Assembly: GCA_016213775.1 (NCBI GenBank)
Contig: JACQZR010000287.1
Location: 1-53,719 of the forward strand
Source: Acidobacteriota bacterium
GTDB taxonomy: Bacteria; Acidobacteriota; Terriglobia; Bryobacterales; Bryobacteraceae
DNA length: 53,719 nt
Reading direction: 5' to 3'
The notes below the pieces were generated by a model, which saw only the letters and a list, made by a program, of their open reading frames with translations, was not told where the DNA came from and ran no database searches. How positions within the stretch are numbered: the first letter of the stretch is position 1; the number at the start of each line of letters is the position of its first letter. A program made the position numbers and the translations under genes. Positions 1 to 53,719 of this stretch are shown here, one piece after another.

Positions 1-2369
1 CACGCCACGGTTCTGATTGGGCTTGGCGACGGCACGCTTTACGGGCCTGAAGCCTACGTGACCTCTAACATCGCTTACGGCATGACGAGCGGCGATTTCA
101 ACGGCGATGGGCGCCTGGATCTTGTCGGATTCACACAGAGCAACTCGACCTCATCACCATCGACACCGGCCGGCCAAACAACCCGGACCAGCCAGGTGGT
201 GTTTCCTTCTTGTTAGGCAATGGCGTGGCATTCCAGCCACCAATATCCTATGAGGCTGGAATGAATCCGCGCGTTGGTTTCCTCGGTGATGTAAACGGAG
301 ACGGCCGCGCCGACCTCATCGTATCGACACAAATACAGGGGGCTGGCTTCCGCATCGCGGCACTCTTGAATACGGGCAACGGAAGCTTTCAGCCGGCACT
401 GATGACGGAGTCGACCCAGACTGTCACCGGCGCGGCTTTCGCTGACCTGAACAATGACGGAAAGCTTGACCTGATCGCCGCATTCTGTTGCGGCAACGTG
501 AGCAATATCGTGTACCGGCTCAGCAACGGCAACGGCACCTTTCAATCCGAAGTTCCCTGGCAGCCTTGGTCATCATTGGCGATGATCTACCGCGATGTGA
601 ACGAAGACGGCAAACCGGATCTGATCTCTATCTCCCCCGGCACAGCTTCGTTCCTGCATGTCGCCCCTAATACCGCGGGGGCAGCGCCGCTGTGCACGTT
701 CGACGTCTCGTATCGGGTGCTGTTGTCGAGCGGCGCGGAGAATCAATTCGCGGGCAGGCTTACCGCCCCCGGAAGTTCCTGCAGCTGGACGGCGCAGTCA
801 TCCGTCCCCTGGCTCTCCATCACTCCGCAATCGGGCAGCGGCTCCACGGACTACACCATCACAGTGCAGTCCAACACCACCGGCGGGCAGCGCGTGGGTT
901 CCGTCACCATTGGCCGTCAAGCCATCACCGTCACCCAGGCCGTCGCCGTTCCTTGCGGATACGCTATCAACACCTCGAGTTTGAGCGTAGGGGCGGCAGG
1001 CGCGAATATTGACGTCTCCATCAATGCTTCCTGCTCCTGGTCCATCACAAGCCTGCCTGCCTGGATCACAGTGCAATCGCCCGTTTCGAAAAGCGGAAGC
1101 GGCAACGGCGTCATCCAACTCAACATCGCCGCTAACCCCGGCCCTGCTCGCAGAGCCGTGGTGGCGATCGGCCCGGTGCCGCTCCCGGTGTTGCAGACAG
1201 GCACCACACCCATCGGCAGCACCCGGTTCGTTCCGCTCGCTCCCTGCCGCTTGATGGAGACTCGCGCCGCTTACAACTTTGAAGGCCGCACCGGAGCCTT
1301 CGGGCCACCTGGCCTTACAGCTTCTGAAAGGCGCACGCTCCCCATCCCGCAATCCAGCGTTTGTAACGTGCCCGCCAGCGCCAAGGCCTACGTGCTCAAC
1401 GTGACGGTTATCCCCACGGCGGGAGGAGTCGGCTTTGTCAAGCTCTTCCCCGCCGGCTCTCCATACCCCGCCTTCCACAGCGTGAGTTCGCCGGACGGCC
1501 AGATCGTTGCGAATAGCAACATCGTCGCTGGCGGAATCAACGGCAGCATTGAGGTATCTACTTCCGATGCGGCCGACCTCCTGATCGACATCGCCGGATA
1601 CTACACGGATGAGGCACCAACGGGACTCCTCTACTATCCGCTCACTCCCTGCCGCGTCATCGACACGCGCGCGCTGTACCGGCCGCAGCCCGGCACGTTT
1701 GGACCGCCGAGTATGGCGGCTCGCGAGACGCGCAAATTCCGCTTCCCGGCCACACCCTACTGTACGATTCCACAGGCCGCCGCCTATTCGTTCACCATCA
1801 CTGCCGTGCCCCCGTCGCCGCTGGCCTACCTCACCGCATGGCCTGACGGCTCATCGCAACCAAACGTGTCGAGCATCAACTCCTTTGCCGGCCGTGTGCT
1901 CGCCAACAGCGTCATCATCCCAGCCGGCAGCGACGGCACCATCGACTTCTTCGCCTATGACGCCACCGACTTCATCGTGGATATCAACGGCTACTTCGCC
2001 CCGGACAACGGCACCACAGGCCTCCACTATTTCCCCGTCCAACAGTGCATCGCCGGCGAAACGTCTGGCAGAGGCAACGAGAGCACCTGGACCATCAACA
2101 TCCCCAGTTCGGGCTGCCCCGGCATCCCATCCAACGCACAGGCGTACGCGCTCAACGTGACAGCCTTCCCGGCCGGCTACCCGATGCCCTTCCTCACCGC
2201 TTACCCCACGGGGCAGCCGCAGCCGAACACGTCCATCCTGAACGCGTTCCAGGGCCAGACCGTCACCAACTCCGCCATCATCCCCGCCGGAACCGGCGGC
2301 GCGGTAAACATCTACGTCTACCGGCACACGGCGGTAACGGTGGGAGTGAGCGGCTACTTCGGAAGGTAA
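1..2369 (+). CDS. Secreted VCBS/BACON repeat protein, 5' partial, with one apparent frameshift
   Basis: The gene enters from the left edge. Bases 1-147 in frame 1 encode FG-GAP/VCBS-type repeats (DFNGDGRLDLVGF), and the same repeat style continues in frame 3 (DVNGDGRADLIV near 290, DLNNDGKLDLIA near 450, DVNEDGKPDLIS near 595). Restoring one C at about 147 joins them. Two BACON-like domains follow (about 690-930 and 955-1195, with the CSW...PWLSITP pattern), then three related modules of about 125 residues starting near 1228, 1632 and 2030; each begins with a PL-PCR-like motif and ends in a DI-GYY/F-like strand. This points to an exported, calcium-binding propeller plus carbohydrate- or protein-binding modules. 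The exact ligand is unknown. The signal peptide lies outside the window. Confidence 0.75.
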
Positions 2370-2436
2370 CAGGGAGGCGGTTGCTCCTTTGCCTGGCAGT
2401 CGCACTCCCCCACCTTGCGCGCCCAATGATGCCCGA

Positions 2437-5058
2437 CTACTCTGCCCGCAGCACCGTCGCCGGATCCACCCGTGCCGCGCGCAGACCAGGCAGAGCGGCC
2501 GCCAGCAGCGCCGTGACAATCAAGACAACGGGCCCCGCGAGAAAAGCCGCAAGATCATGCTCTGCCACCCCGAACAGCAGCGACCGCAAGTACCGTGTCA
2601 GCACGATGGCCGCCGAGATTCCCACCACAGAACCCATGGCCGCCACAACCAGTGCTTCCCGCAACACGGTGACCGCCACTGATCCCGTAGTTGCGCCAAG
2701 CGCCAGGCGAATTCCGATCTCCCGCGTCCGCTGCGCAAACCGTTGCGTCAGAATCCCATACACTCCCACACTGCCCAGTAGCAGTCCCATTGACGCCAGG
2801 CCGCTCAATAGCCACATAGTGGAACGGCGATCCGCGACAGACTCGCGCCTCACCCGCTGCAACGGCGCGAGCCCGGAGAGCACAACATCGGGAAAGCTCT
2901 TGCGTAACGCCCCTTCCAACACACCCGCCGTCACGGCGCCTTGTAAGAAGATCGACAATTGGACCACATTCCCACTCCCAGGCATCGACTGGTTTAGCGG
3001 AACATACTGGACCCCATCCACCCATGACGGGAACCCGGCAAGCGAATAGTGAGCAACGTCCGCAACCACGCCCACCACCGTGCGCCAAACCTTTCCGGAA
3101 ACCGGCCGTATCGTCTTTCCAATCGCGGAGCCATCCGGCCAGAACCGCTGCGCCGTCGACTCGCTGATGATCGCTACAGGAAGCGCACGCGCCGTATCTG
3201 ACTCAGTGAACAACCGGCCACTGCGCAACGGAATCCCGAGAGCCGGAAAGTAACCCGGCGTCGCGGTGAGATGCCAGAGGACAAACGCCGGCGCCCCGGG
3301 AGGCCTGGGATGATCCTGCACGGCCACCGACATGGCCGACTGCCTCTTCACCAGCGGCGTTCCGTTCGACCAGTTCACGCTCTGCACTCCAGCTACTCCG
3401 CCGAGAGTCGCAGTCAGGTCCTCGACAAACGCACGGCAGCGAGCAGCAGTCGCGCACCGGCTTGGCCCCGCCGATACCGTAGCGGTGAGCACACCGGGTG
3501 CCCGAATGCCGGAATCGACGTTGTCCAGCCGCCACAACGTACGCGCCATCAATCCGGCTCCGATCAGTAACGCTGTGGCCAGCGCCAGTTGAAAGCCGGC
3601 CAATGAAAGCGACACCCGTGCAGGCCTCCGCGAGAGAGTCATCCTCGCAGTGGAAACGCTTCGAGCGCCAAGCAGAAATGTCCGGAACATCGGAACAAGA
3701 GAAAGCACCCCGAAAGTCATCCCCATCGCGAACAGCACCAAGACTGCGGCCCTCGGCTCCAATGCGAGACCATCCAGACGTGGCAGGTCGGGAACAAGTC
3801 CCGGCAAGACCGGAAGCAGTCCCAATGCCACTGCAATTCCTGCAACGCCTCCCACGCCGGCTAGAACAAGGTTCTCCGTCACCAGTTGACGCAACAATCG
3901 CCCGCGCCCCGCCCCGAGCGCCTCCCGCGTCGCGAACTCCCGCTCGCGCCGGATCCACCGCGCCAGCAACAGATTCGATACGTTGCCACAAGCAATGATC
4001 AGCAGGAAAAGCGACGCCGCGGCCAAGGCAATCAACTTCGGCCGTGCGTTACTGACGAGCGCTGTCTGGTGACGCACCAGTGCTGCGCCCACGCCCCACT
4101 GGTCCGGCATTCGCCATGGAAACATCGGACGTATCCGCTGGATTAATCCACTCAACTCCGCTTGCGCCGCCTCCATCGAGCCGCCGTTCGACAACCTCCC
4201 AATCGGCAACAGATTGTAGCTTCCCCACAGATACGAGATGTCCGCCGGATCGTATCGGATTGGAACCCACAGCTCCGTGCCGGCGGCTGGAAACGTGAAC
4301 CACGCAGGCATCACGCCGATGATTTCGTAGGGCTCTTCGTCCAGAAGAATCCGCCGGCCGAGAACACCTGGATCCGAGGAAAACCGCTCCCTCCACATCC
4401 GCTGGCTGATCACGGCCACACGATGCCGTCCCGCACTCTCTTCCCGTTCCTCAAACCATCGCCCCATCGCCGGCTGCACGCCCAGCACACCCGCGAGATT
4501 CCACGTCGCCGCCGCTGTCCGCAGCCGCAGCGCGCCGCCGCCCAACTGCGCGTTTCGTTCCACGTTTGGAAGGTAGCCGGCCCACTCCACCTGTTTCGCC
4601 ATTTGCCGCAAGACCGTGGCTGGTCCCACGCCGGCAATCGGCCCGGCGATCTCGAGCAGTTGATCCGGATCCGCATACGGCAGCGGACGGAACAGCACCC
4701 GGTACGCGGTGGAGAACAATGCGAGGTTCGCGCCAAGTCCCAACGCTATAGTTGCCACCGCGGCCCATGTGAATCCCGGTGATTGCCGCAGTCCGCGTAT
4801 GGCGAATCGCGCGTCCGTTAAGAGGTCCTCGATCCAGCGCGTGTGGCGTTGATCACGGCACTGTTCGGCAAGCGAGCCCAATGCTCCAAACTCGCGCCTG
4901 GCCCTGAATTCCGCCTCCGCCGCCGTCATTGCCTGGCGTTCGTAATCGGCCTTCTGTTCGGCCAGATGAAACACCAGTTCCTGATCAAGCTCCCGTTCCA
5001 GCCGGTCACGTTCGGTGAGCGACCGGATTCGAAGTTGCAGACGTCTCCACCACAGCAT
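2437..5058 (-). CDS. ADOP-type ABC transporter permease (FtsX/MacB family)
   Basis: An 873-residue inner-membrane protein. Residues 1-80 form the soluble prefix domain typical of acidobacterial duplicated orphan permeases (WWRRLQLRIRSL start, LERELDQEL). A first membrane helix follows at about 95-115, a MacB periplasmic core domain, a first FtsX block with three to four helices (about 345-460), a second periplasmic domain and a C-terminal FtsX block (about 755-870) containing TREIGIRLALGA and ending LPGLRAARVDPATVLRAE. The length equals two fused permease halves. No ATPase subunit is nearby, as usual for these orphans. It starts 7 bases after the padR stop, so both are probably one mRNA. Members are thought to export or sense peptides or antibiotics; the substrate here is unknown. 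Confidence 0.93.
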   Translation of the reverse strand: MLWWRRLQLRIRSLTERDRLERELDQELVFHLAEQKADYERQAMTAAEAEFRARREFGALGSLAEQCRDQRHTRWIEDLLTDARFAIRGLRQSPGFTWAAVATIALGLGANLALFSTAYRVLFRPLPYADPDQLLEIAGPIAGVGPATVLRQMAKQVEWAGYLPNVERNAQLGGGALRLRTAAATWNLAGVLGVQPAMGRWFEEREESAGRHRVAVISQRMWRERFSSDPGVLGRRILLDEEPYEIIGVMPAWFTFPAAGTELWVPIRYDPADISYLWGSYNLLPIGRLSNGGSMEAAQAELSGLIQRIRPMFPWRMPDQWGVGAALVRHQTALVSNARPKLIALAAASLFLLIIACGNVSNLLLARWIRREREFATREALGAGRGRLLRQLVTENLVLAGVGGVAGIAVALGLLPVLPGLVPDLPRLDGLALEPRAAVLVLFAMGMTFGVLSLVPMFRTFLLGARSVSTARMTLSRRPARVSLSLAGFQLALATALLIGAGLMARTLWRLDNVDSGIRAPGVLTATVSAGPSRCATAARCRAFVEDLTATLGGVAGVQSVNWSNGTPLVKRQSAMSVAVQDHPRPPGAPAFVLWHLTATPGYFPALGIPLRSGRLFTESDTARALPVAIISESTAQRFWPDGSAIGKTIRPVSGKVWRTVVGVVADVAHYSLAGFPSWVDGVQYVPLNQSMPGSGNVVQLSIFLQGAVTAGVLEGALRKSFPDVVLSGLAPLQRVRRESVADRRSTMWLLSGLASMGLLLGSVGVYGILTQRFAQRTREIGIRLALGATTGSVAVTVLREALVVAAMGSVVGISAAIVLTRYLRSLLFGVAEHDLAAFLAGPVVLIVTALLAAALPGLRAARVDPATVLRAE

Positions 5059-5065
5059 GCTGCAC

Positions 5066-5395
5066 CTATGCCTGTTTCACCACCAACCCCACTGCCGAAG
5101 ATAAACGCTCCCACTGGCCTAGTTCCTTCGCCAGTTGCTTCCTGCCTTCGCGCGTCAGCGAGTAGAACTTTGCCACGCGCCCCGATTCCGTTTCGCGGGT
5201 CTCCGATTGGATCCAACCCTGATTCTCCAACCGGTAGAGCGCCGGGTACAGCGAGCCCTGTTGCACCAGCAGCACCTCATTGGACACCTGCTGGATACGC
5301 TTGGCGATCGCCCAGCCATGCACCGGCTCCAGGGAGATGGTTTTGAGGATGAGGAGGTCGAGTGTTCCCTGAAGGAGATCGCTTGGCTTGCCCAT
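5066..5395 (-). CDS. PadR-family transcriptional repressor
   Basis: 109 residues with the PadR winged helix: LLQGTLDLLILKTISLEPVHG, a recognition region ending GSLYPALYRLENQGWI, and the wing with YSLTREGRKQL. Length and order match the short acidobacterial PadR group that precedes ADOP permeases. The downstream permease is 7 bases away, so this is most likely its repressor and also represses itself through the palindrome that starts 5 bases before its ATG. A GATAAT hexamer lies exactly 6 bases before the ATG and no Shine-Dalgarno is visible, so the mRNA may be leaderless. Confidence 0.93.
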   Translation of the reverse strand: MGKPSDLLQGTLDLLILKTISLEPVHGWAIAKRIQQVSNEVLLVQQGSLYPALYRLENQGWIQSETRETESGRVAKFYSLTREGRKQLAKELGQWERLSSAVGLVVKQA

Positions 5396-5399
5396 ACTA

Positions 5400-5428
5400 T
5401 GATTATCTACAACTTTTGTAGATAATCA
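5400..5428 (-). promoter_or_regulatory. Perfect palindrome, probable PadR operator overlapping a -10 element
   Basis: Two 13-base arms (5400-5412 and 5416-5428) are exact reverse complements around a CTT spacer; the core is ATCTACAA-N3-TTGTAGAT. It sits 4 bases upstream of the padR start and covers the GATAAT hexamer (minus strand, 5402-5407) that would act as -10. The ATCTACAA / TTGTAGAT form resembles known operators of winged-helix repressors such as PadR and BlaI. Autoregulation of the padR-permease operon is inferred. Confidence 0.8.
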
Positions 5429-5478
5429 AGGGGTTTGTGTTGCACCGCTCCAATTCGGCTATACTGAGAGATTGCCAG

Positions 5479-5567
5479 GCTGGAGTGGCGGAACTGGCAG
5501 ACGCACGGGACTCAAAATCCCGCGCCCTTTACTGGGCATGTGGGTTCGACCCCCACCTCCAGCACCA
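5479..5567 (+). tRNA. tRNA-Leu (anticodon CAA)
   Basis: Acceptor arms GCTGGAG (5479-5485) and CTCCAGC (5557-5563) pair perfectly, followed by the discriminator A and an encoded CCA (5565-5567). The anticodon stem CGGGA/TCCCG encloses loop CTCAAAA with anticodon CAA at 5513-5515. The long variable arm and the GTGGG-TTCGACC-CCCAC T arm fit a class II leucine tRNA reading UUG. Confidence 0.97.
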
Positions 5568-5708
5568 AGTGCTTCCACGCAAACCCATCGATCCGCGTGC
5601 ATCCGAGTTGATCCCAGTTTATCCGTGACCCTAACGTCAAGCCCGGACCAAGGACCCCGCTGGCCTACGACACGAAACGTACGGTCATAGTAGGAGAAAT
5701 TAGCGGAG

Positions 5709-6140
5709 TTAACCCATTACACCTCTATGGTTTAGATTTTCGGCACCTTGCCTAAATTCGAAAAATTCCGGCCGGGCGTTGCGCAGCCCATTTTCATCCG
5801 TAGGGCCGAGCGTCTCATCGCGAATGTGCCCTGGGTGGCCAGAATCCGGTAGTCCGGATCCTCCGTCGGATATTTGGGCGCAGGGGACCGGAACGTTGTA
5901 CCTTGTTCCATGCTCTGGAAAACGAAGTAGAAGCGTAGCGGCCCTGCATCTCCATCTTGTTGAGGTAAGGCCGGACAAAATTCCCCTTCCGCACACCGTA
6001 GGTTTCGGTCCCTTTGGTAGGAAGTCGTTTTACGGCCCCGAACGTTCGTGTAACGAACGTCGGTGCGGGCCAGCCCGAATCGCAGAACAAATTGGTGCGG
6101 CTGACTATCTCGCACATCTCAAATGCGTCAGCCTCCAGTA
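5709..6140 (-). pseudogene. Remnant of an unidentified gene, two -1 frameshifts
   Basis: No single frame is convincing, but three minus-strand frames join into one protein-like sequence: one from about 6140 to 5910 (containing PTKGTETYGVRKG and PYLNKMEMQGRY), a second from about 5905 to 5825 (PAPKYPTEDPDYRILATQGT) and a third to the TAA at 5709 (DETLGPTDENGLRNARPEFF). Each junction needs exactly one restored base. I do not recognise the family. The alternative is chance open frame in non-coding DNA; the smooth composition across both junctions argues for a decayed gene. Confidence 0.4.
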
Positions 6141-6225
6141 ATGTAGTGTGTTTTCGAGAGCGATTCCTCTCGCTCCATCTTGCTGGCTTGGAAGACTCCC
6201 ACCCGAAGCTGAACGAGCCCTTTGT

Positions 6226-7488
6226 CTACCGTCCCCAGTGCTTCTTCCCGAACACGAGGAACTGCTCCCAGTCGTAGGCAGTAACGTCGTGTTTGCCGGT
6301 GCGGATGTGATAGCCGATGGTGCTGTGGACAGGCTGGTGAATTGCAGGCATTTCCTTGGCAGCCATACCGTCCGTGCCGAGGAGACGGTACACGGGGTCC
6401 GCAGCCTTCGCCGAAAGGAACTCACCGCGCGGGTCGGCCCACTGATCCTCCTGCGCGCTGGCGACGTAAACGGGGCGCGGGGCGACGAGGGCGATCAACA
6501 TGTGCTGGTCGAACGGGAGTGAGTCGACACGCTGGTTGTAGCCTTTGTAGTTCTTGTTGAACCACCAGGGGAACGAAGTGTTGATGCGCTCGATGGTCTC
6601 GCCAAAGTAGCGCCGGGATAGGGCGGCGCCGCCTTCCCCGGAATCGTTGGAGATCACGATGGAGAAGCGCTCGTCCTGCGCGCCGGCCCAGAGCGCAGTC
6701 TTGCCTAGACGGGAGTGGCCGAGTACCGCCACGCGCTTGGCGTCGAGATCCTTGTCCTTCTCCATGTAGTCCAGGGCGCGGCTCAGACCCCATGCCCATG
6801 CGCCGATCGCGTTCCAGTCGTCAGGCTCCTGCGCGGTCTGGCCGGGGCGGTAAAAGTGAGGAATGATGGAATCGGCAAGACCATCTTTGTGATCCGGGAA
6901 GACGTCGCCGTAGTAGAACGTTGCAAGCGCGTAGCCCTGCTTGGTGACCATCTCCGCCTGCCAGCGCGAGGCTTCCTTGCCGCGGCCGGCGGCAGTTGCT
7001 TTGCTCGCTTCGACACCGGGGCCGGGCCGCATCCACGTTTTCGCAATGGTGATGCCGGGATCGGCGTTGATGGCGTGATTACCTCCGAAGTTGGGACCGA
7101 GGAAAACCGGAACTGGGCCTTTCGCGTTCGTGGGCAGATACAGTAGCAGGCGCATCGCTGGGCCGCTCTTTTTGCCGGTCAGCCAGATGGTGACTTCGCG
7201 CCGATTGGCCGCACCGTCCAAGGCTCTGGCCGCGCGTGTGGTGACTTCGTAGTCCAGCCTGTCGGGCTTTGGCGCGGACTTGCCGTACATGTGGTTATTG
7301 AAGAGGCGCAGAATCTCCGGGCGCCGCTGCCCGCGCCATTGGGCCGCGGTTTGCACCGTCTGGCCGTTGGCCATCAGGAGGGGATTCGGGAGCCGGTAAG
7401 CTCCGACTTTGGACTCGTCGTAGTTGGCGTCCCTGGGGGACTGACCGAAGACGAGCCCAGCGGCCATGAGAATAAGAGATACACGCAC
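6226..7488 (-). CDS. Glucuronoyl methylesterase-like protein (CE15)
   Basis: A 420-residue exported alpha/beta hydrolase. The nucleophile elbow [16 protein letters not shown] (Ser near 258) is the bacterial CE15 signature, followed by [13 protein letters not shown] and the catalytic His in [19 protein letters not shown] (near 398). CE15 enzymes cleave ester bonds between lignin alcohols and glucuronic acid on xylan, so the likely role is plant cell-wall breakdown in the envelope. The frame is open further upstream to 7665, but the GTG at 7488 gives a proper signal peptide ([16 protein letters not shown]) and has a TATGCT hexamer exactly 6 bases before it; the longer version has a non-natural N-terminus. 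It stands alone. Confidence 0.88.
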
Positions 7489-7973
7489 CCTTCGAGCATA
7501 CAGCTTCCAACAGCGGATTGATATATGCTGCGCAGCGAGGCCTGGCCCGTGACAGTAGTGTTTCCTCACACCGTGGTCTCGGTAACGCGCGGATTCTACC
7601 GAGCCGCGACTGTGAGGTTTTGTGAACAACCGCGCACCCGCTTGAGAATCTACGTGACTCGGCACCTATCTCGTTGACCAATAACGTCTTTCCGAGCCGC
7701 GACCGTAAAGGGAGCGGTCGAGCAAAACGGTTTTTTCACAGGCCCGTGAGGAAGCGGTCTGGAATCGCGATTATTTCAGCAAGCGGTGGCTTCGGACTTC
7801 TGCCACGGACTAGTTGCGGCTCGGGAGGTCCCCCGCAACACTCTGTTCGGAAACACTTATTTTCCAAGAAAGATTGAGAACTTGTGCCCCGTAGCGCCAC
7901 TTCCTTATTGATCCCGTTTCGCGAGGGTGTTCTACCCTTCGCCCTGTTGTCGTCGCAATGGAGGTTTGAGAGC
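7489..7973. other. Intergenic region with a short repeat
   Basis: No convincing gene. It contains the TATGCT hexamer of the esterase (7495-7500, minus strand) and two copies of GAGCCGCGAC (7601-7610 and 7694-7703), each followed by a C/T-GT variant; the second is followed by a short ACCG...CGGT dyad. A GGAGG near 7962 serves the gene that starts at 7974. The rest shows nothing recognisable. Confidence 0.6.
7495..7500 (-). promoter_or_regulatory. -10-like hexamer of the CE15 gene
   Basis: TATGCT on the minus strand, separated from the GTG start at 7488 by exactly 6 bases. The spacing matches six other genes in the window, which suggests transcription begins at or next to the start codon. Confidence 0.5.
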
Positions 7974-8800
7974 ATGCCTAACGTCCCTGCAAGAGTATAC
8001 GACCGCCTCGTCGCGGGCTTGAAGCGTTACCAGCCTATCATTGGCGCAGCAAAGAGCCGTGATGCCGGGGAAGCAGATACCTCGACGATTGTAAAGGACA
8101 TGCTCAGCGATGTCTTTGGCTACGACAAGTACACCGAATCACCGCGGAGCATCTGATCAAGGGCACCTACTGCGATTTGGCCGTGAAGGTAGACGGCAAA
8201 CTCACTGTGCTGATTGAAGTGAAGGCGGTCGGATTGGATCTCAAGGAGTCCCACGCAAAGCAAGCCGTGGATTATGCGGCGAACCTTGGAGCCGAGTGGG
8301 TCATCCTGACGAATGCGGCCACCTGGCGCGTTTACCGTGTGATCTTCGCTCAGCCCATAGCGCAGGAACAGGTGTTCGAGTGTGACCTTCTCAATCTCAA
8401 TCCCAGGAACCGTGCTCAGGTGGAATCGCTCTTTCTCCTCGCGAAGGAAGGCCATGGTAAGTCTGTCCTTGATGAGTACCACGCTCAACGGCATGCAATG
8501 AGCCGGTATAACCTTGGCGCCGTGATTCTGGATGATGTTGTGTTGGACGTGATCCGACGCGAGTTGCGACGGTTGTCGCCGGACGTCAAGATCGATCGGG
8601 ATGAACTTCGCGACGAACTGATCCGAGAGGTCTTGAAGCGGGAGGTGACCGAAGGAGACAAAGCGCAGGAGGCTCGCAAGAAGATCGCCCGTGCGCAGGG
8701 GCGCGCACTGAGAATCCGCGTCAGCAAAGCCGCGCCGGAATGTTCGGGTACTGACGTTGAGGACGCCGCTACCCAGTCAGCATTGTCTGTGTCACCTTGA
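7974..8800 (+). pseudogene. HSDR_N-type endonuclease-like protein, split by a -1 frameshift
   Basis: The first part (7974-8138) encodes a start typical of the HSDR_N domain proteins, ending FGYDKYTE. The second part continues in another frame as ITAEHLIKGTYCDLAVKVDG, LIEVKAVGLDLKESHAKQAVDY and WVILTNAATWRVYRV. Adding one A at the GAATC around 8136-8140 fuses them into about 275 residues. The D-(8-20)-E-x-K pattern (YCDLAV ... LIEVKA) is that of PD-(D/E)XK nucleases, as in type I restriction R subunits; free-standing versions are common and of unclear role. Start: GGAGG lies 9 bases before ATG 7974. A leaderless start at TTG 8177 would lose the first catalytic Asp region. Confidence 0.7.
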
Positions 8801-8897
8801 CGCGAACCCGCGAGCCTGGACGGGCGCCACCCCGGAAGAGCGAGGTGGACGTGACTCGCCCATTTTCGCGCAGATTAGCTGACTTCAAGTAGACCTT

Positions 8898-9319
8898 ATG
8901 GCCCAACGGTTGTCATAAACACGAATGTCCTGGTCGCTGGCCTGCGCTCCCGGCGCGGCGCCTCCTTTCGACTCCTCCAACTGCTCGGTGATCCGCGCTG
9001 GTGCCCGTGCATTTCGGTTCCGGTCGCCTTGGAGTACGAAGATGTCCTCAAACGCGAATTCATGCGGACCGTCATCAGTGCAGGCAACGTGGACACCTTC
9101 CTGGACTACTTGTTTCAAACAGCGGTGCTCGTGGAAGCGCCCTTGCGCCTCCGTCCGGCATTGCGTGATCCCGATGATGATCGTATCTTGGAAGTGGCGG
9201 CCCGCATGCGGGCAACGATTATCACCTACAACGGGCGCGACTTCGCGGGAGCCGGTCTCTACGGTGTCCCCGTGCTGGAGCCAATCGAATTCCTGTTGCG
9301 GATAGGAGAATTGCCGTGA
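8898..9319 (+). pseudogene. PIN-domain toxin (VapC-like), frame broken just after the ATG
   Basis: From about 8903 frame 2 encodes a full PIN domain: PTVVINTNVLVAGLRSRRGA, a middle VALEYEDVLKREF, then LRDPDDDRILEVAARM and IITYNGRDFAGAGLYGV. That frame has no ATG, GTG or TTG before the domain, while the ATG at 8898 is one base out of phase; a missing G in the GG after the ATG would repair it. The first acidic residue usual in PIN domains (xxIDTNV) is Asn here, which would weaken metal binding. PIN toxins are metal-dependent RNases paired with an antitoxin. The stop overlaps the next start by GTGA. Confidence 0.65.
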
Positions 9320-9549
9320 ACGTCAACATCGAAGTGCCCAACGACCTTTACGACAAAGCCTTGGAAATCGCCCGTTCGCAGAGCATCAGCGTGGCCGACG
9401 TGTTCGCCACCGCCTGCGCGGAGCACGTTGCCGCCTGGGAACGCTTGGAACGGCGCGCCCAACGCGGAGACCGCGCCAGGTTCCTTGAAGTGCTCGCGAA
9501 GGTTCCAGACACCGATCCCGGCGAGCGCGACCGTTTACCGAATGATTGA
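9316..9549 (+). CDS. Antitoxin of the PIN-domain pair
   Basis: 77 residues beginning at GTG 9316, overlapping the toxin stop by four bases (GTGA), a translational-coupling arrangement. The N-terminus NVNIEVPNDLYDKALEIARS followed by a second helix is a ribbon-helix-helix-like fold; the charged C-terminal half (WERLERRAQRGDRARFLEVL) would wrap around the toxin. Antitoxins of this type bind both toxin and operator. It appears intact even though the toxin frame is broken. Confidence 0.75.
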   Translation: MNVNIEVPNDLYDKALEIARSQSISVADVFATACAEHVAAWERLERRAQRGDRARFLEVLAKVPDTDPGERDRLPND

Positions 9550-10371
9550 CAACGCCACGCATAGCACGCAAGCGTGGGCAGATCCGCTGAGGATCTGCCC
9601 AGCGAGACCAGCATCAGGGAGGGAGTATTCGATAACGTCATGGAACCGCCGGAACAGGGCGCGAACAAGCATCTGCGGATGATTCGCGGCGGCGACGAGG
9701 AGGCTGTCAGAGGTGCCCTTCTCCAGCATCTGCAGGAACGAGTTCAGCACACGGCGGATCTCCCCAACGTCGTTCACTTGGGTCCGATGCGCACCCAGCG
9801 CGTCGAACTCATCGAACAGGTAGACACCCGATGTCCGGCGGATGGCATCGAACACGAGCTTCAGCTTGGCCGCGGTCTCGCCCATGAACCTCGTGATCAG
9901 GCCCTCTAGCATGATCGTGAACAGCGACAGGTGCAGTTCGCCGGCGATTGCGGAAGCGGTCATGGTCTTACCCGTCCCCGGTGGACCGATGAACAGCAAC
10001 TTGCGCCGGGGTTGAAGGGCATGTTCCCGTAGCCGCTTCTGTTGCCGGTGTTCCACCAAAACGCGCTGGAGCCGTTCGGCGAGTGACGGATGCAGCGCCA
10101 TATCCGCCAGCCGCAACCGCGGAGTCTGCACCGAAAGCAGATTGGCTAACTCCCCTCGTGGTTCGAGCACGATGAGGTGTCCCGGTCGATTCTGGGCAGC
10201 CGCGCCGCGGCGCTTCGCTTCATCAATCAAGTCGCGCAGTTGCTGAGCGATCGCCCCGTGTCCAAGCCGGGCCTCATGAGCCGCCGCCTGCATGGCAACC
10301 GACAGGAGTTCCGTATCGTTGCCTTCGACGTGACTCTTCAGCAGGGCGATCATGTGGCGGGCGGCGCTCAT
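9535..10371 (-). CDS. AAA ATPase, IetA-like, C-terminally truncated
   Basis: 278 residues. The start MSAARHMIALLKSHVEGND and AAHEARLGHG match the N-terminus of AAA ATPases that usually sit beside a subtilisin-like protease (the IetAS defence pair). Walker A GPPGTGKT is near residue 128 and Walker B YLFDEFDAL near 182, with sensor motif AAANHP. Similarity stops after YSLPDAGLAGQ; the last 25 or so residues are unrelated and run through a hairpin (9565-9600), so roughly 60 residues of lid domain are missing. No protease gene is near, so function as a defence module is doubtful. The last 15 bases overlap the antitoxin gene on the other strand. Confidence 0.75.
   Translation of the reverse strand: MSAARHMIALLKSHVEGNDTELLSVAMQAAAHEARLGHGAIAQQLRDLIDEAKRRGAAAQNRPGHLIVLEPRGELANLLSVQTPRLRLADMALHPSLAERLQRVLVEHRQQKRLREHALQPRRKLLFIGPPGTGKTMTASAIAGELHLSLFTIMLEGLITRFMGETAAKLKLVFDAIRRTSGVYLFDEFDALGAHRTQVNDVGEIRRVLNSFLQMLEKGTSDSLLVAAANHPQMLVRALFRRFHDVIEYSLPDAGLAGQILSGSAHACVLCVALSIIR
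9565..9600. repeat. Tandem hairpins at the truncated end of the AAA gene
   Basis: CACGC-AA-GCGTG (9565-9576) is followed directly by GGGCAGATCC (9576-9585), a GCTGA loop and GGATCTGCCC (9591-9600), a perfect 10-base inverted repeat. It could end transcription of the toxin-antitoxin pair, though no T run follows. Its position where AAA homology ends suggests an inserted palindromic repeat (REP-like) or a recombination joint. Confidence 0.6.
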
Positions 10372-10584
10372 TCGTTCTTCCAGTTTCCCATGCTACACCA
10401 CGCGTCCGTCGCGAGCGCCGCACAGCCCGTCGCGAGCCGGATCATCACTTGCCACGGACACATTGCACGGCGCTCCGCATGATCAATGCAACTCAGGTGG
10501 CCACAGCAGTGGACATAACGCAGGATTACCGGACGGGTTCGTCCCGCAGAACTATTTGCCCATTCCGTTTCAACATCCCTTGTC

Positions 10585-10794
10585 TCAACTGGTACTAATC
10601 GCTTCCTTGATCCGATCCGTAAGCGCCTTCGCTTCTTTGATGCCTATATCAGACCTTTCTTGAATCGGTTGAATCGCTTTTATGAATTGACCAGACTTGA
10701 CGTTTGCGACGACTTCCTGAAAGACCGCGTCATTGGAGAAGCACTTGTACAGGTCAGGCCGCTCCTTCGCTATTCGGAGCGCCAAATCACTCAC
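10585..10794 (-). CDS. Small protein resembling the L7/L12 C-terminal fold
   Basis: 69 residues, soluble, unknown function. The C-terminal half (KAIQPIQERSDIGIKEAKAL) resembles the KxxREATGxGLKEAK segment of ribosomal protein L7/L12 C-terminal domains, which is also found in small non-ribosomal proteins. Start is GTG at 10794, which overlaps the stop of the upstream 57-residue gene by GTGA, so the two are probably translated together. Function cannot be inferred further. Confidence 0.6.
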   Translation of the reverse strand: MSDLALRIAKERPDLYKCFSNDAVFQEVVANVKSGQFIKAIQPIQERSDIGIKEAKALTDRIKEAISTS

Positions 10795-10964
10795 ATCCGC
10801 TGTGGCGATTGAGAAGACTGGTAGGCTTTGACTTCCGATGCCCCTGCGGGCCTGTCCTTGCTGATGCCAACAGCGAGATTAATGCTCCGGTAGCCGCCTA
10901 TCAATATGCAGAATCCGAAGACCAGCATGAATGCCCCAGCACCCTTCATCTTGCGTGGGTTCAT
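10791..10964 (-). CDS. 57-residue single-span membrane protein
   Basis: A short gene with a good ribosome site (GAGAGGAGAG about 6-15 bases before the ATG at 10964). The N-terminus is basic (MNPRKMKG), followed by one hydrophobic helix (AFMLVFGFCILIGG, residues 11-24) and a polar tail of about 30 residues. Its TGA overlaps the GTG of the next gene. Coupled to an L7/L12-like small soluble protein; role unknown. No known family recognised. Confidence 0.6.
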   Translation of the reverse strand: MNPRKMKGAGAFMLVFGFCILIGGYRSINLAVGISKDRPAGASEVKAYQSSQSPQRM

Positions 10965-11261
10965 CAGTACTCTCCTCTCTTCCTTAACAGGCCAAGCGTG
11001 TCTGAAGCCTCATTCTGCCAGCCAAGCCCTTTGGCACGCCTTTGAAGGCAGGTTCAACCGAATTGCCAATAGTGTTTAACTCACCAAACTAACTCTGCTG
11101 AAGGCGGTTCACACTGCAAGCATTCCTGATCCTTCGACCTCCGCATCGGCCGTGGACGAAGCAGGCTCATGACTGCGAGAACCGGTCCCGCGTCGCGGAT
11201 GGGTAGGGATGGGTACGCCTGCATACGCGCTGCGACTGAGATTGATATATGATGTCCTGCG
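10965..11261. other. Intergenic region between divergent genes
   Basis: Holds the start region of the small-gene pair on the minus strand and the TATGAT hexamer (11248-11253) 8 bases before the enolase gene on the plus strand. The remainder shows no open frame of note, dyad or repeat. Confidence 0.5.
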
Positions 11262-12500
11262 ATGCTGACACGCCGTAATCTCCTGAGAACCGCCGCAGCG
11301 CTGCCCGCGGCTTCGTTTTTGACCGGCTATCATGCCATGGCCGCGCCGTTGAAGGGTAAGTTGAAAATCCGCGATATCCGCACCATGGTGATGCAGGGGC
11401 CGCGCACGTACACGCTGGTGCGTGTGGATACGGATCAGGGCCCGTGGGGATTCGCCGAGGCCTATGGGAATCCCGGCGCTGGAGTCAAAGAGCAGGTGGT
11501 GGCGCTAAAGCCTCTCCTGGTTGGGAAGGACCCGCTCGAGATCGACAGGTTGATGACCGGGTTGGACCGGCACACGGACGGGTCAGCCCATTCGTTCTAT
11601 CGCGCAGTGGCCGGCATTGATATGGCGCTGTACGATCTCGCCGGCAAGGTACTGGATGTGCCCGCCAGCACACTGCTGGGCGGCCGCTATCGGGAAAAGG
11701 TGCGTGTCTACGATCATGCCGCGCCGCGCAACATGCTCGACAAGGCTTCGTGCCGCGAGTGGGCGCAGAAGGTGAAGGCGGATAAGAGCGGATTCACCTG
11801 CCACAAGTTCAGCCCGCAGCATACCGATCCCAAGAAGGACCCGGGGCGCGACGTCGTGAACCGGCTGTTGTCGCGGCAGGAACTGCGCAACATGCGCGCG
11901 GGCTTTGAGAATTGCCGCGAAGCCGTTGGGTGGGATCACGACATCATGGTGCACAACCACTGGGAATTCGATGTGCGTACTTCCATGGAGATGGCCAACG
12001 CGGTGGAGCAGATTCAGCCGGTGTGGCTGGAAGACCCGATGCCGGTGGCGTATTCGGAAGGATGGAAGACGCTCTGCGCCGCGTCCAAGGTTCCGATTTG
12101 CACGGGCGAGAACTGGTTCCGAAGGGCGGATGCGGCACCGTTCGTTCTCAATCACGGCTGCGACATCCTTCATCCGGATCTGCGCAACACCATGGGCTAC
12201 ACAGAAACCAGGAAGATGGCAGATCTGGCGGAGTTGTTCGCGTTTCCGATGGCGAATCACAACACCGGAAGCATCGTCAACACGATGGCGTCGATTCAAT
12301 GGGGGTCGGCGACTCGTGATTACCTTGCGTGCGAAACCGTTTGCGGTAAGGGTGACTGGATGGACGACGTGATTCTGCATGACGGACCGCTGTTTCAAGG
12401 CGGGTTCATCACAGTGCCGAACAAACCTGGGATCGGGATTGAATTGAATCCCGATGTGGTGAAGGCCCATTTGGCGCAAGGCGAGAAATGGTGGGGGTGA
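11262..12500 (+). CDS. Tat-exported mandelate racemase/enolase-superfamily protein
   Basis: 412 residues. A twin-arginine signal (LTRRNLLRTAAALPAASFL) leads into an enolase-superfamily N-terminal cap (KIRDIRTMVMQG) and the barrel. Likely metal ligands lie in MVHNHWEFD (near 228), VWLEDPMP (near 256) and TGENWF (near 281); the end of the barrel carries PMANHNTGS (near 332). The pattern belongs to the mandelate racemase / sugar-acid dehydratase branch, with an unusual NHW in place of the common HGR-type motif. Predicted role: periplasmic dehydration or epimerisation of a sugar acid. It is followed by the TonB receptor and a second enolase homologue. A TATGAT hexamer stands 8 bases before the ATG. 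Confidence 0.88.
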   Translation: MLTRRNLLRTAAALPAASFLTGYHAMAAPLKGKLKIRDIRTMVMQGPRTYTLVRVDTDQGPWGFAEAYGNPGAGVKEQVVALKPLLVGKDPLEIDRLMTGLDRHTDGSAHSFYRAVAGIDMALYDLAGKVLDVPASTLLGGRYREKVRVYDHAAPRNMLDKASCREWAQKVKADKSGFTCHKFSPQHTDPKKDPGRDVVNRLLSRQELRNMRAGFENCREAVGWDHDIMVHNHWEFDVRTSMEMANAVEQIQPVWLEDPMPVAYSEGWKTLCAASKVPICTGENWFRRADAAPFVLNHGCDILHPDLRNTMGYTETRKMADLAELFAFPMANHNTGSIVNTMASIQWGSATRDYLACETVCGKGDWMDDVILHDGPLFQGGFITVPNKPGIGIELNPDVVKAHLAQGEKWWG

Positions 12501-12532
12501 TATACTGCCCTCACTGGTATTGAGGGGTTTCC

Positions 12533-15500
12533 ATGAAGAACATAGTTTTGATTCTCACAACCACGATGGCGTGTGCACTCTACGGGCAGGACACACGCGG
12601 GACGATTTCCGGCACCGTCGCCGACTCACAAGGTGCGATGATCGCGGCGGCCAGCGTGACGGTTACGAACACGGGCACTGGCACCGTAACGATGCTCGTG
12701 ACTAACACCAGCGGATACTACGAAGCTCCCCTGCTGTTGCCCGGCACCTACAGCGTGACGGCCGAAACAACCGGGTTCAAGAAGGCCGTGCGCAGCGGGG
12801 TGACGCTCGGACACAGCGACCGGCTGCAGGTGAACTTCACGATGGAAGTGGGCGGCGTGACGGAGTCGGTGACGGTGTCGGGTGAGCCGCCGATTCTGGA
12901 GACGAACTCCGTAAGCACGGGCCGTGCATTGACGAACCGCGAGGTAATGGACCTGCCTGTGCTGGGGAACAACATCGTGATGCTCACGCGCATGGCGCCG
13001 GGCGTGCAGGTGCCTGGAACGACGCAGTTCCTGGTACAGGGGCAGGTTGGCGGCGGGTCGGGATATTATTCGCCCGGTAATGTGGGCGGCAATGAATGGT
13101 CACTCGATGGCGCGTCGACCAATGGAACGGACCGGCGCGTGTCCTATATGCCTAGCCCCGATGTGGTGGATGAATTCAAGATTGAGACGTCCAACTTCGA
13201 TGCGGCCTTCGGCCATTCCACCGGCTTGAACATCTCGATGTCCACCAAGTCAGGAACGAATTTGTTTCACGGGTCGGCGACGTATCAGTACTTGAATCAG
13301 CGATGGAACGCGGCGTCGTTCTTTGTGAAGCAGCAGCGGTATTCGCAGATCGCCGCGGCGCGGGCCGCGAACAACATCGCCCTCGCCGACAACCTCGCAA
13401 ACACGCCGATGCTTCCGGCCGGGCATACGAACAACGTAGCAGGTACACTGAACGGCCCGGTGTACATTCCGAAAGTGTTTGACGGGCGCAACAAGCTGTT
13501 CTTCTTCTTCGGCTATTCAAAGCTGGTGAATCTGCAGTCGGCGCGGCCCAGCGAGATCAACTACACGGTGCCCACAGCGGCGATGCGCGCGGGCAATTAC
13601 GCCCCGCTGCTGCAGATCGACGCCGTGCGGTATGCCGTATATGATCCCATCACGACGCGCGTGGATCCGGCGCGAGCGGGCCACTGGGTGCGTACGCCGT
13701 TTCCGGGGAATGTGATTCCGGCGTCGCGGTTCACCAGTCCGATATACGATTTCTATGCCAAGCGCATGCCGCTGCCGAACAACGATCCGACGGACCCGCG
13801 GCGCGATCCGGTGAACAACTACCTGGTGCCGGGGATGCCGAACAATGTGCGGCATCAGAACTTCAACAACCGCGTTGACTATGCGTTATCGCAGAAGCAC
13901 CGGTTCTTCTTCCGCTGGCAGAAGAGCACCTTCCTGGAGGACGCACAGGATTACACGCATCTGGTGGAGCCAGGGCTGATGGCCTGGAACGAGAAGCGGC
14001 CCTCACAAAACGTAGGAGCTGACTGGACCTATGCGATCAACCCGACGACAATTCTCAACGTGGGCGCCGATGCGAACCAGTTCATTTTGCAGAATCAGCG
14101 GCTGGGAACGCGGAAGTATACCCCGACAGATGTAGGCTTGCCGGCCTATATGATTCCGAAGTGCGGCGGGTCGTGCGTCATGCCGCGCGTGATCTGGCCG
14201 GGGATGACGGCGTGGTCGGGCGATATGGTGTTGAGCACGACGGTGGATGCGGGGCCGACTGGTCGGCAGCAGGCGTTGCGCGTGAATGGGACCCATATTC
14301 GCGGGACGCACTCGCTGCGCGCGGGCATTGATTTCCGGCAGCACTACCGGACACTGCAGCAGAACGGCGGATTCACGTCGGGCAACTTCACGTTCGCGAA
14401 TAACTTTGTTCGCAAGGATGAGGATGGGAACACGCCGGCGGCTAGTCTGGGGTTAGTGTGGGCGACCTTCCAGTTGGGCATTCCGACGGGCATGTCGGTG
14501 GACACGAACGATACGTATGCGTTGATGAATCCGTACTACGCGTGGTTTGGTCAGGACACGTGGCGTGTTACGAAGAATCTGACGGTGACGCTGGGGCTCC
14601 GCATGGAGTACGAGTTGGGTCCCACGGAACGCTACAACCGCGCCATTTCGTATTTCGATCCGAACCTGGAATTGCCGATCGCGGCGGCGGCGCAGGCTGC
14701 GTATGCACGGAATCCGTTACCGGAGCTGCCGGCGAGCCAGTTCATCGTGAAGGGCGGATCGGTGTATACGGGGCGTAATGGCGTGCCGCGCGAGTTATGG
14801 CGAAGCGAGTTGATGTGGCTGCCCCGGCTCTCCGCGGCATGGCAGTTGGGAACGAAGATGGTGTTGCGCGGCGGGTATGGGATTTACTACGACACGCTGA
14901 ACGCGCTCAATCAGGCGGCGGATCAATCGGGCTTCTCGCGGCCCACCAGCACCGTTTTGACGAATGATTTTGGAACGAACTGGCTCGTGGGCGATCCCAG
15001 GAACGGCGTGTCGCCGTTGACCAATCCCTTCCCGGTCCGCGCGGATGGCACGCGGTTTGATGCGCCTCTGCGGGATGCGCTGGGCGCGATGGCGCGCGTT
15101 GGACAGGGATTCACATTCACCGGATTTGACCGCCAGCATCCGCGCGTGCAGCGGTGGCGCGCCGGTGTGCAACGCGAGTTGAGCGGCAACATGATGGTGG
15201 AGGTAGCCTACTGGGGGCAATGGGCGGACCGCATCAATGGAACGAGGAGGCTGGATCCGTTGCCCGAGTCATTTTGGGCGGCGGGCAACACTCGCAACAA
15301 CGCCATTGCCACTGACTTGAACCGCAATGTCCCCAATCCCTTCCACATCGGTAATTTCGAGTCGCTCCGGAGTTCGAATCCGGTGTTGTACCAGCAAATG
15401 TCCACTCTGGGCCAGTTCCAGAGCACGACGATTCAGAAGAACCGTTTGCTGCGGCAGTTCCCGCACATGAACGGGTTGTTTGAAGCATCGAATCCGGGCG

Positions 15501-16201
15501 GCAAGGCGCGCACGCATGCTTTGGAAGCGAACTTTCAGCGGCGATTTGCGAAGGGGTTCACGATGAATGCCTCGTATTCGCGGATGCTGCAGGAGAACAA
15601 GACTATTTACGAAAACGAGTTCAACACCGAACCGACCGTGTGGTGGGCGAGCGACACGGCGCGCCCGCACCGGTTTACGGCAACAGGAATTGTCGAGCTT
15701 CCGTTTGGAAAAGGACGGAGATTCTTCCAAACGGGAATTCTCAATCACCTGCTGGGCGGGTTCCAGATTGCGGCGACGTATGAGTTTCAGCCCGGCCCTC
15801 TGATGGCGTGGGGGAACCTGTTTTACTACGGCGATTTGAATACGTTTGAGGCGGATGCCACATCCACACCGAAGACGCTCAATCAGTGGTTCAACACGGG
15901 ACTGCAGTTTGAGCGCACCGCGTCGAATCTTCCAGCGGCATTTCATAAACGCGTGTTCCCGCGCTTCTTCAACGGGCTGCGGGCGGACGGGTTGAAGCAG
16001 TGGAATGCGAACGTGCTGCGCGAGTTTCGTATCTTTGAGCGGCTACGCTTCCAGCTTCGCGCCGATGCGTTGAATCTGCAGAACCGGTCGCAGATGGCGG
16101 GGCCAGACCTGTCGCCAACATCGACAAACTTCGGGCGGATCACGAGCCAGACGTCGTCTTTGAACCGGTTCTACCAGGTGCAGATGCGGTTGAATTTCTA
16201 G
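12533..16201 (+). CDS. Oar-like TonB-dependent outer-membrane receptor
   Basis: 1222 residues. A signal peptide (to about residue 19) precedes a carboxypeptidase-regulatory-like domain (about 22-105: GTISGTVADSQGAMI ... YEAPLLLPGTYSV), a plug domain (about 110-230: SLDGASTNGTDRR, DVVDEFKIETSNFDAAFG) and a long beta barrel ending VQMRLNF, with the terminal Phe required for outer-membrane insertion. This is the expanded receptor family of Solibacter-like bacteria. Placed between two exported enolase homologues it probably imports plant-derived oligosaccharides or sugar acids. GAGGGG precedes the ATG and a TATACT hexamer is at 12501-12506, so unlike several neighbours it has a normal leader. Confidence 0.93.
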   Translation: MKNIVLILTTTMACALYGQDTRGTISGTVADSQGAMIAAASVTVTNTGTGTVTMLVTNTSGYYEAPLLLPGTYSVTAETTGFKKAVRSGVTLGHSDRLQVNFTMEVGGVTESVTVSGEPPILETNSVSTGRALTNREVMDLPVLGNNIVMLTRMAPGVQVPGTTQFLVQGQVGGGSGYYSPGNVGGNEWSLDGASTNGTDRRVSYMPSPDVVDEFKIETSNFDAAFGHSTGLNISMSTKSGTNLFHGSATYQYLNQRWNAASFFVKQQRYSQIAAARAANNIALADNLANTPMLPAGHTNNVAGTLNGPVYIPKVFDGRNKLFFFFGYSKLVNLQSARPSEINYTVPTAAMRAGNYAPLLQIDAVRYAVYDPITTRVDPARAGHWVRTPFPGNVIPASRFTSPIYDFYAKRMPLPNNDPTDPRRDPVNNYLVPGMPNNVRHQNFNNRVDYALSQKHRFFFRWQKSTFLEDAQDYTHLVEPGLMAWNEKRPSQNVGADWTYAINPTTILNVGADANQFILQNQRLGTRKYTPTDVGLPAYMIPKCGGSCVMPRVIWPGMTAWSGDMVLSTTVDAGPTGRQQALRVNGTHIRGTHSLRAGIDFRQHYRTLQQNGGFTSGNFTFANNFVRKDEDGNTPAASLGLVWATFQLGIPTGMSVDTNDTYALMNPYYAWFGQDTWRVTKNLTVTLGLRMEYELGPTERYNRAISYFDPNLELPIAAAAQAAYARNPLPELPASQFIVKGGSVYTGRNGVPRELWRSELMWLPRLSAAWQLGTKMVLRGGYGIYYDTLNALNQAADQSGFSRPTSTVLTNDFGTNWLVGDPRNGVSPLTNPFPVRADGTRFDAPLRDALGAMARVGQGFTFTGFDRQHPRVQRWRAGVQRELSGNMMVEVAYWGQWADRINGTRRLDPLPESFWAAGNTRNNAIATDLNRNVPNPFHIGNFESLRSSNPVLYQQMSTLGQFQSTTIQKNRLLRQFPHMNGLFEASNPGGKARTHALEANFQRRFAKGFTMNASYSRMLQENKTIYENEFNTEPTVWWASDTARPHRFTATGIVELPFGKGRRFFQTGILNHLLGGFQIAATYEFQPGPLMAWGNLFYYGDLNTFEADATSTPKTLNQWFNTGLQFERTASNLPAAFHKRVFPRFFNGLRADGLKQWNANVLREFRIFERLRFQLRADALNLQNRSQMAGPDLSPTSTNFGRITSQTSSLNRFYQVQMRLNF

Positions 16202-16210
16202 GAGGACTCC

Positions 16211-17428
16211 ATGGAAAGAGCACGGATGAACCGGCGCGACTTGTTTCGCGCGCTCGCGGCTCCCGCATCGGCGGCCATGCTGGACGCGATGTTCACGGCG
16301 CAACGCACCGATGCGGCTGCCGTCGGGCCGAACGACAAGATCAAGGTGACAAAGATAGAATCGTTCGTGCTGCGAAACAGTTGGGTGTTTGTGAAGATCT
16401 CCACCGATGCCGGGGTGACCGGCTGGGGCGAGATGTTGAAGGACGACGCGAAAGCGTGCGCGGCGGGCGCTTTGGAAGTGTCGAATTACCTGGTGGGGCA
16501 GGACCCGTCAAAGGTGGCGTTTCACTGGCAGGCGATCCATCGCGGCACGTTCTACAAAGGCGGTCCGATCAAAACCGCGATCCAAAGTGGGATCGACATG
16601 GCGCTGTGGGACATCAAGGGCAAGATATATGGGGTCCCGGTGTACAAGCTGCTCGGTGGGCCCACCCGCGACCGGATTCGCGTTTATGGGCAGGTGAACG
16701 AGAAGACCGGCGTGAGTGCGATCAAGGTGATGCTGCGCGGCACCAAGCGCGCCCCATTCAAGTACAACGAAGGCATGCAGATGGTGGAGGAGGTGACGGA
16801 GCGGTTCAAGGCGCTGCGCCAGAAATTGGGACCTGCGGTGGACATCGGGGTCGAGTTTCACGGGGCGATCCAGCCGCCTACCGCGCTGTCGATGATGAAG
16901 GCTCTGGAGCCGTATCACCCGTGGTTTTACGAAGAGATTGTGCCGCCGTTGAACGTGGACGTGATGGCGGAGTTGGCGAAGAAGACGCATGTTCCAATTG
17001 CGACCGGGGAGCGCATTTTTACGAAGTGGGGGTTCAGGGAGATTCTGGAGAAACGCGCGGCGATGATCCTGCAACCGGACGTTTGTTACGCGGGCGGAAT
17101 CACGGAACTGCGGCTGATCGCGGGGATGGCGGAGGCTTATTACGCACCGCTGGCGCCGCACAACCCGAACGGGCCGTGCTCACTTGCGGCAAGCCTTCAG
17201 GTGGCGGCGTCGATTCCGAATTTCCTCATTCAGGAACGGGGCGATGCTGAGCACATGGACATTCTGGCGAAGCCGCTGCCGCCGCTGGTGAACGGTCATC
17301 GCGGGCTCCCAACGGAGCCGGGGTTAGGGATCACGATTGATGAGAACAAGCTCGCCAAGCTGGTGGGCGAGCCGCGGCCGTATAGGACCGTATTCGATTC
17401 CGACGACGGGTCGGTGGTGGACTGGTAG
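16211..17428 (+). CDS. Tat-exported galactonate-dehydratase-like enolase-superfamily protein
   Basis: 405 residues with a twin-arginine start (MNRRDLFRALAAPASAAML after a six-residue lead). The domain resembles D-galactonate dehydratase: GVEFHGAI (near 217) holds the first metal ligand and neighbouring His, WFYEEIVPP (near 240) the second, ATGERIFTKWGFREIL the third, and LAPHNPNGPCS the catalytic His region near 317. The exact sugar acid cannot be told. AGGAGG is 5 bases before ATG 16211, only 9 bases after the receptor stop, so the two are one operon. It differs from the first enolase homologue in all active-site motifs, so they are not recent duplicates. Confidence 0.9.
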   Translation: MERARMNRRDLFRALAAPASAAMLDAMFTAQRTDAAAVGPNDKIKVTKIESFVLRNSWVFVKISTDAGVTGWGEMLKDDAKACAAGALEVSNYLVGQDPSKVAFHWQAIHRGTFYKGGPIKTAIQSGIDMALWDIKGKIYGVPVYKLLGGPTRDRIRVYGQVNEKTGVSAIKVMLRGTKRAPFKYNEGMQMVEEVTERFKALRQKLGPAVDIGVEFHGAIQPPTALSMMKALEPYHPWFYEEIVPPLNVDVMAELAKKTHVPIATGERIFTKWGFREILEKRAAMILQPDVCYAGGITELRLIAGMAEAYYAPLAPHNPNGPCSLAASLQVAASIPNFLIQERGDAEHMDILAKPLPPLVNGHRGLPTEPGLGITIDENKLAKLVGEPRPYRTVFDSDDGSVVDW

Positions 17429-17440
17429 GTTCATTAGGAC

Positions 17441-17507
17441 ACCTCCTTTCTTCTGACCGGGGGACTCACGGTCACTACACCGTGAGTCAAGCCCCGGGAA
17501 AGGAGGT
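17441..17507 (+). promoter_or_regulatory. Long stem-loop that sequesters a perfect Shine-Dalgarno
   Basis: Three perfect stems stack: ACCTCCTTTC (17441-17450) with GAAAGGAGGT (17498-17507), CCGGGG (17457-17462) with CCCCGG (17492-17497), and GACTCACGGT (17463-17472) with ACCGTGAGTC (17479-17488) around a CACTAC loop. In all 26 pairs, one 6-base bulge on the left and one AAG bulge on the right. The closing stem pairs every base of AAGGAGGT, the ribosome site 6 bases before an ATG at 17514. The structure is seen directly; a switch-like translational role, or a terminator for the enolase mRNA, is inference. Confidence 0.65.
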
Positions 17508-17513
17508 AAACCA

Positions 17514-17582
17514 ATGCAGATTCGCATTTGCGTCAGTCTAACCCTGACGCTCGGACGGTTCCGTATTACGAAACCAGAGTAG
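17514..17582 (+). CDS. 22-codon open frame behind the sequestered ribosome site
   Basis: ATG at 17514 to TAG at 17580-17582 gives a 22-residue basic peptide (begins MQIRICVSLTLTLG, ends FRITKPE). The ribosome site AAGGAGGT with 6-base spacing is the best in the window. It ends 53 bases before the end of the convergent YVTN gene, so it leads into no other gene. It may encode a small peptide, act as a leader, or be a by-product of a repeat. No family recognised. Confidence 0.4.
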   Translation: MQIRICVSLTLTLGRFRITKPE

Positions 17583-17635
17583 CAGGACGACGGAGAAAGT
17601 CAATACACCTTCGCCCTTCGGCTGGGTGTTTCGCA

Positions 17636-18766
17636 CTACCGCATGATCCCTGTGTGCCCGGTGGAATAGCGTCCTGGCTGCGGCCAAACACACAGCCCGT
17701 GCGGGTTCCTTCCCACGGGAATCTTCGCAATCAGCTTTCCGGTGGAAGTGTCGATGGCATACACCACGTGGTGATAGCGGCCGGAAATCCAGAAGACCTT
17801 GCCATCCGCCGACAGGTTGCCCATGTCAGGGCTGCCGCCCCCCGGAATCTCCCACCTTTTGGCGACCTTGCGCGTTGCCAGGTCGATCAGGCTGATGGTC
17901 CCTTCTTTCCGATTAGTGACGTACAGGTACTTGAAGTCCTTGCTGACGTACAAGCCGTGCGCGTTCTTCCCGGTGGGAAGGAACCCAATCACCTTCATCG
18001 CATCGCCATCCACCAGGTGTACCCCGTGCGCGTCCATGTCCGCCACGTAGAAGACCTTGCCGTCCGGCGACAGCTTGATGTCCTGTGGCATGCCGCCGCC
18101 CGGCACGGCGAGTTTGCCAACGAACTTCATTGCCGCAGTATCGATCTTCACCAGTTCTCCAGAAAACTCACACGTCGCCAGGAAGTACTTTCCGTCCGCG
18201 GAGAAGTCGAGGTGGTCCACACCTTTGCATGGCACCGGCACGCTCTTCACCAGCGAAAAAGTCTTCGGATTGCGGAAATCGAGCCTCTTCAACCGCTCGG
18301 CTACAATGATGGCGTGCTTGCCGTCGGGAGTGTAGTACATGTTGTAGGGGTCGGCCACCCGGATCGTCTTTACGAACAGCCCCGTCTTCGGATCAATCTG
18401 CGTTAACGTATCGTTGAGATCGTTGGTCGCGTACAGCATGTTCAGGTCATAGGAAGGGACCACGTGCTGCGGCTCCTTGCCCGCGGGTATGGTGCGGATC
18501 ACGGCCATCTTCACCGGATCAATCACAGTCACCGAATTGCCTTGCGCGTTTGGCACGTAGATCAACTGCGGATGGTTGCGGATCCAGGGTTGGATCTTGT
18601 CGGGGGTGGTTTCGGAATAGATGTTACGCGGATCAATCACCGGCGGCATCCCTGGCAATGTGTCGATCTTCGCGGACTGTGCATGAACAGTCGATTCCGG
18701 CGACCAGAGGTTGCATCCAGTCAGCAACAAAGCAGTGGAGAGTAAGCAGGCAAACGTTGGTTTCAT
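17636..18766 (-). CDS. YVTN-type beta-propeller lipoprotein
   Basis: 376 residues. The start MKPTFACLLSTALLLTGCN has a lipobox (LLTGC), so the protein is probably lipid-anchored. About seven repeats of 40-45 residues follow, with the typical pattern of name/ID strand plus SPDGK or SADGK turns and YVTN-like strands (LIYVPNAQGNSVTVID, YLYVTNRKEGTISLID, HGLYVSKDFKY). Such propellers bind ligands or act near surface enzymes; no catalytic residues are evident. It converges on the enolase cluster and has its own promoter region upstream of 18766. Confidence 0.88.
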   Translation of the reverse strand: MKPTFACLLSTALLLTGCNLWSPESTVHAQSAKIDTLPGMPPVIDPRNIYSETTPDKIQPWIRNHPQLIYVPNAQGNSVTVIDPVKMAVIRTIPAGKEPQHVVPSYDLNMLYATNDLNDTLTQIDPKTGLFVKTIRVADPYNMYYTPDGKHAIIVAERLKRLDFRNPKTFSLVKSVPVPCKGVDHLDFSADGKYFLATCEFSGELVKIDTAAMKFVGKLAVPGGGMPQDIKLSPDGKVFYVADMDAHGVHLVDGDAMKVIGFLPTGKNAHGLYVSKDFKYLYVTNRKEGTISLIDLATRKVAKRWEIPGGGSPDMGNLSADGKVFWISGRYHHVVYAIDTSTGKLIAKIPVGRNPHGLCVWPQPGRYSTGHTGIMR

Positions 18767-18962
18767 CGTCGGGTGACTCGCTAGGGGGGGGAGTAGAGCT
18801 CCAGGTCAGGGGTAGTACGGTCGTCCCACCTGCCCTCGCCCCTTATGGTACCATCTGAGTTCGCAAGCCTCACCGGGCCCTCCCCGAAGCGTTGGGTTGA
18901 TGGAAGTTGTTGGAGTAGGTCGCAGTTCTCCCCAATTCAGAGACAGGAGTTGTTTAGCGAAG

Positions 18963-19742
18963 ATGAAGTTGAAGGCGGAAATCCTGCAGTTGTCCGCATT
19001 GCGGCTCAGCAGGGGAATTTCTCTGGAAGCTATCGCAGACCAGACCAAGATCTCGGTCTACTATCTGCGGGCAATCGAAGATTGGGACTTGGCAAAGCTG
19101 CCCGGAGGCGTCTATCGTGACAACTTCATCAAGCAGTATGCCGGCGCCATTGACACCGACCTTGCCGAAGAGCTGTCCTTCAAACTGGCCAAGGCCTCGC
19201 GCGAAGAGGCCGAGTCGGAAGCCAGTTCGGCGGCGCAGCATTCCCTGCTACGGAGCATCAAGGAGACAATCGCCCGTGGCGCAACGTTGTTATTCCTGCT
19301 TGGATCAGCCGGAACCGCCTGGGGCGACGACGCTCCCAACACCGCCAAGGTCCGCGTGGACGATCCACGCTACCAGGCGCTGCGGAACTTCTTTGACAAG
19401 TACAAGTGCCCCATCACCAACCTTGCCGGCGCTTTTCTCGAAGCGGCCGACCGGCACGGGTTGGACTGGCGCCTTCTGCCGAGCATCGTATTTCTGGAGA
19501 CGGGCGGTGGCAAACAGGCCCCGCTCAAGAATCTCATGGGTTGGAATTCCGGGCGCACCCGGTTTCAAACGCAGGAGCAGGGGATTCATTTCGTCGCCGA
19601 ACGGCTGGCCAATGCGCCAATCTACGCTGGCAAGGATACGAGGACAAAGCTGCGCATCTACAATCCCGCCAACAAACAGTATGCTCAGCGCGTCCTGGCA
19701 GTGATGGAGCAGTTGATGCCGTCTGCCCTCGCCAGCCGCTGA
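18963..19742 (+). CDS. RodZ-like HTH, membrane helix and lysozyme-like domain fused
   Basis: 259 residues. Residues 1-75 are a helix-turn-helix of the RodZ/HTH_25 type (RLSRGISLEAIADQTKISVY, YLRAIEDWDLAKLPGGVYRD). A hydrophobic segment (ATLLFLLGSAGTAW, about 108-122) would cross the membrane. The C-terminal half (LRNFFDKY ... DWRLLPSIVFLETGGGK ... LMGWNSG) looks like a lysozyme/glucosaminidase-like domain with a plausible catalytic Glu in FLETGGG and ends in a VAERLAN segment. This would place a cell-wall-cleaving or -sensing domain outside and a DNA/partner-binding domain inside. Start chosen at ATG 18963, where the HTH begins and after an AGGAG; the frame is open to 18897 but that extension has no domain character. 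Confidence 0.8.
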   Translation: MKLKAEILQLSALRLSRGISLEAIADQTKISVYYLRAIEDWDLAKLPGGVYRDNFIKQYAGAIDTDLAEELSFKLAKASREEAESEASSAAQHSLLRSIKETIARGATLLFLLGSAGTAWGDDAPNTAKVRVDDPRYQALRNFFDKYKCPITNLAGAFLEAADRHGLDWRLLPSIVFLETGGGKQAPLKNLMGWNSGRTRFQTQEQGIHFVAERLANAPIYAGKDTRTKLRIYNPANKQYAQRVLAVMEQLMPSALASR

Positions 19743-19759
19743 TCAGACGCGCGACGCTC

Positions 19760-19791
19760 AAAAAATGCCGGGCGCTGGTCGGGCGCCCGGC
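19760..19791 (-). terminator. Intrinsic terminator of the MoeA-like gene
   Basis: GCCGGGCGC (19767-19775) and GCGCCCGGC (19783-19791) form a 9-base GC-rich stem around a 7-base loop. On the minus strand the stem is followed after two bases by six T (19760-19765). It lies 58 bases beyond the stop of the gene that ends at 19849. Confidence 0.8.
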
Positions 19792-19848
19792 TGAGGAGCA
19801 CCCACACGCCGCTCGGAGGTAACGGCTTGTGGTAGTGGAGGAGAACGA

Positions 19849-20820
19849 CTAGGCCAACAATCCGCCGTGACCGAGGCAGGCGATTTCCCAACCTGACACC
19901 CGGTAGCGTGCAAGAACCGGCGGCAAAACTAAATCCACTACGTTCGGCTTGGCCGAACGAAAACACCCCGGTGCCGAGATGACCGGTATGTCCTCTTTAT
20001 ATCCTAGCAGAAAAAGGTTGCCTGGCTCCACTGGAGCAAGAAATCGCTCAAGGTGGGAACCGATCCTGGCCATTGCCCGGCCGATCACGTCCTCCGGACC
20101 GGCTGGCGCCGTCGTCGATGCGATAAGAATTCCTGTTGGTTTAGCCCGTAACAGATGTTGGAGGGCCCGTGCGATGGAGGCTTCATCCTCCACTGCCGTC
20201 AGTGCGTAGCTGGGCGCGGTTCCAAAGCGTTCCAGCCGCTGATGCATGATGTTTTCAAAGAGCTGCCGCGCTCTTGAGCCGTCCACCGGATCCGAGTACA
20301 GCACCGCCACTGAGGGTTGCCGGATGGGTCTCGCCTGTAGAATGGGACCGCGCTCCTTCAGGATAGTCACCACGGCTTCCAGTTGCGACTGGGCAATGGC
20401 GAACGGCGCGCTTTTGACAGTCGCAATCCGTTGCCCCGCTTTGGCAAAACTGAAATTCACCATCGTGCTGATGACAATGCTCGCCGTGCAGTTGATCTGC
20501 TTCAGCAATTCGTCGTCAACCAGCACGCAGCAGTCTTCCGTTGCCACGAGGTTTGCGCGCCCGCCGGCAGCAAGCCGGATCTCCAACCCACCGCACCCCA
20601 ATTCCTCGCCAACCCGGACAACGGCGTCGTCTTCGCTCACCTCCCCGAACTCCAGTTCGGTAACCCACACTTGCTCCATCCCTTCGTTAGTCAGCAGGCG
20701 GACGTCCTCTTCGCTTAGAACATGGCCTTTTGCGAGCAGCTTCTTGCCGCCAGGCCGGAAAATCGTGTTGCAGAGGATTCTACCCATCGACTCCCTGATG
20801 TCAACGGTTTGTGCCTTCAT
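19849..20820 (-). CDS. MoeA-like molybdopterin-binding-domain protein
   Basis: 323 residues. The N-terminal part (AQTVDIRESMGRIL, PGGKKLLAKGHVLSEEDVRLL) is the short MoeA-like lead found in proteins with a molybdopterin-binding domain; the central domain has VAVLYSDPVDGSRARQLFE, and the end carries VEPGNLFLLGY, IPVISAPGCFRSAKPN and VDLVLPPVLA. It may bind a nucleotide or molybdopterin precursor, but true MoeA is about 400 residues and other Mo-cofactor genes are absent, so its role is open. AGGAG precedes the ATG. It lies downstream of the arg genes with a 154-base AT-rich gap and ends at an intrinsic terminator. Confidence 0.8.
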   Translation of the reverse strand: MKAQTVDIRESMGRILCNTIFRPGGKKLLAKGHVLSEEDVRLLTNEGMEQVWVTELEFGEVSEDDAVVRVGEELGCGGLEIRLAAGGRANLVATEDCCVLVDDELLKQINCTASIVISTMVNFSFAKAGQRIATVKSAPFAIAQSQLEAVVTILKERGPILQARPIRQPSVAVLYSDPVDGSRARQLFENIMHQRLERFGTAPSYALTAVEDEASIARALQHLLRAKPTGILIASTTAPAGPEDVIGRAMARIGSHLERFLAPVEPGNLFLLGYKEDIPVISAPGCFRSAKPNVVDLVLPPVLARYRVSGWEIACLGHGGLLA

Positions 20821-20974
20821 CCTTACTACTCCTGTCCAAGTGAGTGCCGCGTTTAACTCCCTTACGGCTCCTCACACCCTTTAGTCACTTGAGCAGGGAA
20901 TTGTTCTCATCCTTTTCAACACTTTTTTAAGAAAAAATGAAAAAAGATGAATATCTCTGGTTTGGATAGACCCC

Positions 20975-21511
20975 TCAGTGCCGGAGTACTGGGAAGGGCA
21001 CCAAGTCAGGTACTGCCTTATCGCTCTCGATGCGATAATCGGACCGCAGCGGCTTTAGCATCGCGATTTCGTCGCAGGCCTGGAATTTTGGGCACCGAAG
21101 GCAGTCTTTCCAGGCTTTTAGTGGTAGTTCTCCACGCTCCACTTCGCGGTAACCCATCTTACTAAAGAAGCCGGGCACGTAGGTGAACGCGAACAGAGCG
21201 TGCAGGCCGTAGGACTCGGCCTCTGACTCCAATGCCTGCATCAGGACGGCCCCAATGCCACTCTTCTGAACAGTGGAATCGACTGCCAGCGAACGTATTT
21301 CTGCGAACTTTGCTGAATAAAAATGGAGCGCTCCACAACCGATCAAACGTTCTCCGTCACACACCACCATGAAATCGCGGACATTCTCAGCTAATTCGAA
21401 CTCGGTCCGTGGGAGCATTATACCCTTGGCAGCAAAGGAGTTGATCAGTTTCAACACCGCTGGGATATCCTGCATTCCCGCTTTTCTGGCGACAAGGCCG
21501 TGCGTTGCCAT
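20975..21511 (-). CDS. argA: N-acetylglutamate synthase, short GNAT form
   Basis: 178 residues, a GNAT acetyltransferase: ARKAGMQDIPAVLKLI at the start, LIGCGALHFYSAKFAEIRSL, and the acetyl-CoA loop VQKSGIGAVLM; FFSKMGYREVERGELP follows. It makes N-acetylglutamate from glutamate and acetyl-CoA, the first step of arginine synthesis. The long C-terminal tail has CLRCPKFQACDE as in short ArgA proteins. The ATG follows the argB TAG with no gap, so the assignment rests on both sequence and operon. No argJ is nearby. Confidence 0.83.
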   Translation of the reverse strand: MATHGLVARKAGMQDIPAVLKLINSFAAKGIMLPRTEFELAENVRDFMVVCDGERLIGCGALHFYSAKFAEIRSLAVDSTVQKSGIGAVLMQALESEAESYGLHALFAFTYVPGFFSKMGYREVERGELPLKAWKDCLRCPKFQACDEIAMLKPLRSDYRIESDKAVPDLVPFPVLRH

Positions 21512-22288
21512 CTAGCTGCCACCTTCCGGGACCAACCGGGTACCGATTTGCTCCCCAGCCAATATGTCTGTTACAACGTTCGTACGAGCTCCGGGCGCGA
21601 TTATCACCTCGCCCACACCTTTCGCCAGTCCTTCGCAGGCGGCATTCAGCTTAGCCTGCATACCACCCGTAGCAATCCCCATTTGAATCAGTCTATTGCA
21701 CTGCGAAGGAGTCAACGTGGGAATAGGCCCCTCCGGCCCCTTCACTCCATCGACATCTGTAAGAAAGAGTAGCCTGTCTGCTCGGAATCCCGCCGCGCAT
21801 GCTACAGCCATCTGATCAGCGTTGACATTATATATGTTGCCTTGACGGTCGCCGCCAACACAGGCTATTACAGGAAGGTAGCGATTCGCGGTCAGCAATT
21901 CCAGCAATTCGCCGTTGGACTTCACGACGCGTCCCACTGCCCCAAGTTCCGGACGAAGCTGCTCGGTCTCTGTGATACCGGCGTCGATTCCTGTTAACCC
22001 TACTGCCAATGACCCGGATTGAACAAAGGACGCCACCAGCTCGTGGTTCACGGTTCCCGCAAACACCTTCAGTACAGCGTCAACCACTTCGGGCGACGTT
22101 ACCCGCAGCCCATCCACGAATTTGCTCTCCACTCCGCGTTCCGTAAGAAACCGGGTCATTTGCTTACCGCCGCCATGTACCACCACCATCTGGTACGTGT
22201 TCGCCACTGCGGCAAGCTCTCCAGTCAGCCGGGCACGCTCTGTTGGATTATCCAACAATGTACCCCCAAGTTTCACGAGAATTCTCAT
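21512..22288 (-). CDS. argB: Acetylglutamate kinase
   Basis: 258 residues, complete amino-acid kinase fold. VKLGGTLLDN gives the N-terminal phosphate loop, VVVHGGGKQMT binds substrate, FVDGLRVTSPEVVD is the family signature, and VYNVNADQ-type (IYNVNADQMAVACAAGF) plus GGMQAKLNAA close the site. It phosphorylates N-acetylglutamate with ATP, step two of arginine synthesis, in the cytoplasm. Its ATG overlaps the argC stop by four bases, and its TAG abuts the argA ATG. Confidence 0.96.
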   Translation of the reverse strand: MRILVKLGGTLLDNPTERARLTGELAAVANTYQMVVVHGGGKQMTRFLTERGVESKFVDGLRVTSPEVVDAVLKVFAGTVNHELVASFVQSGSLAVGLTGIDAGITETEQLRPELGAVGRVVKSNGELLELLTANRYLPVIACVGGDRQGNIYNVNADQMAVACAAGFRADRLLFLTDVDGVKGPEGPIPTLTPSQCNRLIQMGIATGGMQAKLNAACEGLAKGVGEVIIAPGARTNVVTDILAGEQIGTRLVPEGGS

Positions 22289-23292
22289 AGGAGGCCCGCC
22301 TCTTCAGCCAGCCCCAGGACCAGATTCATGTTCTGGATAGCCTGTCCGGCCGCACCCTTGGTCAGGTTGTCGATGACGCTCACCACAACCGCCCGTCCCG
22401 TCGCCTTGTCCCACTTCAAGCCGATGTCACAGAAGTTGGTTCGCTGAATAGCCTGCAAGTCGGGTACCTGTCCGGCGTCGTATATACGGACAAACTGTTC
22501 TCCTGCATAGCGTTTCTCGTAGATCGCCACCAGTTCCGCGGCATCCCCGATTCCTTGCGTCCGGAAATAAATGGTTTCCAGAATCCCCCTGTCCAGCGGT
22601 AATAGGTGGGCGGTGAAGCTGAATTGCTGCTCCTCGATCCCTGAAGTGAGAAGCACCTCGGGCACATGACGGTGATCCAGGAGGGAATAAGCCGAGAAAT
22701 TCTCCGCTACTTCGCAGAAGCTGGTCTTCAGGCTTGGCTTGCGACCGGCACCGCTTACCCCGGATTTCGCATCGCAAACGATTCCATGCGACAGATCCAC
22801 TACGCCCGCTTCCACCAGCGGCCGGATGGCCAGGTTCGCCGCAGTCGGGTAACAGCCGGGGTTCGACACGAGTCGTGCGCTCCGGACCGCTTCCCGGTTG
22901 AACTCCGGCAATCCGTACGCAGCCTCCGCCAGCAAACCGGCCTGCGTGTGCTCTTCCTTGTACCAGCGCTTGTAGTTGTCCACCGTGCGCAGCCGGAATG
23001 CCCCGCTCAGATCCACCACTTTGGCGCCTGCCTCCAGGATCCAAGGAGTCACTTCCATGGATACCTCCGGCGGCGTGGCCAGAAACACCACCTGTAACCC
23101 GTGCTCGCGGACGGCTTCCCTGGCGCACCCGATTCGCGCCGGCCCTCGGTGACCGCGGGGACGCGGCCGGTCGTGCGAATCGGCACGATGTTCCATCAGG
23201 AGGACTTCGATTTCCGAACGTGGGGTCAGCAGGCGAACAAGTTCCTCGCCGCTGTAGCCGCGAAAGCCGACAATGCCTACGGGGTGTCTCAT
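22285..23292 (-). CDS. argC: N-acetyl-gamma-glutamyl-phosphate reductase
   Basis: 335 residues. A Rossmann start (VGIVGFRGYSGEELVRLL) is followed by the catalytic Cys in SNPGCYPTA and the His in LDHRHVPE; KSGVSGAGRKPS is conserved. It reduces acetylglutamyl phosphate to the semialdehyde with NADPH, step three of arginine synthesis. First gene of argC-argB-argA, with coupled overlaps. A palindrome of ARG-box type lies 3 bases before its ATG, so arginine repression is likely. The segment HRADSHDRPRPRGHRG is more basic than usual. Confidence 0.95.
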   Translation of the reverse strand: MRHPVGIVGFRGYSGEELVRLLTPRSEIEVLLMEHRADSHDRPRPRGHRGPARIGCAREAVREHGLQVVFLATPPEVSMEVTPWILEAGAKVVDLSGAFRLRTVDNYKRWYKEEHTQAGLLAEAAYGLPEFNREAVRSARLVSNPGCYPTAANLAIRPLVEAGVVDLSHGIVCDAKSGVSGAGRKPSLKTSFCEVAENFSAYSLLDHRHVPEVLLTSGIEEQQFSFTAHLLPLDRGILETIYFRTQGIGDAAELVAIYEKRYAGEQFVRIYDAGQVPDLQAIQRTNFCDIGLKWDKATGRAVVVSVIDNLTKGAAGQAIQNMNLVLGLAEEAGLL

Positions 23293-23295
23293 GAC

Positions 23296-23321
23296 TAATT
23301 ATTCATCCAAGTGAATAATTA
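23296..23321 (-). promoter_or_regulatory. ARG-box-like palindrome before argC
   Basis: TAATTATTCA (23296-23305) and TGAATAATTA (23312-23321) are exact reverse complements around TCCAAG. The TATTCA / TGAATA halves are those of ArgR/AhrC boxes. The element ends 3 bases before the argC start and would overlap any promoter there. Function inferred; no argR gene is in the window. Confidence 0.7.
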
Positions 23322-23341
23322 TACCATGCGGCGCATGGCTG

Positions 23342-23845
23342 CTAGCGCTGTTCCGCCACCGATTTCTCCGCCAGGTCCCCCAGAACCGGCAGCTTGTAGC
23401 TCTGGTGCTGTGACACCTTCACCAGCATCCAGATCCAGGCCACGAACAGCACAGCTTTCAGCATGCCGCCGACGGCGTGAGTGGAATCACTGAATCGAAA
23501 CATGGGGCTTAGCACCCAGTCCACCAACAGCCAGGCAATGAACAGGTAGAGACCCTGGAAGGCGTGAAAGCGGGTTGCATGGTCGTCGCGAAACTTCTCC
23601 GTCGCCAGCACCACCAGGCAAGGCACCCAGCCGATGACGGGGATGTAGCAGAGGATGGATGCCGTGTGCGCACTCAAGTCGCCGACGTTCAACCCACTGG
23701 ACTTGGCCCCACTCTGCTGGCTCGCCGCCTGACTCGCGGATGGCGGGCGGCTGGTACGAGGGGCGTTGGGCTGAGCCGAGCCACAGCTCCCGCAGTATTG
23801 ATCGCGGTCGCCGATGCTATTGCCGCATTGTGTGCAGTAGGGCAT
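23342..23845 (-). CDS. Zinc-ribbon DUF4870-like membrane protein
   Basis: 167 residues. An N-terminal zinc ribbon (YCTQCGNSIGDRDQYCGSCG, two CxxC pairs) is followed by a low-complexity linker rich in Ser, Ala and Gln and then the DUF4870 region: ASILCYIPVIGWVPCLVVLA, DDHATRFHAFQGLYLF and two more hydrophobic segments. It is probably an inner-membrane protein with a cytoplasmic zinc finger. Function of the family is unknown. It is separated from argC by 49 bases, transcribed in the same direction, upstream of it. Confidence 0.85.
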   Translation of the reverse strand: MPYCTQCGNSIGDRDQYCGSCGSAQPNAPRTSRPPSASQAASQQSGAKSSGLNVGDLSAHTASILCYIPVIGWVPCLVVLATEKFRDDHATRFHAFQGLYLFIAWLLVDWVLSPMFRFSDSTHAVGGMLKAVLFVAWIWMLVKVSQHQSYKLPVLGDLAEKSVAEQR

Positions 23846-23908
23846 TGCTCAGTCTCTGCCAACTCATACGTTACACGACCCTACGGAGTTCCCGCAAAGC
23901 CCAATCGC

Positions 23909-24070
23909 TTAGTTCGCGTTCATCTGGTACCAGATCATCGCCCCGATAATCGTGGCCAGCACACCGAAGACTACCAGCTTCAGGCAGCCCGATGCCACAA
24001 ACGTCACCACTTTGAACGCCACCCACAGCAGCAGCAGCGAAATGACGACAATCACGATCGATGACAACAT
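23909..24070 (-). CDS. 53-residue two-helix membrane protein
   Basis: Start chosen at ATG 24070 (the frame is open upstream but the extension overlaps the LacI gene without family character). The peptide is almost wholly hydrophobic: residues 3-22 (SIVIVVISLLLLWVAFKVV) and 29-47 (VASGCLKLVVFGVLATIIGA), ending YQMNAN. A weak GCAGGA precedes it. Its start codon lies 7 bases below the end of the lacI-type gene, in the same direction. No family or function recognised. Confidence 0.6.
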   Translation of the reverse strand: MLSSIVIVVISLLLLWVAFKVVTFVASGCLKLVVFGVLATIIGAMIWYQMNAN

Positions 24071-24077
24071 GATCCTG

Positions 24078-25079
24078 CTATTGTGGCACGCCCGCGGGGG
24101 CCGTCGATTGGCGTACAACCAACTCCGGCTCCACCACCACCTCATGCCCGGTTGCAGAAGCGCGATCGGAGTCGGCGGTTAGAGCCTCAAACACCAAGTG
24201 GCCAATGCGGTCGCGCGGGATATGCACCGTGGTCAACGCGGGGTAGCAGTACTCCGCCAGCGTGATGTCATCGAATCCGGTGACGGACACATCCTCAGGT
24301 ACTCGCATTCCCCGTTCCCGCAGCTCGCGAAGCACACCCAGAGCCATGAAGTCGTTCACGCAGATGATGGCGGTAGGGCGGTAACCCGAATCGAGCAACT
24401 CCCGCGCGGCCTCGCGGCCACCATCCGGCCCATCCTGATTCACCACCGTACGATACTCCGTGCCTTCATAGGATGGCGCGGTGTCGGTAAACGTCTTCTC
24501 GCGCTCGCTAGTCGGACCGAGCGTGGAGTGGTGCCCGATGAAGGCCAGCTTCCGGTGGCCGAGCCCATGCAGGTACTTCACTACCTCCTCGATCCCCCGG
24601 CGGTAGTTGACGCGGATATTGGAAATCTTCGGCTTCACGATCCCGACATCGTAGAACACAACGGGAATGTTGCTGCGCTCCAGCTCCAGGATCAGATCCG
24701 GCTCCATCTCCGACACGATCACCGCCAGCCCGCCGACGCGCCGTCCGATCATCAGACGCACGCTGTTGAGCAACTGCTCCGGATTGTAGCCGGTGTTGGC
24801 GGCGACAAGCTCGTATCCACGGGCATGGGCATCGGCTTCCAATGTCCTGAAAACATCAAAGAAGAAGGGATTCTCCAGGTTGGACGCGATCATTCCCAAA
24901 GTCCGGTTCTTGCCTCCGGCCAGCGACCTCGCATTCAGGTTCGGATAGTAGTTCAGATCCGCCACTGCCTTCATCACGCGTGCCCGCGTGGCCGGCTTTA
25001 CGACATCAAGATTGTTCAGTACGCGCGACACAGTGGCCGTGGACACACGCGCCCGCTTTGCGACGGCTTCTAGATTCAT
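24078..25079 (-). CDS. LacI-family transcriptional regulator
   Basis: 333 residues. The N-terminal helix-turn-helix (LEAVAKRARVSTATVSRVLN) and hinge helix (NARSLAGGKNRT) are typical, followed by a periplasmic-binding-type sugar sensor: LGMIASNLENPFFFDVF, IPVVFYDVG, HRKLAFIGHHSTLG and PEDVSVTGFDDITLAEY. It would repress carbohydrate genes until a sugar binds. No sugar transporter is adjacent, so its targets may be elsewhere. ATG 25079 starts the HTH directly; the TTG 18 bases earlier adds nothing recognisable. Confidence 0.93.
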   Translation of the reverse strand: MNLEAVAKRARVSTATVSRVLNNLDVVKPATRARVMKAVADLNYYPNLNARSLAGGKNRTLGMIASNLENPFFFDVFRTLEADAHARGYELVAANTGYNPEQLLNSVRLMIGRRVGGLAVIVSEMEPDLILELERSNIPVVFYDVGIVKPKISNIRVNYRRGIEEVVKYLHGLGHRKLAFIGHHSTLGPTSEREKTFTDTAPSYEGTEYRTVVNQDGPDGGREAARELLDSGYRPTAIICVNDFMALGVLRELRERGMRVPEDVSVTGFDDITLAEYCYPALTTVHIPRDRIGHLVFEALTADSDRASATGHEVVVEPELVVRQSTAPAGVPQ

Positions 25080-25186
25080 TGTCTTGGGACTCAGCAACGG
25101 AGCCGGGCAGCGAAGCGTTGGTTGCGCGAAGTTGCCAGCTAGAAACCATTGTACACGTGGCCATTGTGGTTAAGTCCCACACCTGC

Positions 25187-25192
25187 TATCCT
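25187..25192 (+). promoter_or_regulatory. -10-like hexamer of the DUF1801 gene
   Basis: TATCCT, 8 bases before ATG 25201, with no Shine-Dalgarno between. Consistent with a very short or absent leader. Confidence 0.35.
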
Positions 25193-25200
25193 CTACTCCC

Positions 25201-25608
25201 ATGATCAAGCCGACGAACGCCGCCACCGTCGAGGACTACATCGATCAAATCGACGAACCGAGAAAATCTGAAATTCAAGCTTTGCACGGTCTCATTCGCA
25301 AGGCGTTCCCTAAACTGGAGCCGCGCATCGTTTACGGTATGATCGGCTACGGTTCGTATCACTACAAGTACGCAAGCGGCCGCGAAGGAGACTTCCCCAA
25401 CGTCGCGCTCGCCAGCCAGAAGCAGTACATCTCGGTTTACGTCTGCCCCGCTGAGGACGGCGTCTACACCATCGAGCGACGTAAAGCGGTACTCCCCAGA
25501 GCCAACATCGGCAAGAGCTGTATCCGTTTCAAGCGCCTTCAGGACATCGACCAGAAGACGCTTGTCGCCATAATGAAAGAGAGAGTGAAAGTCACGAAGG
25601 GGAAGTAA
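25201..25608 (+). CDS. DUF1801-family protein
   Basis: 135 residues. TVEDYIDQIDEPRKSEIQAL, PKLEPRIVYGMIGYGSYHYK and SVYVCPAEDGVYTIE match the DUF1801 fold (YdhG-like), small cytoplasmic proteins sometimes discussed in iron binding and often adjacent to unrelated genes. The C-terminal KSCIRFKRLQDIDQKTL is conserved in the family. Function unknown. It is 26 bases before the acyl-CoA dehydrogenase, but that gene seems to have its own promoter. Confidence 0.88.
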   Translation: MIKPTNAATVEDYIDQIDEPRKSEIQALHGLIRKAFPKLEPRIVYGMIGYGSYHYKYASGREGDFPNVALASQKQYISVYVCPAEDGVYTIERRKAVLPRANIGKSCIRFKRLQDIDQKTLVAIMKERVKVTKGK

Positions 25609-25622
25609 CGTACGGAACGCGT

Positions 25623-25628
25623 TAGAAT
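25623..25628 (+). promoter_or_regulatory. -10-like hexamer of the acyl-CoA dehydrogenase gene
   Basis: TAGAAT exactly 6 bases before ATG 25635. The intervening CCTGGA is no plausible ribosome site, so a leaderless mRNA is likely. Confidence 0.5.
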
Positions 25629-25634
25629 CCTGGA

Positions 25635-26786
25635 ATGAGTAATCCCATCCCCTACCTCTCCCCGTGGATGAATGAAGAGCTGCTGATGTTCCGCAAGACG
25701 GCGAAGCGTTTTGTGCAGGAGGAATTCCTACCCCACGAGCCTCGCTGGCGCGAGCAGCACCGTCCCGATGCGGAGGCCTGGACCAAGGCGGGCGAGACCG
25801 GGCTCCTGCTTACCGACGTCCCCGAGGAATACGGTGGCGGTGGCGGCACGTTTGCACACGAGACGGTGGTGATGGAGGAACTCGCCTACGCCGGAGTCAA
25901 CTTCGGTTCCGGCGTGCACAGCATCGTCGCGCACTACGTGCTGAGCTACGGCACTGAGGAGCAGAAGAAAAGCTGGCTGCCGCGCATGGCCGCGGGCGAG
26001 CTTGTCGGCGCGATTGCGATGAGCGAACCGGCCGCCGGCAGCGACCTCCAGGGTATCAAGACCTTCGCCCGCCGCGAAGGCGACGATTACATCATCAACG
26101 GATCGAAGACGTTCATCACCAACGGCTGGCATGCGAGCCTCATCTGCCTCGCGGTGAAAACGGATGCCCAGGCGGGCGCCAAAGGCATCTCGCTCGTGAT
26201 GGTGGAGAGCAAAGGGCTCAAGGGCTATCGCGTCGGACGGTCACTGGAGAAGGTGGGAATGCATGCGCAGGATACCTGTGAGCTGTTCTTCGACGACGTT
26301 CGCGTGCCTGCGTCGAATCTGCTGGGCTCCACCGAGGGACGCGGCTTCTATCAAATGATGGAGCAGCTTCCTTATGAGCGACTGACAGTGGGTGTGGCCG
26401 CCGTGGCCGTTACGGAAAAGGCTGTCGAAATCACGATCCGGTATGTGAAGGATCGCCAGGCCTTCGGCAAGAAGCTCATCGACTTCCAGAACACGCGTTT
26501 CAAACTCGCGGAGTGCAAAACGGAAGCTCACATCGGCCGCGTCTTCTTGGACAACTGCATCCAACGGCTGATGGACAACCAGCTCGATACCGCCACCGCG
26601 GCTATGTCGAAATACTGGCTCACCGACAAGCAGTGCGCCATCATCGACGAGTGTGTGCAACTCCACGGCGGCTACGGCTACATGAGCGAATACCCGATCG
26701 CACGCATGTGGACCGACAGCCGGGTGCAACGGATTTACGCGGGGACGAATGAGATCATGAAGGAACTGATCGCGCGGTCGCTGTAA
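25635..26786 (+). CDS. Acyl-CoA dehydrogenase
   Basis: 383 residues of the FAD-dependent acyl-CoA dehydrogenase family. N-terminal helical domain (ELLMFRKTAKRFVQEEFLPH), middle sheet with AIAMSEPAAGSDLQGIKTFA and FITNGWHASL, and the C-terminal helical domain with AFGKKLIDFQNTRFKLA, the signature CVQLHGGYGYMSEYPIARMWTD cut down here to QLHGGYGYM, and RIYAGTNEIMKELIAR. The Glu of YAGTNEIMKE is the position adjacent to the base used by several members. It oxidises a fatty or branched acyl-CoA to the enoyl-CoA in the cytoplasm; substrate length cannot be told. No other beta-oxidation genes adjoin it. Confidence 0.95.
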   Translation: MSNPIPYLSPWMNEELLMFRKTAKRFVQEEFLPHEPRWREQHRPDAEAWTKAGETGLLLTDVPEEYGGGGGTFAHETVVMEELAYAGVNFGSGVHSIVAHYVLSYGTEEQKKSWLPRMAAGELVGAIAMSEPAAGSDLQGIKTFARREGDDYIINGSKTFITNGWHASLICLAVKTDAQAGAKGISLVMVESKGLKGYRVGRSLEKVGMHAQDTCELFFDDVRVPASNLLGSTEGRGFYQMMEQLPYERLTVGVAAVAVTEKAVEITIRYVKDRQAFGKKLIDFQNTRFKLAECKTEAHIGRVFLDNCIQRLMDNQLDTATAAMSKYWLTDKQCAIIDECVQLHGGYGYMSEYPIARMWTDSRVQRIYAGTNEIMKELIARSL

Positions 26787-27008
26787 ACGGCACACCTACT
26801 CTCTCCCGTGACGGCCAGACTGAACCGGCACCTTCCCATTCCGCCGCGTGAAACTTCACTTCCACGTGCTCCGAGGATGTGCTCACGCGTGTTGCTGGCG
26901 GCTGCGCTCGTCGCATGACATCGACAATTATTTTGTCGAGATGCTACCTTCAAGCGCTAACGCTGAAGCGTATCGTTATTACGATCCCACGGACGGGCAC
27001 GGGGAGGC

Positions 27009-27785
27009 TCAGCCGAACTCAAATCCCGCCAGGCAGTACACTTTGGGTCCTGACGCGAGAGTCGTTGCTGTGCCCCGGCGCATACGCATGAGCCGGCGGA
27101 TGGGTTCGTATCCAGCCTCTCGTGCAACCGCGCAGGCCTCAGCCTGATCGTCGCACAGATCGAGAATGGACGACTCATGGGCGTGGTTGCTGAGAAACGC
27201 GCCCAGCAGCCGGCGCGCGACCGTGGCGTTGCCGGCGATACAGGGTCCAAAGTGCCACGTTGTCCTCCCCGGACGTGCGAAGGCGAATCCTTCTCCCGGC
27301 AGCGAGTACGACTCATGCTCCGCGAAGGATTGTAGCAATGCCGTGCGGTCGGCACCGAACGTATCGAGTGCGTAATCCACCGGCGCGGGCTGCAAAGGGG
27401 ATGCAGTGGTGGGACCCGGCTTGCGCCGCCACCGCGACACCGGACGCTCATCCACGAACCCCACCTTTGGGTACAACGGCCGGCCGAGATCAGTCGCATC
27501 CAGCTTGATGCACTGCACTCCCGCCGCATCCAGATCGTCGATGGCTCGTTGCATCAGCGTGCGCGCGAAGCCCTGCCCGCGATAGGCGACCGACGTCAAC
27601 ACCATACCGATCCACGCAAGCTCTCGCCCGTAAGCAAGCCCAATCGCCGAGGCGACCAGCCGGCCGTCGCGCTCAATGCCATAGACGCCGCGCCCGGCAA
27701 GCGTGACAATACGGCGCCAGTCGTCGAGGGTTTGATTCCAGCCGGCCTCACTGCTGAGTGCCAGAGCCTGATCGAGCGATATCAT
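27009..27785 (-). CDS. GNAT acetyltransferase with a second C-terminal domain
   Basis: 258 residues. A GNAT domain occupies 1-130 (GVYGIERDGRLVASAIGL, AWIGMVLTSVAYRGQGFARTL with the acetyl-CoA loop RGQGFA, KLDATDLGRPLYPKVGF). The second half (LLQSFAEHESYSLPGEGFAF, VARRLLGAFLSNH) is a GNAT-like domain of the kind found in YitH-type proteins. Acceptor unknown. ATG 27785 is chosen because the GNAT domain starts there; the frame is open far upstream but overlaps the esterase gene on the other strand. Its start is only 15 bases from the divergent start at 27801. Confidence 0.85.
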   Translation of the reverse strand: MISLDQALALSSEAGWNQTLDDWRRIVTLAGRGVYGIERDGRLVASAIGLAYGRELAWIGMVLTSVAYRGQGFARTLMQRAIDDLDAAGVQCIKLDATDLGRPLYPKVGFVDERPVSRWRRKPGPTTASPLQPAPVDYALDTFGADRTALLQSFAEHESYSLPGEGFAFARPGRTTWHFGPCIAGNATVARRLLGAFLSNHAHESSILDLCDDQAEACAVAREAGYEPIRRLMRMRRGTATTLASGPKVYCLAGFEFG

Positions 27786-27800
27786 GACAATGAGCTTCCC

Positions 27801-29897
27801 ATGAGCAGCATAACGCGACGTACGGCAGTAGCGCTGTTTGGCGCCGGCGCCCTGAGCCCCGGCATTCGGGCGCAGCAGCAGGTCCTCTATCGCGACTACG
27901 CCAAGTGCCTGCCGGATTTTCTGCGGCATCTCGTCGGCGAATCGGTCCGCAAACGTAACGAAGCCGTCGGCGCGTTGACCACTCCCGCCGCAATCCGTGC
28001 CCGCCAACAATGGGTGCGCGAAATGTTCTGGAAGCTTTCCGGCGGCGAGCCGCAACGCACGCCACTTCATGTGCGCACCATCGGGGCGTTTGAGCGTTCC
28101 GCCTACCGCATGGAGAAGCTCGTGTATGAGACGCAACCGGAGTTTCATGTTCCGGCGAACCTCTACATCCCCAAGGCAGGCAAGCCGCCCTATCCGGGCG
28201 TATTGTTCCAGATGGGACACAGTCTCAACGGCAAAGCCGCGGCGCCTTACCAGAAGTGCTGCCAGGGCCTGGTTCAGCTCGGATTCGTTGTGCTTGCGTT
28301 CGATCCCATGGGGCAGGGCGAGCGCGTCTACTATCCCCGCGAGGACCTGTCACGCACGCGGCTATCCTCCTCAGACGCTGAGCACACCACTCCGGGCCAG
28401 CAGATGTTGCTGGTCGGCATGACTTCCACGCGCCTCCAGGCGTGGGACGCGATGCGCAGCCTAGACGTGCTCGCCTCGCACCCGCTGGTGGATGCGAAAC
28501 GGCTGGCGTCCACGGGCAACTCCGGCGGTGGCACGCTGACCATGTTCCTCAGCGCGTGCGACGACCGGCTAGCCGTGGCGGCGCCATCCTGCCCCAACAG
28601 CGAGAACTTCGCCTGCGAGGATTTTATCCCGCCGGGTTCGACCGACGATGCGGAACAGAACTTCATCGGCGCGGGCCCACTCGGGTTCGATCGTTGGGAC
28701 CTGCTGTATCCACTGGCTCCCAAGCCGCTGCTCGTGCTGATCAGCGCGAAAGATTTCTTTGGAACATATTCGCCCAGTTATGTGAAGAACGGCCGGCAGG
28801 AGTTTGCTACGCTCGCCGGCGTGTACAAGCGGCTCGGCGCTGAGGAGAAGGTCCGCTGGTGGGAATCGCCGTTGCCGCACGGGCTGAACCATGGCGCACG
28901 GATGGAGATCTACCGATGGTTCCGCCGCTGGCTGCAATCGGACACGGCGCCGCTGTCCGCTGAGCCTCCTGTAACTCCCGAACCCGACGCGCAATTGCTG
29001 GTGACGGAGAAGGGAAACACCGTGCGTTCGTTCGGTGGCGCGACTCCGCTGAGCCTCGCCCGCGAACGCATGCGCACCGTCAAGCCCACACCGGTTGGGC
29101 TGCGCGAACTGCTCGGCATCGAGGAGCTGTACGAACGCCCGCGGCGCGTCAAGCTGGGCGAGGTGGAGGCCGAAGGCTGCCGCGTCCAAGCCATTGAAGT
29201 GGCCACCGCAACACACACGTGGGCGCCCTGCTGGCTATACTCGCCGCGCTCGCAACGCAGAGGGGGAATGCTGCTGGTGATCGACAGCGCCGGCCGCAAC
29301 TCTCGCGCCGGCGAGGATGCACTCTGGCAGCAACTCGCGGCAAGCGGCGTGTCGTTATGTGCGGCCGACGTGCGTGCAGTGGGCGATCTGATGCCCGAAG
29401 CCGGACGCGGGGCACTCCGCTACACCATGCCTCACGCCTCCGAACACGATTACGCGTGGGCGTCCATCATGCTGGGCCAGAGCATGGTGGGACAGCGCGC
29501 GGCGGATATCATTTCGATTGTCCGTGCGCTGCAGCCCGAGCGTGTTACCGTGGCCGCGTCCGGCAAGCTGACCGTGCCTGCGATGTTCGCCGCGGCTTTG
29601 GAGCCGCGCATCGAGAAGCTCTACCTGAGTGGCGGTCTCGCCTCCTACAAGCATCTGCTAGATGTCGAAGAGTACACGCATCCCTTCGCGAGCTTTGTGC
29701 CGGGCGTGCTGCTGCACACCGACCTTCCTGCGATCGGCGCCAGACTCGGCAAGCGGCTGATCGTGGCGGGAGCAGTAGACGGGCGCGGTAGAGCGCTGCC
29801 GCTAGGGGAAGCCCGCGGGTTATACGCAACTGCTGAAGTACTGGAGCGAGCCGAGTGGTCAGTAGAACGTTTGCGGGATGTTCTGGTCAAAGTGTAA
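27801..29897 (+). CDS. Exported acetyl-xylan-esterase-like alpha/beta hydrolase
   Basis: 698 residues. A Tat-like start (SSITRRTAVALFGAGAL) precedes a first hydrolase module: PGVLFQMGHSLNGKA, VLAFDPMGQGER, GNSGGGTLTMFL (Ser nucleophile near residue 238) and LPHGLNHG with a likely catalytic His. A second, shorter module follows (LLVIDSAGRNSRAGEDALW, CAADVRAVGDL, TVAASGKLTVPAM), in which the Ser elbow reads ASGKLT. Large members of this type in Solibacter-like bacteria are predicted to deacetylate polysaccharides in the envelope. The frame extends to 27549 but that part is antisense to the GNAT gene. ATG 27801 is the first start giving a signal peptide. Confidence 0.85.
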   Translation: MSSITRRTAVALFGAGALSPGIRAQQQVLYRDYAKCLPDFLRHLVGESVRKRNEAVGALTTPAAIRARQQWVREMFWKLSGGEPQRTPLHVRTIGAFERSAYRMEKLVYETQPEFHVPANLYIPKAGKPPYPGVLFQMGHSLNGKAAAPYQKCCQGLVQLGFVVLAFDPMGQGERVYYPREDLSRTRLSSSDAEHTTPGQQMLLVGMTSTRLQAWDAMRSLDVLASHPLVDAKRLASTGNSGGGTLTMFLSACDDRLAVAAPSCPNSENFACEDFIPPGSTDDAEQNFIGAGPLGFDRWDLLYPLAPKPLLVLISAKDFFGTYSPSYVKNGRQEFATLAGVYKRLGAEEKVRWWESPLPHGLNHGARMEIYRWFRRWLQSDTAPLSAEPPVTPEPDAQLLVTEKGNTVRSFGGATPLSLARERMRTVKPTPVGLRELLGIEELYERPRRVKLGEVEAEGCRVQAIEVATATHTWAPCWLYSPRSQRRGGMLLVIDSAGRNSRAGEDALWQQLAASGVSLCAADVRAVGDLMPEAGRGALRYTMPHASEHDYAWASIMLGQSMVGQRAADIISIVRALQPERVTVAASGKLTVPAMFAAALEPRIEKLYLSGGLASYKHLLDVEEYTHPFASFVPGVLLHTDLPAIGARLGKRLIVAGAVDGRGRALPLGEARGLYATAEVLERAEWSVERLRDVLVKV

Positions 29898-29900
29898 TCA

Positions 29901-30188
29901 TCATTCAATCCATTCCACGGAACTGTCCACCAGCGCGCCTCCGGCAAAGTGGGCCGCCTCGCGTTCCACGCTTTGCAGCACCTTCTCCGCGAACACCTTG
30001 TCATTGGATACGGTGACTGCGGCAACAACCGAATGCTGCCATGTATCGTGACCCTCAATCTCGGCCACAGACACATTGAACTTGTGGCGTAGGCGGTCCT
30101 TGAGACCCTTCACCACGTGCCGCTTATCTTTGAGCGAGTGGCTGTCTTCCACGAATATTTCCAGTGTGAGAACTCCGATTATGGGCAT
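29901..30188 (-). CDS. DUF503-family protein
   Basis: 95 residues: IGVLTLEIFVEDSHSLKDKR, HVVKGLKDRLRHKFNVSVAE and WQHSVVAAVTVSND match the DUF503 (YlxP-like) family, small cytoplasmic proteins often encoded near rbfA or infB; here it is alone. Function unknown. AAGGAGAG sits just before the ATG. It converges on the esterase, whose stop is 3 bases away, and diverges from the M20 peptidase gene with 28 bases between starts. Confidence 0.9.
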   Translation of the reverse strand: MPIIGVLTLEIFVEDSHSLKDKRHVVKGLKDRLRHKFNVSVAEIEGHDTWQHSVVAAVTVSNDKVFAEKVLQSVEREAAHFAGGALVDSSVEWIE

Positions 30189-30204
30189 GGTCTCTCCTTG
30201 AGGC

Positions 30205-30210
30205 TATCAT
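30205..30210 (+). promoter_or_regulatory. -10-like hexamer of the M20 peptidase gene
   Basis: TATCAT exactly 6 bases before ATG 30217; CGAAAG between them is a weak ribosome site at most. It lies inside the 28-base gap to the divergent DUF503 gene. Confidence 0.5.
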
Positions 30211-30216
30211 CGAAAG

Positions 30217-31446
30217 ATGAATTTGTTGACCCTGATCCTCGCCACCGGCGCTCTGTTCGCGCAGACTTCCCTGCACGAGCGCGCCGATGTACGGCAGGCT
30301 CTCGAACACATTCGCGACAATGATGCGGTGCATTTTGCGCGGCAGATCACCATCGCCGAAATCGCAGCGCCCACGTTTCACGAAGGCGAACGCGCCAGGT
30401 TCCTGGAGAAGGAATTCCGCCGTCTGGGATTGAAGAACGTGGAGATCGACAAGCAGGGCAACGTACTTGGATGGCGGCCCGGCCAGAGCCCGAAAGCACT
30501 CGTCATCGCCGCGCATCTCGACATCTCGTTCGCCGTCGGTGTCAACGTGAAAGTCCGCAAGGACGGTAACCGTTACTATGGTCCGGGACTGTCCGACGAC
30601 AGCCGTGGACTCACTGCCCTGCTCGCCATTGTCGAAGCGCTGAATCACGCCCGCATCGAAACCAGGAAGACGCTGCTGTTTGTTGCCAACGTCGGCGAAG
30701 AGGGCCTCGGCGACCTCAACGGAATGAAGTATCTCTTCCAGCAGGGACCGCACAAGGACAAGCTCGATTCGTTTATCTCCATCGACGGCACATCGCCCGC
30801 GCGCATCACCAACGGCGGCACCAGCGTGAAGCGCTACCGCATCGCCATCACCGGGCCGGGCGGTCACAGCTACGGCAACTTCGGACGTCCGAACGCCATC
30901 CATGCGGCGGGACGCGTCGTCAACCGGCTGTCTTCGCTGGAAGTTTCGCGCACGCCGAAGACCACCTTCAACGTGGGCAAGATCGAAGGCGGTACTGCCA
31001 TCAACGCCATCGCGGAAAGCTGCACCATGGAGATCGACCTGCGGTCGGAAAGCCCGGCTGAATTGGACCGTCTGGAATTGAAACTCCTCGCAGCCGTGCG
31101 CGAAGGCGTGGCCGAAGAGAATACGTTTCGCGCCGCGTCAGGCAAGGCGTTGAAGGTCGAACCGAAGCTCGTCGGCCTGCGCCCGGGCGGCGAGACTCCC
31201 GCCGATTCGCCGCTTGTGAAGGCCGCGGAATGGGCCTCGCGGATCACTGGTCACAAACCCACACGCGGCTTCAGTAGCACTGATGCCAACCTGCCCATCA
31301 GCCTCAAGATCCCGGCGGTCACTCTCGGCGGTGGAGGCCGTGCCGACAATCATCATTCGCTCGACGAATGGTATGAACCGGTGGAGGCGTGGAAGGGCCC
31401 GCAAACCGTGCTGCTCACCATCCTTGCCTTCGACGCAGGACTGTGA
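30217..31446 (+). CDS. Exported M20-family metallopeptidase
   Basis: 409 residues with a signal peptide (MNLLTLILATGALFAQ). The dinuclear zinc site is visible: VIAAHLDI (His), GPGLSDDSRG (bridging Asp), NVGEEGLGD (catalytic Glu plus ligand Glu) and the C-terminal ADNHHSLDEWY (His). The lid domain starts at GPGGHSYGNFGRPNAIH. It would hydrolyse peptides or N-acyl amino acids in the periplasm. Note HLDIS in place of the common HLDT and the Asp-Asp after Ser in GLSDDS. It stands alone. Confidence 0.9.
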   Translation: MNLLTLILATGALFAQTSLHERADVRQALEHIRDNDAVHFARQITIAEIAAPTFHEGERARFLEKEFRRLGLKNVEIDKQGNVLGWRPGQSPKALVIAAHLDISFAVGVNVKVRKDGNRYYGPGLSDDSRGLTALLAIVEALNHARIETRKTLLFVANVGEEGLGDLNGMKYLFQQGPHKDKLDSFISIDGTSPARITNGGTSVKRYRIAITGPGGHSYGNFGRPNAIHAAGRVVNRLSSLEVSRTPKTTFNVGKIEGGTAINAIAESCTMEIDLRSESPAELDRLELKLLAAVREGVAEENTFRAASGKALKVEPKLVGLRPGGETPADSPLVKAAEWASRITGHKPTRGFSSTDANLPISLKIPAVTLGGGGRADNHHSLDEWYEPVEAWKGPQTVLLTILAFDAGL

Positions 31447-31503
31447 TTCGAGAAAAATCTCGACTACACTGGGCGGTATTCCGGTTTCTAAGGAGATTCT
31501 CTC

Positions 31504-31743
31504 ATGATGCATATGATCGGGCACGCGCTATTTGGTCTGGTGATCGGGATTGTGGCCCGGATGCTGCTACCAGGCAGGGATAGCGGTGGCATCATTGTCA
31601 CGGCGCTCATCGGTATGGCCGGCGGCTGGCTGGGCGGCTACATCGGTCAACAACTGGGCTGGTACAAGCAAGGGCAGCCGGCAGGATTCGTGATGTCTGT
31701 TGTGGGAGCGATGCTGCTGTTTCTGGCCTGGCGATATATCTGA
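31504..31743 (+). CDS. GlsB/YeaQ/YmgE-type small membrane protein
   Basis: 79 residues: IGHALFGLVIGIVARMLLPG, GGIIVTALIGMAGGWLGGYIG and GFVMSVVGAMLLFLAWRYI give three hydrophobic segments with the glycine-rich pattern of the transglycosylase-associated (YeaQ) family, linked to general stress response. AAGGAG lies 8 bases before the ATG. Independent gene 57 bases after the peptidase. Confidence 0.93.
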   Translation: MMHMIGHALFGLVIGIVARMLLPGRDSGGIIVTALIGMAGGWLGGYIGQQLGWYKQGQPAGFVMSVVGAMLLFLAWRYI

Positions 31744-31777
31744 GCAAGAAGCCAGAAGCCAGAAGCAAGAAGAAGAA

Positions 31778-32245
31778 TTAGCTTTCTTCTACGCGTTCCA
31801 CTCGCAGAATCCGCGGGCCTTCCCAGCGGCAACGCCGGCAGGCCTGAGCGAATGCGGTCCAGTCAGTTTTCCAGTCGCCGGGCACGCGGGCAAACAGGCT
31901 CGCATGCGTGGGGACACCTTCATGGGCGCGCAGCACAACGCCCCGGCTATAGACAAAACAGATCTCGCCGGCTGGTTTGCGCGCACCGGTGGCGCCGCGG
32001 CCGGGATCGTAGAAATAGAGAAGCTCGCCGGGCAGCGGCAGTTGCACCAGGTTCTCTTCCGGCGCCGGCGCGGGGTCGGGGATCAGACTGAAAATTTCAG
32101 CGCCGGAGTACATGCCGTGCAGCGCGGTCTCTTCGATGGGCAGCCGGCTCCAAATGAAATCGCACACACCTGGAGCTTCGTCGTCAAGCAGGCCGGCGAT
32201 AACGGATTCGCCGGACGCGGGAAAGCTGAGTCGGATCCTTCGCAT
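31778..32245 (-). CDS. DUF3830-family protein
   Basis: 155 residues. ICFVYSRGVVLRAHEGVPTH, LPIEETALHGMYSGAEIFSL and LLYFYDPGRG fit DUF3830, a family with a cyclophilin-like fold. No catalytic residues are clear. It is 15 bases downstream of the SDR gene and is the last gene of the operon that begins with gamma-glutamyltransferase. Function unknown. Confidence 0.8.
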   Translation of the reverse strand: MRRIRLSFPASGESVIAGLLDDEAPGVCDFIWSRLPIEETALHGMYSGAEIFSLIPDPAPAPEENLVQLPLPGELLYFYDPGRGATGARKPAGEICFVYSRGVVLRAHEGVPTHASLFARVPGDWKTDWTAFAQACRRCRWEGPRILRVERVEES

Positions 32246-32260
32246 TGATTCCGATGATAG

Positions 32261-32980
32261 CTACATCGCGGTCCAGCCGCCGTCCACGGGGATGATTGCG
32301 CCGGTGATATAGGACGCCGCGCCCGATGCGAGGAATGCGACGAGCGATGCTACTTCATGCGGTTGCCCCACGCGGCCGAGGAACGTTTTGCTGATCTGCC
32401 GCTGGTGCAACTCGCTGCCATCCGGAGGCGAGATGCGCGTGCGGATGGCGCCGGGACAAACGGCATTCGCGCGGATGTTGTGCCGGCCGTAATCGTAGGC
32501 GACGCTGCGAGTGAAGCCGATCAAGGCGTGCTTGATGGAAGTGTAGGCCGCCGAGTCGCGCGCCCCTACTATTGCCTGAACTGAGGCGACGTTAATGATA
32601 GAGCCGTTCTGCTGCCGGATCATAAACGGCAGTACGGCTAGCGTGCAATTCTGCGCGCCCATCAGTGAGACTGCAAAGCACCGGTCCCATTCTTCCCGCG
32701 TGGCCTCCGCGGCGGCGTGCTGAGGGCCCAGGTAGGCTGCATTGTTCACGAGTATGTCGATGCGGCCGGTGAGCGCCGCGGCAGTCTGCGTCAACGCTGC
32801 GACGTCATCCGGGACGGAAACATCCGCTCGCCGCAAGATGGCGCCGGTCAGAGGAACGGTGGTGTCGATGTCGCCAACCACCACACGCGCGCCGGCCCCC
32901 AGCAATGCCTCGGCGATTGCGCGGCCAATGCCGTGGGCGCCTCCGGTTACGATGGCCACTTTGCCGGCGAGCGTACTCAT
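32261..32980 (-). CDS. Short-chain dehydrogenase/reductase
   Basis: 239 residues. Cofactor loop TGGAHGIG, the NNA motif (ILVNNAAYLG), the catalytic Ser in NVASVQA, and YTSIKHAL (Tyr-x-x-x-Lys) are all present, as is NAVCPGAIRT and the C-terminal YITGAIIPVDGG. A classical SDR oxidising or reducing an alcohol with NAD(P)(H). Its start overlaps the SMP-30 gene stop by four bases (ATGA). A sugar or lactone substrate is plausible from the neighbour. Confidence 0.95.
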   Translation of the reverse strand: MSTLAGKVAIVTGGAHGIGRAIAEALLGAGARVVVGDIDTTVPLTGAILRRADVSVPDDVAALTQTAAALTGRIDILVNNAAYLGPQHAAAEATREEWDRCFAVSLMGAQNCTLAVLPFMIRQQNGSIINVASVQAIVGARDSAAYTSIKHALIGFTRSVAYDYGRHNIRANAVCPGAIRTRISPPDGSELHQRQISKTFLGRVGQPHEVASLVAFLASGAASYITGAIIPVDGGWTAM

Positions 32981-33747
32981 AGAAGCCGGCCTCGCGTGAT
33001 GGTCTGGCGGCCGAGGTTGGCCACATACACATAGCCGTCCCGGAAGCAGAGATTGGTGGGACGGCTTAGCAGGATGGCCCAGCGGTCACAGGCGAATTCG
33101 AACTTCTTGCCTTGCGGCGAAATCCGGATGATGTTGTCCGACGCATAACACGCCACGTAGAGGTTGCCCGCGTCATCGAGAGCGAGCCCGTCCGGCAGCC
33201 GGCCAACCTCTTCGGCATACACTTCCACCTTACGCGCGGCGAGGTCCACGCGGAATACTGTGTGCGTATCGCTCTCCACCACGTACAGCCACCGTTCGTC
33301 CGCGCTCAGCGCAAGCCCATTCGTATATCCGTATCCGTCCAGCATCACCCTGCAGGCTCCGTCGGGAGCATACCAGAGCAGCCGGCCATTGCGCTTTTTC
33401 CAATGGCCGGAATCCGTGACGTAGTAGTCGCCCGCGCTATTGAAGAGGCCGTAATTCGGGCAGATGAGCCCGCTCGCGAACACATCCCACTCGCCGTCCG
33501 GTTTCACCCGCACTACTCCGTGTTTGGGATTGCAGGCGAACAACGCTGATCCATCCGGATGCCACGCAATGCCGCCCGTGAATCCACCCAACTCCGCGAC
33601 GGTCACGGGCACGTTGCCGTCGATGCGATAGATCTGACCCGCTTCGCCACCGGCCCACAACACGCCCTGCGAATCGAAGGCCAGGCATTCGGGATGATCG
33701 AGTCCAGTGGCAAAAATCTCGAACCGTTCGATCGGCAGTTCAGGCAT
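32977..33747 (-). CDS. SMP-30/gluconolactonase-family protein
   Basis: 256 residues, six-bladed propeller. FATGLDHPECLAFDSQGVLW, GYTNGLALSADERWLYVVES and GRLPDGLALDDAGNLYVACY carry the usual metal ligands: Glu in HPECLA, Asn in YTNGLAL and Asp in LPDGLAL. Members hydrolyse sugar lactones. ATG 33747 overlaps the previous stop by one base (TGATG), so translation is coupled; the longer open frame upstream lies inside the previous gene. It may supply substrate to the overlapping SDR. Confidence 0.92.
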   Translation of the reverse strand: MPELPIERFEIFATGLDHPECLAFDSQGVLWAGGEAGQIYRIDGNVPVTVAELGGFTGGIAWHPDGSALFACNPKHGVVRVKPDGEWDVFASGLICPNYGLFNSAGDYYVTDSGHWKKRNGRLLWYAPDGACRVMLDGYGYTNGLALSADERWLYVVESDTHTVFRVDLAARKVEVYAEEVGRLPDGLALDDAGNLYVACYASDNIIRISPQGKKFEFACDRWAILLSRPTNLCFRDGYVYVANLGRQTITRGRLL

Positions 33748-35402
33748 CAGTATCCGGCGGCCTTTCCTTCGCGACGCGGGTCGATGCCACCCTGGAGCCA
33801 TCCGTCCTGGACCAGAATCATGTTGAGGTCGTTGTTCGACAGCCGGACCTCGATGTTATGGCCACGGGCCTTCAGCAAGGCTAATGTGTCGGGGGAAAAG
33901 CCCGGCTCAACGAACAAGGTGTCCGGGTACCACTGATGATGGATGCGCGGGGCGGCGACGGCATCCTGAGCGTTCCTGCCGAAGTCGATCACGTTGATCA
34001 CCGCCTGAAGCACGGAGTTCAGAATCGTCGGCCCGCCGGGCGTACCCACCACCATCTTGAGCGAGCCGCCTTCCAGCACAATTGCCGGAGTCATCGAAGA
34101 AACCGGCCGCTTGCCCGGCTGAATCGCATTCGCCTCGCCCTGCACCAGCCCGTATTGGTTCGTCTTGCCCGGATTAGCCGCGAAGTTGTCCATGTTGTTG
34201 TTGAGCAGGAACCCGAGCCCCGGCACCGTGACACCGCTGCCATACTGCCCGTTCAACGTCACCGTGGCCGACACTGCATTACCCTCCGCGTCGACAACAG
34301 CGAAGTGCGTCGTCTCATTGCTTTCGGGGAACTTGCCGGGCTTCACCTTCCCCGACGGCGTGGCATGGTCCGGATCAATCGACGCGCGCAACTCTTCGAT
34401 GTGCGCCGGACTCAGCATGGCCCGCACGGGCACCTGCACAAAATCAGGATCGCCCATGTGCTCGCTGCGATCGGCGAAGAAGCGGCGCATCGCCTCGGCC
34501 TGATAGTGGATCGCGGTGGCGGATCCCGCTCCATGCTGCTCGAATCCGGTGCGCTCCAACACAGCCAGCATCTGCAACAACCCGATGCCGCCTGAGCTGC
34601 TCCCCGAAGCCGTGAGAATCTGATGGCCGCGATACTTCCCAATGAGCGGCGGCGGCTCGGCGACAGAAGCTGCCGCAAGGTCTTCCATCGTGATCAGTCC
34701 ACCGTTGGCCGCCATCGCCTCGACGAGCCTCTTGGCGGTCTCGCCCTCATAGAACTCATCGGCGCCGTTCTTGGCGATGCGCTCGAGTGTCGCGCCCAAC
34801 TCCGGCTGCACCAGCGTGTCGCCGGGTTCAAAGAACTTACCACCGTTCTGAAAAATTCGTTTCGACTCGGGGTCCTTGCCCAGACTCGCAATCGTGCGAA
34901 ACGCCTGCGCGCTCTTGTATCCCACCGGGTATCCGCTTTTGGCCAGCTCCACGGCAGGCATCAACAGCTCGGCCCATGGCCTGGCGCCATAGCGTTCGTG
35001 GACGGTGCCCCAACCCATCACATAGGTTGGTGTCGCGGCAGCCCGCCAACCGGTGACGCTGTCGGGCGAAAGATTCCCTCCCTTGTCGAGGAACATGTTC
35101 CGCCTGGCCTTCCCCGGCGCCAGCTCGCGAAAGTCGAAGAACGCGGATCTGCCGTCCTTGGTACGGATGAGCACGATGCCGCCGCCGCCGAGTCCGGTCA
35201 TGCCGGAGTGGGTCACGCTGAGCGCGAACGCCATCGCTGTCGCCGCGTCCATCGCATTCCCGCCGGCCTTCAACACCGCCAATCCGATGTCCGTTGCGTG
35301 CGCCTCGCCGCTCACCACCATGGCCTTGCGCGCGCGGAGCGGCTCAGCGCACCAAACCGGAGTTTCCACCATCGAAAGCAAGCTTATCAGGACAACCAGC
35401 AT
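33747..35402 (-). CDS. Gamma-glutamyltransferase
   Basis: 551 residues with an export signal (MLVVLISLLSMVETPVWCA). The self-cleavage Thr lies in NETTHFAVVDAEGNAVSATV (near residue 363), the beginning of the small subunit; AHATDIGLAVLKAGGNAMDA, SGMTGLGGGGIVLI and GGPTILNSVLQAV are family motifs. It cleaves glutathione and other gamma-glutamyl compounds in the periplasm after autoproteolysis. First gene of a four-gene operon; the abiEii-type gene ends 18 bases before its start, in the same direction. Confidence 0.95.
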   Translation of the reverse strand: MLVVLISLLSMVETPVWCAEPLRARKAMVVSGEAHATDIGLAVLKAGGNAMDAATAMAFALSVTHSGMTGLGGGGIVLIRTKDGRSAFFDFRELAPGKARRNMFLDKGGNLSPDSVTGWRAAATPTYVMGWGTVHERYGARPWAELLMPAVELAKSGYPVGYKSAQAFRTIASLGKDPESKRIFQNGGKFFEPGDTLVQPELGATLERIAKNGADEFYEGETAKRLVEAMAANGGLITMEDLAAASVAEPPPLIGKYRGHQILTASGSSSGGIGLLQMLAVLERTGFEQHGAGSATAIHYQAEAMRRFFADRSEHMGDPDFVQVPVRAMLSPAHIEELRASIDPDHATPSGKVKPGKFPESNETTHFAVVDAEGNAVSATVTLNGQYGSGVTVPGLGFLLNNNMDNFAANPGKTNQYGLVQGEANAIQPGKRPVSSMTPAIVLEGGSLKMVVGTPGGPTILNSVLQAVINVIDFGRNAQDAVAAPRIHHQWYPDTLFVEPGFSPDTLALLKARGHNIEVRLSNNDLNMILVQDGWLQGGIDPRREGKAAGY

Positions 35403-35420
35403 CTGGAGACAAGTTTCGCA

Positions 35421-36236
35421 CTACTGGTCACGGCCGATCACACGGTCGAGCATCGCGCGGCCGATTTCGTAGCTTTCCGGCCAATGGCCACGGCGCCGGC
35501 CGGCGTGCGTCTCGTATTGGTCCAGGCGCGATGGATCGGGTTGCACCACTTTCCCGTTCTCGAGAAAGAGCAGACCCAGTTTGGCGGTGGGGACTTGTAG
35601 GACGAAGGCCTCGGCCTCTTCCAGAATCGCACGCAGGCGAGGCATCACTACCTTGGGGTCAACCGGCTGCACAGTGGACAGTGCCTTCCAGTCTGGAGCC
35701 GGATAGTTCGAGTTCCTGCGAATCTCCGCAAAGAGCCCTTCCGGCGTGTAGCCTGGAGATTTGTCCACTGCCGCACACGCAACGGCCCCTAGGGGAAGAA
35801 TCAAGTCGTGAATGGTCAGCAAGTCAATCAAGTCCCGGAGTTCTCTTCGCCCCGCTGCTGCCATGATCTTATTCGCAGCGAGATCCACAGGGTGCAGCAT
35901 ATAGCCGAAGGTCGCGTCAGGAATGGTAGGAAAGAACCGGTAGTCGCTATCCACTACCCATTCCAGCCGGGTGCTATCCTCACGGACAACATCCGCGGAC
36001 CGCATCAGATCCGATTGCCGTATCCACTGGATCTCATACCCAGCCTCTTCCAGAATTCGTGTGTCTTCTCCCGCCGTGCGCTCCAGGCTTTCCGCACGGT
36101 CGTGGAAGATGTCGATGTCCTCAGAATAGCGGCCACCTTCCTGATTGAGCGGGGTCCCACCGCCGACGTAGCTTTCGGGATCCCTCCGGGAAGCGAGGAC
36201 TCGCAGCACATCTGCCTGTATCTTAGTGAGCGGCAC
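35421..36236 (-). CDS. AbiEii-type nucleotidyltransferase
   Basis: 271 residues. GGGTPLNQEGGRYSEDIDIF is the GG...(S/E)DxD core of AbiEii/AbiGii-like nucleotidyltransferases, which can act as toxins. Further conserved parts: HPVDLAANKIMAAAGRRELRDL and IDLLTIHDLILPLGA. Start chosen at GTG 36236, where the domain begins (PLTKIQADVLRVL); the frame is open to 36290 but would overlap the upstream small gene by 68 bases. The overlap is then 14 bases. It probably forms a module with the 67-residue protein upstream. Target unknown. Confidence 0.8.
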   Translation of the reverse strand: MPLTKIQADVLRVLASRRDPESYVGGGTPLNQEGGRYSEDIDIFHDRAESLERTAGEDTRILEEAGYEIQWIRQSDLMRSADVVREDSTRLEWVVDSDYRFFPTIPDATFGYMLHPVDLAANKIMAAAGRRELRDLIDLLTIHDLILPLGAVACAAVDKSPGYTPEGLFAEIRRNSNYPAPDWKALSTVQPVDPKVVMPRLRAILEEAEAFVLQVPTAKLGLLFLENGKVVQPDPSRLDQYETHAGRRRGHWPESYEIGRAMLDRVIGRDQ

Positions 36237-36426
36237 GACAGGCCTGTTCGATCTGTTCGGCGAGAAAACGCGCTCCTCGATCCCCCTCAATCCGCAGCGC
36301 GCGTGCGATTACCAGGGCGTCATCGGGACCGGGCTCCGGCAACATCCGCTTATTCCAAAGTGCAATAGTCCGATACTTCTCGAACGCGAGCCGGTACAGC
36401 GTCACGTAGTCGGCTTCTTTTTCCAT
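36223..36426 (-). CDS. 67-residue partner of the AbiEii-type gene
   Basis: Starts at ATG 36426 just after AGGAGC; a GATGAT hexamer also lies six bases upstream. The peptide is mostly helical (YVTLYRLAFEKYRTIALWNK, DDALVIARALRIEGDRGARF) and ends with a QIEQACRAAH helix. Overlapping the toxin-like gene by 14 bases, it is positioned like an antitoxin or accessory factor. No known family recognised. Confidence 0.65.
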   Translation of the reverse strand: MEKEADYVTLYRLAFEKYRTIALWNKRMLPEPGPDDALVIARALRIEGDRGARFLAEQIEQACRAAH

Positions 36427-36440
36427 GCTCCTATCATCTC

Positions 36441-37490
36441 TCATTCCACCGCGATCATCGCCACCGTCCGGTGCGTCCGGCCCGTATTGAACAACACGTA
36501 CTTTCCCGACCAATCAAACGACGGGTGTGGATGCACATCACGGAACTTATCCCGCAGCCCCGTGGCAAGCAGCCGCCGGTTGCCCGTGGCCACATCGAGC
36601 AGCCAGAGGCGCCCGTCGAAATCATCCAGCACCATGCGCTTCCCATCGGGACTCGCCGAACCGTGCCAGTATTTTCCCTCGATCAACATCCGCGACGACC
36701 CGTCCCTGGCCACCAGCATCACGCCCACCTTGTCGTTGATCATCGTCATGTCGCCGGTCTTCTGCACCCACGCTTCATGCGTCACCCATTCCTTCAACGT
36801 GGTGAACCAGGTCTTGGCATCCACGCGATAGTAGAACGGGCGGTTGGCGCTGCCGTCCGCATTTACAACCCACGACCGTTGCGGCGCATAACCGCCGGTC
36901 TCCCACACATAGAAGATCAAGGGATCGGTGGGACTGTGCTGTACGTGGCCTATGGGAAAGCCCTGCGTGATGACGGTGCGGTAGACGCCCGTTGCGATGT
37001 CCATCGCGCCGATCTCCCAGTTGTAGTTATCGCGCCGCTTGGTAACGATAAGCTGCCGGCCATCGTGACTCATGGTAGGTTGCTGAAACCCGCCGCGATG
37101 CGGCTCCGGAATGACCCCGACCAGACGGCTCCGCCCGGTCTCCACATCCACCGCCATCAGGCGTGCATCCTGAAAATAGAAAACGCGGCCCGGATTCCTG
37201 GGATCGGGACTCGCTGAGTGAGCCGCCGTCTTCGGATCGTCCGTAAGCCGCGTAAGGCGTCCCGTTCCGACCTCATATCTGTAAACCTGGGCAGGGCCGC
37301 CATTGGTTGCAGCCAGGATCACATACCGCCCATCGGCGGTAAAGTTCGGAACATGGTAGTAAAGGTTGCTCGCCGTAAGCGGATCGGCGGTGAGTTCCAC
37401 CACCTCGAAGCCACTGACAGCGTCACGATAGCGCAGGCCGTCAAAACCGTTCAGGCGAACGGCAATCAGAAGGAGTAGTAACCGGGTCAA
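36441..37490 (-). CDS. Oligogalacturonate-lyase-like exported propeller
   Basis: 349 residues with a signal peptide. A seven-bladed propeller with blades like FTADGRYVILAATNG, SASPDPRNPGRVFYF, PTMSHDGRQLIVTKR, then IGHVQHSPTDP, WVTHEAWV, HGSASPDGKRMVLDDFDGR and DVHPHPSFDWSGKYVLF. The conserved His residues in GHVQHSP, THEAW and DVHPHPSFD are those used for metal and base in oligogalacturonate lyases. Activity on oligogalacturonides is inferred. Start is TTG 37490, with GAGG 8 bases before. Confidence 0.85.
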   Translation of the reverse strand: MTRLLLLLIAVRLNGFDGLRYRDAVSGFEVVELTADPLTASNLYYHVPNFTADGRYVILAATNGGPAQVYRYEVGTGRLTRLTDDPKTAAHSASPDPRNPGRVFYFQDARLMAVDVETGRSRLVGVIPEPHRGGFQQPTMSHDGRQLIVTKRRDNYNWEIGAMDIATGVYRTVITQGFPIGHVQHSPTDPLIFYVWETGGYAPQRSWVVNADGSANRPFYYRVDAKTWFTTLKEWVTHEAWVQKTGDMTMINDKVGVMLVARDGSSRMLIEGKYWHGSASPDGKRMVLDDFDGRLWLLDVATGNRRLLATGLRDKFRDVHPHPSFDWSGKYVLFNTGRTHRTVAMIAVE

Positions 37491-37529
37491 TTGGATGCCT
37501 CAGCTACTACCTTAGCGAGGATGGCGCCT

Positions 37530-37733
37530 CTAGGACCGGCGGATACGCACCAGGTACTTCTCAAGAGCACCGGGCTCCTGCAGGATGTCTTTTTCCAGAT
37601 CCTGCAGTTCGCGTTCAATCACGCTCCACTCCGTGTCCGCTCCATGGGCGGGAGAGTGCATATCGTTGCGGCGCTGATCGAGTTTGTTCAACAGCGCGGC
37701 GCTTTGCTCCAAACGTTCCTTTGTGGTCCTCAT
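37530..37733 (-). CDS. 67-residue helical protein
   Basis: A short gene with GAGGAGAG 7-14 bases before the ATG at 37733. Highly charged and helical (TKERLEQSAALLNKLDQRRN, VIERELQDLEKDILQEPGAL), possibly coiled-coil. No family recognised. It is 39 bases upstream of the propeller gene, same direction. Confidence 0.6.
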   Translation of the reverse strand: MRTTKERLEQSAALLNKLDQRRNDMHSPAHGADTEWSVIERELQDLEKDILQEPGALEKYLVRIRRS

Positions 37734-37925
37734 GGCAGCCTCTCCTCTCTGCTAATCGCTCTGTTCGGCCTTCTTTCGTCTTCCTTCCGCCTTTTACCGG
37801 CTTCCGGCGGCCTCACATCTATAGATGCGGATTGTGAGGTAAAAATTCCGTCAAAAATAAATACGGAAGAAACGTTAATTTCGATTAGGAAGTTTGCAAG
37901 ATTTCTTCAGAGATTGTCTACCCGG

Positions 37926-39782
37926 CTATTCTACGGTGACGCTCTTGGCGAGATTGCGCGGCTGATCCACGTCGCAGCCCCGCCGTACGGCAATGTGATA
38001 GGCCAGCAATTGCAGCGGGACAACTTCGAGAATCGGCAACAGCAGATCGTCCGACGGGGGCACCCAAAGCACGTGGTCCGCCATCTTGCCGATCTCCGGC
38101 TCGCCCTCGCATGCCACGGCCAGCACCATCCCTCCCCGCGCCTTCACTTCCTGAATGTTCGACAAGGTCTTCTCATAGAGGAGCTTGCTCTCGGCGCTAT
38201 TCGGATCGCGCGTCGCAATCACGACTACGGGAAGGTTCTCGTCGATCAACGCGTTGGGCCCGTGCTTCATCTCGCCCGCTGGATACCCTTCCGCATGAAT
38301 GTAAGAAATTTCCTTTAGCTTCAAAGCGCCTTCCAGGGCAATCGGAAAATGCACGCCGCGCCCCAGGAACAGAAAGTCCGTCGCGCGGAACAATCGCTTC
38401 ACCAGGTCGTCGGAGATCGGATCGGAGGAGAGGATATGCTCCAGCTTGCCCGGAATGCGCGTCAATTCCTGCATCACGGCGAGCGACTGTTCCGCAGACA
38501 GCTTGCCCCGCACCTGTCCCAGATGCATCGCCAGCACGAACAGCGCCGTCAACTGCGCAGTGAAAGCCTTGGTGGACGCCACCCCGATCTCCGGACCCGC
38601 GTGGGTGAGGATATTGCCCGACGCCTCGCGAGTGATCATCGACCCCAGCACATTGCAAATGGCGAGGGTTTTCGATCCCTTGTGCTTGGCTTCGCGCTGC
38701 CCGGCCAGCGTGTCCGCGGTCTCTCCCGATTGCGAAATCAGAACGGTGAGTGTGCGCTCGTCCACGATCGGATCGCGGTAGCGGAACTCGCTCCCGTAAT
38801 CCACTTCTACGGGAATGCGCGCCAGCTTCTCGATCATGAACTTGCCCGCCAGCGCCGCATGCCAACTCGTCCCGCAAGCCACAATCCGCACCTGGAGGAA
38901 GCGCTCAAACTCGTCCGGACTGATGTCCATCTCATCGAGAAAAACGCGGCCCGTCTCCTGACCGACGCGTCCGATCAGCGTATCCCGCACCGCGCGCGGC
39001 TGCTCGAAGATTTCCTTCAGCATGAAATGCTTGTAGCCGCCCTTCTCCGCCATGAAGGGATCCCACAAGATATGCTGCACCTGGCGTTTGATCGGACGCC
39101 GTTCAAAGTCCGTAAGGTGCACGCCCTCGGCCGTCAACACCGCCATGTCCCCATCGGCCAAAAAGAACATATCGCGTGTGTGCGACAGAATCGCCGGCAC
39201 ATCGCTCGCGACAAAGTATTCTTTCTCTCCCAAACCCACCACCACTGGAGGGCCCGAGCGCGCCGCAATGATCTTCTGCGGGCTCGATTTCGCCATGATC
39301 GCCAATGCAAACACGCCAGTGATTTCGCGGCACGCCCGCGCCACCGCGTCTTCCAGATTCTTGCCGTCGAAATAGCTCTGGATCAGATGCGCGATCACTT
39401 CCGTGTCAGTCTCGCTTGCGAAGCGGTGCCCATTGGTCTCCAGTTCGTGCTTCAACGTCAAGTAGTTCTCCACGATGCCGTTGTGCACAACAACAATGTC
39501 GCCGTTGCCGTCGCGGTGCGGATGGGCGTTTTCTTCAGTGGGCCGCCCATGCGTCGCCCAGCGCGTGTGCCCGATCCCGAAACTCCCGTCCACGGGCTGG
39601 TTGCGAATCGCTTCTTCCAGGTTGCGCAACTTACCCGAAGCTCTGCGGACAACCAGATCGCCACTGTCGTCCAGAACAGCTAATCCCGCTGAGTCATAGC
39701 CACGATACTCGAGCCGGCGCAAGCCGTCGAGGATAATCGGCACAGCGCGCCGCTCGCCGACATAACCCATGATTCCGCACAT
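37926..39782 (-). CDS. glmS: Glutamine-fructose-6-phosphate aminotransferase (isomerising)
   Basis: 618 residues, slightly longer than the E. coli protein (609). Cys2 in [14 protein letters not shown] starts the glutaminase domain, with HTRWATHG and HNGIVENY; two SIS domains follow ([30 protein letters not shown]) and the end is the usual [13 protein letters not shown]. It makes glucosamine-6-phosphate for murein and lipid A. No glmS ribozyme is possible: only 47 bases separate it from purS, with no such structure. The two genes are probably one mRNA. Confidence 0.97.
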
Positions 39783-39829
39783 TACCGCGTCTCCAGTTCC
39801 GTGCGGAAGATTTCCGCCCGTTGAAATTC

Positions 39830-40069
39830 TTACTTCACCGCTTCCACGCGAAAATCCTCAATCACGGGATTGGTCAAAACCTCGCGCGCAATCTGCCGGA
39901 CTTCCGATTCCGCTGCTTCGGCATCCGCCGAAACCTCAATGTCGAAAAACTTCCCTTGCCGCACCGCGGCGATAGCCGGATGCCCGTGCCCTTGCAGAGC
40001 GGAACAGATCGTCTGCCCTTGCGGGTCCAAGACAGTGGGCTTCAAAGACACGTGTACTCGAAACGTCAT
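39830..40069 (-). CDS. purS: Phosphoribosylformylglycinamidine synthase subunit PurS
   Basis: 79 residues: [27 protein letters not shown] and [20 protein letters not shown] match PurS, the small subunit of the PurSQL complex in purine synthesis. PurQ and PurL are not in the window. A CATAAT hexamer exactly 6 bases before the ATG and no ribosome site suggest a leaderless mRNA. Confidence 0.92.
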
Positions 40070-40075
40070 GTACCT

Positions 40076-40081
40076 ATTATG
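40076..40081 (-). promoter_or_regulatory. -10-like hexamer of purS
   Basis: CATAAT on the minus strand (ATTATG on the plus), exactly 6 bases before the ATG at 40069. AGGTAC lies between. Confidence 0.5.
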
Positions 40082-40208
40082 TTCGATAATGAGTTCGCAG
40101 CGCCGCTACTGGGGGGACGTGGGCCACGCGCAACGCCCTCTCCCCTATCTTCGGATTACCGGCCGCATTCCTGTAGGCCCAATAGCCTTCCGTTCCGGGC
40201 AGTTCTCG

Positions 40209-40296
40209 GTGGGGCGGCTCCCCTGAACCGCTTCCGGGCCCCTGGCCCGGCAGACGCAATCTCTATGGCTGCCGGAAGGCCGGCGAGGGTCCCGCC
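40209..40296. repeat. Twin-hairpin intergenic repeat, copy A
   Basis: GTGGGGCGG-(CTCCCCTG)-AACCGC forms a stem of 6/7 pairs (40214-40220 with 40225-40231) and a CCCT loop; CCGGGCC (40234-40240) and GGCCCGG (40244-40250) form a second stem with CCT. A third block, CCGGAAGGCCGGCGAGGG (40272-40289), matches copy B in the opposite orientation. Copy B at 50649-50697 shares the plan with different stem bases. It fills most of the gap between purS and the next gene. Confidence 0.6.
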
Positions 40297-40305
40297 ACAA
40301 AAAAA

Positions 40306-40683
40306 CTATTGATGGACCGAGTATGGCGCTTGCGGCGGATTCAGTTTGATCTCGATCGTCTTCTCTTCCTCGTTGAGCTCGAAAACGTTCCCAAACGTCT
40401 GGTAGCCGCTCGCAATCACGACGACTTTCACTTTGCCTTGCGGAATCGGCGGCAGCTTGGCCACTCCATCCTGACTCGTCTTGGTCTCCCAATGCCGCCG
40501 GTCCTTGCGTCCCAGCTTCATCAGGTTCCTGCCTTCGAGAAAGTCCAGCACCACGCTGGCCCTTTCAATCGGCTTGTCTTTGAGGGTCTTCACTTCGATG
40601 CGCAACGTGGTCATCGGCATCTCCGCGAATGCGGGCACCGCAAACATCGTCATACCCAGGGGAAGGAAACTTCTACGACGCAT
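40306..40683 (-). CDS. Exported carboxypeptidase-regulatory-like domain protein
   Basis: 125 residues with a signal sequence (SFLPLGMTMFAVPAFA). The mature part is a single Ig-like carboxypeptidase-regulatory domain: LRIEVKTLKDKPIERASVVL, AKLPPIPQGKVKVVVIASGY, FELNEEEKTIEIKLNPP. No catalytic residues; likely a periplasmic structural or binding domain. It follows the 88-residue membrane protein by 17 bases. A TAAAAT lies 8 bases before its start, so it may also have its own promoter. Confidence 0.75.
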   Translation of the reverse strand: MRRRSFLPLGMTMFAVPAFAEMPMTTLRIEVKTLKDKPIERASVVLDFLEGRNLMKLGRKDRRHWETKTSQDGVAKLPPIPQGKVKVVVIASGYQTFGNVFELNEEEKTIEIKLNPPQAPYSVHQ

Positions 40684-40700
40684 ATGTCTTTATTTTACCC

Positions 40701-40967
40701 CTATTCCACCTTCTTCTCGCTGATGGGGGGCTTGTTCTGACAGGCAATGCTGTCCCCTACTCCCGACGCGACCAGCGCGCACGCATTGTCGATCGCCGCC
40801 CTCCGCGCCCGTTCCGGCGTCTCCCCGGCCGCCGTCCGGCACGACTGGCGCCCGTTGAACTCCACGCACACCTCCACCCGGCTCTTGCGCATCCCCATCG
40901 TAGAGGAGACCACCAGGGCAATGAATCCGACAACGGCCAACGCCACCCAGAGCGTCGATTTCTTCAT
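40701..40967 (-). CDS. Small single-span membrane protein
   Basis: 88 residues. One N-terminal helix (TLWVALAVVGFIALVVSS), then a soluble tail with four Cys (EVCVEFNGRQSCRTAAGE, DNACALVASGVGDSIACQN) that might form two disulfides in the periplasm. It starts 6 bases after the accA stop, so it is in the accA mRNA. Family not recognised. Confidence 0.75.
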   Translation of the reverse strand: MKKSTLWVALAVVGFIALVVSSTMGMRKSRVEVCVEFNGRQSCRTAAGETPERARRAAIDNACALVASGVGDSIACQNKPPISEKKVE

Positions 40968-40973
40968 GAGTCC

Positions 40974-41804
40974 CTACACCTTCACTTGTTCAAAGTAGCT
41001 GCCCATTCTGCGGAACTTGTCGTAACGGGCATCAATCAACTGCTGCGGCGTCATGTGCTGCATCTCGGCCAGGGCCATCCGGATGGTGGTGCGCACCATC
41101 TCCGCGGCCTGCTGCGGATTCTCATGGGCGCCGCCGGGCGGTTCCGGAATCACACCGTCGATCAACGACAACTGCAGCAGATCCTGCGCGGTCACCTTCA
41201 ACGCGGTGGCGGCCAGTTCCGCCTTCCCCGCATCACGATAGATAATGCTCGCGCAACCTTCCGGCGTAATCACGCTGTAGATGCTGTTCTCCAGCATGTA
41301 GACCCGGTTCCCGATGCCCAATGCGAGCGCCCCGCCGCTACCGCCTTCGCCAATCACAATCACGATTACGGGAACGCCCAGGCGCGACATCTCCCGCAAG
41401 TTCCAGGCAATTGCCTGCCCCTGCCCGCGTTCTTCGGCATCAATGCCCGGGTATGCTCCCGGCGTATCGAGGAACGTCACCACAGGCCGTCCGAACTTCG
41501 CCGCCAGATTCATCACGCGCATCGCCTTCCGGTAGCCTTCCGGCTTCGGCATGCCCCAATTGCGGATCATTTTCTGCTTGGTGTCGCGGCCCTTCTGATG
41601 CCCGCATACCACGAGCGGGTGACCATCCATATGACCCATGCCACAGACGATCGCGGCGTCGTCTCCAAAGGAACGGTCGCCATGGATCTCCTGAAAATCG
41701 GGGATCAACTGGGTTATGTAATCGAGGGTCTGTGGCCGTTTGGGATGGCGCGCTAGTTGGACGCGCTGCCAGACCGGACCATGTTGTTCGGCTGCGGGTT
41801 GCAC
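40974..41804 (-). CDS. accA: Acetyl-CoA carboxylase carboxyltransferase alpha subunit, short N-terminus
   Basis: 276 residues; usual AccA has about 315-320. From WQRVQLARHPKRPQTLDY onward the match is full: GHQKGRDTKQKMIRNWGMPK, FLDTPGAYPGIDAEERGQGQ, IVIGEGGSGGALALGIGNRV and ITPEGCASIIYRDAGKAELA. The first 45 or so residues, a helical arm, are absent. An in-frame TAG six bases before the GTG start prevents any longer form, and a CACAAT hexamer lies 8 bases before the GTG, supporting this start. It carboxylates acetyl-CoA for fatty acid synthesis with AccD, not found here. Confidence 0.9.
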   Translation of the reverse strand: MQPAAEQHGPVWQRVQLARHPKRPQTLDYITQLIPDFQEIHGDRSFGDDAAIVCGMGHMDGHPLVVCGHQKGRDTKQKMIRNWGMPKPEGYRKAMRVMNLAAKFGRPVVTFLDTPGAYPGIDAEERGQGQAIAWNLREMSRLGVPVIVIVIGEGGSGGALALGIGNRVYMLENSIYSVITPEGCASIIYRDAGKAELAATALKVTAQDLLQLSLIDGVIPEPPGGAHENPQQAAEMVRTTIRMALAEMQHMTPQQLIDARYDKFRRMGSYFEQVKV

Positions 41805-41812
41805 TCTTGGCT

Positions 41813-41818
41813 ATTGTG
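41813..41818 (-). promoter_or_regulatory. -10-like hexamer of accA
   Basis: CACAAT on the minus strand, 8 bases before the GTG at 41804. The spacer AGCCAAGA has little ribosome-site character. Confidence 0.35.
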
Positions 41819-41879
41819 GCATCATTCGCCGGCAACGCGCACTCGGCTCCGCCGCGGCTTTGCCGCGTTACACTCTTAG

Positions 41880-42026
41880 ATGATGCGATTGCTTCTTCTC
41901 AGCCTCGCCCTGCTGATCGGCCTCACCTCGTGCCACCGCGATGGCGCCTACGTGCGCGAAACCCCTGTGCCCCCTGCGCCTCCGAAAACCAGTTTCACTT
42001 CAGCCGGCACAGCGGATCACCGATAA
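41880..42026 (+). CDS. 48-residue lipoprotein
   Basis: ATG at 41880 or 41883. MRLLLLSLALLIGLTSCHRD is a lipoprotein signal (LTSC lipobox), followed by a proline-rich tail to TAA 42024-42026. TACACT lies 5 bases before the first ATG. Its last 32 bases overlap the end of the TIGR03790 gene on the other strand. Such short lipoproteins are common; function unknown. A fortuitous signal-like frame cannot be excluded. Confidence 0.5.
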   Translation: MMRLLLLSLALLIGLTSCHRDGAYVRETPVPPAPPKTSFTSAGTADHR

Positions 42027-43101
42027 CAATATTCGCCCAACTGAGCGACGGCATCGCCAGATAGTAGCTCTCGGCCAAATTCCGCCCGCCAACATAGGAC
42101 GGAAACAGGATCTCCGGCCGCGGACAATTCGACAAATACGGCTCGTACACATGGCCCGACGCCCCTGTTGCTCCCTCATTTATATAATCCGCCGTCAGAG
42201 TCTGCGGACTCCCGTGAAACCACTTCGGTTGATCGGCGTCCTTCCAGGTGCTGATGTTCCAACTCGCCGGCGGCCTGCTAAACGTCCGCCCGTTGGTTGA
42301 CACATACTCCGTCATAATGGCCCCGGGCAGCCACTCAAAGCGCACCAGCCGCTCATGACGGTTTCTGTCGTTGGAGCCCCAGGCGCCATACCCGATCACG
42401 TTCTTTTGCTGGTATAGAACCTTGGTGCTCTCTTCCAGCAAGAACCGTCCGTTGGGCAGCCGGATCGCCGCATCGCGCAGCCAACTGTTGCCGGGATCAT
42501 CGTCATCGCTTTTCATATCCAGAATCACCGTGCCCCGATTCACGGCCGCCAGTGAGCGGTCAATCAGCCCTTTCACATCCGCGAAATCATACCCTGCCAG
42601 CCGCGTCACCAGGTACATGGGAAACCGCGGATGGGCGAATCGTTCCTCCCGCTTGTTGTAGAAGGGGTTCGGATGAGGCCCGGTGAGCCGCCGCTGCACG
42701 CGCGCCATATCGGAATAAAGCAGCGCTAACTCCGAATCCACCGCGGCTGCCTCCGTCGTCATCTGTCCCGGCGCGGGAATCCCCAGCGGAACTCCCATCG
42801 TCGTCACGATATACAGAATCTGATCGCGTAATTTACCCTGTGCCAGGCACTTGGCTACGCCGCCCGCAACATCAGTGTTGTACACCTGCCGCGTAATCTC
42901 TTCCACCGCCGGCGTCTGTAGATAGCAGACCTGCGATGCGGGGATGGCACGCTTCCGCGCATAGTACTCGGCGATGGTTCGCGAAACTGGCGAAGCCTTA
43001 TTCGCAACTATCAGGACATGATTCGGGCCACCATCGGCGCGCACTTCGCTGTGCCACAGTGGCAACATCAGGAACGCGGCAGTTATCCAGACAGCCCGCA
43101 C
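41995..43101 (-). CDS. TIGR03790-family protein
   Basis: 368 residues with a signal peptide (ITAAFLMLPLWHSEVRA). NHVLIVANKASPVSRTIAEY, YYARKRAIPASQVCYL and ILYIVTTMGVPLGI define TIGR03790, a family of unknown role found mainly in Acidobacteriota, Planctomycetota and similar bacteria. Later motifs: YLVTRLAGYDFADVKGLIDR and VNRGTVILDMKSDDD. GTG 43101, six bases after the cytochrome gene stop, so one operon. Confidence 0.9.
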   Translation of the reverse strand: MRAVWITAAFLMLPLWHSEVRADGGPNHVLIVANKASPVSRTIAEYYARKRAIPASQVCYLQTPAVEEITRQVYNTDVAGGVAKCLAQGKLRDQILYIVTTMGVPLGIPAPGQMTTEAAAVDSELALLYSDMARVQRRLTGPHPNPFYNKREERFAHPRFPMYLVTRLAGYDFADVKGLIDRSLAAVNRGTVILDMKSDDDDPGNSWLRDAAIRLPNGRFLLEESTKVLYQQKNVIGYGAWGSNDRNRHERLVRFEWLPGAIMTEYVSTNGRTFSRPPASWNISTWKDADQPKWFHGSPQTLTADYINEGATGASGHVYEPYLSNCPRPEILFPSYVGGRNLAESYYLAMPSLSWANIVIGDPLCRLK

Positions 43102-43107
43102 ATTCGC

Positions 43108-43527
43108 CTACTTCAACGTCTTCAAATACTCCACCACCGCATCCGCATCTTCCGCCGTCAGCTTGTACGTGGGCATCGGAGCATCCGCCGGCCTCCCCTT
43201 CGGATTCAACCCCGTGGTCATATACTTTTTGATCCCCTCAGCCGTCCATCGCTCCCACAACCGTCCCTCCGGCGTGATGTCCGGCGAGGTCTTGTGCCAC
43301 CCCTGAACCGGCTTGATCGGAGCCACGTTGAGCACGGCTCCTTTCATCCACTTCGTCTTGTCAAACTCTCCGCTGTCCAGCCGGGGAGTGTGGCATTCCT
43401 GGCACTTGCCCACTTCTTCCACCAGGTACTTCCCTCGGGCCACCTTTGCCGCATCCTGCCCCGTCAGCGACAGCGCGGCCAGAAGCGCAACAGCACTTAC
43501 GTGGCAAGCCATACGAAGATTCACCAT
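43108..43527 (-). CDS. Exported class I c-type cytochrome
   Basis: 139 residues. Signal peptide MVNLRMACHVSAVALLAALSL, single haem site CQECH near residue 42, and the distal ligand Met in ADAPMPTYKLTAEDADAVVE; the end is YLKTLK. It carries electrons in the periplasm. ATG 43527 is chosen, with a hydrophobic signal right after it; the frame is open to 43578 but that reads through the LysR promoter zone. It diverges from the lysR gene. Confidence 0.88.
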   Translation of the reverse strand: MVNLRMACHVSAVALLAALSLTGQDAAKVARGKYLVEEVGKCQECHTPRLDSGEFDKTKWMKGAVLNVAPIKPVQGWHKTSPDITPEGRLWERWTAEGIKKYMTTGLNPKGRPADAPMPTYKLTAEDADAVVEYLKTLK

Positions 43528-43595
43528 ATGTAATATGCTAAATTCAGGTAGCGTGTTGGCGCAACTTTCCACACTCAAGCTGGATCACTCGCCAG

Positions 43596-44507
43596 ATGGA
43601 TCTCGATCAACTGCACACTTTCCTGGATATCGTGAGGCTGAAGAGCTTCTCCAAAGCGGCGCAGACGTGTTTCCGCACTCAGCCCGCCATCAGCGCCCAG
43701 GTCCGTCAGCTCGAACAGGAAGTCAATTCGCCGCTTTTTGAGCGCCTCGGCACGCGCATCGGGCTCACTGCCGCCGGACGTATTTTCGCCATCTACGCCG
43801 AACAGATCCTCGACCTCCGCCGCCGCGCTCAGGACGAAATCAACGAGCTCGAGCGCGTGCCGCGCGGTGAGTTGCTCATCGCCGCTAACGAAGCCACCTG
43901 CATCTACGTCCTACCCGAAGTGTTCTCCGAATACAAAAAGGAGTTTCCCAACGTCCAACTACACGTGGACCGCAGCTACGGCTCGCGAGTAGTCGAAGCG
44001 GTTCTCGACAATCAGGCCGATTTCGGAATCTCGCAACTACCCGTCGACGAAAAGCGGCTCATGACGGTGAAGATACATTCCGACGAGATCAAACTCCTGG
44101 TCCCCGCCAACCATCCGCTGGCCGGACGCAAATCCGCTACCTGCAAGGATGTCTGTCCCTTCCAGCTCCTGCTGCCCAAGTCCGGCAACACCCGCAACCG
44201 CCTGAACGCGTGGATGGAGGCGGTTGAGGATTCCATTCAGATTTCGATGGAACTCGATTCCACCGAAATGATCAAACGGTTTGTCATAACTGGCTTGGGA
44301 CTATCGTTCCTGGCCGCTTCCAACTGCAGCGAAGAGGTGAGCGCCGGCAAACTCGCCACTGTTTCGCTTGCACCTGAGCCTATCATCCGCCGTCTGGCGC
44401 TCATCTACCGTAAGGACAAAGCCCTCTCCAAAGCGGCGCTCGGTTTTATTCAAGCGATTCTCAAACACGCCGGCACACAGGGCCACTCCCCAGCCGCCAG
44501 CGCCTGA
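43596..44507 (+). CDS. LysR-family transcriptional regulator
   Basis: 303 residues. HTH: FLDIVRLKSFSKAAQTCFRT, QPAISAQVRQLEQEVNSPLF; effector domain from about residue 90 (GELLIAANEATCIYVLP, VVEAVLDNQADFGISQ). It resembles CysB/Cbl-type regulators. It diverges from the cytochrome c / TIGR03790 pair with 68 bases between starts and may control them; the effector is unknown. No strong ribosome site is seen. Confidence 0.93.
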   Translation: MDLDQLHTFLDIVRLKSFSKAAQTCFRTQPAISAQVRQLEQEVNSPLFERLGTRIGLTAAGRIFAIYAEQILDLRRRAQDEINELERVPRGELLIAANEATCIYVLPEVFSEYKKEFPNVQLHVDRSYGSRVVEAVLDNQADFGISQLPVDEKRLMTVKIHSDEIKLLVPANHPLAGRKSATCKDVCPFQLLLPKSGNTRNRLNAWMEAVEDSIQISMELDSTEMIKRFVITGLGLSFLAASNCSEEVSAGKLATVSLAPEPIIRRLALIYRKDKALSKAALGFIQAILKHAGTQGHSPAASA

Positions 44508-44516
44508 TCAACCACC

Positions 44517-44822
44517 ATGGAACGCATCGTCCAAAAATTCTCGATCGTTTACCTGTCCACACAACGGGAAACTGAAGTGTACCGTTCCATGGATGAGATC
44601 CCGCCTCCGTTGCGCGAGAAACTCATTCGCATCGCCAGGAAGTCCCACATCGAGACTCTGGTGATCGCCAACGAGCACGGCCGCGACATGCTCCAACAGC
44701 CTAAGGCGGCGATTGCCGCCCACTCCGCTCCCGTCCTCACACGCGCGTGGAAATGGGCCATCGGAGGCTCCATCTTCGTCGTCCTTGCCCTGTCCGTCCT
44801 CGCCGCGTTCCTGTACCGCTAA
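44517..44822 (+). CDS. C-tail-anchored small membrane protein
   Basis: 101 residues. A soluble part (VYLSTQRETEVYRSMDEIPP, LREKLIRIARKSHIETLVIA) with a C-terminal helix (AIGGSIFVVLALSVLAAFLY, residues 80-100). It starts 9 bases after the lysR stop. The soluble segment is typical of small acidobacterial proteins of this layout. Function unknown. Confidence 0.75.
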   Translation: MERIVQKFSIVYLSTQRETEVYRSMDEIPPPLREKLIRIARKSHIETLVIANEHGRDMLQQPKAAIAAHSAPVLTRAWKWAIGGSIFVVLALSVLAAFLYR

Positions 44823-44864
44823 ACACCAACTCAAACAGCCGCGCCTCCATCCGAAATGTAGTAT

Positions 44865-45242
44865 GTGGAACGCAGACAGGAACCCCGCTTGGAAAGCCGC
44901 GCGCCAGCGCGCATTTGTGCGCTCAATGGTGATGACTCCCTCTCCGCCAACGGCACTCTTTCCAACATCTCCGGACGTGGCGCACGTATCGTCGTCAATC
45001 AGCCCTTCCCAACCGATACTCCCGTCCGCATTGATGTCGGCGAGACTTTGCTGTTAGGCGATGTGTGTTATTGCCGCCAGGACCCGGAGGGCTTCTCAAT
45101 CGGCGTTGCGCTGTCGCACTCGATCCTGGAAATGACGGCTGTCGGCGATCTTATGGAACGGCTGGTTGGACTGCATGGCGCGGGCGCACACGCCTCGCAG
45201 CCGGCCGAAGCGATTTCGCCGTTGGCCCCTAACCCCGATTGA
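44865..45242 (+). CDS. PilZ-domain protein
   Basis: 125 residues, start GTG 44865. RRQEPRLESRAPARICAL gives the Arg-rich N-terminal segment, TLSNISGRGARIVV the (D/N)xSxxG motif and VCYCRQDPEGFSIGVALS the last strands. The first motif lacks the canonical RxxxR spacing seen in strong cyclic-di-GMP binders, so binding is uncertain. It is 42 bases after the membrane-protein gene. Confidence 0.85.
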   Translation: MERRQEPRLESRAPARICALNGDDSLSANGTLSNISGRGARIVVNQPFPTDTPVRIDVGETLLLGDVCYCRQDPEGFSIGVALSHSILEMTAVGDLMERLVGLHGAGAHASQPAEAISPLAPNPD

Positions 45243-45245
45243 CTG

Positions 45246-45377
45246 TTACAGCATCGACCGTAATCCGCTTGCCAGGCTCAACACCAGCACCATGAGCAGG
45301 GCCGCCATCAAGGCCAGGCCCACACGGTTCGTCGAGCGGCTTCTGCGCAACTCCCTCTGCCACTTGTAGTTCCCCAT
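45246..45377 (-). CDS. 43-residue single-span membrane protein
   Basis: ATG 45377 with GAGAGAGGAA 8-17 bases upstream. A basic N-terminus (MGNYKWQRELRRSRSTN) and one hydrophobic helix (LALMAALLMVLVLSLASG) give a small inner-membrane protein. Upstream on the same strand (45400-45423) is a TTGACC-GATTTA-GGTC dyad resembling Rrf2/IscR-type sites. No family recognised. Confidence 0.6.
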   Translation of the reverse strand: MGNYKWQRELRRSRSTNRVGLALMAALLMVLVLSLASGLRSML

Positions 45378-45540
45378 ACAAGTTTCCTCTCTCTTTTGAC
45401 TATACGACCTAAATCGGTCAATAGTTACAGAATTATTACAGCCGGCGCCAATTTCTTGTCGTCACCTCGCCACCTCCCTCACCTGTCGCGTTATCCTGGG
45501 TAATCGTTATACCCATCCGGTGTCATAAGGGAGTGTTTCG

Positions 45541-46401
45541 GTGAACAGTGCTTTGGTTGTGGGCTGCGGTGGCCAGCTTGGCGCGGAGCTTGTCAGTGAG
45601 TTTTCCAAACGCGGGTGGGCCGTCACAGGTCTCAAACGAGCCGATCTGGATATTACCAACCCCGCCACAGTCGAGCAGGCGATTCAATCGCTCGACCCCT
45701 CTATCGTCATTAACGCCGCTGCCTACAATCAGGTGGACCTCGCCGAGCGCCATCCCGTCGACGCCTTCCAGGCCAACGCCCTCGCTGTCCGCAACCTGGC
45801 CATGGCCTGCCGCCAGAGCGACGCGCAGTTGGTCCACTTCTCCACCGACTACGTTTTCGACGGCAGGAAAGGCGCCCCGTATATCGAGGACGACCCCACC
45901 CACCCCCTCGGCGCGTACGCCGTTTCTAAACTCGCCGGTGAACTCTACGCCCAAGCCTACCTCGACAACCCCCTTGTCATCCGCACTTCGGGCGTCTTCG
46001 GCCCCCAAGGTCTCCGGACCGCGCGCGGGAACTTCATCGAGCTCATGCTTCGCCTCGCCAACGAAGGCCAGCCCATCCGCGTCGTCGAAGATCACGTCGC
46101 CTCTCCCACCTACGCGCCCGTCATGGCCGCACGCACCGCGGACCTTGTCGAGCGGCGCGCCAGCGGCATCTTCCACATGGGCGGAGGCACTCCAATCTCC
46201 TGGTTCGATTACGCCCGCTTAGTCTTCCGACTGGCCGGCGTCTCCCCGCCGCTTACCCCCACCAATGAGCGTGAATACCGCACTGCCGCACGCCGTCCCA
46301 AATACTCCGCACTGTCCAACGCCAAGATGGAGAGCCTCGGTGTCGCCTGCTTCCCTTCCCTGGAAGAAGCCGTCGCGGACTACCTCCGCCGCCGCGCGTG
46401 A
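45541..46401 (+). CDS. rfbD: dTDP-4-dehydrorhamnose reductase
   Basis: 286 residues. Rossmann start ALVVGCGGQLGAELVSEF; ADLDITNPATVEQAIQSLDP; VINAAAYNQVDLAERHP; VHFSTDYVFDG; catalytic YAVSKLAGELYA. It reduces dTDP-4-keto-rhamnose with NADPH to dTDP-rhamnose for surface polysaccharides. rfbA, B and C are not in the window. Start is GTG 45541, preceded by GGGAG; unusually the codon usage is somewhat C-rich at the start, but no sign of transfer. Confidence 0.93.
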   Translation: MNSALVVGCGGQLGAELVSEFSKRGWAVTGLKRADLDITNPATVEQAIQSLDPSIVINAAAYNQVDLAERHPVDAFQANALAVRNLAMACRQSDAQLVHFSTDYVFDGRKGAPYIEDDPTHPLGAYAVSKLAGELYAQAYLDNPLVIRTSGVFGPQGLRTARGNFIELMLRLANEGQPIRVVEDHVASPTYAPVMAARTADLVERRASGIFHMGGGTPISWFDYARLVFRLAGVSPPLTPTNEREYRTAARRPKYSALSNAKMESLGVACFPSLEEAVADYLRRRA

Positions 46402-46417
46402 GCGGCCGCTACTGATC

Positions 46418-46423
46418 CATAAT
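46418..46423 (+). promoter_or_regulatory. -10-like hexamer of the NlpC/P60 gene
   Basis: CATAAT exactly 6 bases before ATG 46430, following the rfbD stop. Same hexamer and spacing as at purS and at the Uma2 gene. Confidence 0.5.
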
Positions 46424-46429
46424 ACAGAC

Positions 46430-47269
46430 ATGCCTGCGTGGCTACTCGCGTTCCTTTCATTGTCCCCCGACGCCGTCGTCGTCTCCCCCGTCGCCAACAT
46501 GTATTCGAAACCTACCCTTGATGCCGACGTCGTCTCCCAGGCGATCTACGCTTCGCCGGTTCTAGTAATCGAGTCCCAATCCGATTGGGCCAAGATCAGA
46601 ACCTCCGACGACTACACCGGATGGGTCTCGCAATCAGCTCTTCTCCGCCTCAAAGCGGGTGAGCGCCCCTACGCCTCCACCGGCAAGGTCGCCACCGTCG
46701 AAGCGCTCATGGCCCACCTCTATCGCGAACCCTCCGTCACCAAACACGCCCCGCTCCTCACCGTGCCCTACGAAACGCGCCTCGAAGTGGTCGCCGAACC
46801 CGAAGCAGACAAAAAGCGCTGGCTCCAGGTCCGCCTGCCAGACGACCGGTCCGGTTACATCCAGCGAGGCGATATCACATTCGATCTCAAGACGCTCGAC
46901 ATTCCAGCCGTCATTGCACTCGGCAAGCGATTCCAAGGGCTGCCCTACACCTGGGGCGGCACCTCGGCATTCGGTTTCGATTGCTCCGGCTACACGCAAA
47001 TGCTCTGCCGGCGTCTAGGCAAGCAACTCCCGCGTGATGCCCAGCCGCAGGCGCACTCCTCCGCTGTCACCCCCGTCAACCGTGACGACCTCCGTCCCGG
47101 CGACCTCCTTTACTTCGGCAACTCCAAACGCATCACGCACACGGGCATGTACATCGGCGCCGGTGAGTTTATCCACGCAACCGCACACGACCGTCCGGTG
47201 GTTCAGATCAGCCGCCTGGACGATGCCTACTGGACGTCCATCCACGTAGCCTCGCGTAGACTCAAATAG
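46430..47269 (+). CDS. NlpC/P60 peptidase with SH3-like domains
   Basis: 279 residues. Two SH3-like domains (SPVANMYSKPTLDADVVSQA; about residues 17-150) precede the NlpC/P60 domain: FDCSGYTQMLCRRLG (catalytic Cys near residue 185), THTGMYIG (His) and HATAHD. It is likely a gamma-D-Glu-diamino-acid endopeptidase acting on murein peptides, as in the YkfC type, since the next gene is a dipeptide epimerase. ATG 46430 is chosen because it follows a CATAAT at 6 bases; an upstream open frame overlaps rfbD. The hydrophobic N-terminus (PAWLLAFLSLS) may be a short signal. Confidence 0.9.
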   Translation: MPAWLLAFLSLSPDAVVVSPVANMYSKPTLDADVVSQAIYASPVLVIESQSDWAKIRTSDDYTGWVSQSALLRLKAGERPYASTGKVATVEALMAHLYREPSVTKHAPLLTVPYETRLEVVAEPEADKKRWLQVRLPDDRSGYIQRGDITFDLKTLDIPAVIALGKRFQGLPYTWGGTSAFGFDCSGYTQMLCRRLGKQLPRDAQPQAHSSAVTPVNRDDLRPGDLLYFGNSKRITHTGMYIGAGEFIHATAHDRPVVQISRLDDAYWTSIHVASRRLK

Positions 47270-47278
47270 GAACCCCTC

Positions 47279-48367
47279 ATGAACCGCCGCATCTTCCTCA
47301 GGTCCTCATCAGCCGCTGCCGCTGCCGCCGCAGTTGCCCCCGCCGCGCCCGCTCCCGTGGAAACCGAAATCGTACGCCTCAAGCTCCGGCACACCTGGAC
47401 TACAGTGATGTCCTCCAGCGACTATCGCGATACGCTCCACGTCCGCATCAATCGCGACGGCATCACCGGCACCGGCGAAGGCGCACCGATCGTCCGGTAT
47501 AAAGAAAGCGCCGAAACGGGACAACGCGCTGTCAACGCTGTCAAGGACTACCTGTCCAACGCCGACCTCCGCAACTTCCAGAAGGTGATCGCAACCGCAC
47601 ACTCCCGCATCAGGAATGAGTGGGCCGCCAAATCCGCAATCGACATCGCTGTGCTCGATTACGCCGCCCGCCGCCTCGGTGTCCCGCTCTACCGTCTCCT
47701 CGGCCTCGACCCGAAAGACGCTCCCATCACGACGTTCTCCATCGGCATCGACACCCCGGAAATCACGAAGAAGAAAGTACTCGAAGCTGAACCCTACCCC
47801 GTTCTCAAAATAAAAGTCGGCCTCGACACCGATGAGCCCACCATGGCGGCCGTGCGCAGTGTCACAAAGAAGCCGCTTCGCCTCGACGCCAACGAAGGCT
47901 GGAAATCCAAAGAGGAAGCGGTGCGCAAGATCAAGTGGCTGGAAACCCAGGGCGCCGAGCTCATTGAGCAGCCGCTCCCCGCGCAGATGCTCGAAGAGGC
48001 CCGTTGGATGAAGGATAAAGTCGGCATCCCGATCATCGCCGACGAAGCCTGCCTCCACCCCTCCGACATCCCGAAGATCGCCTCCGCCTTCCACGGCATC
48101 AACATCAAGCTCGACAAATGCGGCGGCATCATGGAAGCCTACCGCATGATCCAGATCGCGCGCTCCTTCGGCCTCAAGGTGATGCTCGGCTGTATGGTAT
48201 CGAGTTCCGTCACCATCACCGCCGCCGCCCACCTCTCCCCCTTAGTCGATTGGGCGGACTTAGACGGCAATCTCCTGGTAGCAAACGACCCCTACAAAGG
48301 CGTCACGGTTCGTCAAGGCAAACTGATCCTGCCCGACGGCCCCGGTTTGGGCATTCGCAAGGTCTAG
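47279..48367 (+). CDS. Dipeptide epimerase, Tat-exported
   Basis: 362 residues. Tat signal MNRRIFLRSSSAAAAAAA, then an enolase superfamily protein with the Lys pair in LKIKVG, Asp in LRLDANEGW, Glu in LIEQPLP, Asp in IADEAC, Lys in IKLDKCGG and the DLDGNLL end. This set matches L-Ala-D/L-Glu epimerases. It starts 9 bases after the NlpC/P60 gene, so the pair probably recycles murein peptides: the peptidase frees L-Ala-D-Glu and the epimerase makes L-Ala-L-Glu. Export through Tat is unusual for this enzyme, which is normally cytoplasmic. Confidence 0.92.
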   Translation: MNRRIFLRSSSAAAAAAAVAPAAPAPVETEIVRLKLRHTWTTVMSSSDYRDTLHVRINRDGITGTGEGAPIVRYKESAETGQRAVNAVKDYLSNADLRNFQKVIATAHSRIRNEWAAKSAIDIAVLDYAARRLGVPLYRLLGLDPKDAPITTFSIGIDTPEITKKKVLEAEPYPVLKIKVGLDTDEPTMAAVRSVTKKPLRLDANEGWKSKEEAVRKIKWLETQGAELIEQPLPAQMLEEARWMKDKVGIPIIADEACLHPSDIPKIASAFHGINIKLDKCGGIMEAYRMIQIARSFGLKVMLGCMVSSSVTITAAAHLSPLVDWADLDGNLLVANDPYKGVTVRQGKLILPDGPGLGIRKV

Positions 48368-48891
48368 GGCCGGACTTTATAGAACGTTTGGAACGGCCCG
48401 ATCCCCGCGTACAATGGCCGCGCCCGCAACACTTCCGCCGCCTGCCGGATATGCCCCAAATCGTGAAACGCCCAAATATGCACAATCTCCGACGCGCTCA
48501 CTGTCCCTAACGAAGGATGCTTGCCTGTCCGCAACATTTTTTCCCGAGGAACTGCCGCCACGAACGCGGCCCACTTCGCCCGAACAGTAAAAAAATCGGC
48601 CATCCGTGCCGGACCATCGCAGACAAACGCAATCCCCGCTGCCTGAAAACTGTTGTCGTCGTATTCCTCCAGCTCGGGAATGTCTTCCTCCAGAATCCTC
48701 TTCAGCCGCGGCCCAAAACAGTGCTCATCCACATGGGTCAGATGCGCCAATATCTCAGCATGCGAAAACCGCGATGGCTGCGGCTTCCAGCTCAAATCGA
48801 GGGGCGCAACATGGGCGAGCATCAAACGCAGCATCTCCGCCGTGTTCCCAATCTGCGTCACCGCCAATTCCACGCCGTCAGAAACCGACAT
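48364..48891 (-). CDS. DinB-like protein
   Basis: 175 residues, four-helix DinB-type bundle. Possible metal ligands: His in LAHLTHVDEHC and the pair in IWAFHDLGHIRQ. DinB-superfamily proteins are often thiol-dependent enzymes or of unknown role. ATG 48891 is chosen with GAGG upstream; the frame runs further into murB. It overlaps murB by 14 bases (murB ends at 48878) and converges on the epimerase, sharing CTAG at the stops. Confidence 0.85.
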   Translation of the reverse strand: MSVSDGVELAVTQIGNTAEMLRLMLAHVAPLDLSWKPQPSRFSHAEILAHLTHVDEHCFGPRLKRILEEDIPELEEYDDNSFQAAGIAFVCDGPARMADFFTVRAKWAAFVAAVPREKMLRTGKHPSLGTVSASEIVHIWAFHDLGHIRQAAEVLRARPLYAGIGPFQTFYKVRP

Positions 48892-49855
48892 ATTGCACCT
48901 CTTCCTCAAGCTCGAAGCCGAACCGATCCCGCACACGCCCCTTCAATTCCCCGATCACGGCCCGCAAATCCACCGCCGTACCCGCCCCGTCATTGTAGAC
49001 CAAATTGGCGTGATACGACGCCACTTGTATGTCGCCCCGCCGCAAACCTTTCCCTCCGGCCTTCTCCAGAAACCAGGCCGACGGCACCTTCCCTTCGCGT
49101 ACGATGCTCTCCGGTACCTCTGCCTGTACCGCATCCGGGAGCGCCGCGAAAAAGCAGTTCTTGAAAATACTTCCCGCGCACTTCATCGCCGGCGGGTACT
49201 TCGCGTTTCTCACCGCGAGGATTTCATCGGCCTTGGCCTTCAGGACCGCCGCATCACCGGCGGGCAGTTCCAACTCCGCCGCCACCAGCACCCACTCCTT
49301 GTGCCTCTTGAACACACTCTCGCGATACGCAAACTCGCACGCCGCGTTAGTAAACTCGCGCACCTCCACGCCATCACTCAATCGCACGCGCCGCACAAAC
49401 TCATGGATGGAGTGCCCGTACGCCCCCGCATTGCCATAGACGGCCGCGCCCACCCATCCCGGAATCCCCGTCATGGTGTGGAGCCCCGCGAGCCCACACG
49501 TGATGCTGAAGTCCACGAGATCCTGCAACACCGCGCCCGTCTCCACAACAATCCGTGACCCCTCGCACCGCATCTTCCGCGCCGTGTAGCGCAGCACCAG
49601 CCCATCAAACCCCGCGTCCGACACCACCACATTACTCCCCGCACCCAGGACGACAAACGCCATGCCGCTCCCGCGCGCCACGCGCAACGCTTCCAGAAAC
49701 GACACTTCGTTCTCCGCGTCGACCAACACCGCGGCCGTGCCGCCAATGCCAAACCTCGTATACTGGCTCAAAGGGACCCCTTCCCTCACCACCACGCCTG
49801 GAAGCGCCCCAAGCGCTCCAGCGACAGAACTCGTTAAGGGAAGTGTGCCTGCCAT
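48878..49855 (-). CDS. murB: UDP-N-acetylenolpyruvoylglucosamine reductase
   Basis: 325 residues. FAD-binding domain (YTRFGIGGTAAVLVDAENE, VLGAGSNVVVSDAGF) and the MurB C-terminal domain with CAGSIFKNC (catalytic Ser near 230), KVPSAWFLEKAGGKGLRRG, VASYHANLVYN, and the last Glu in EEEVQYVGF. It completes UDP-MurNAc for murein. A TATAAT lies 10 bases before the ATG, which starts after a TAAAG; the divergent DUF2461 gene begins 26 bases away. Confidence 0.95.
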   Translation of the reverse strand: MAGTLPLTSSVAGALGALPGVVVREGVPLSQYTRFGIGGTAAVLVDAENEVSFLEALRVARGSGMAFVVLGAGSNVVVSDAGFDGLVLRYTARKMRCEGSRIVVETGAVLQDLVDFSITCGLAGLHTMTGIPGWVGAAVYGNAGAYGHSIHEFVRRVRLSDGVEVREFTNAACEFAYRESVFKRHKEWVLVAAELELPAGDAAVLKAKADEILAVRNAKYPPAMKCAGSIFKNCFFAALPDAVQAEVPESIVREGKVPSAWFLEKAGGKGLRRGDIQVASYHANLVYNDGAGTAVDLRAVIGELKGRVRDRFGFELEEEVQYVGF

Positions 49856-49881
49856 CTTTAATTTGATTATAGGGGGCCTCC

Positions 49882-50610
49882 ATGATCCAACCGTTTCCCG
49901 GCTTTCCTCCGGAAGGCCTGAAGTTCTTTGCGCAGCTCAAAAAGAACAACAACCGCGACTGGTTTCAACCCCGTAAAGAAACCTTCGACACCGCCATCAA
50001 AGCCCCCATGGAAGCCCTTGTGCAAGCCATCAACGCGAACCTGGTTTCCTTCGCTCCGCAATTCATCACTGAACCGAAAAAGTCTATCTACCGCATCTAC
50101 CGCGATACGCGCTTCTCCAACGACAAAACGCCTTACAAGACTCACATCGCCGCGGGCTTCAACCGGGCCGGCATGGATCGTCACGTAAGCGCCGGCTTCT
50201 ACTTCAGTGTGGGCGCGGACCGGATCGAAATCGCGGGCGGTATCTACATGCCCGGGGCGGACGAGCTACGCGCCCTCCGCACCTTCCTGCTCGATCACCA
50301 CGACGACTTCCGCACGCTGTCCACAGACAAGACGGTCGTCAAGCTGGTGGGCCCCCTCCAAGGCGAATCGCTCACGCGGCCCCCAAAAGGGTTCCCTTGC
50401 GATCACGCCGCCGCCGATCTCCTCAAGCGCAAGCAATTCTTCTTCTACGACACGCGGCTCGACCCCGCCATCGCCACGACGCCGAAGCTCTTCAAGGAAA
50501 TCCTCAAACGGTTCGAGGCCATGACCCCGTTCATCGAGTCCATGAACCAACCCCTCCGCGCTATGCAGCGGAAAGAAGTCCTCACTGTCGACCGCGCCTT
50601 CGAACGCTAA
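49882..50610 (+). CDS. DUF2461-family protein
   Basis: 242 residues. FPGFPPEGLKFFAQLKKNNN, RDWFQPRKETFD, RIYRDTRFSNDKTPYKTHIA and AGFYFSVGADRIEIAGGIYM are DUF2461 (TIGR02453) landmarks. Cytoplasmic; function unknown. It has a GGGGG tract near the start and diverges from murB. Confidence 0.92.
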   Translation: MIQPFPGFPPEGLKFFAQLKKNNNRDWFQPRKETFDTAIKAPMEALVQAINANLVSFAPQFITEPKKSIYRIYRDTRFSNDKTPYKTHIAAGFNRAGMDRHVSAGFYFSVGADRIEIAGGIYMPGADELRALRTFLLDHHDDFRTLSTDKTVVKLVGPLQGESLTRPPKGFPCDHAAADLLKRKQFFFYDTRLDPAIATTPKLFKEILKRFEAMTPFIESMNQPLRAMQRKEVLTVDRAFER

Positions 50611-50648
50611 GAGTCCACGCTGGCCGACTGCCGCGATTTCGTGAGCTT

Positions 50649-50697
50649 CCGGAAGGCCGACGAGGGCGTCGGCCGCGGTCCAGGGGGACCGCCCCAC
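50649..50697 (-). repeat. Twin-hairpin intergenic repeat, copy B
   Basis: Two perfect hairpins: GGCCGACG (50655-50662) with CGTCGGCC (50667-50674), loop AGGG, and GCGGTCC (50675-50681) with GGACCGC (50686-50692), loop AGGG. The reverse complement begins GTGGGGCGG like copy A and keeps CCCT in both loops, while stem bases differ in a pairing-preserving way. It lies between the DUF2461 gene and the next module. Confidence 0.65.
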
Positions 50698-50756
50698 GAA
50701 TTCGAAATGTGAAACAATTCTTGCGCCGATCCTAAGTAAGATGGTTCTAGAAAGAA

Positions 50757-51029
50757 ATGGTCACTTGGGAAGAACTCGTGGAACACGCCGGCGAAGAGTG
50801 GGCCGAATGGTACACTCTGACGCCTCAACAGCGCCTCCTCGAGTCCGAAAAACTTCTCGAGGTCTACCTCGCCCTGGGAGGCTCCCTTGATCCTGAACCA
50901 GATCCGCAAAGCCCTTTCTTCGATCCGGAAGAGTGGCGCGAGAACTTTGGTGATGGGCGGCCAAGCGTCCATTTTCTACGGCGCGGCCCAGTTCAGCCGC
51001 GACCTCGACCTCCTCATACTCACCGATGA
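50757..51029 (+). CDS. Small acidic partner protein of a nucleotidyltransferase
   Basis: 90 residues. TWEELVEHAGEEWAEWYTLT and LLEVYLALGGSLDPEPDPQS are strongly acidic; SPFFDPEEWRENFGDGRPS follows. These features recur in small proteins upstream of AbiEii-like nucleotidyltransferases, so it is a candidate antitoxin or accessory factor. Its last 143 bases overlap the next gene in another frame. ATG 50757 has AGAAAGAA before it, weak as ribosome site. Confidence 0.65.
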   Translation: MVTWEELVEHAGEEWAEWYTLTPQQRLLESEKLLEVYLALGGSLDPEPDPQSPFFDPEEWRENFGDGRPSVHFLRRGPVQPRPRPPHTHR

Positions 51030-51477
51030 GGAGAACCTCCGCCGATTCCAGTCCGCACTCGACGAACTCCAAGCTATACCAATCGCCGTCCCGCAACTGC
51101 ACGCCGATCGTCTCCGTCACGGGCATGCGATCCAATTCCGCTGCCAGCGTGAAGATGTCGCGAATTTGCGTATCGACATTATGTCCTCCTTGCGGGGCGT
51201 GGACCCGTTCGAAGCCCTCTGGGAAAGGCGCTCCGTCATAGGGTTTGGCGGCGATCCGCTGGATGTGATTGGCATCGCCGATCTTGTCAAGGCGAAGAAG
51301 ACTCAGCGGGATAAGGATTGGCCTGTCATCCGCCGTCTCGTCGATGGCCACTACTTCGCCCACCAATCCGATCCTCAACCCGCCTTCCTCGACTTCTGGC
51401 TGCGCGAACTCCGCTCTCCGGAATTTCTCATCCGGGTGGTCATGGACTATCCGGAACAAGCCGCTGCCGTTGCTTAG
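50887..51477 (+). CDS. Nucleotidyltransferase-fold protein
   Basis: 196 residues from TTG 50887. VMGGQASIFYGAAQFSRDLD gives the GG and D-x-D core; NLRIDIMSSLRGVDPFEALW and DPLDVIGIADLVKAKKTQRD follow. This is a minimal nucleotidyltransferase of the AbiEii-like type. The TTG start is supported by GGGAGG 5 bases before it; a start at ATG 50953 would cut the first helix. The C-terminus ends abruptly at AAAVA, and a family-like continuation (AKDREYWAPLKRELEQM) exists in frame 2 downstream to 51586, suggesting a frameshift near 51470. Confidence 0.75.
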   Translation: MILNQIRKALSSIRKSGARTLVMGGQASIFYGAAQFSRDLDLLILTDEENLRRFQSALDELQAIPIAVPQLHADRLRHGHAIQFRCQREDVANLRIDIMSSLRGVDPFEALWERRSVIGFGGDPLDVIGIADLVKAKKTQRDKDWPVIRRLVDGHYFAHQSDPQPAFLDFWLRELRSPEFLIRVVMDYPEQAAAVA

Positions 51478-51586
51478 GACAGTCACGGAACGTGCAAAAG
51501 ACCGCGAATACTGGGCCCCCCTCAAGCGTGAACTGGAACAGATGCGCCGAACGCGTCGGCCAGACAGCTCGCCTCTTCTAAGTTAA
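51460..51586 (+). other. Possible displaced C-terminal segment of the nucleotidyltransferase
   Basis: In frame 2 this stretch reads LLRTVTERAKDREYWAPLKR and ELEQMRRTRRPDSS, charged and helical like the tail of related nucleotidyltransferases. It has no good start of its own and the preceding gene ends in frame 1 at 51477, so a +1 insertion or -2 deletion near 51470 could have separated them. It could also be an independent tiny frame. Confidence 0.35.
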
Positions 51587-51605
51587 ACTTGCAAAACACC
51601 CCTTT

Positions 51606-52379
51606 ATGCTCGACGCTCTTCTCCTCGGCCTCATTGAAGGTCTCACCGAATTCGTCCCCGTCTCCTCCACCGGACACCTCCTCATCGCCGAACGCTACCT
51701 CGGCACGCGGCCCGATTGGTTCACGGTCTTCATCCAGATTGGCGCCGCCCTCGCCCTTCTGCCGCTGTTCTGGAACAAGCTGATCGGCCTCGTCACAAAC
51801 ATCTCAGAGCCCGCCTCGCGCGACTATCTCTCCAAGCTCGCCGCCGCCTTCCTCATCACCGCCGCGGGCGGCCTCGTGCTCGACAAGCTCGACTTCAAAC
51901 TGCCTGAAACCGTAGGCCCGGTCGCCTGGGCCACCCTGATCGGCGGTTTCGTGATCCTCGGCATCGAAGTCTGGAAGAAAGGCGCTCCTTCCAGCCCCAA
52001 CCTCACGTGGGCGGTCGCCCTCGCCTGTGGCGCCGCCCAACTCGTCGCCGCTGTTTTCCCCGGAACCTCCCGCTCCGGAATCACCATCATGGTGGCGATC
52101 GCTTTCGGACTAGCCCGTTCGGAAGCGGCCGAATTCTCCTTCATCCTCGGCATGATCACCCTCACTGCCGCCGGAGGCTACAAGTTCCTCGGCGCCATCC
52201 GCCACGGCGAGATCGCCGGTGCCAGCCTCACCGACGTCACCATCGCCTTCCTCGCCGCCGCCATCTCCGCCTTCCTCGTCGTCCGCTGGCTGCTCGGCTT
52301 CGTCCGTGGACACCAGTTTACCGGCTTCGCCGTATACCGGATTCTCCTGGGTGCGCTCCTACTGTGGTGGGGAGCATAA
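51606..52379 (+). CDS. uppP: Undecaprenyl-diphosphate phosphatase
   Basis: 257 residues, multi-span inner-membrane enzyme. LIEGLTEFVPVSSTGHLLI holds the conserved Glu and the PVSSTGH motif; AAVFPGTSRSGITI is the second signature with the catalytic Arg and Ser. It converts undecaprenyl pyrophosphate to the monophosphate, recycling the lipid carrier for murein synthesis, so it belongs to the same cell-wall group as murB. ATG 51606 follows an AT-rich stretch with little ribosome site. Confidence 0.97.
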   Translation: MLDALLLGLIEGLTEFVPVSSTGHLLIAERYLGTRPDWFTVFIQIGAALALLPLFWNKLIGLVTNISEPASRDYLSKLAAAFLITAAGGLVLDKLDFKLPETVGPVAWATLIGGFVILGIEVWKKGAPSSPNLTWAVALACGAAQLVAAVFPGTSRSGITIMVAIAFGLARSEAAEFSFILGMITLTAAGGYKFLGAIRHGEIAGASLTDVTIAFLAAAISAFLVVRWLLGFVRGHQFTGFAVYRILLGALLLWWGA

Positions 52380-52541
52380 GGACATGCGCCAACGTTTTCT
52401 TCAGAGTCCATCCGCTCCCGTTTCGTGTCGTGCGTCAGAGAAGGTTTTCGCTTGGGTATCGTCCCCCAAAGAGACAATCCTCGTCCACGGACGGATCCTG
52501 CTGGGCACGCTCCGACTCTGACGGGGAGCCTTAATCCGCGC

Positions 52542-52547
52542 CATAAT
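52542..52547 (+). promoter_or_regulatory. -10-like hexamer of the Uma2 gene
   Basis: CATAAT exactly 6 bases before ATG 52554, as at purS and the NlpC/P60 gene. Confidence 0.5.
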
Positions 52548-52553
52548 ACTCTC

Positions 52554-53150
52554 ATGCCGGTCACGCTTCCCATTCCGCCACCGCCCGCGGAACCCCGTGG
52601 GCCGTTTATCAAACGCTTCACCCGCGACGAGTGCCGGTTCCTCGAACAACACGGGCTCGTTGATCCCGAAGGCTACGAATTAATCCAGGGAGTTCTGGTT
52701 GCGAAAATGAGCAAGAACCAGCCGCACAATCGCGTTCTATCCCATATCAACCTCTGGTTGGTCAGGATCTTCGGGGAACGGGTCGCAGTCGAACCCGGGA
52801 TTGATGTGTCTCCGGAAGACACCCCGACAAGCCATCCCGAACCAGACATGGTTGTGCTAACCCACCCTATCGACGAGATCCCCGGCGCCATCCGCCCGTC
52901 AGACATCTCTATGATCGCCGAAGTCTCCGATGCATCCCTCACTTTCGATCTAGATGACAAAGCCCGCCTCTATGCCCGTGCCGCCATCCCCGAATACTGG
53001 GTCCTCGATGTCCGGAACCAGCGCATCATCGTCCACCGCAATCCCGGATCTGGGGTCTACCAATCCATCACGGCCTACTCGGGCGACGAGACAATCGCCA
53101 CCCTTGCCGCCCCCGACAACACCATCCCTGTCCGCGATCTCATTTACTGA
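52554..53150 (+). CDS. Uma2-family (DUF820) nuclease-fold protein
   Basis: 198 residues. RDECRFLEQHGLVDPEGYEL and LIQGVLVAKMSKNQPHNRVL begin the domain; PEPDMVVLTHP, SMIAEVSDASLTFDLDDKAR and IPEYWVLDVRNQRIIVHRNP carry the PD-(D/E)xK-type Asp, Glu and Lys residues. These proteins have a restriction-endonuclease fold and unknown role. ATG 52554 is taken because the CATAAT hexamer stands 6 bases before; the open frame extends to 52425 through sequence without family character. Confidence 0.9.
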   Translation: MPVTLPIPPPPAEPRGPFIKRFTRDECRFLEQHGLVDPEGYELIQGVLVAKMSKNQPHNRVLSHINLWLVRIFGERVAVEPGIDVSPEDTPTSHPEPDMVVLTHPIDEIPGAIRPSDISMIAEVSDASLTFDLDDKARLYARAAIPEYWVLDVRNQRIIVHRNPGSGVYQSITAYSGDETIATLAAPDNTIPVRDLIY

Positions 53151-53241
53151 CTTCAGCTCCCATTCCCTTTCCTACCCCTCTGCGCTATACTGAAATTCCG
53201 TGCCTGCACGACAACGCGTTGCCGTGCGTGTACGGCTCCGT

Positions 53242-53328
53242 GGACAGGTGGCGGAGTGGTCAATCGCAGCAGACTGTAAATCTGCCGGCTTTATGCCTAC
53301 GGAGGTTCAAATCCTCCCCTGTCCACCA
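53242..53328 (+). tRNA. tRNA-Tyr (anticodon GTA)
   Basis: Acceptor GGACAGG (53242-53248) pairs with CCTGTCC (53318-53324), then A and an encoded CCA (53326-53328). Stem GCAGA/TCTGC encloses CTGTAAA with anticodon GTA at 53276-53278. A long variable arm and a T arm GGAGG-TTCAAAT-CCTCC are present. First gene of the tRNA-tuf group. Confidence 0.97.
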
Positions 53329-53359
53329 CTGCTTTTTTTCGGTAGTATGTTTAGTCAGG

Positions 53360-53435
<76 letters not shown>

Positions 53436-53578
53436 GTTTTTCGGGCCCTCGCGGGCTCGTCTGCAATTCTACCCGCCTGTAGCTCTCCGGGTCTCTTCAC
53501 CCGGGACATCCCACACTTGAGTGGCTGGCAGATGGTTAGAGGCGCGATGGTTGGGAATGTCGCAAAAGAAGGTGTGAT

Positions 53579-53719
53579 ATGGCCAAAGAGAAATTTGATC
53601 GCTCAAAACCCCACGTCAACATTGGGACGATCGGGCACATCGACCACGGCAAGACGACCTTGACGGCGGCGATCACCAAAACACTGGCAAAGAACAATCC
53701 AAAGGTGAAGTTCCGGAGC
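53579..53719 (+). CDS. tuf: Elongation factor Tu, 3' partial
   Basis: The first 47 codons are in the window: [20 protein letters not shown], then the GTPase P-loop [18 protein letters not shown]. It delivers aminoacyl-tRNA to the ribosome. AAGAAGGTG precedes the ATG. The order tRNA-Tyr, tRNA-Thr, tuf is the classical tRNA-tufB arrangement. The 143 bases between tRNA-Thr and tuf contain a CCGGGT-ACCCGG dyad (53487-53504) of unknown meaning. Confidence 0.95.

Follow-up and report, generated by a model that had tools for sequence, protein, structure and literature searches.

The 26-pair stem-loop that prompted this study lies in a stretch of 53,719 nucleotides (the window) and, on the evidence of alignment, is part of a decayed copy of a repeated element of ~290 bp. 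On balance, we take the window to hold a broken copy of a dispersed module working like a type I toxin-antitoxin locus and resembling hok and aapA in its RNA architecture. The module is likened to type I systems and called type I-like, not a proven member of them.

The hairpin and the decayed copy in the window

Direct reading of the sequence led to a stem of 10+6+10 pairs with one bulge per side, which seals AAGGAGGT, and to an ATG at 17514, 6 bases past GGAGGT, from which a frame of 22 codons runs to a TAG ending at 17582. The description in an earlier note on this DNA, a 26-pair stem-loop masking a ribosome site 6 bases before an ATG, was correct to the base. The stem-loop is contained in the minimum free energy (MFE) structure of 17428-17600 (ViennaRNA), a segment whose fold has a z of -4.3, with 0 of 200 dinucleotide shuffles equally stable. 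The features assigned in the window are as follows (SD, Shine-Dalgarno).

17430..17605, plus strand: decayed element copy (alignment with five copies; BLAST and peptide matches elsewhere in the genome)
17441..17450, plus strand: 5' arm of the SD lock, anti-Shine-Dalgarno ACCTCCTTTC (sequence read, MFE fold)
17457..17497, plus strand: middle and upper stem with a 6-nt loop (sequence, MFE fold)
17457-17462 and 17492-17497, plus strand: middle stem, CCGGGG with CCCCGG (sequence read, MFE fold)
17463-17472 and 17479-17488, plus strand: upper stem, GACTCACGGT with ACCGTGAGTC (sequence read, MFE fold)
17498..17507, plus strand: 3' arm GAAAGGAGGT with the Shine-Dalgarno AAGGAGGT, pairing with 17441-17450 (sequence, MFE fold)
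17514..17570, plus strand: remaining authentic part of the ORF, MQIRICVSLTLTLGRFRIT, 19 codons (profile positions 1-19, E 1.3e-6; alignment)
17571..17582, plus strand: chimeric tail KPE* from the antisense-promoter region (alignment with other copies)
17576..17581, minus strand: putative antisense promoter, -10 TACTCT with TGC just upstream (pattern match, alignment)
17598..17603, minus strand: putative antisense promoter, -35 TTGACT at 16-base spacing (pattern match, alignment)
26957..26986, plus strand: 30-base stretch like the ORF interior (LTLKRIVITI), a possible remnant (peptide profile E 0.06, weak)

The window copy was aligned with five others (c31, c36, c38, g3a and c41). It starts directly after the stop codon of an enolase-family gene (BLAST edge 17430), so that the sense promoter and the leader, with the initial ~25 nt of the RNA, are gone. 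After CGTATTACG a further stretch of about 55 nt (54-56 depending on the copy compared) is missing, a deletion which took the C-terminus of the peptide and the 3' hairpin, and the sequence resumes at ACCAGAGTA within the antisense promoter. The frame then stops at a TAG inside that promoter and yields MQIRICVSLTLTLGRFRITKPE versus the usual end TIRxG. Since the deletion joins the ORF to the antisense-promoter region, the 22-codon frame is chimeric, and its earlier reading as a real peptide fails on its final codons. The antisense promoter motif is an exact pattern match (17576-17603, minus strand). As judged from the alignment, the toxin side of the window copy is dead and the putative antisense promoter alone is intact.

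The stretch at 26957-26986 stands apart from the rest of the element and ends at GATC, like a truncated copy on contig C130. Breaks at the palindrome ATCGTnnTnACGAT may be recurrent, as the break in the window copy lies slightly before the GATC point, by a few bases. Just after the element, an ACACC...GGGTGT hairpin followed by TT (17605-17632) was noticed by eye; it may act as a terminator separating the enolase-family gene from a convergent YncE-like gene.

Copies in the home genome and in relatives

A BLAST search of the home genome (G000; 10,956,185 bases in 314 contigs) with window positions 17420-17680 led to 14 places of 76-100% identity, the window's own included, and more were found with the peptide profile, placing the hairpin beyond chance also as a repeat. 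The profile added two copies on C178, one each on C224 and C130, and the stretch 26957-26986; on C224 a second, decayed copy was spotted by eye. The home genome thus totals ~19 copies, located on C28, C66, C106 (2), C127, C130, C178 (2), C206, C216 (the window), C224 (2), C243/C202 (3), C271/C283 (3) and C287. The C243/C202 and C271/C283 groups, situated at contig ends, probably each represent a tandem array of three copies that the assembly broke up, and for that reason a few of the pattern matches given below may be one copy counted twice. By inspection, 13 copies have all parts and six are damaged or incomplete. The six comprise the window copy, the second C224 copy and the truncated C130 copy; C106:49751 and the first C283 copy, both without a sense promoter and the latter also with its SD altered to GCAGG; and a further C283 copy, its SD altered to GTAGG, which runs off the contig end.

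The neighbouring C283 copies (L034 6536-6930) differ in their SD point changes, GCAGG versus GTAGG; the first keeps its whole ORF, and of the second only the first ORF bases precede the contig end. Both are possibly silenced toxin genes. The second C224 copy (L098 3740-3960) directly follows an intact one and has its SD and start region deleted and its antisense promoter intact, a pattern of loss resembling that of the window copy.

Copies are frequently clustered or in tandem, and several contigs end at them. Neighbouring ORFs, named by eye, include an ATP-synthase-like subunit, a sulfatase, glycogen synthase, TonB-type receptors, a LysR regulator and argininosuccinate synthase, and no transposase was noticed among them. 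The C206 copy is closely preceded, on its upstream side, by a PIN-domain-like ORF (L040 241-651, named by eye) that could be a type II toxin.

Outside the home genome, a full copy searched against 61 genomes led to three further places in the congener G003, and an RNA model built without G128, a genome of another genus, detected two copies there (E 2.8e-14 and 1.7e-11). Both relatives are Acidobacteriota metagenome-assembled genomes. Stem pairing and peptide are conserved in relatives, so that the lack of conservation named in the earlier note as refuting its proposal was not borne out. Its suggestion of a mobile repeat carrying a ribosome site stands as far as dispersal is concerned; mobility does not follow from the copies. 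Copies at the G003 loci L042 and L043 adjoin a permease gene, which we take to be of the ADOP permease type, and a PadR-like regulator gene (both named by eye), and at L043 the leader of the downstream gene, GGAGGGATAACGCGATG, resembles the 5' start of the element.

Wider searches with RNA models covered 237 genomes of the family, 257 of the order, 399 of the class and 396 of the phylum, in overlapping sets; only the best 7 to 13 candidates per genome were scored, under strict filters, so that weak relatives can be missed. Among these candidates, convincing matches occurred only in G000, G003 and G128. Matches in G089 (L047) and G625 (L136) have no peptide and were ascribed to chance by inspection, G122 (L048, L065) gave a partial weak match, and one weak match in G003 was the opposite strand of a known copy. 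With the peptide profile, 50 of the 257 order genomes were listed at E up to 0.5. The best match beyond the three genomes (G218, E 0.0026) has no hairpin, and the remaining ones were taken as chance. An exact-pattern scan of GTDB species contigs returned G003, G128 and two further loci, one from Paenibacillus and one TonB-like, both chance by inspection. A search of 50,697 phage and 72,556 plasmid records with one peptide gave nothing at E up to 5, viral contigs contained no match to two DNA patterns, and five peptides were assigned to 0 families of Pfam and NCBIfam. At the gathering threshold, Rfam recognized only three tRNAs in the window and left the hairpin unmatched; one full copy gave four sub-gathering matches.

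Anatomy of intact copies

At its left end, an intact copy carries TGAGAG (or TGAGAA)-N17-CACTA, a putative sense promoter, and 6-7 nt past it GGAGGG or a close word at the predicted RNA start. The lock hairpin follows ~35 nt past this start, with CTCCTTTC pairing with GAAAGGAGG and an upper stem on top, and then come the ATG, the ORF for 23-25 residues, a G+C-rich 3' hairpin without a U-tract behind it (by eye), and CCCTCC, the complement of the 5' GGAGGG. The right end bears a putative antisense promoter, TTGACW-N13-TGN-TACYCT or a motif close to it, on the opposite strand and directed into the element. An integron attC site or a piece of a group II intron, prompted by the paired copies, was dropped as an assignment once the peptide and the promoter motifs had appeared.

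Pattern searches linked both motifs to the element in the home genome. All 13 matches of the antisense-promoter pattern lie inside element copies, as do all 12 matches of the sense pattern extended by GAGGG, and either pattern when reversed has 0 matches. Without GAGGG, the sense pattern gives 15 matches, 12 in elements and three elsewhere; each of the latter has a start codon within ~150 nt downstream (by eye), with one of the frames only 39 codons long. In G003, the antisense pattern matches three times, each inside an element copy, and the sense pattern not at all. In G128, neither pattern has a match. One match of the antisense pattern in G002 lies upstream of an apparent ordinary gene with a ribosome site. 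The outside matches suggest, weakly, that both motifs are real promoter types of the lineage.

In one C178 copy (L097 4503-4690), an ATG lies upstream of the usual start and behind GAGGG. From it runs a longer frame, in register with the peptide, that spans 71 residues between stops in the profile search. It could be a leader frame, and it was not seen in the other copies looked at.

The peptide

Intact copies encode a peptide of 23-25 codons with the consensus MRIRISVSxxLTLxRIVxTIRFG*; the G128 peptides are MRIRISVRATITLTGITLVIRFG and MRIRISVGVVITLTGITLAIRFG. The coding signature, proposed for checking in the earlier note, was analysed in 19 distinct ORFs, a set which takes in diverged copies and the other genus and leaves out the window copy, all copies cut by contig ends, the truncated one on C130, the second one on C224 and a G003 copy whose ORF is identical to another. 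Differences by codon position were 1155/535/1802. The synonymous fraction was 0.415 against 0.182 in column shuffles (sd 0.046, max 0.333), with 0 of 1000 shuffles reaching the observed value and no stops, although small palindromes inside the ORF make RNA and peptide constraints overlap, which the shuffle test cannot fully separate. A first set of 14 ORFs had led to 0.424 against 0.195 (sd 0.053, max 0.415; 0 of 1000), a pN/pS of 0.45 and pN below pS in 89 of 91 pairs. In addition, three copies have an insertion of 3 nt that leaves the frame intact, and TAA, TAG and TGA replace one another as stop codons. Taken from its codons, the ORF is under protein-level selection.

The 19 peptides have a net charge of +3 to +5. 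Their best 15-residue Kyte-Doolittle means range from 0.38 to 2.12, and hydropathy reveals no obvious long hydrophobic (membrane) helix in any of them. The residues follow an alternating pattern, the best hydrophobic moment being larger at 170 degrees (9-residue window) than at 100 degrees (11-residue window) in all 19; compared to shuffles of the same residues, the fraction for the 170-degree moment is under 0.05 in only three of the 19.

The Shine-Dalgarno lock and RNA folding

RNAalifold analysis of 15 copies led to 42 pairs, six of them with changes on both sides, of which two are in the upper stem, four in ORF hairpins and none among the five lock pairs; the covariation term was only -0.16. 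Both C178 copies, the C224 copy and the truncated C130 copy have a different upper arm and keep the lower CTCCTTC/GAAGGAGG stem, the ATG and the peptide, and the G128 copies lock GGGAGAG with other letters. Persistence of the lock through replacement of the upper arm is, in our reading of these alignments, better evidence for it than covariation. The earlier claim of a built-in anti-SD that hides the ribosome site in front of a tiny frame is borne out. Permutation pointed in the same direction. Own lock arms gave -17.8 versus -16.3 kcal/mol for permuted ones, with 55 of 20000 permutations as good, and own RNA ends -12.2 versus -11.5 for swapped ones, with only 416 of 20000 as good, relatedness being ignored in both cases.

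Folding and pairing probabilities were calculated for 18 copies with RNA ends set by hand. All 18 RNAs fold far below their shuffles (z -4.6 to -10.0), the predicted mean unpaired probability of the SD is 0.06, and 16 of 18 are predicted to have a paired 5' word, with an unpaired probability of at most 0.23; the two G128 RNAs, weakly closed at their ends, do not follow this. When the RNAs were cut in silico after the stop codon, the 5' word was partly freed (0.09 to 0.36) and the SD stayed locked (mean 0.06 to 0.06), so that activation by 3' trimming as in hok or aapA is not predicted.

A proposed type I toxin-antitoxin-like module and its alternatives

A repeat family, a conserved coding peptide, an SD lock, complementary ends and convergent promoter motifs can all be read from the sequences. 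Transcription, antisense action, toxicity and the opening of the lock are what we infer from them, in the following way. In intact copies the sense promoter would give an RNA of ~220 nt starting with GGAGGG, predicted to fold nearly closed by pairing of the 5' GGAGGG with the 3' CCCTCC, in which a strong hairpin would seal the SD of the 23-residue cationic peptide. Because of the end pairing and the sealed SD, the full-length RNA is proposed to be translationally silent. The convergent promoter at the opposite end would give rise to an antisense RNA that spans this ORF and sequesters or destroys the mRNA, and the peptide would be made only once the antisense RNA runs out and the mRNA is remodelled. 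The tandem and clustered copies fit this picture, as type I toxins have been searched for by the criterion of tandem duplication (PMC8309996, excerpt). Against it counts the peptide without a long hydrophobic helix, since membrane type I toxins have an alpha-helical transmembrane domain (PMC8309996, excerpt), and so, as far as the motifs and predicted folds tell, do the weakly closed G128 copies, which match neither promoter pattern, and the G003 copies, which match the antisense pattern alone. The lock pairs free of double changes, the SD predicted to stay shut after 3' trimming and the 3' hairpin without a U-tract count against it too.

That last point about the peptide is also the strength of a rather unlikely alternative, a riboregulated gene for a non-toxin small peptide (a regulator, a membrane or an antimicrobial peptide), locked, released by stress or a signal, tuned by antisense RNA and amplified as dose matters. 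Selection and lock are supported and toxicity is not, and the peptide is cationic without a long hydrophobic segment, unlike the helical type I toxins; the combination of antisense promoter, end-closed mRNA, tandem copies and decay is however what type I loci usually show. Less probable again is a MITE- or REP-like mobile or structural repeat whose hairpins act at the DNA level or in transposition, with the ORF a passenger. REP- and MITE-type repeats are multi-copy, intergenic and rich in strong hairpins, and so is the element, which is dispersed beside unrelated genes, sits at the ends of several contigs and has palindromes even in its ORF, where four pairs show double changes. Yet the ORF has a coding signature and codes for a selected peptide, the upper arm is replaced while lock and ORF stay, and the ends were seen by eye to be two unlike, facing promoter motifs and not terminal inverted repeats, with no transposase noticed.

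The earlier idea of a locus-specific thermosensor or metabolite switch for a peptide in the trailer of the enolase-TonB operon has the sealed SD of the window in its favour and is nevertheless highly improbable, as about 20 further places, next to unrelated genes, carry this lock, intact copies bear their own promoter motifs at both ends and the frame in the window is chimeric; the stability of the stem also looks too high for simple thermal switching. A thermosensor or riboswitch of the enolase operon was set aside on account of the same element in many unrelated places. A question concerning the window copy only is whether the relic serves as a transcription end between the enolase-family and YncE-like genes, or as an antisense-only copy dampening its sisters in trans. 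Such a role is compatible with the type I-like module and conceivable, although we lean against it. The window copy has lost its sense promoter and 3' end and matches the antisense promoter exactly, and the second C224 copy, without SD and start, keeps that promoter as well; there are however only two such copies, and pairing in trans must tolerate mismatches, the best sister places being 82-90% identical over the aligned part.

Comparison with known systems

Hok is about twice the size of the peptide encoded here, and ibs/sib and ldr loci are present in several tandem or dispersed chromosomal copies. With hok/sok the element shares an inert full-length mRNA, a sequestered SD and an antisense partner (PMC6733600, excerpt), all of them predicted for the element; it differs in that no conserved leader ORF was noticed by eye and in that its peptide is without an evident transmembrane helix. 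The aapA3 mRNA of 225 nt has SD-sequestering hairpins, long-distance 5'-3' pairing and a small antisense RNA (PMC6733600, excerpt). An end-closed RNA of ~220 nt, a hidden SD and a facing antisense RNA, here predicted, together with a tiny cationic peptide make the element similar to aapA/IsoA of Helicobacter (PMC6733600, excerpt), whereas its peptide is unrelated in sequence and not helix-like. Moreover, the local hairpins of aapA3 are transient (PMC6733600, excerpt), in contrast to the SD lock of the element, predicted to be stable and shut after 3' trimming. Charged ends have been described for the AapA1 peptide (PMC8309996, excerpt). Very short RNA-repressed peptides, such as IbsC with 19 aa, link the element to ibs/sib and ldr of E. 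coli, from which it is set apart by sequence and RNA architecture and by the alpha-helices that IbsC and LdrA form (PMC8309996, excerpt).

Before adding a cyanobacterial case of its own, one study named Proteobacteria, Firmicutes and Tenericutes as the phyla with type I systems (PMC12390103, excerpt). No paper joining 'type I toxin-antitoxin' and 'Acidobacteria' was found in the open-licence library searched. A marine survey matching 'type I toxin' and 'Acidobacteriota' counts orphan toxins and antitoxins by phylum and, in the excerpt at hand, does not describe the element, and a further literature search, judged by its listings, led to nothing like it.

If the type I-like reading is true, type I systems would be extended to a new phylum via this Acidobacteriota lineage, and a type of peptide other than the membrane helix would be added to them. 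The many natural copies, some of them dead, would provide a ready-made mutant series for the evolution of the lock, the end closure and the antisense control.
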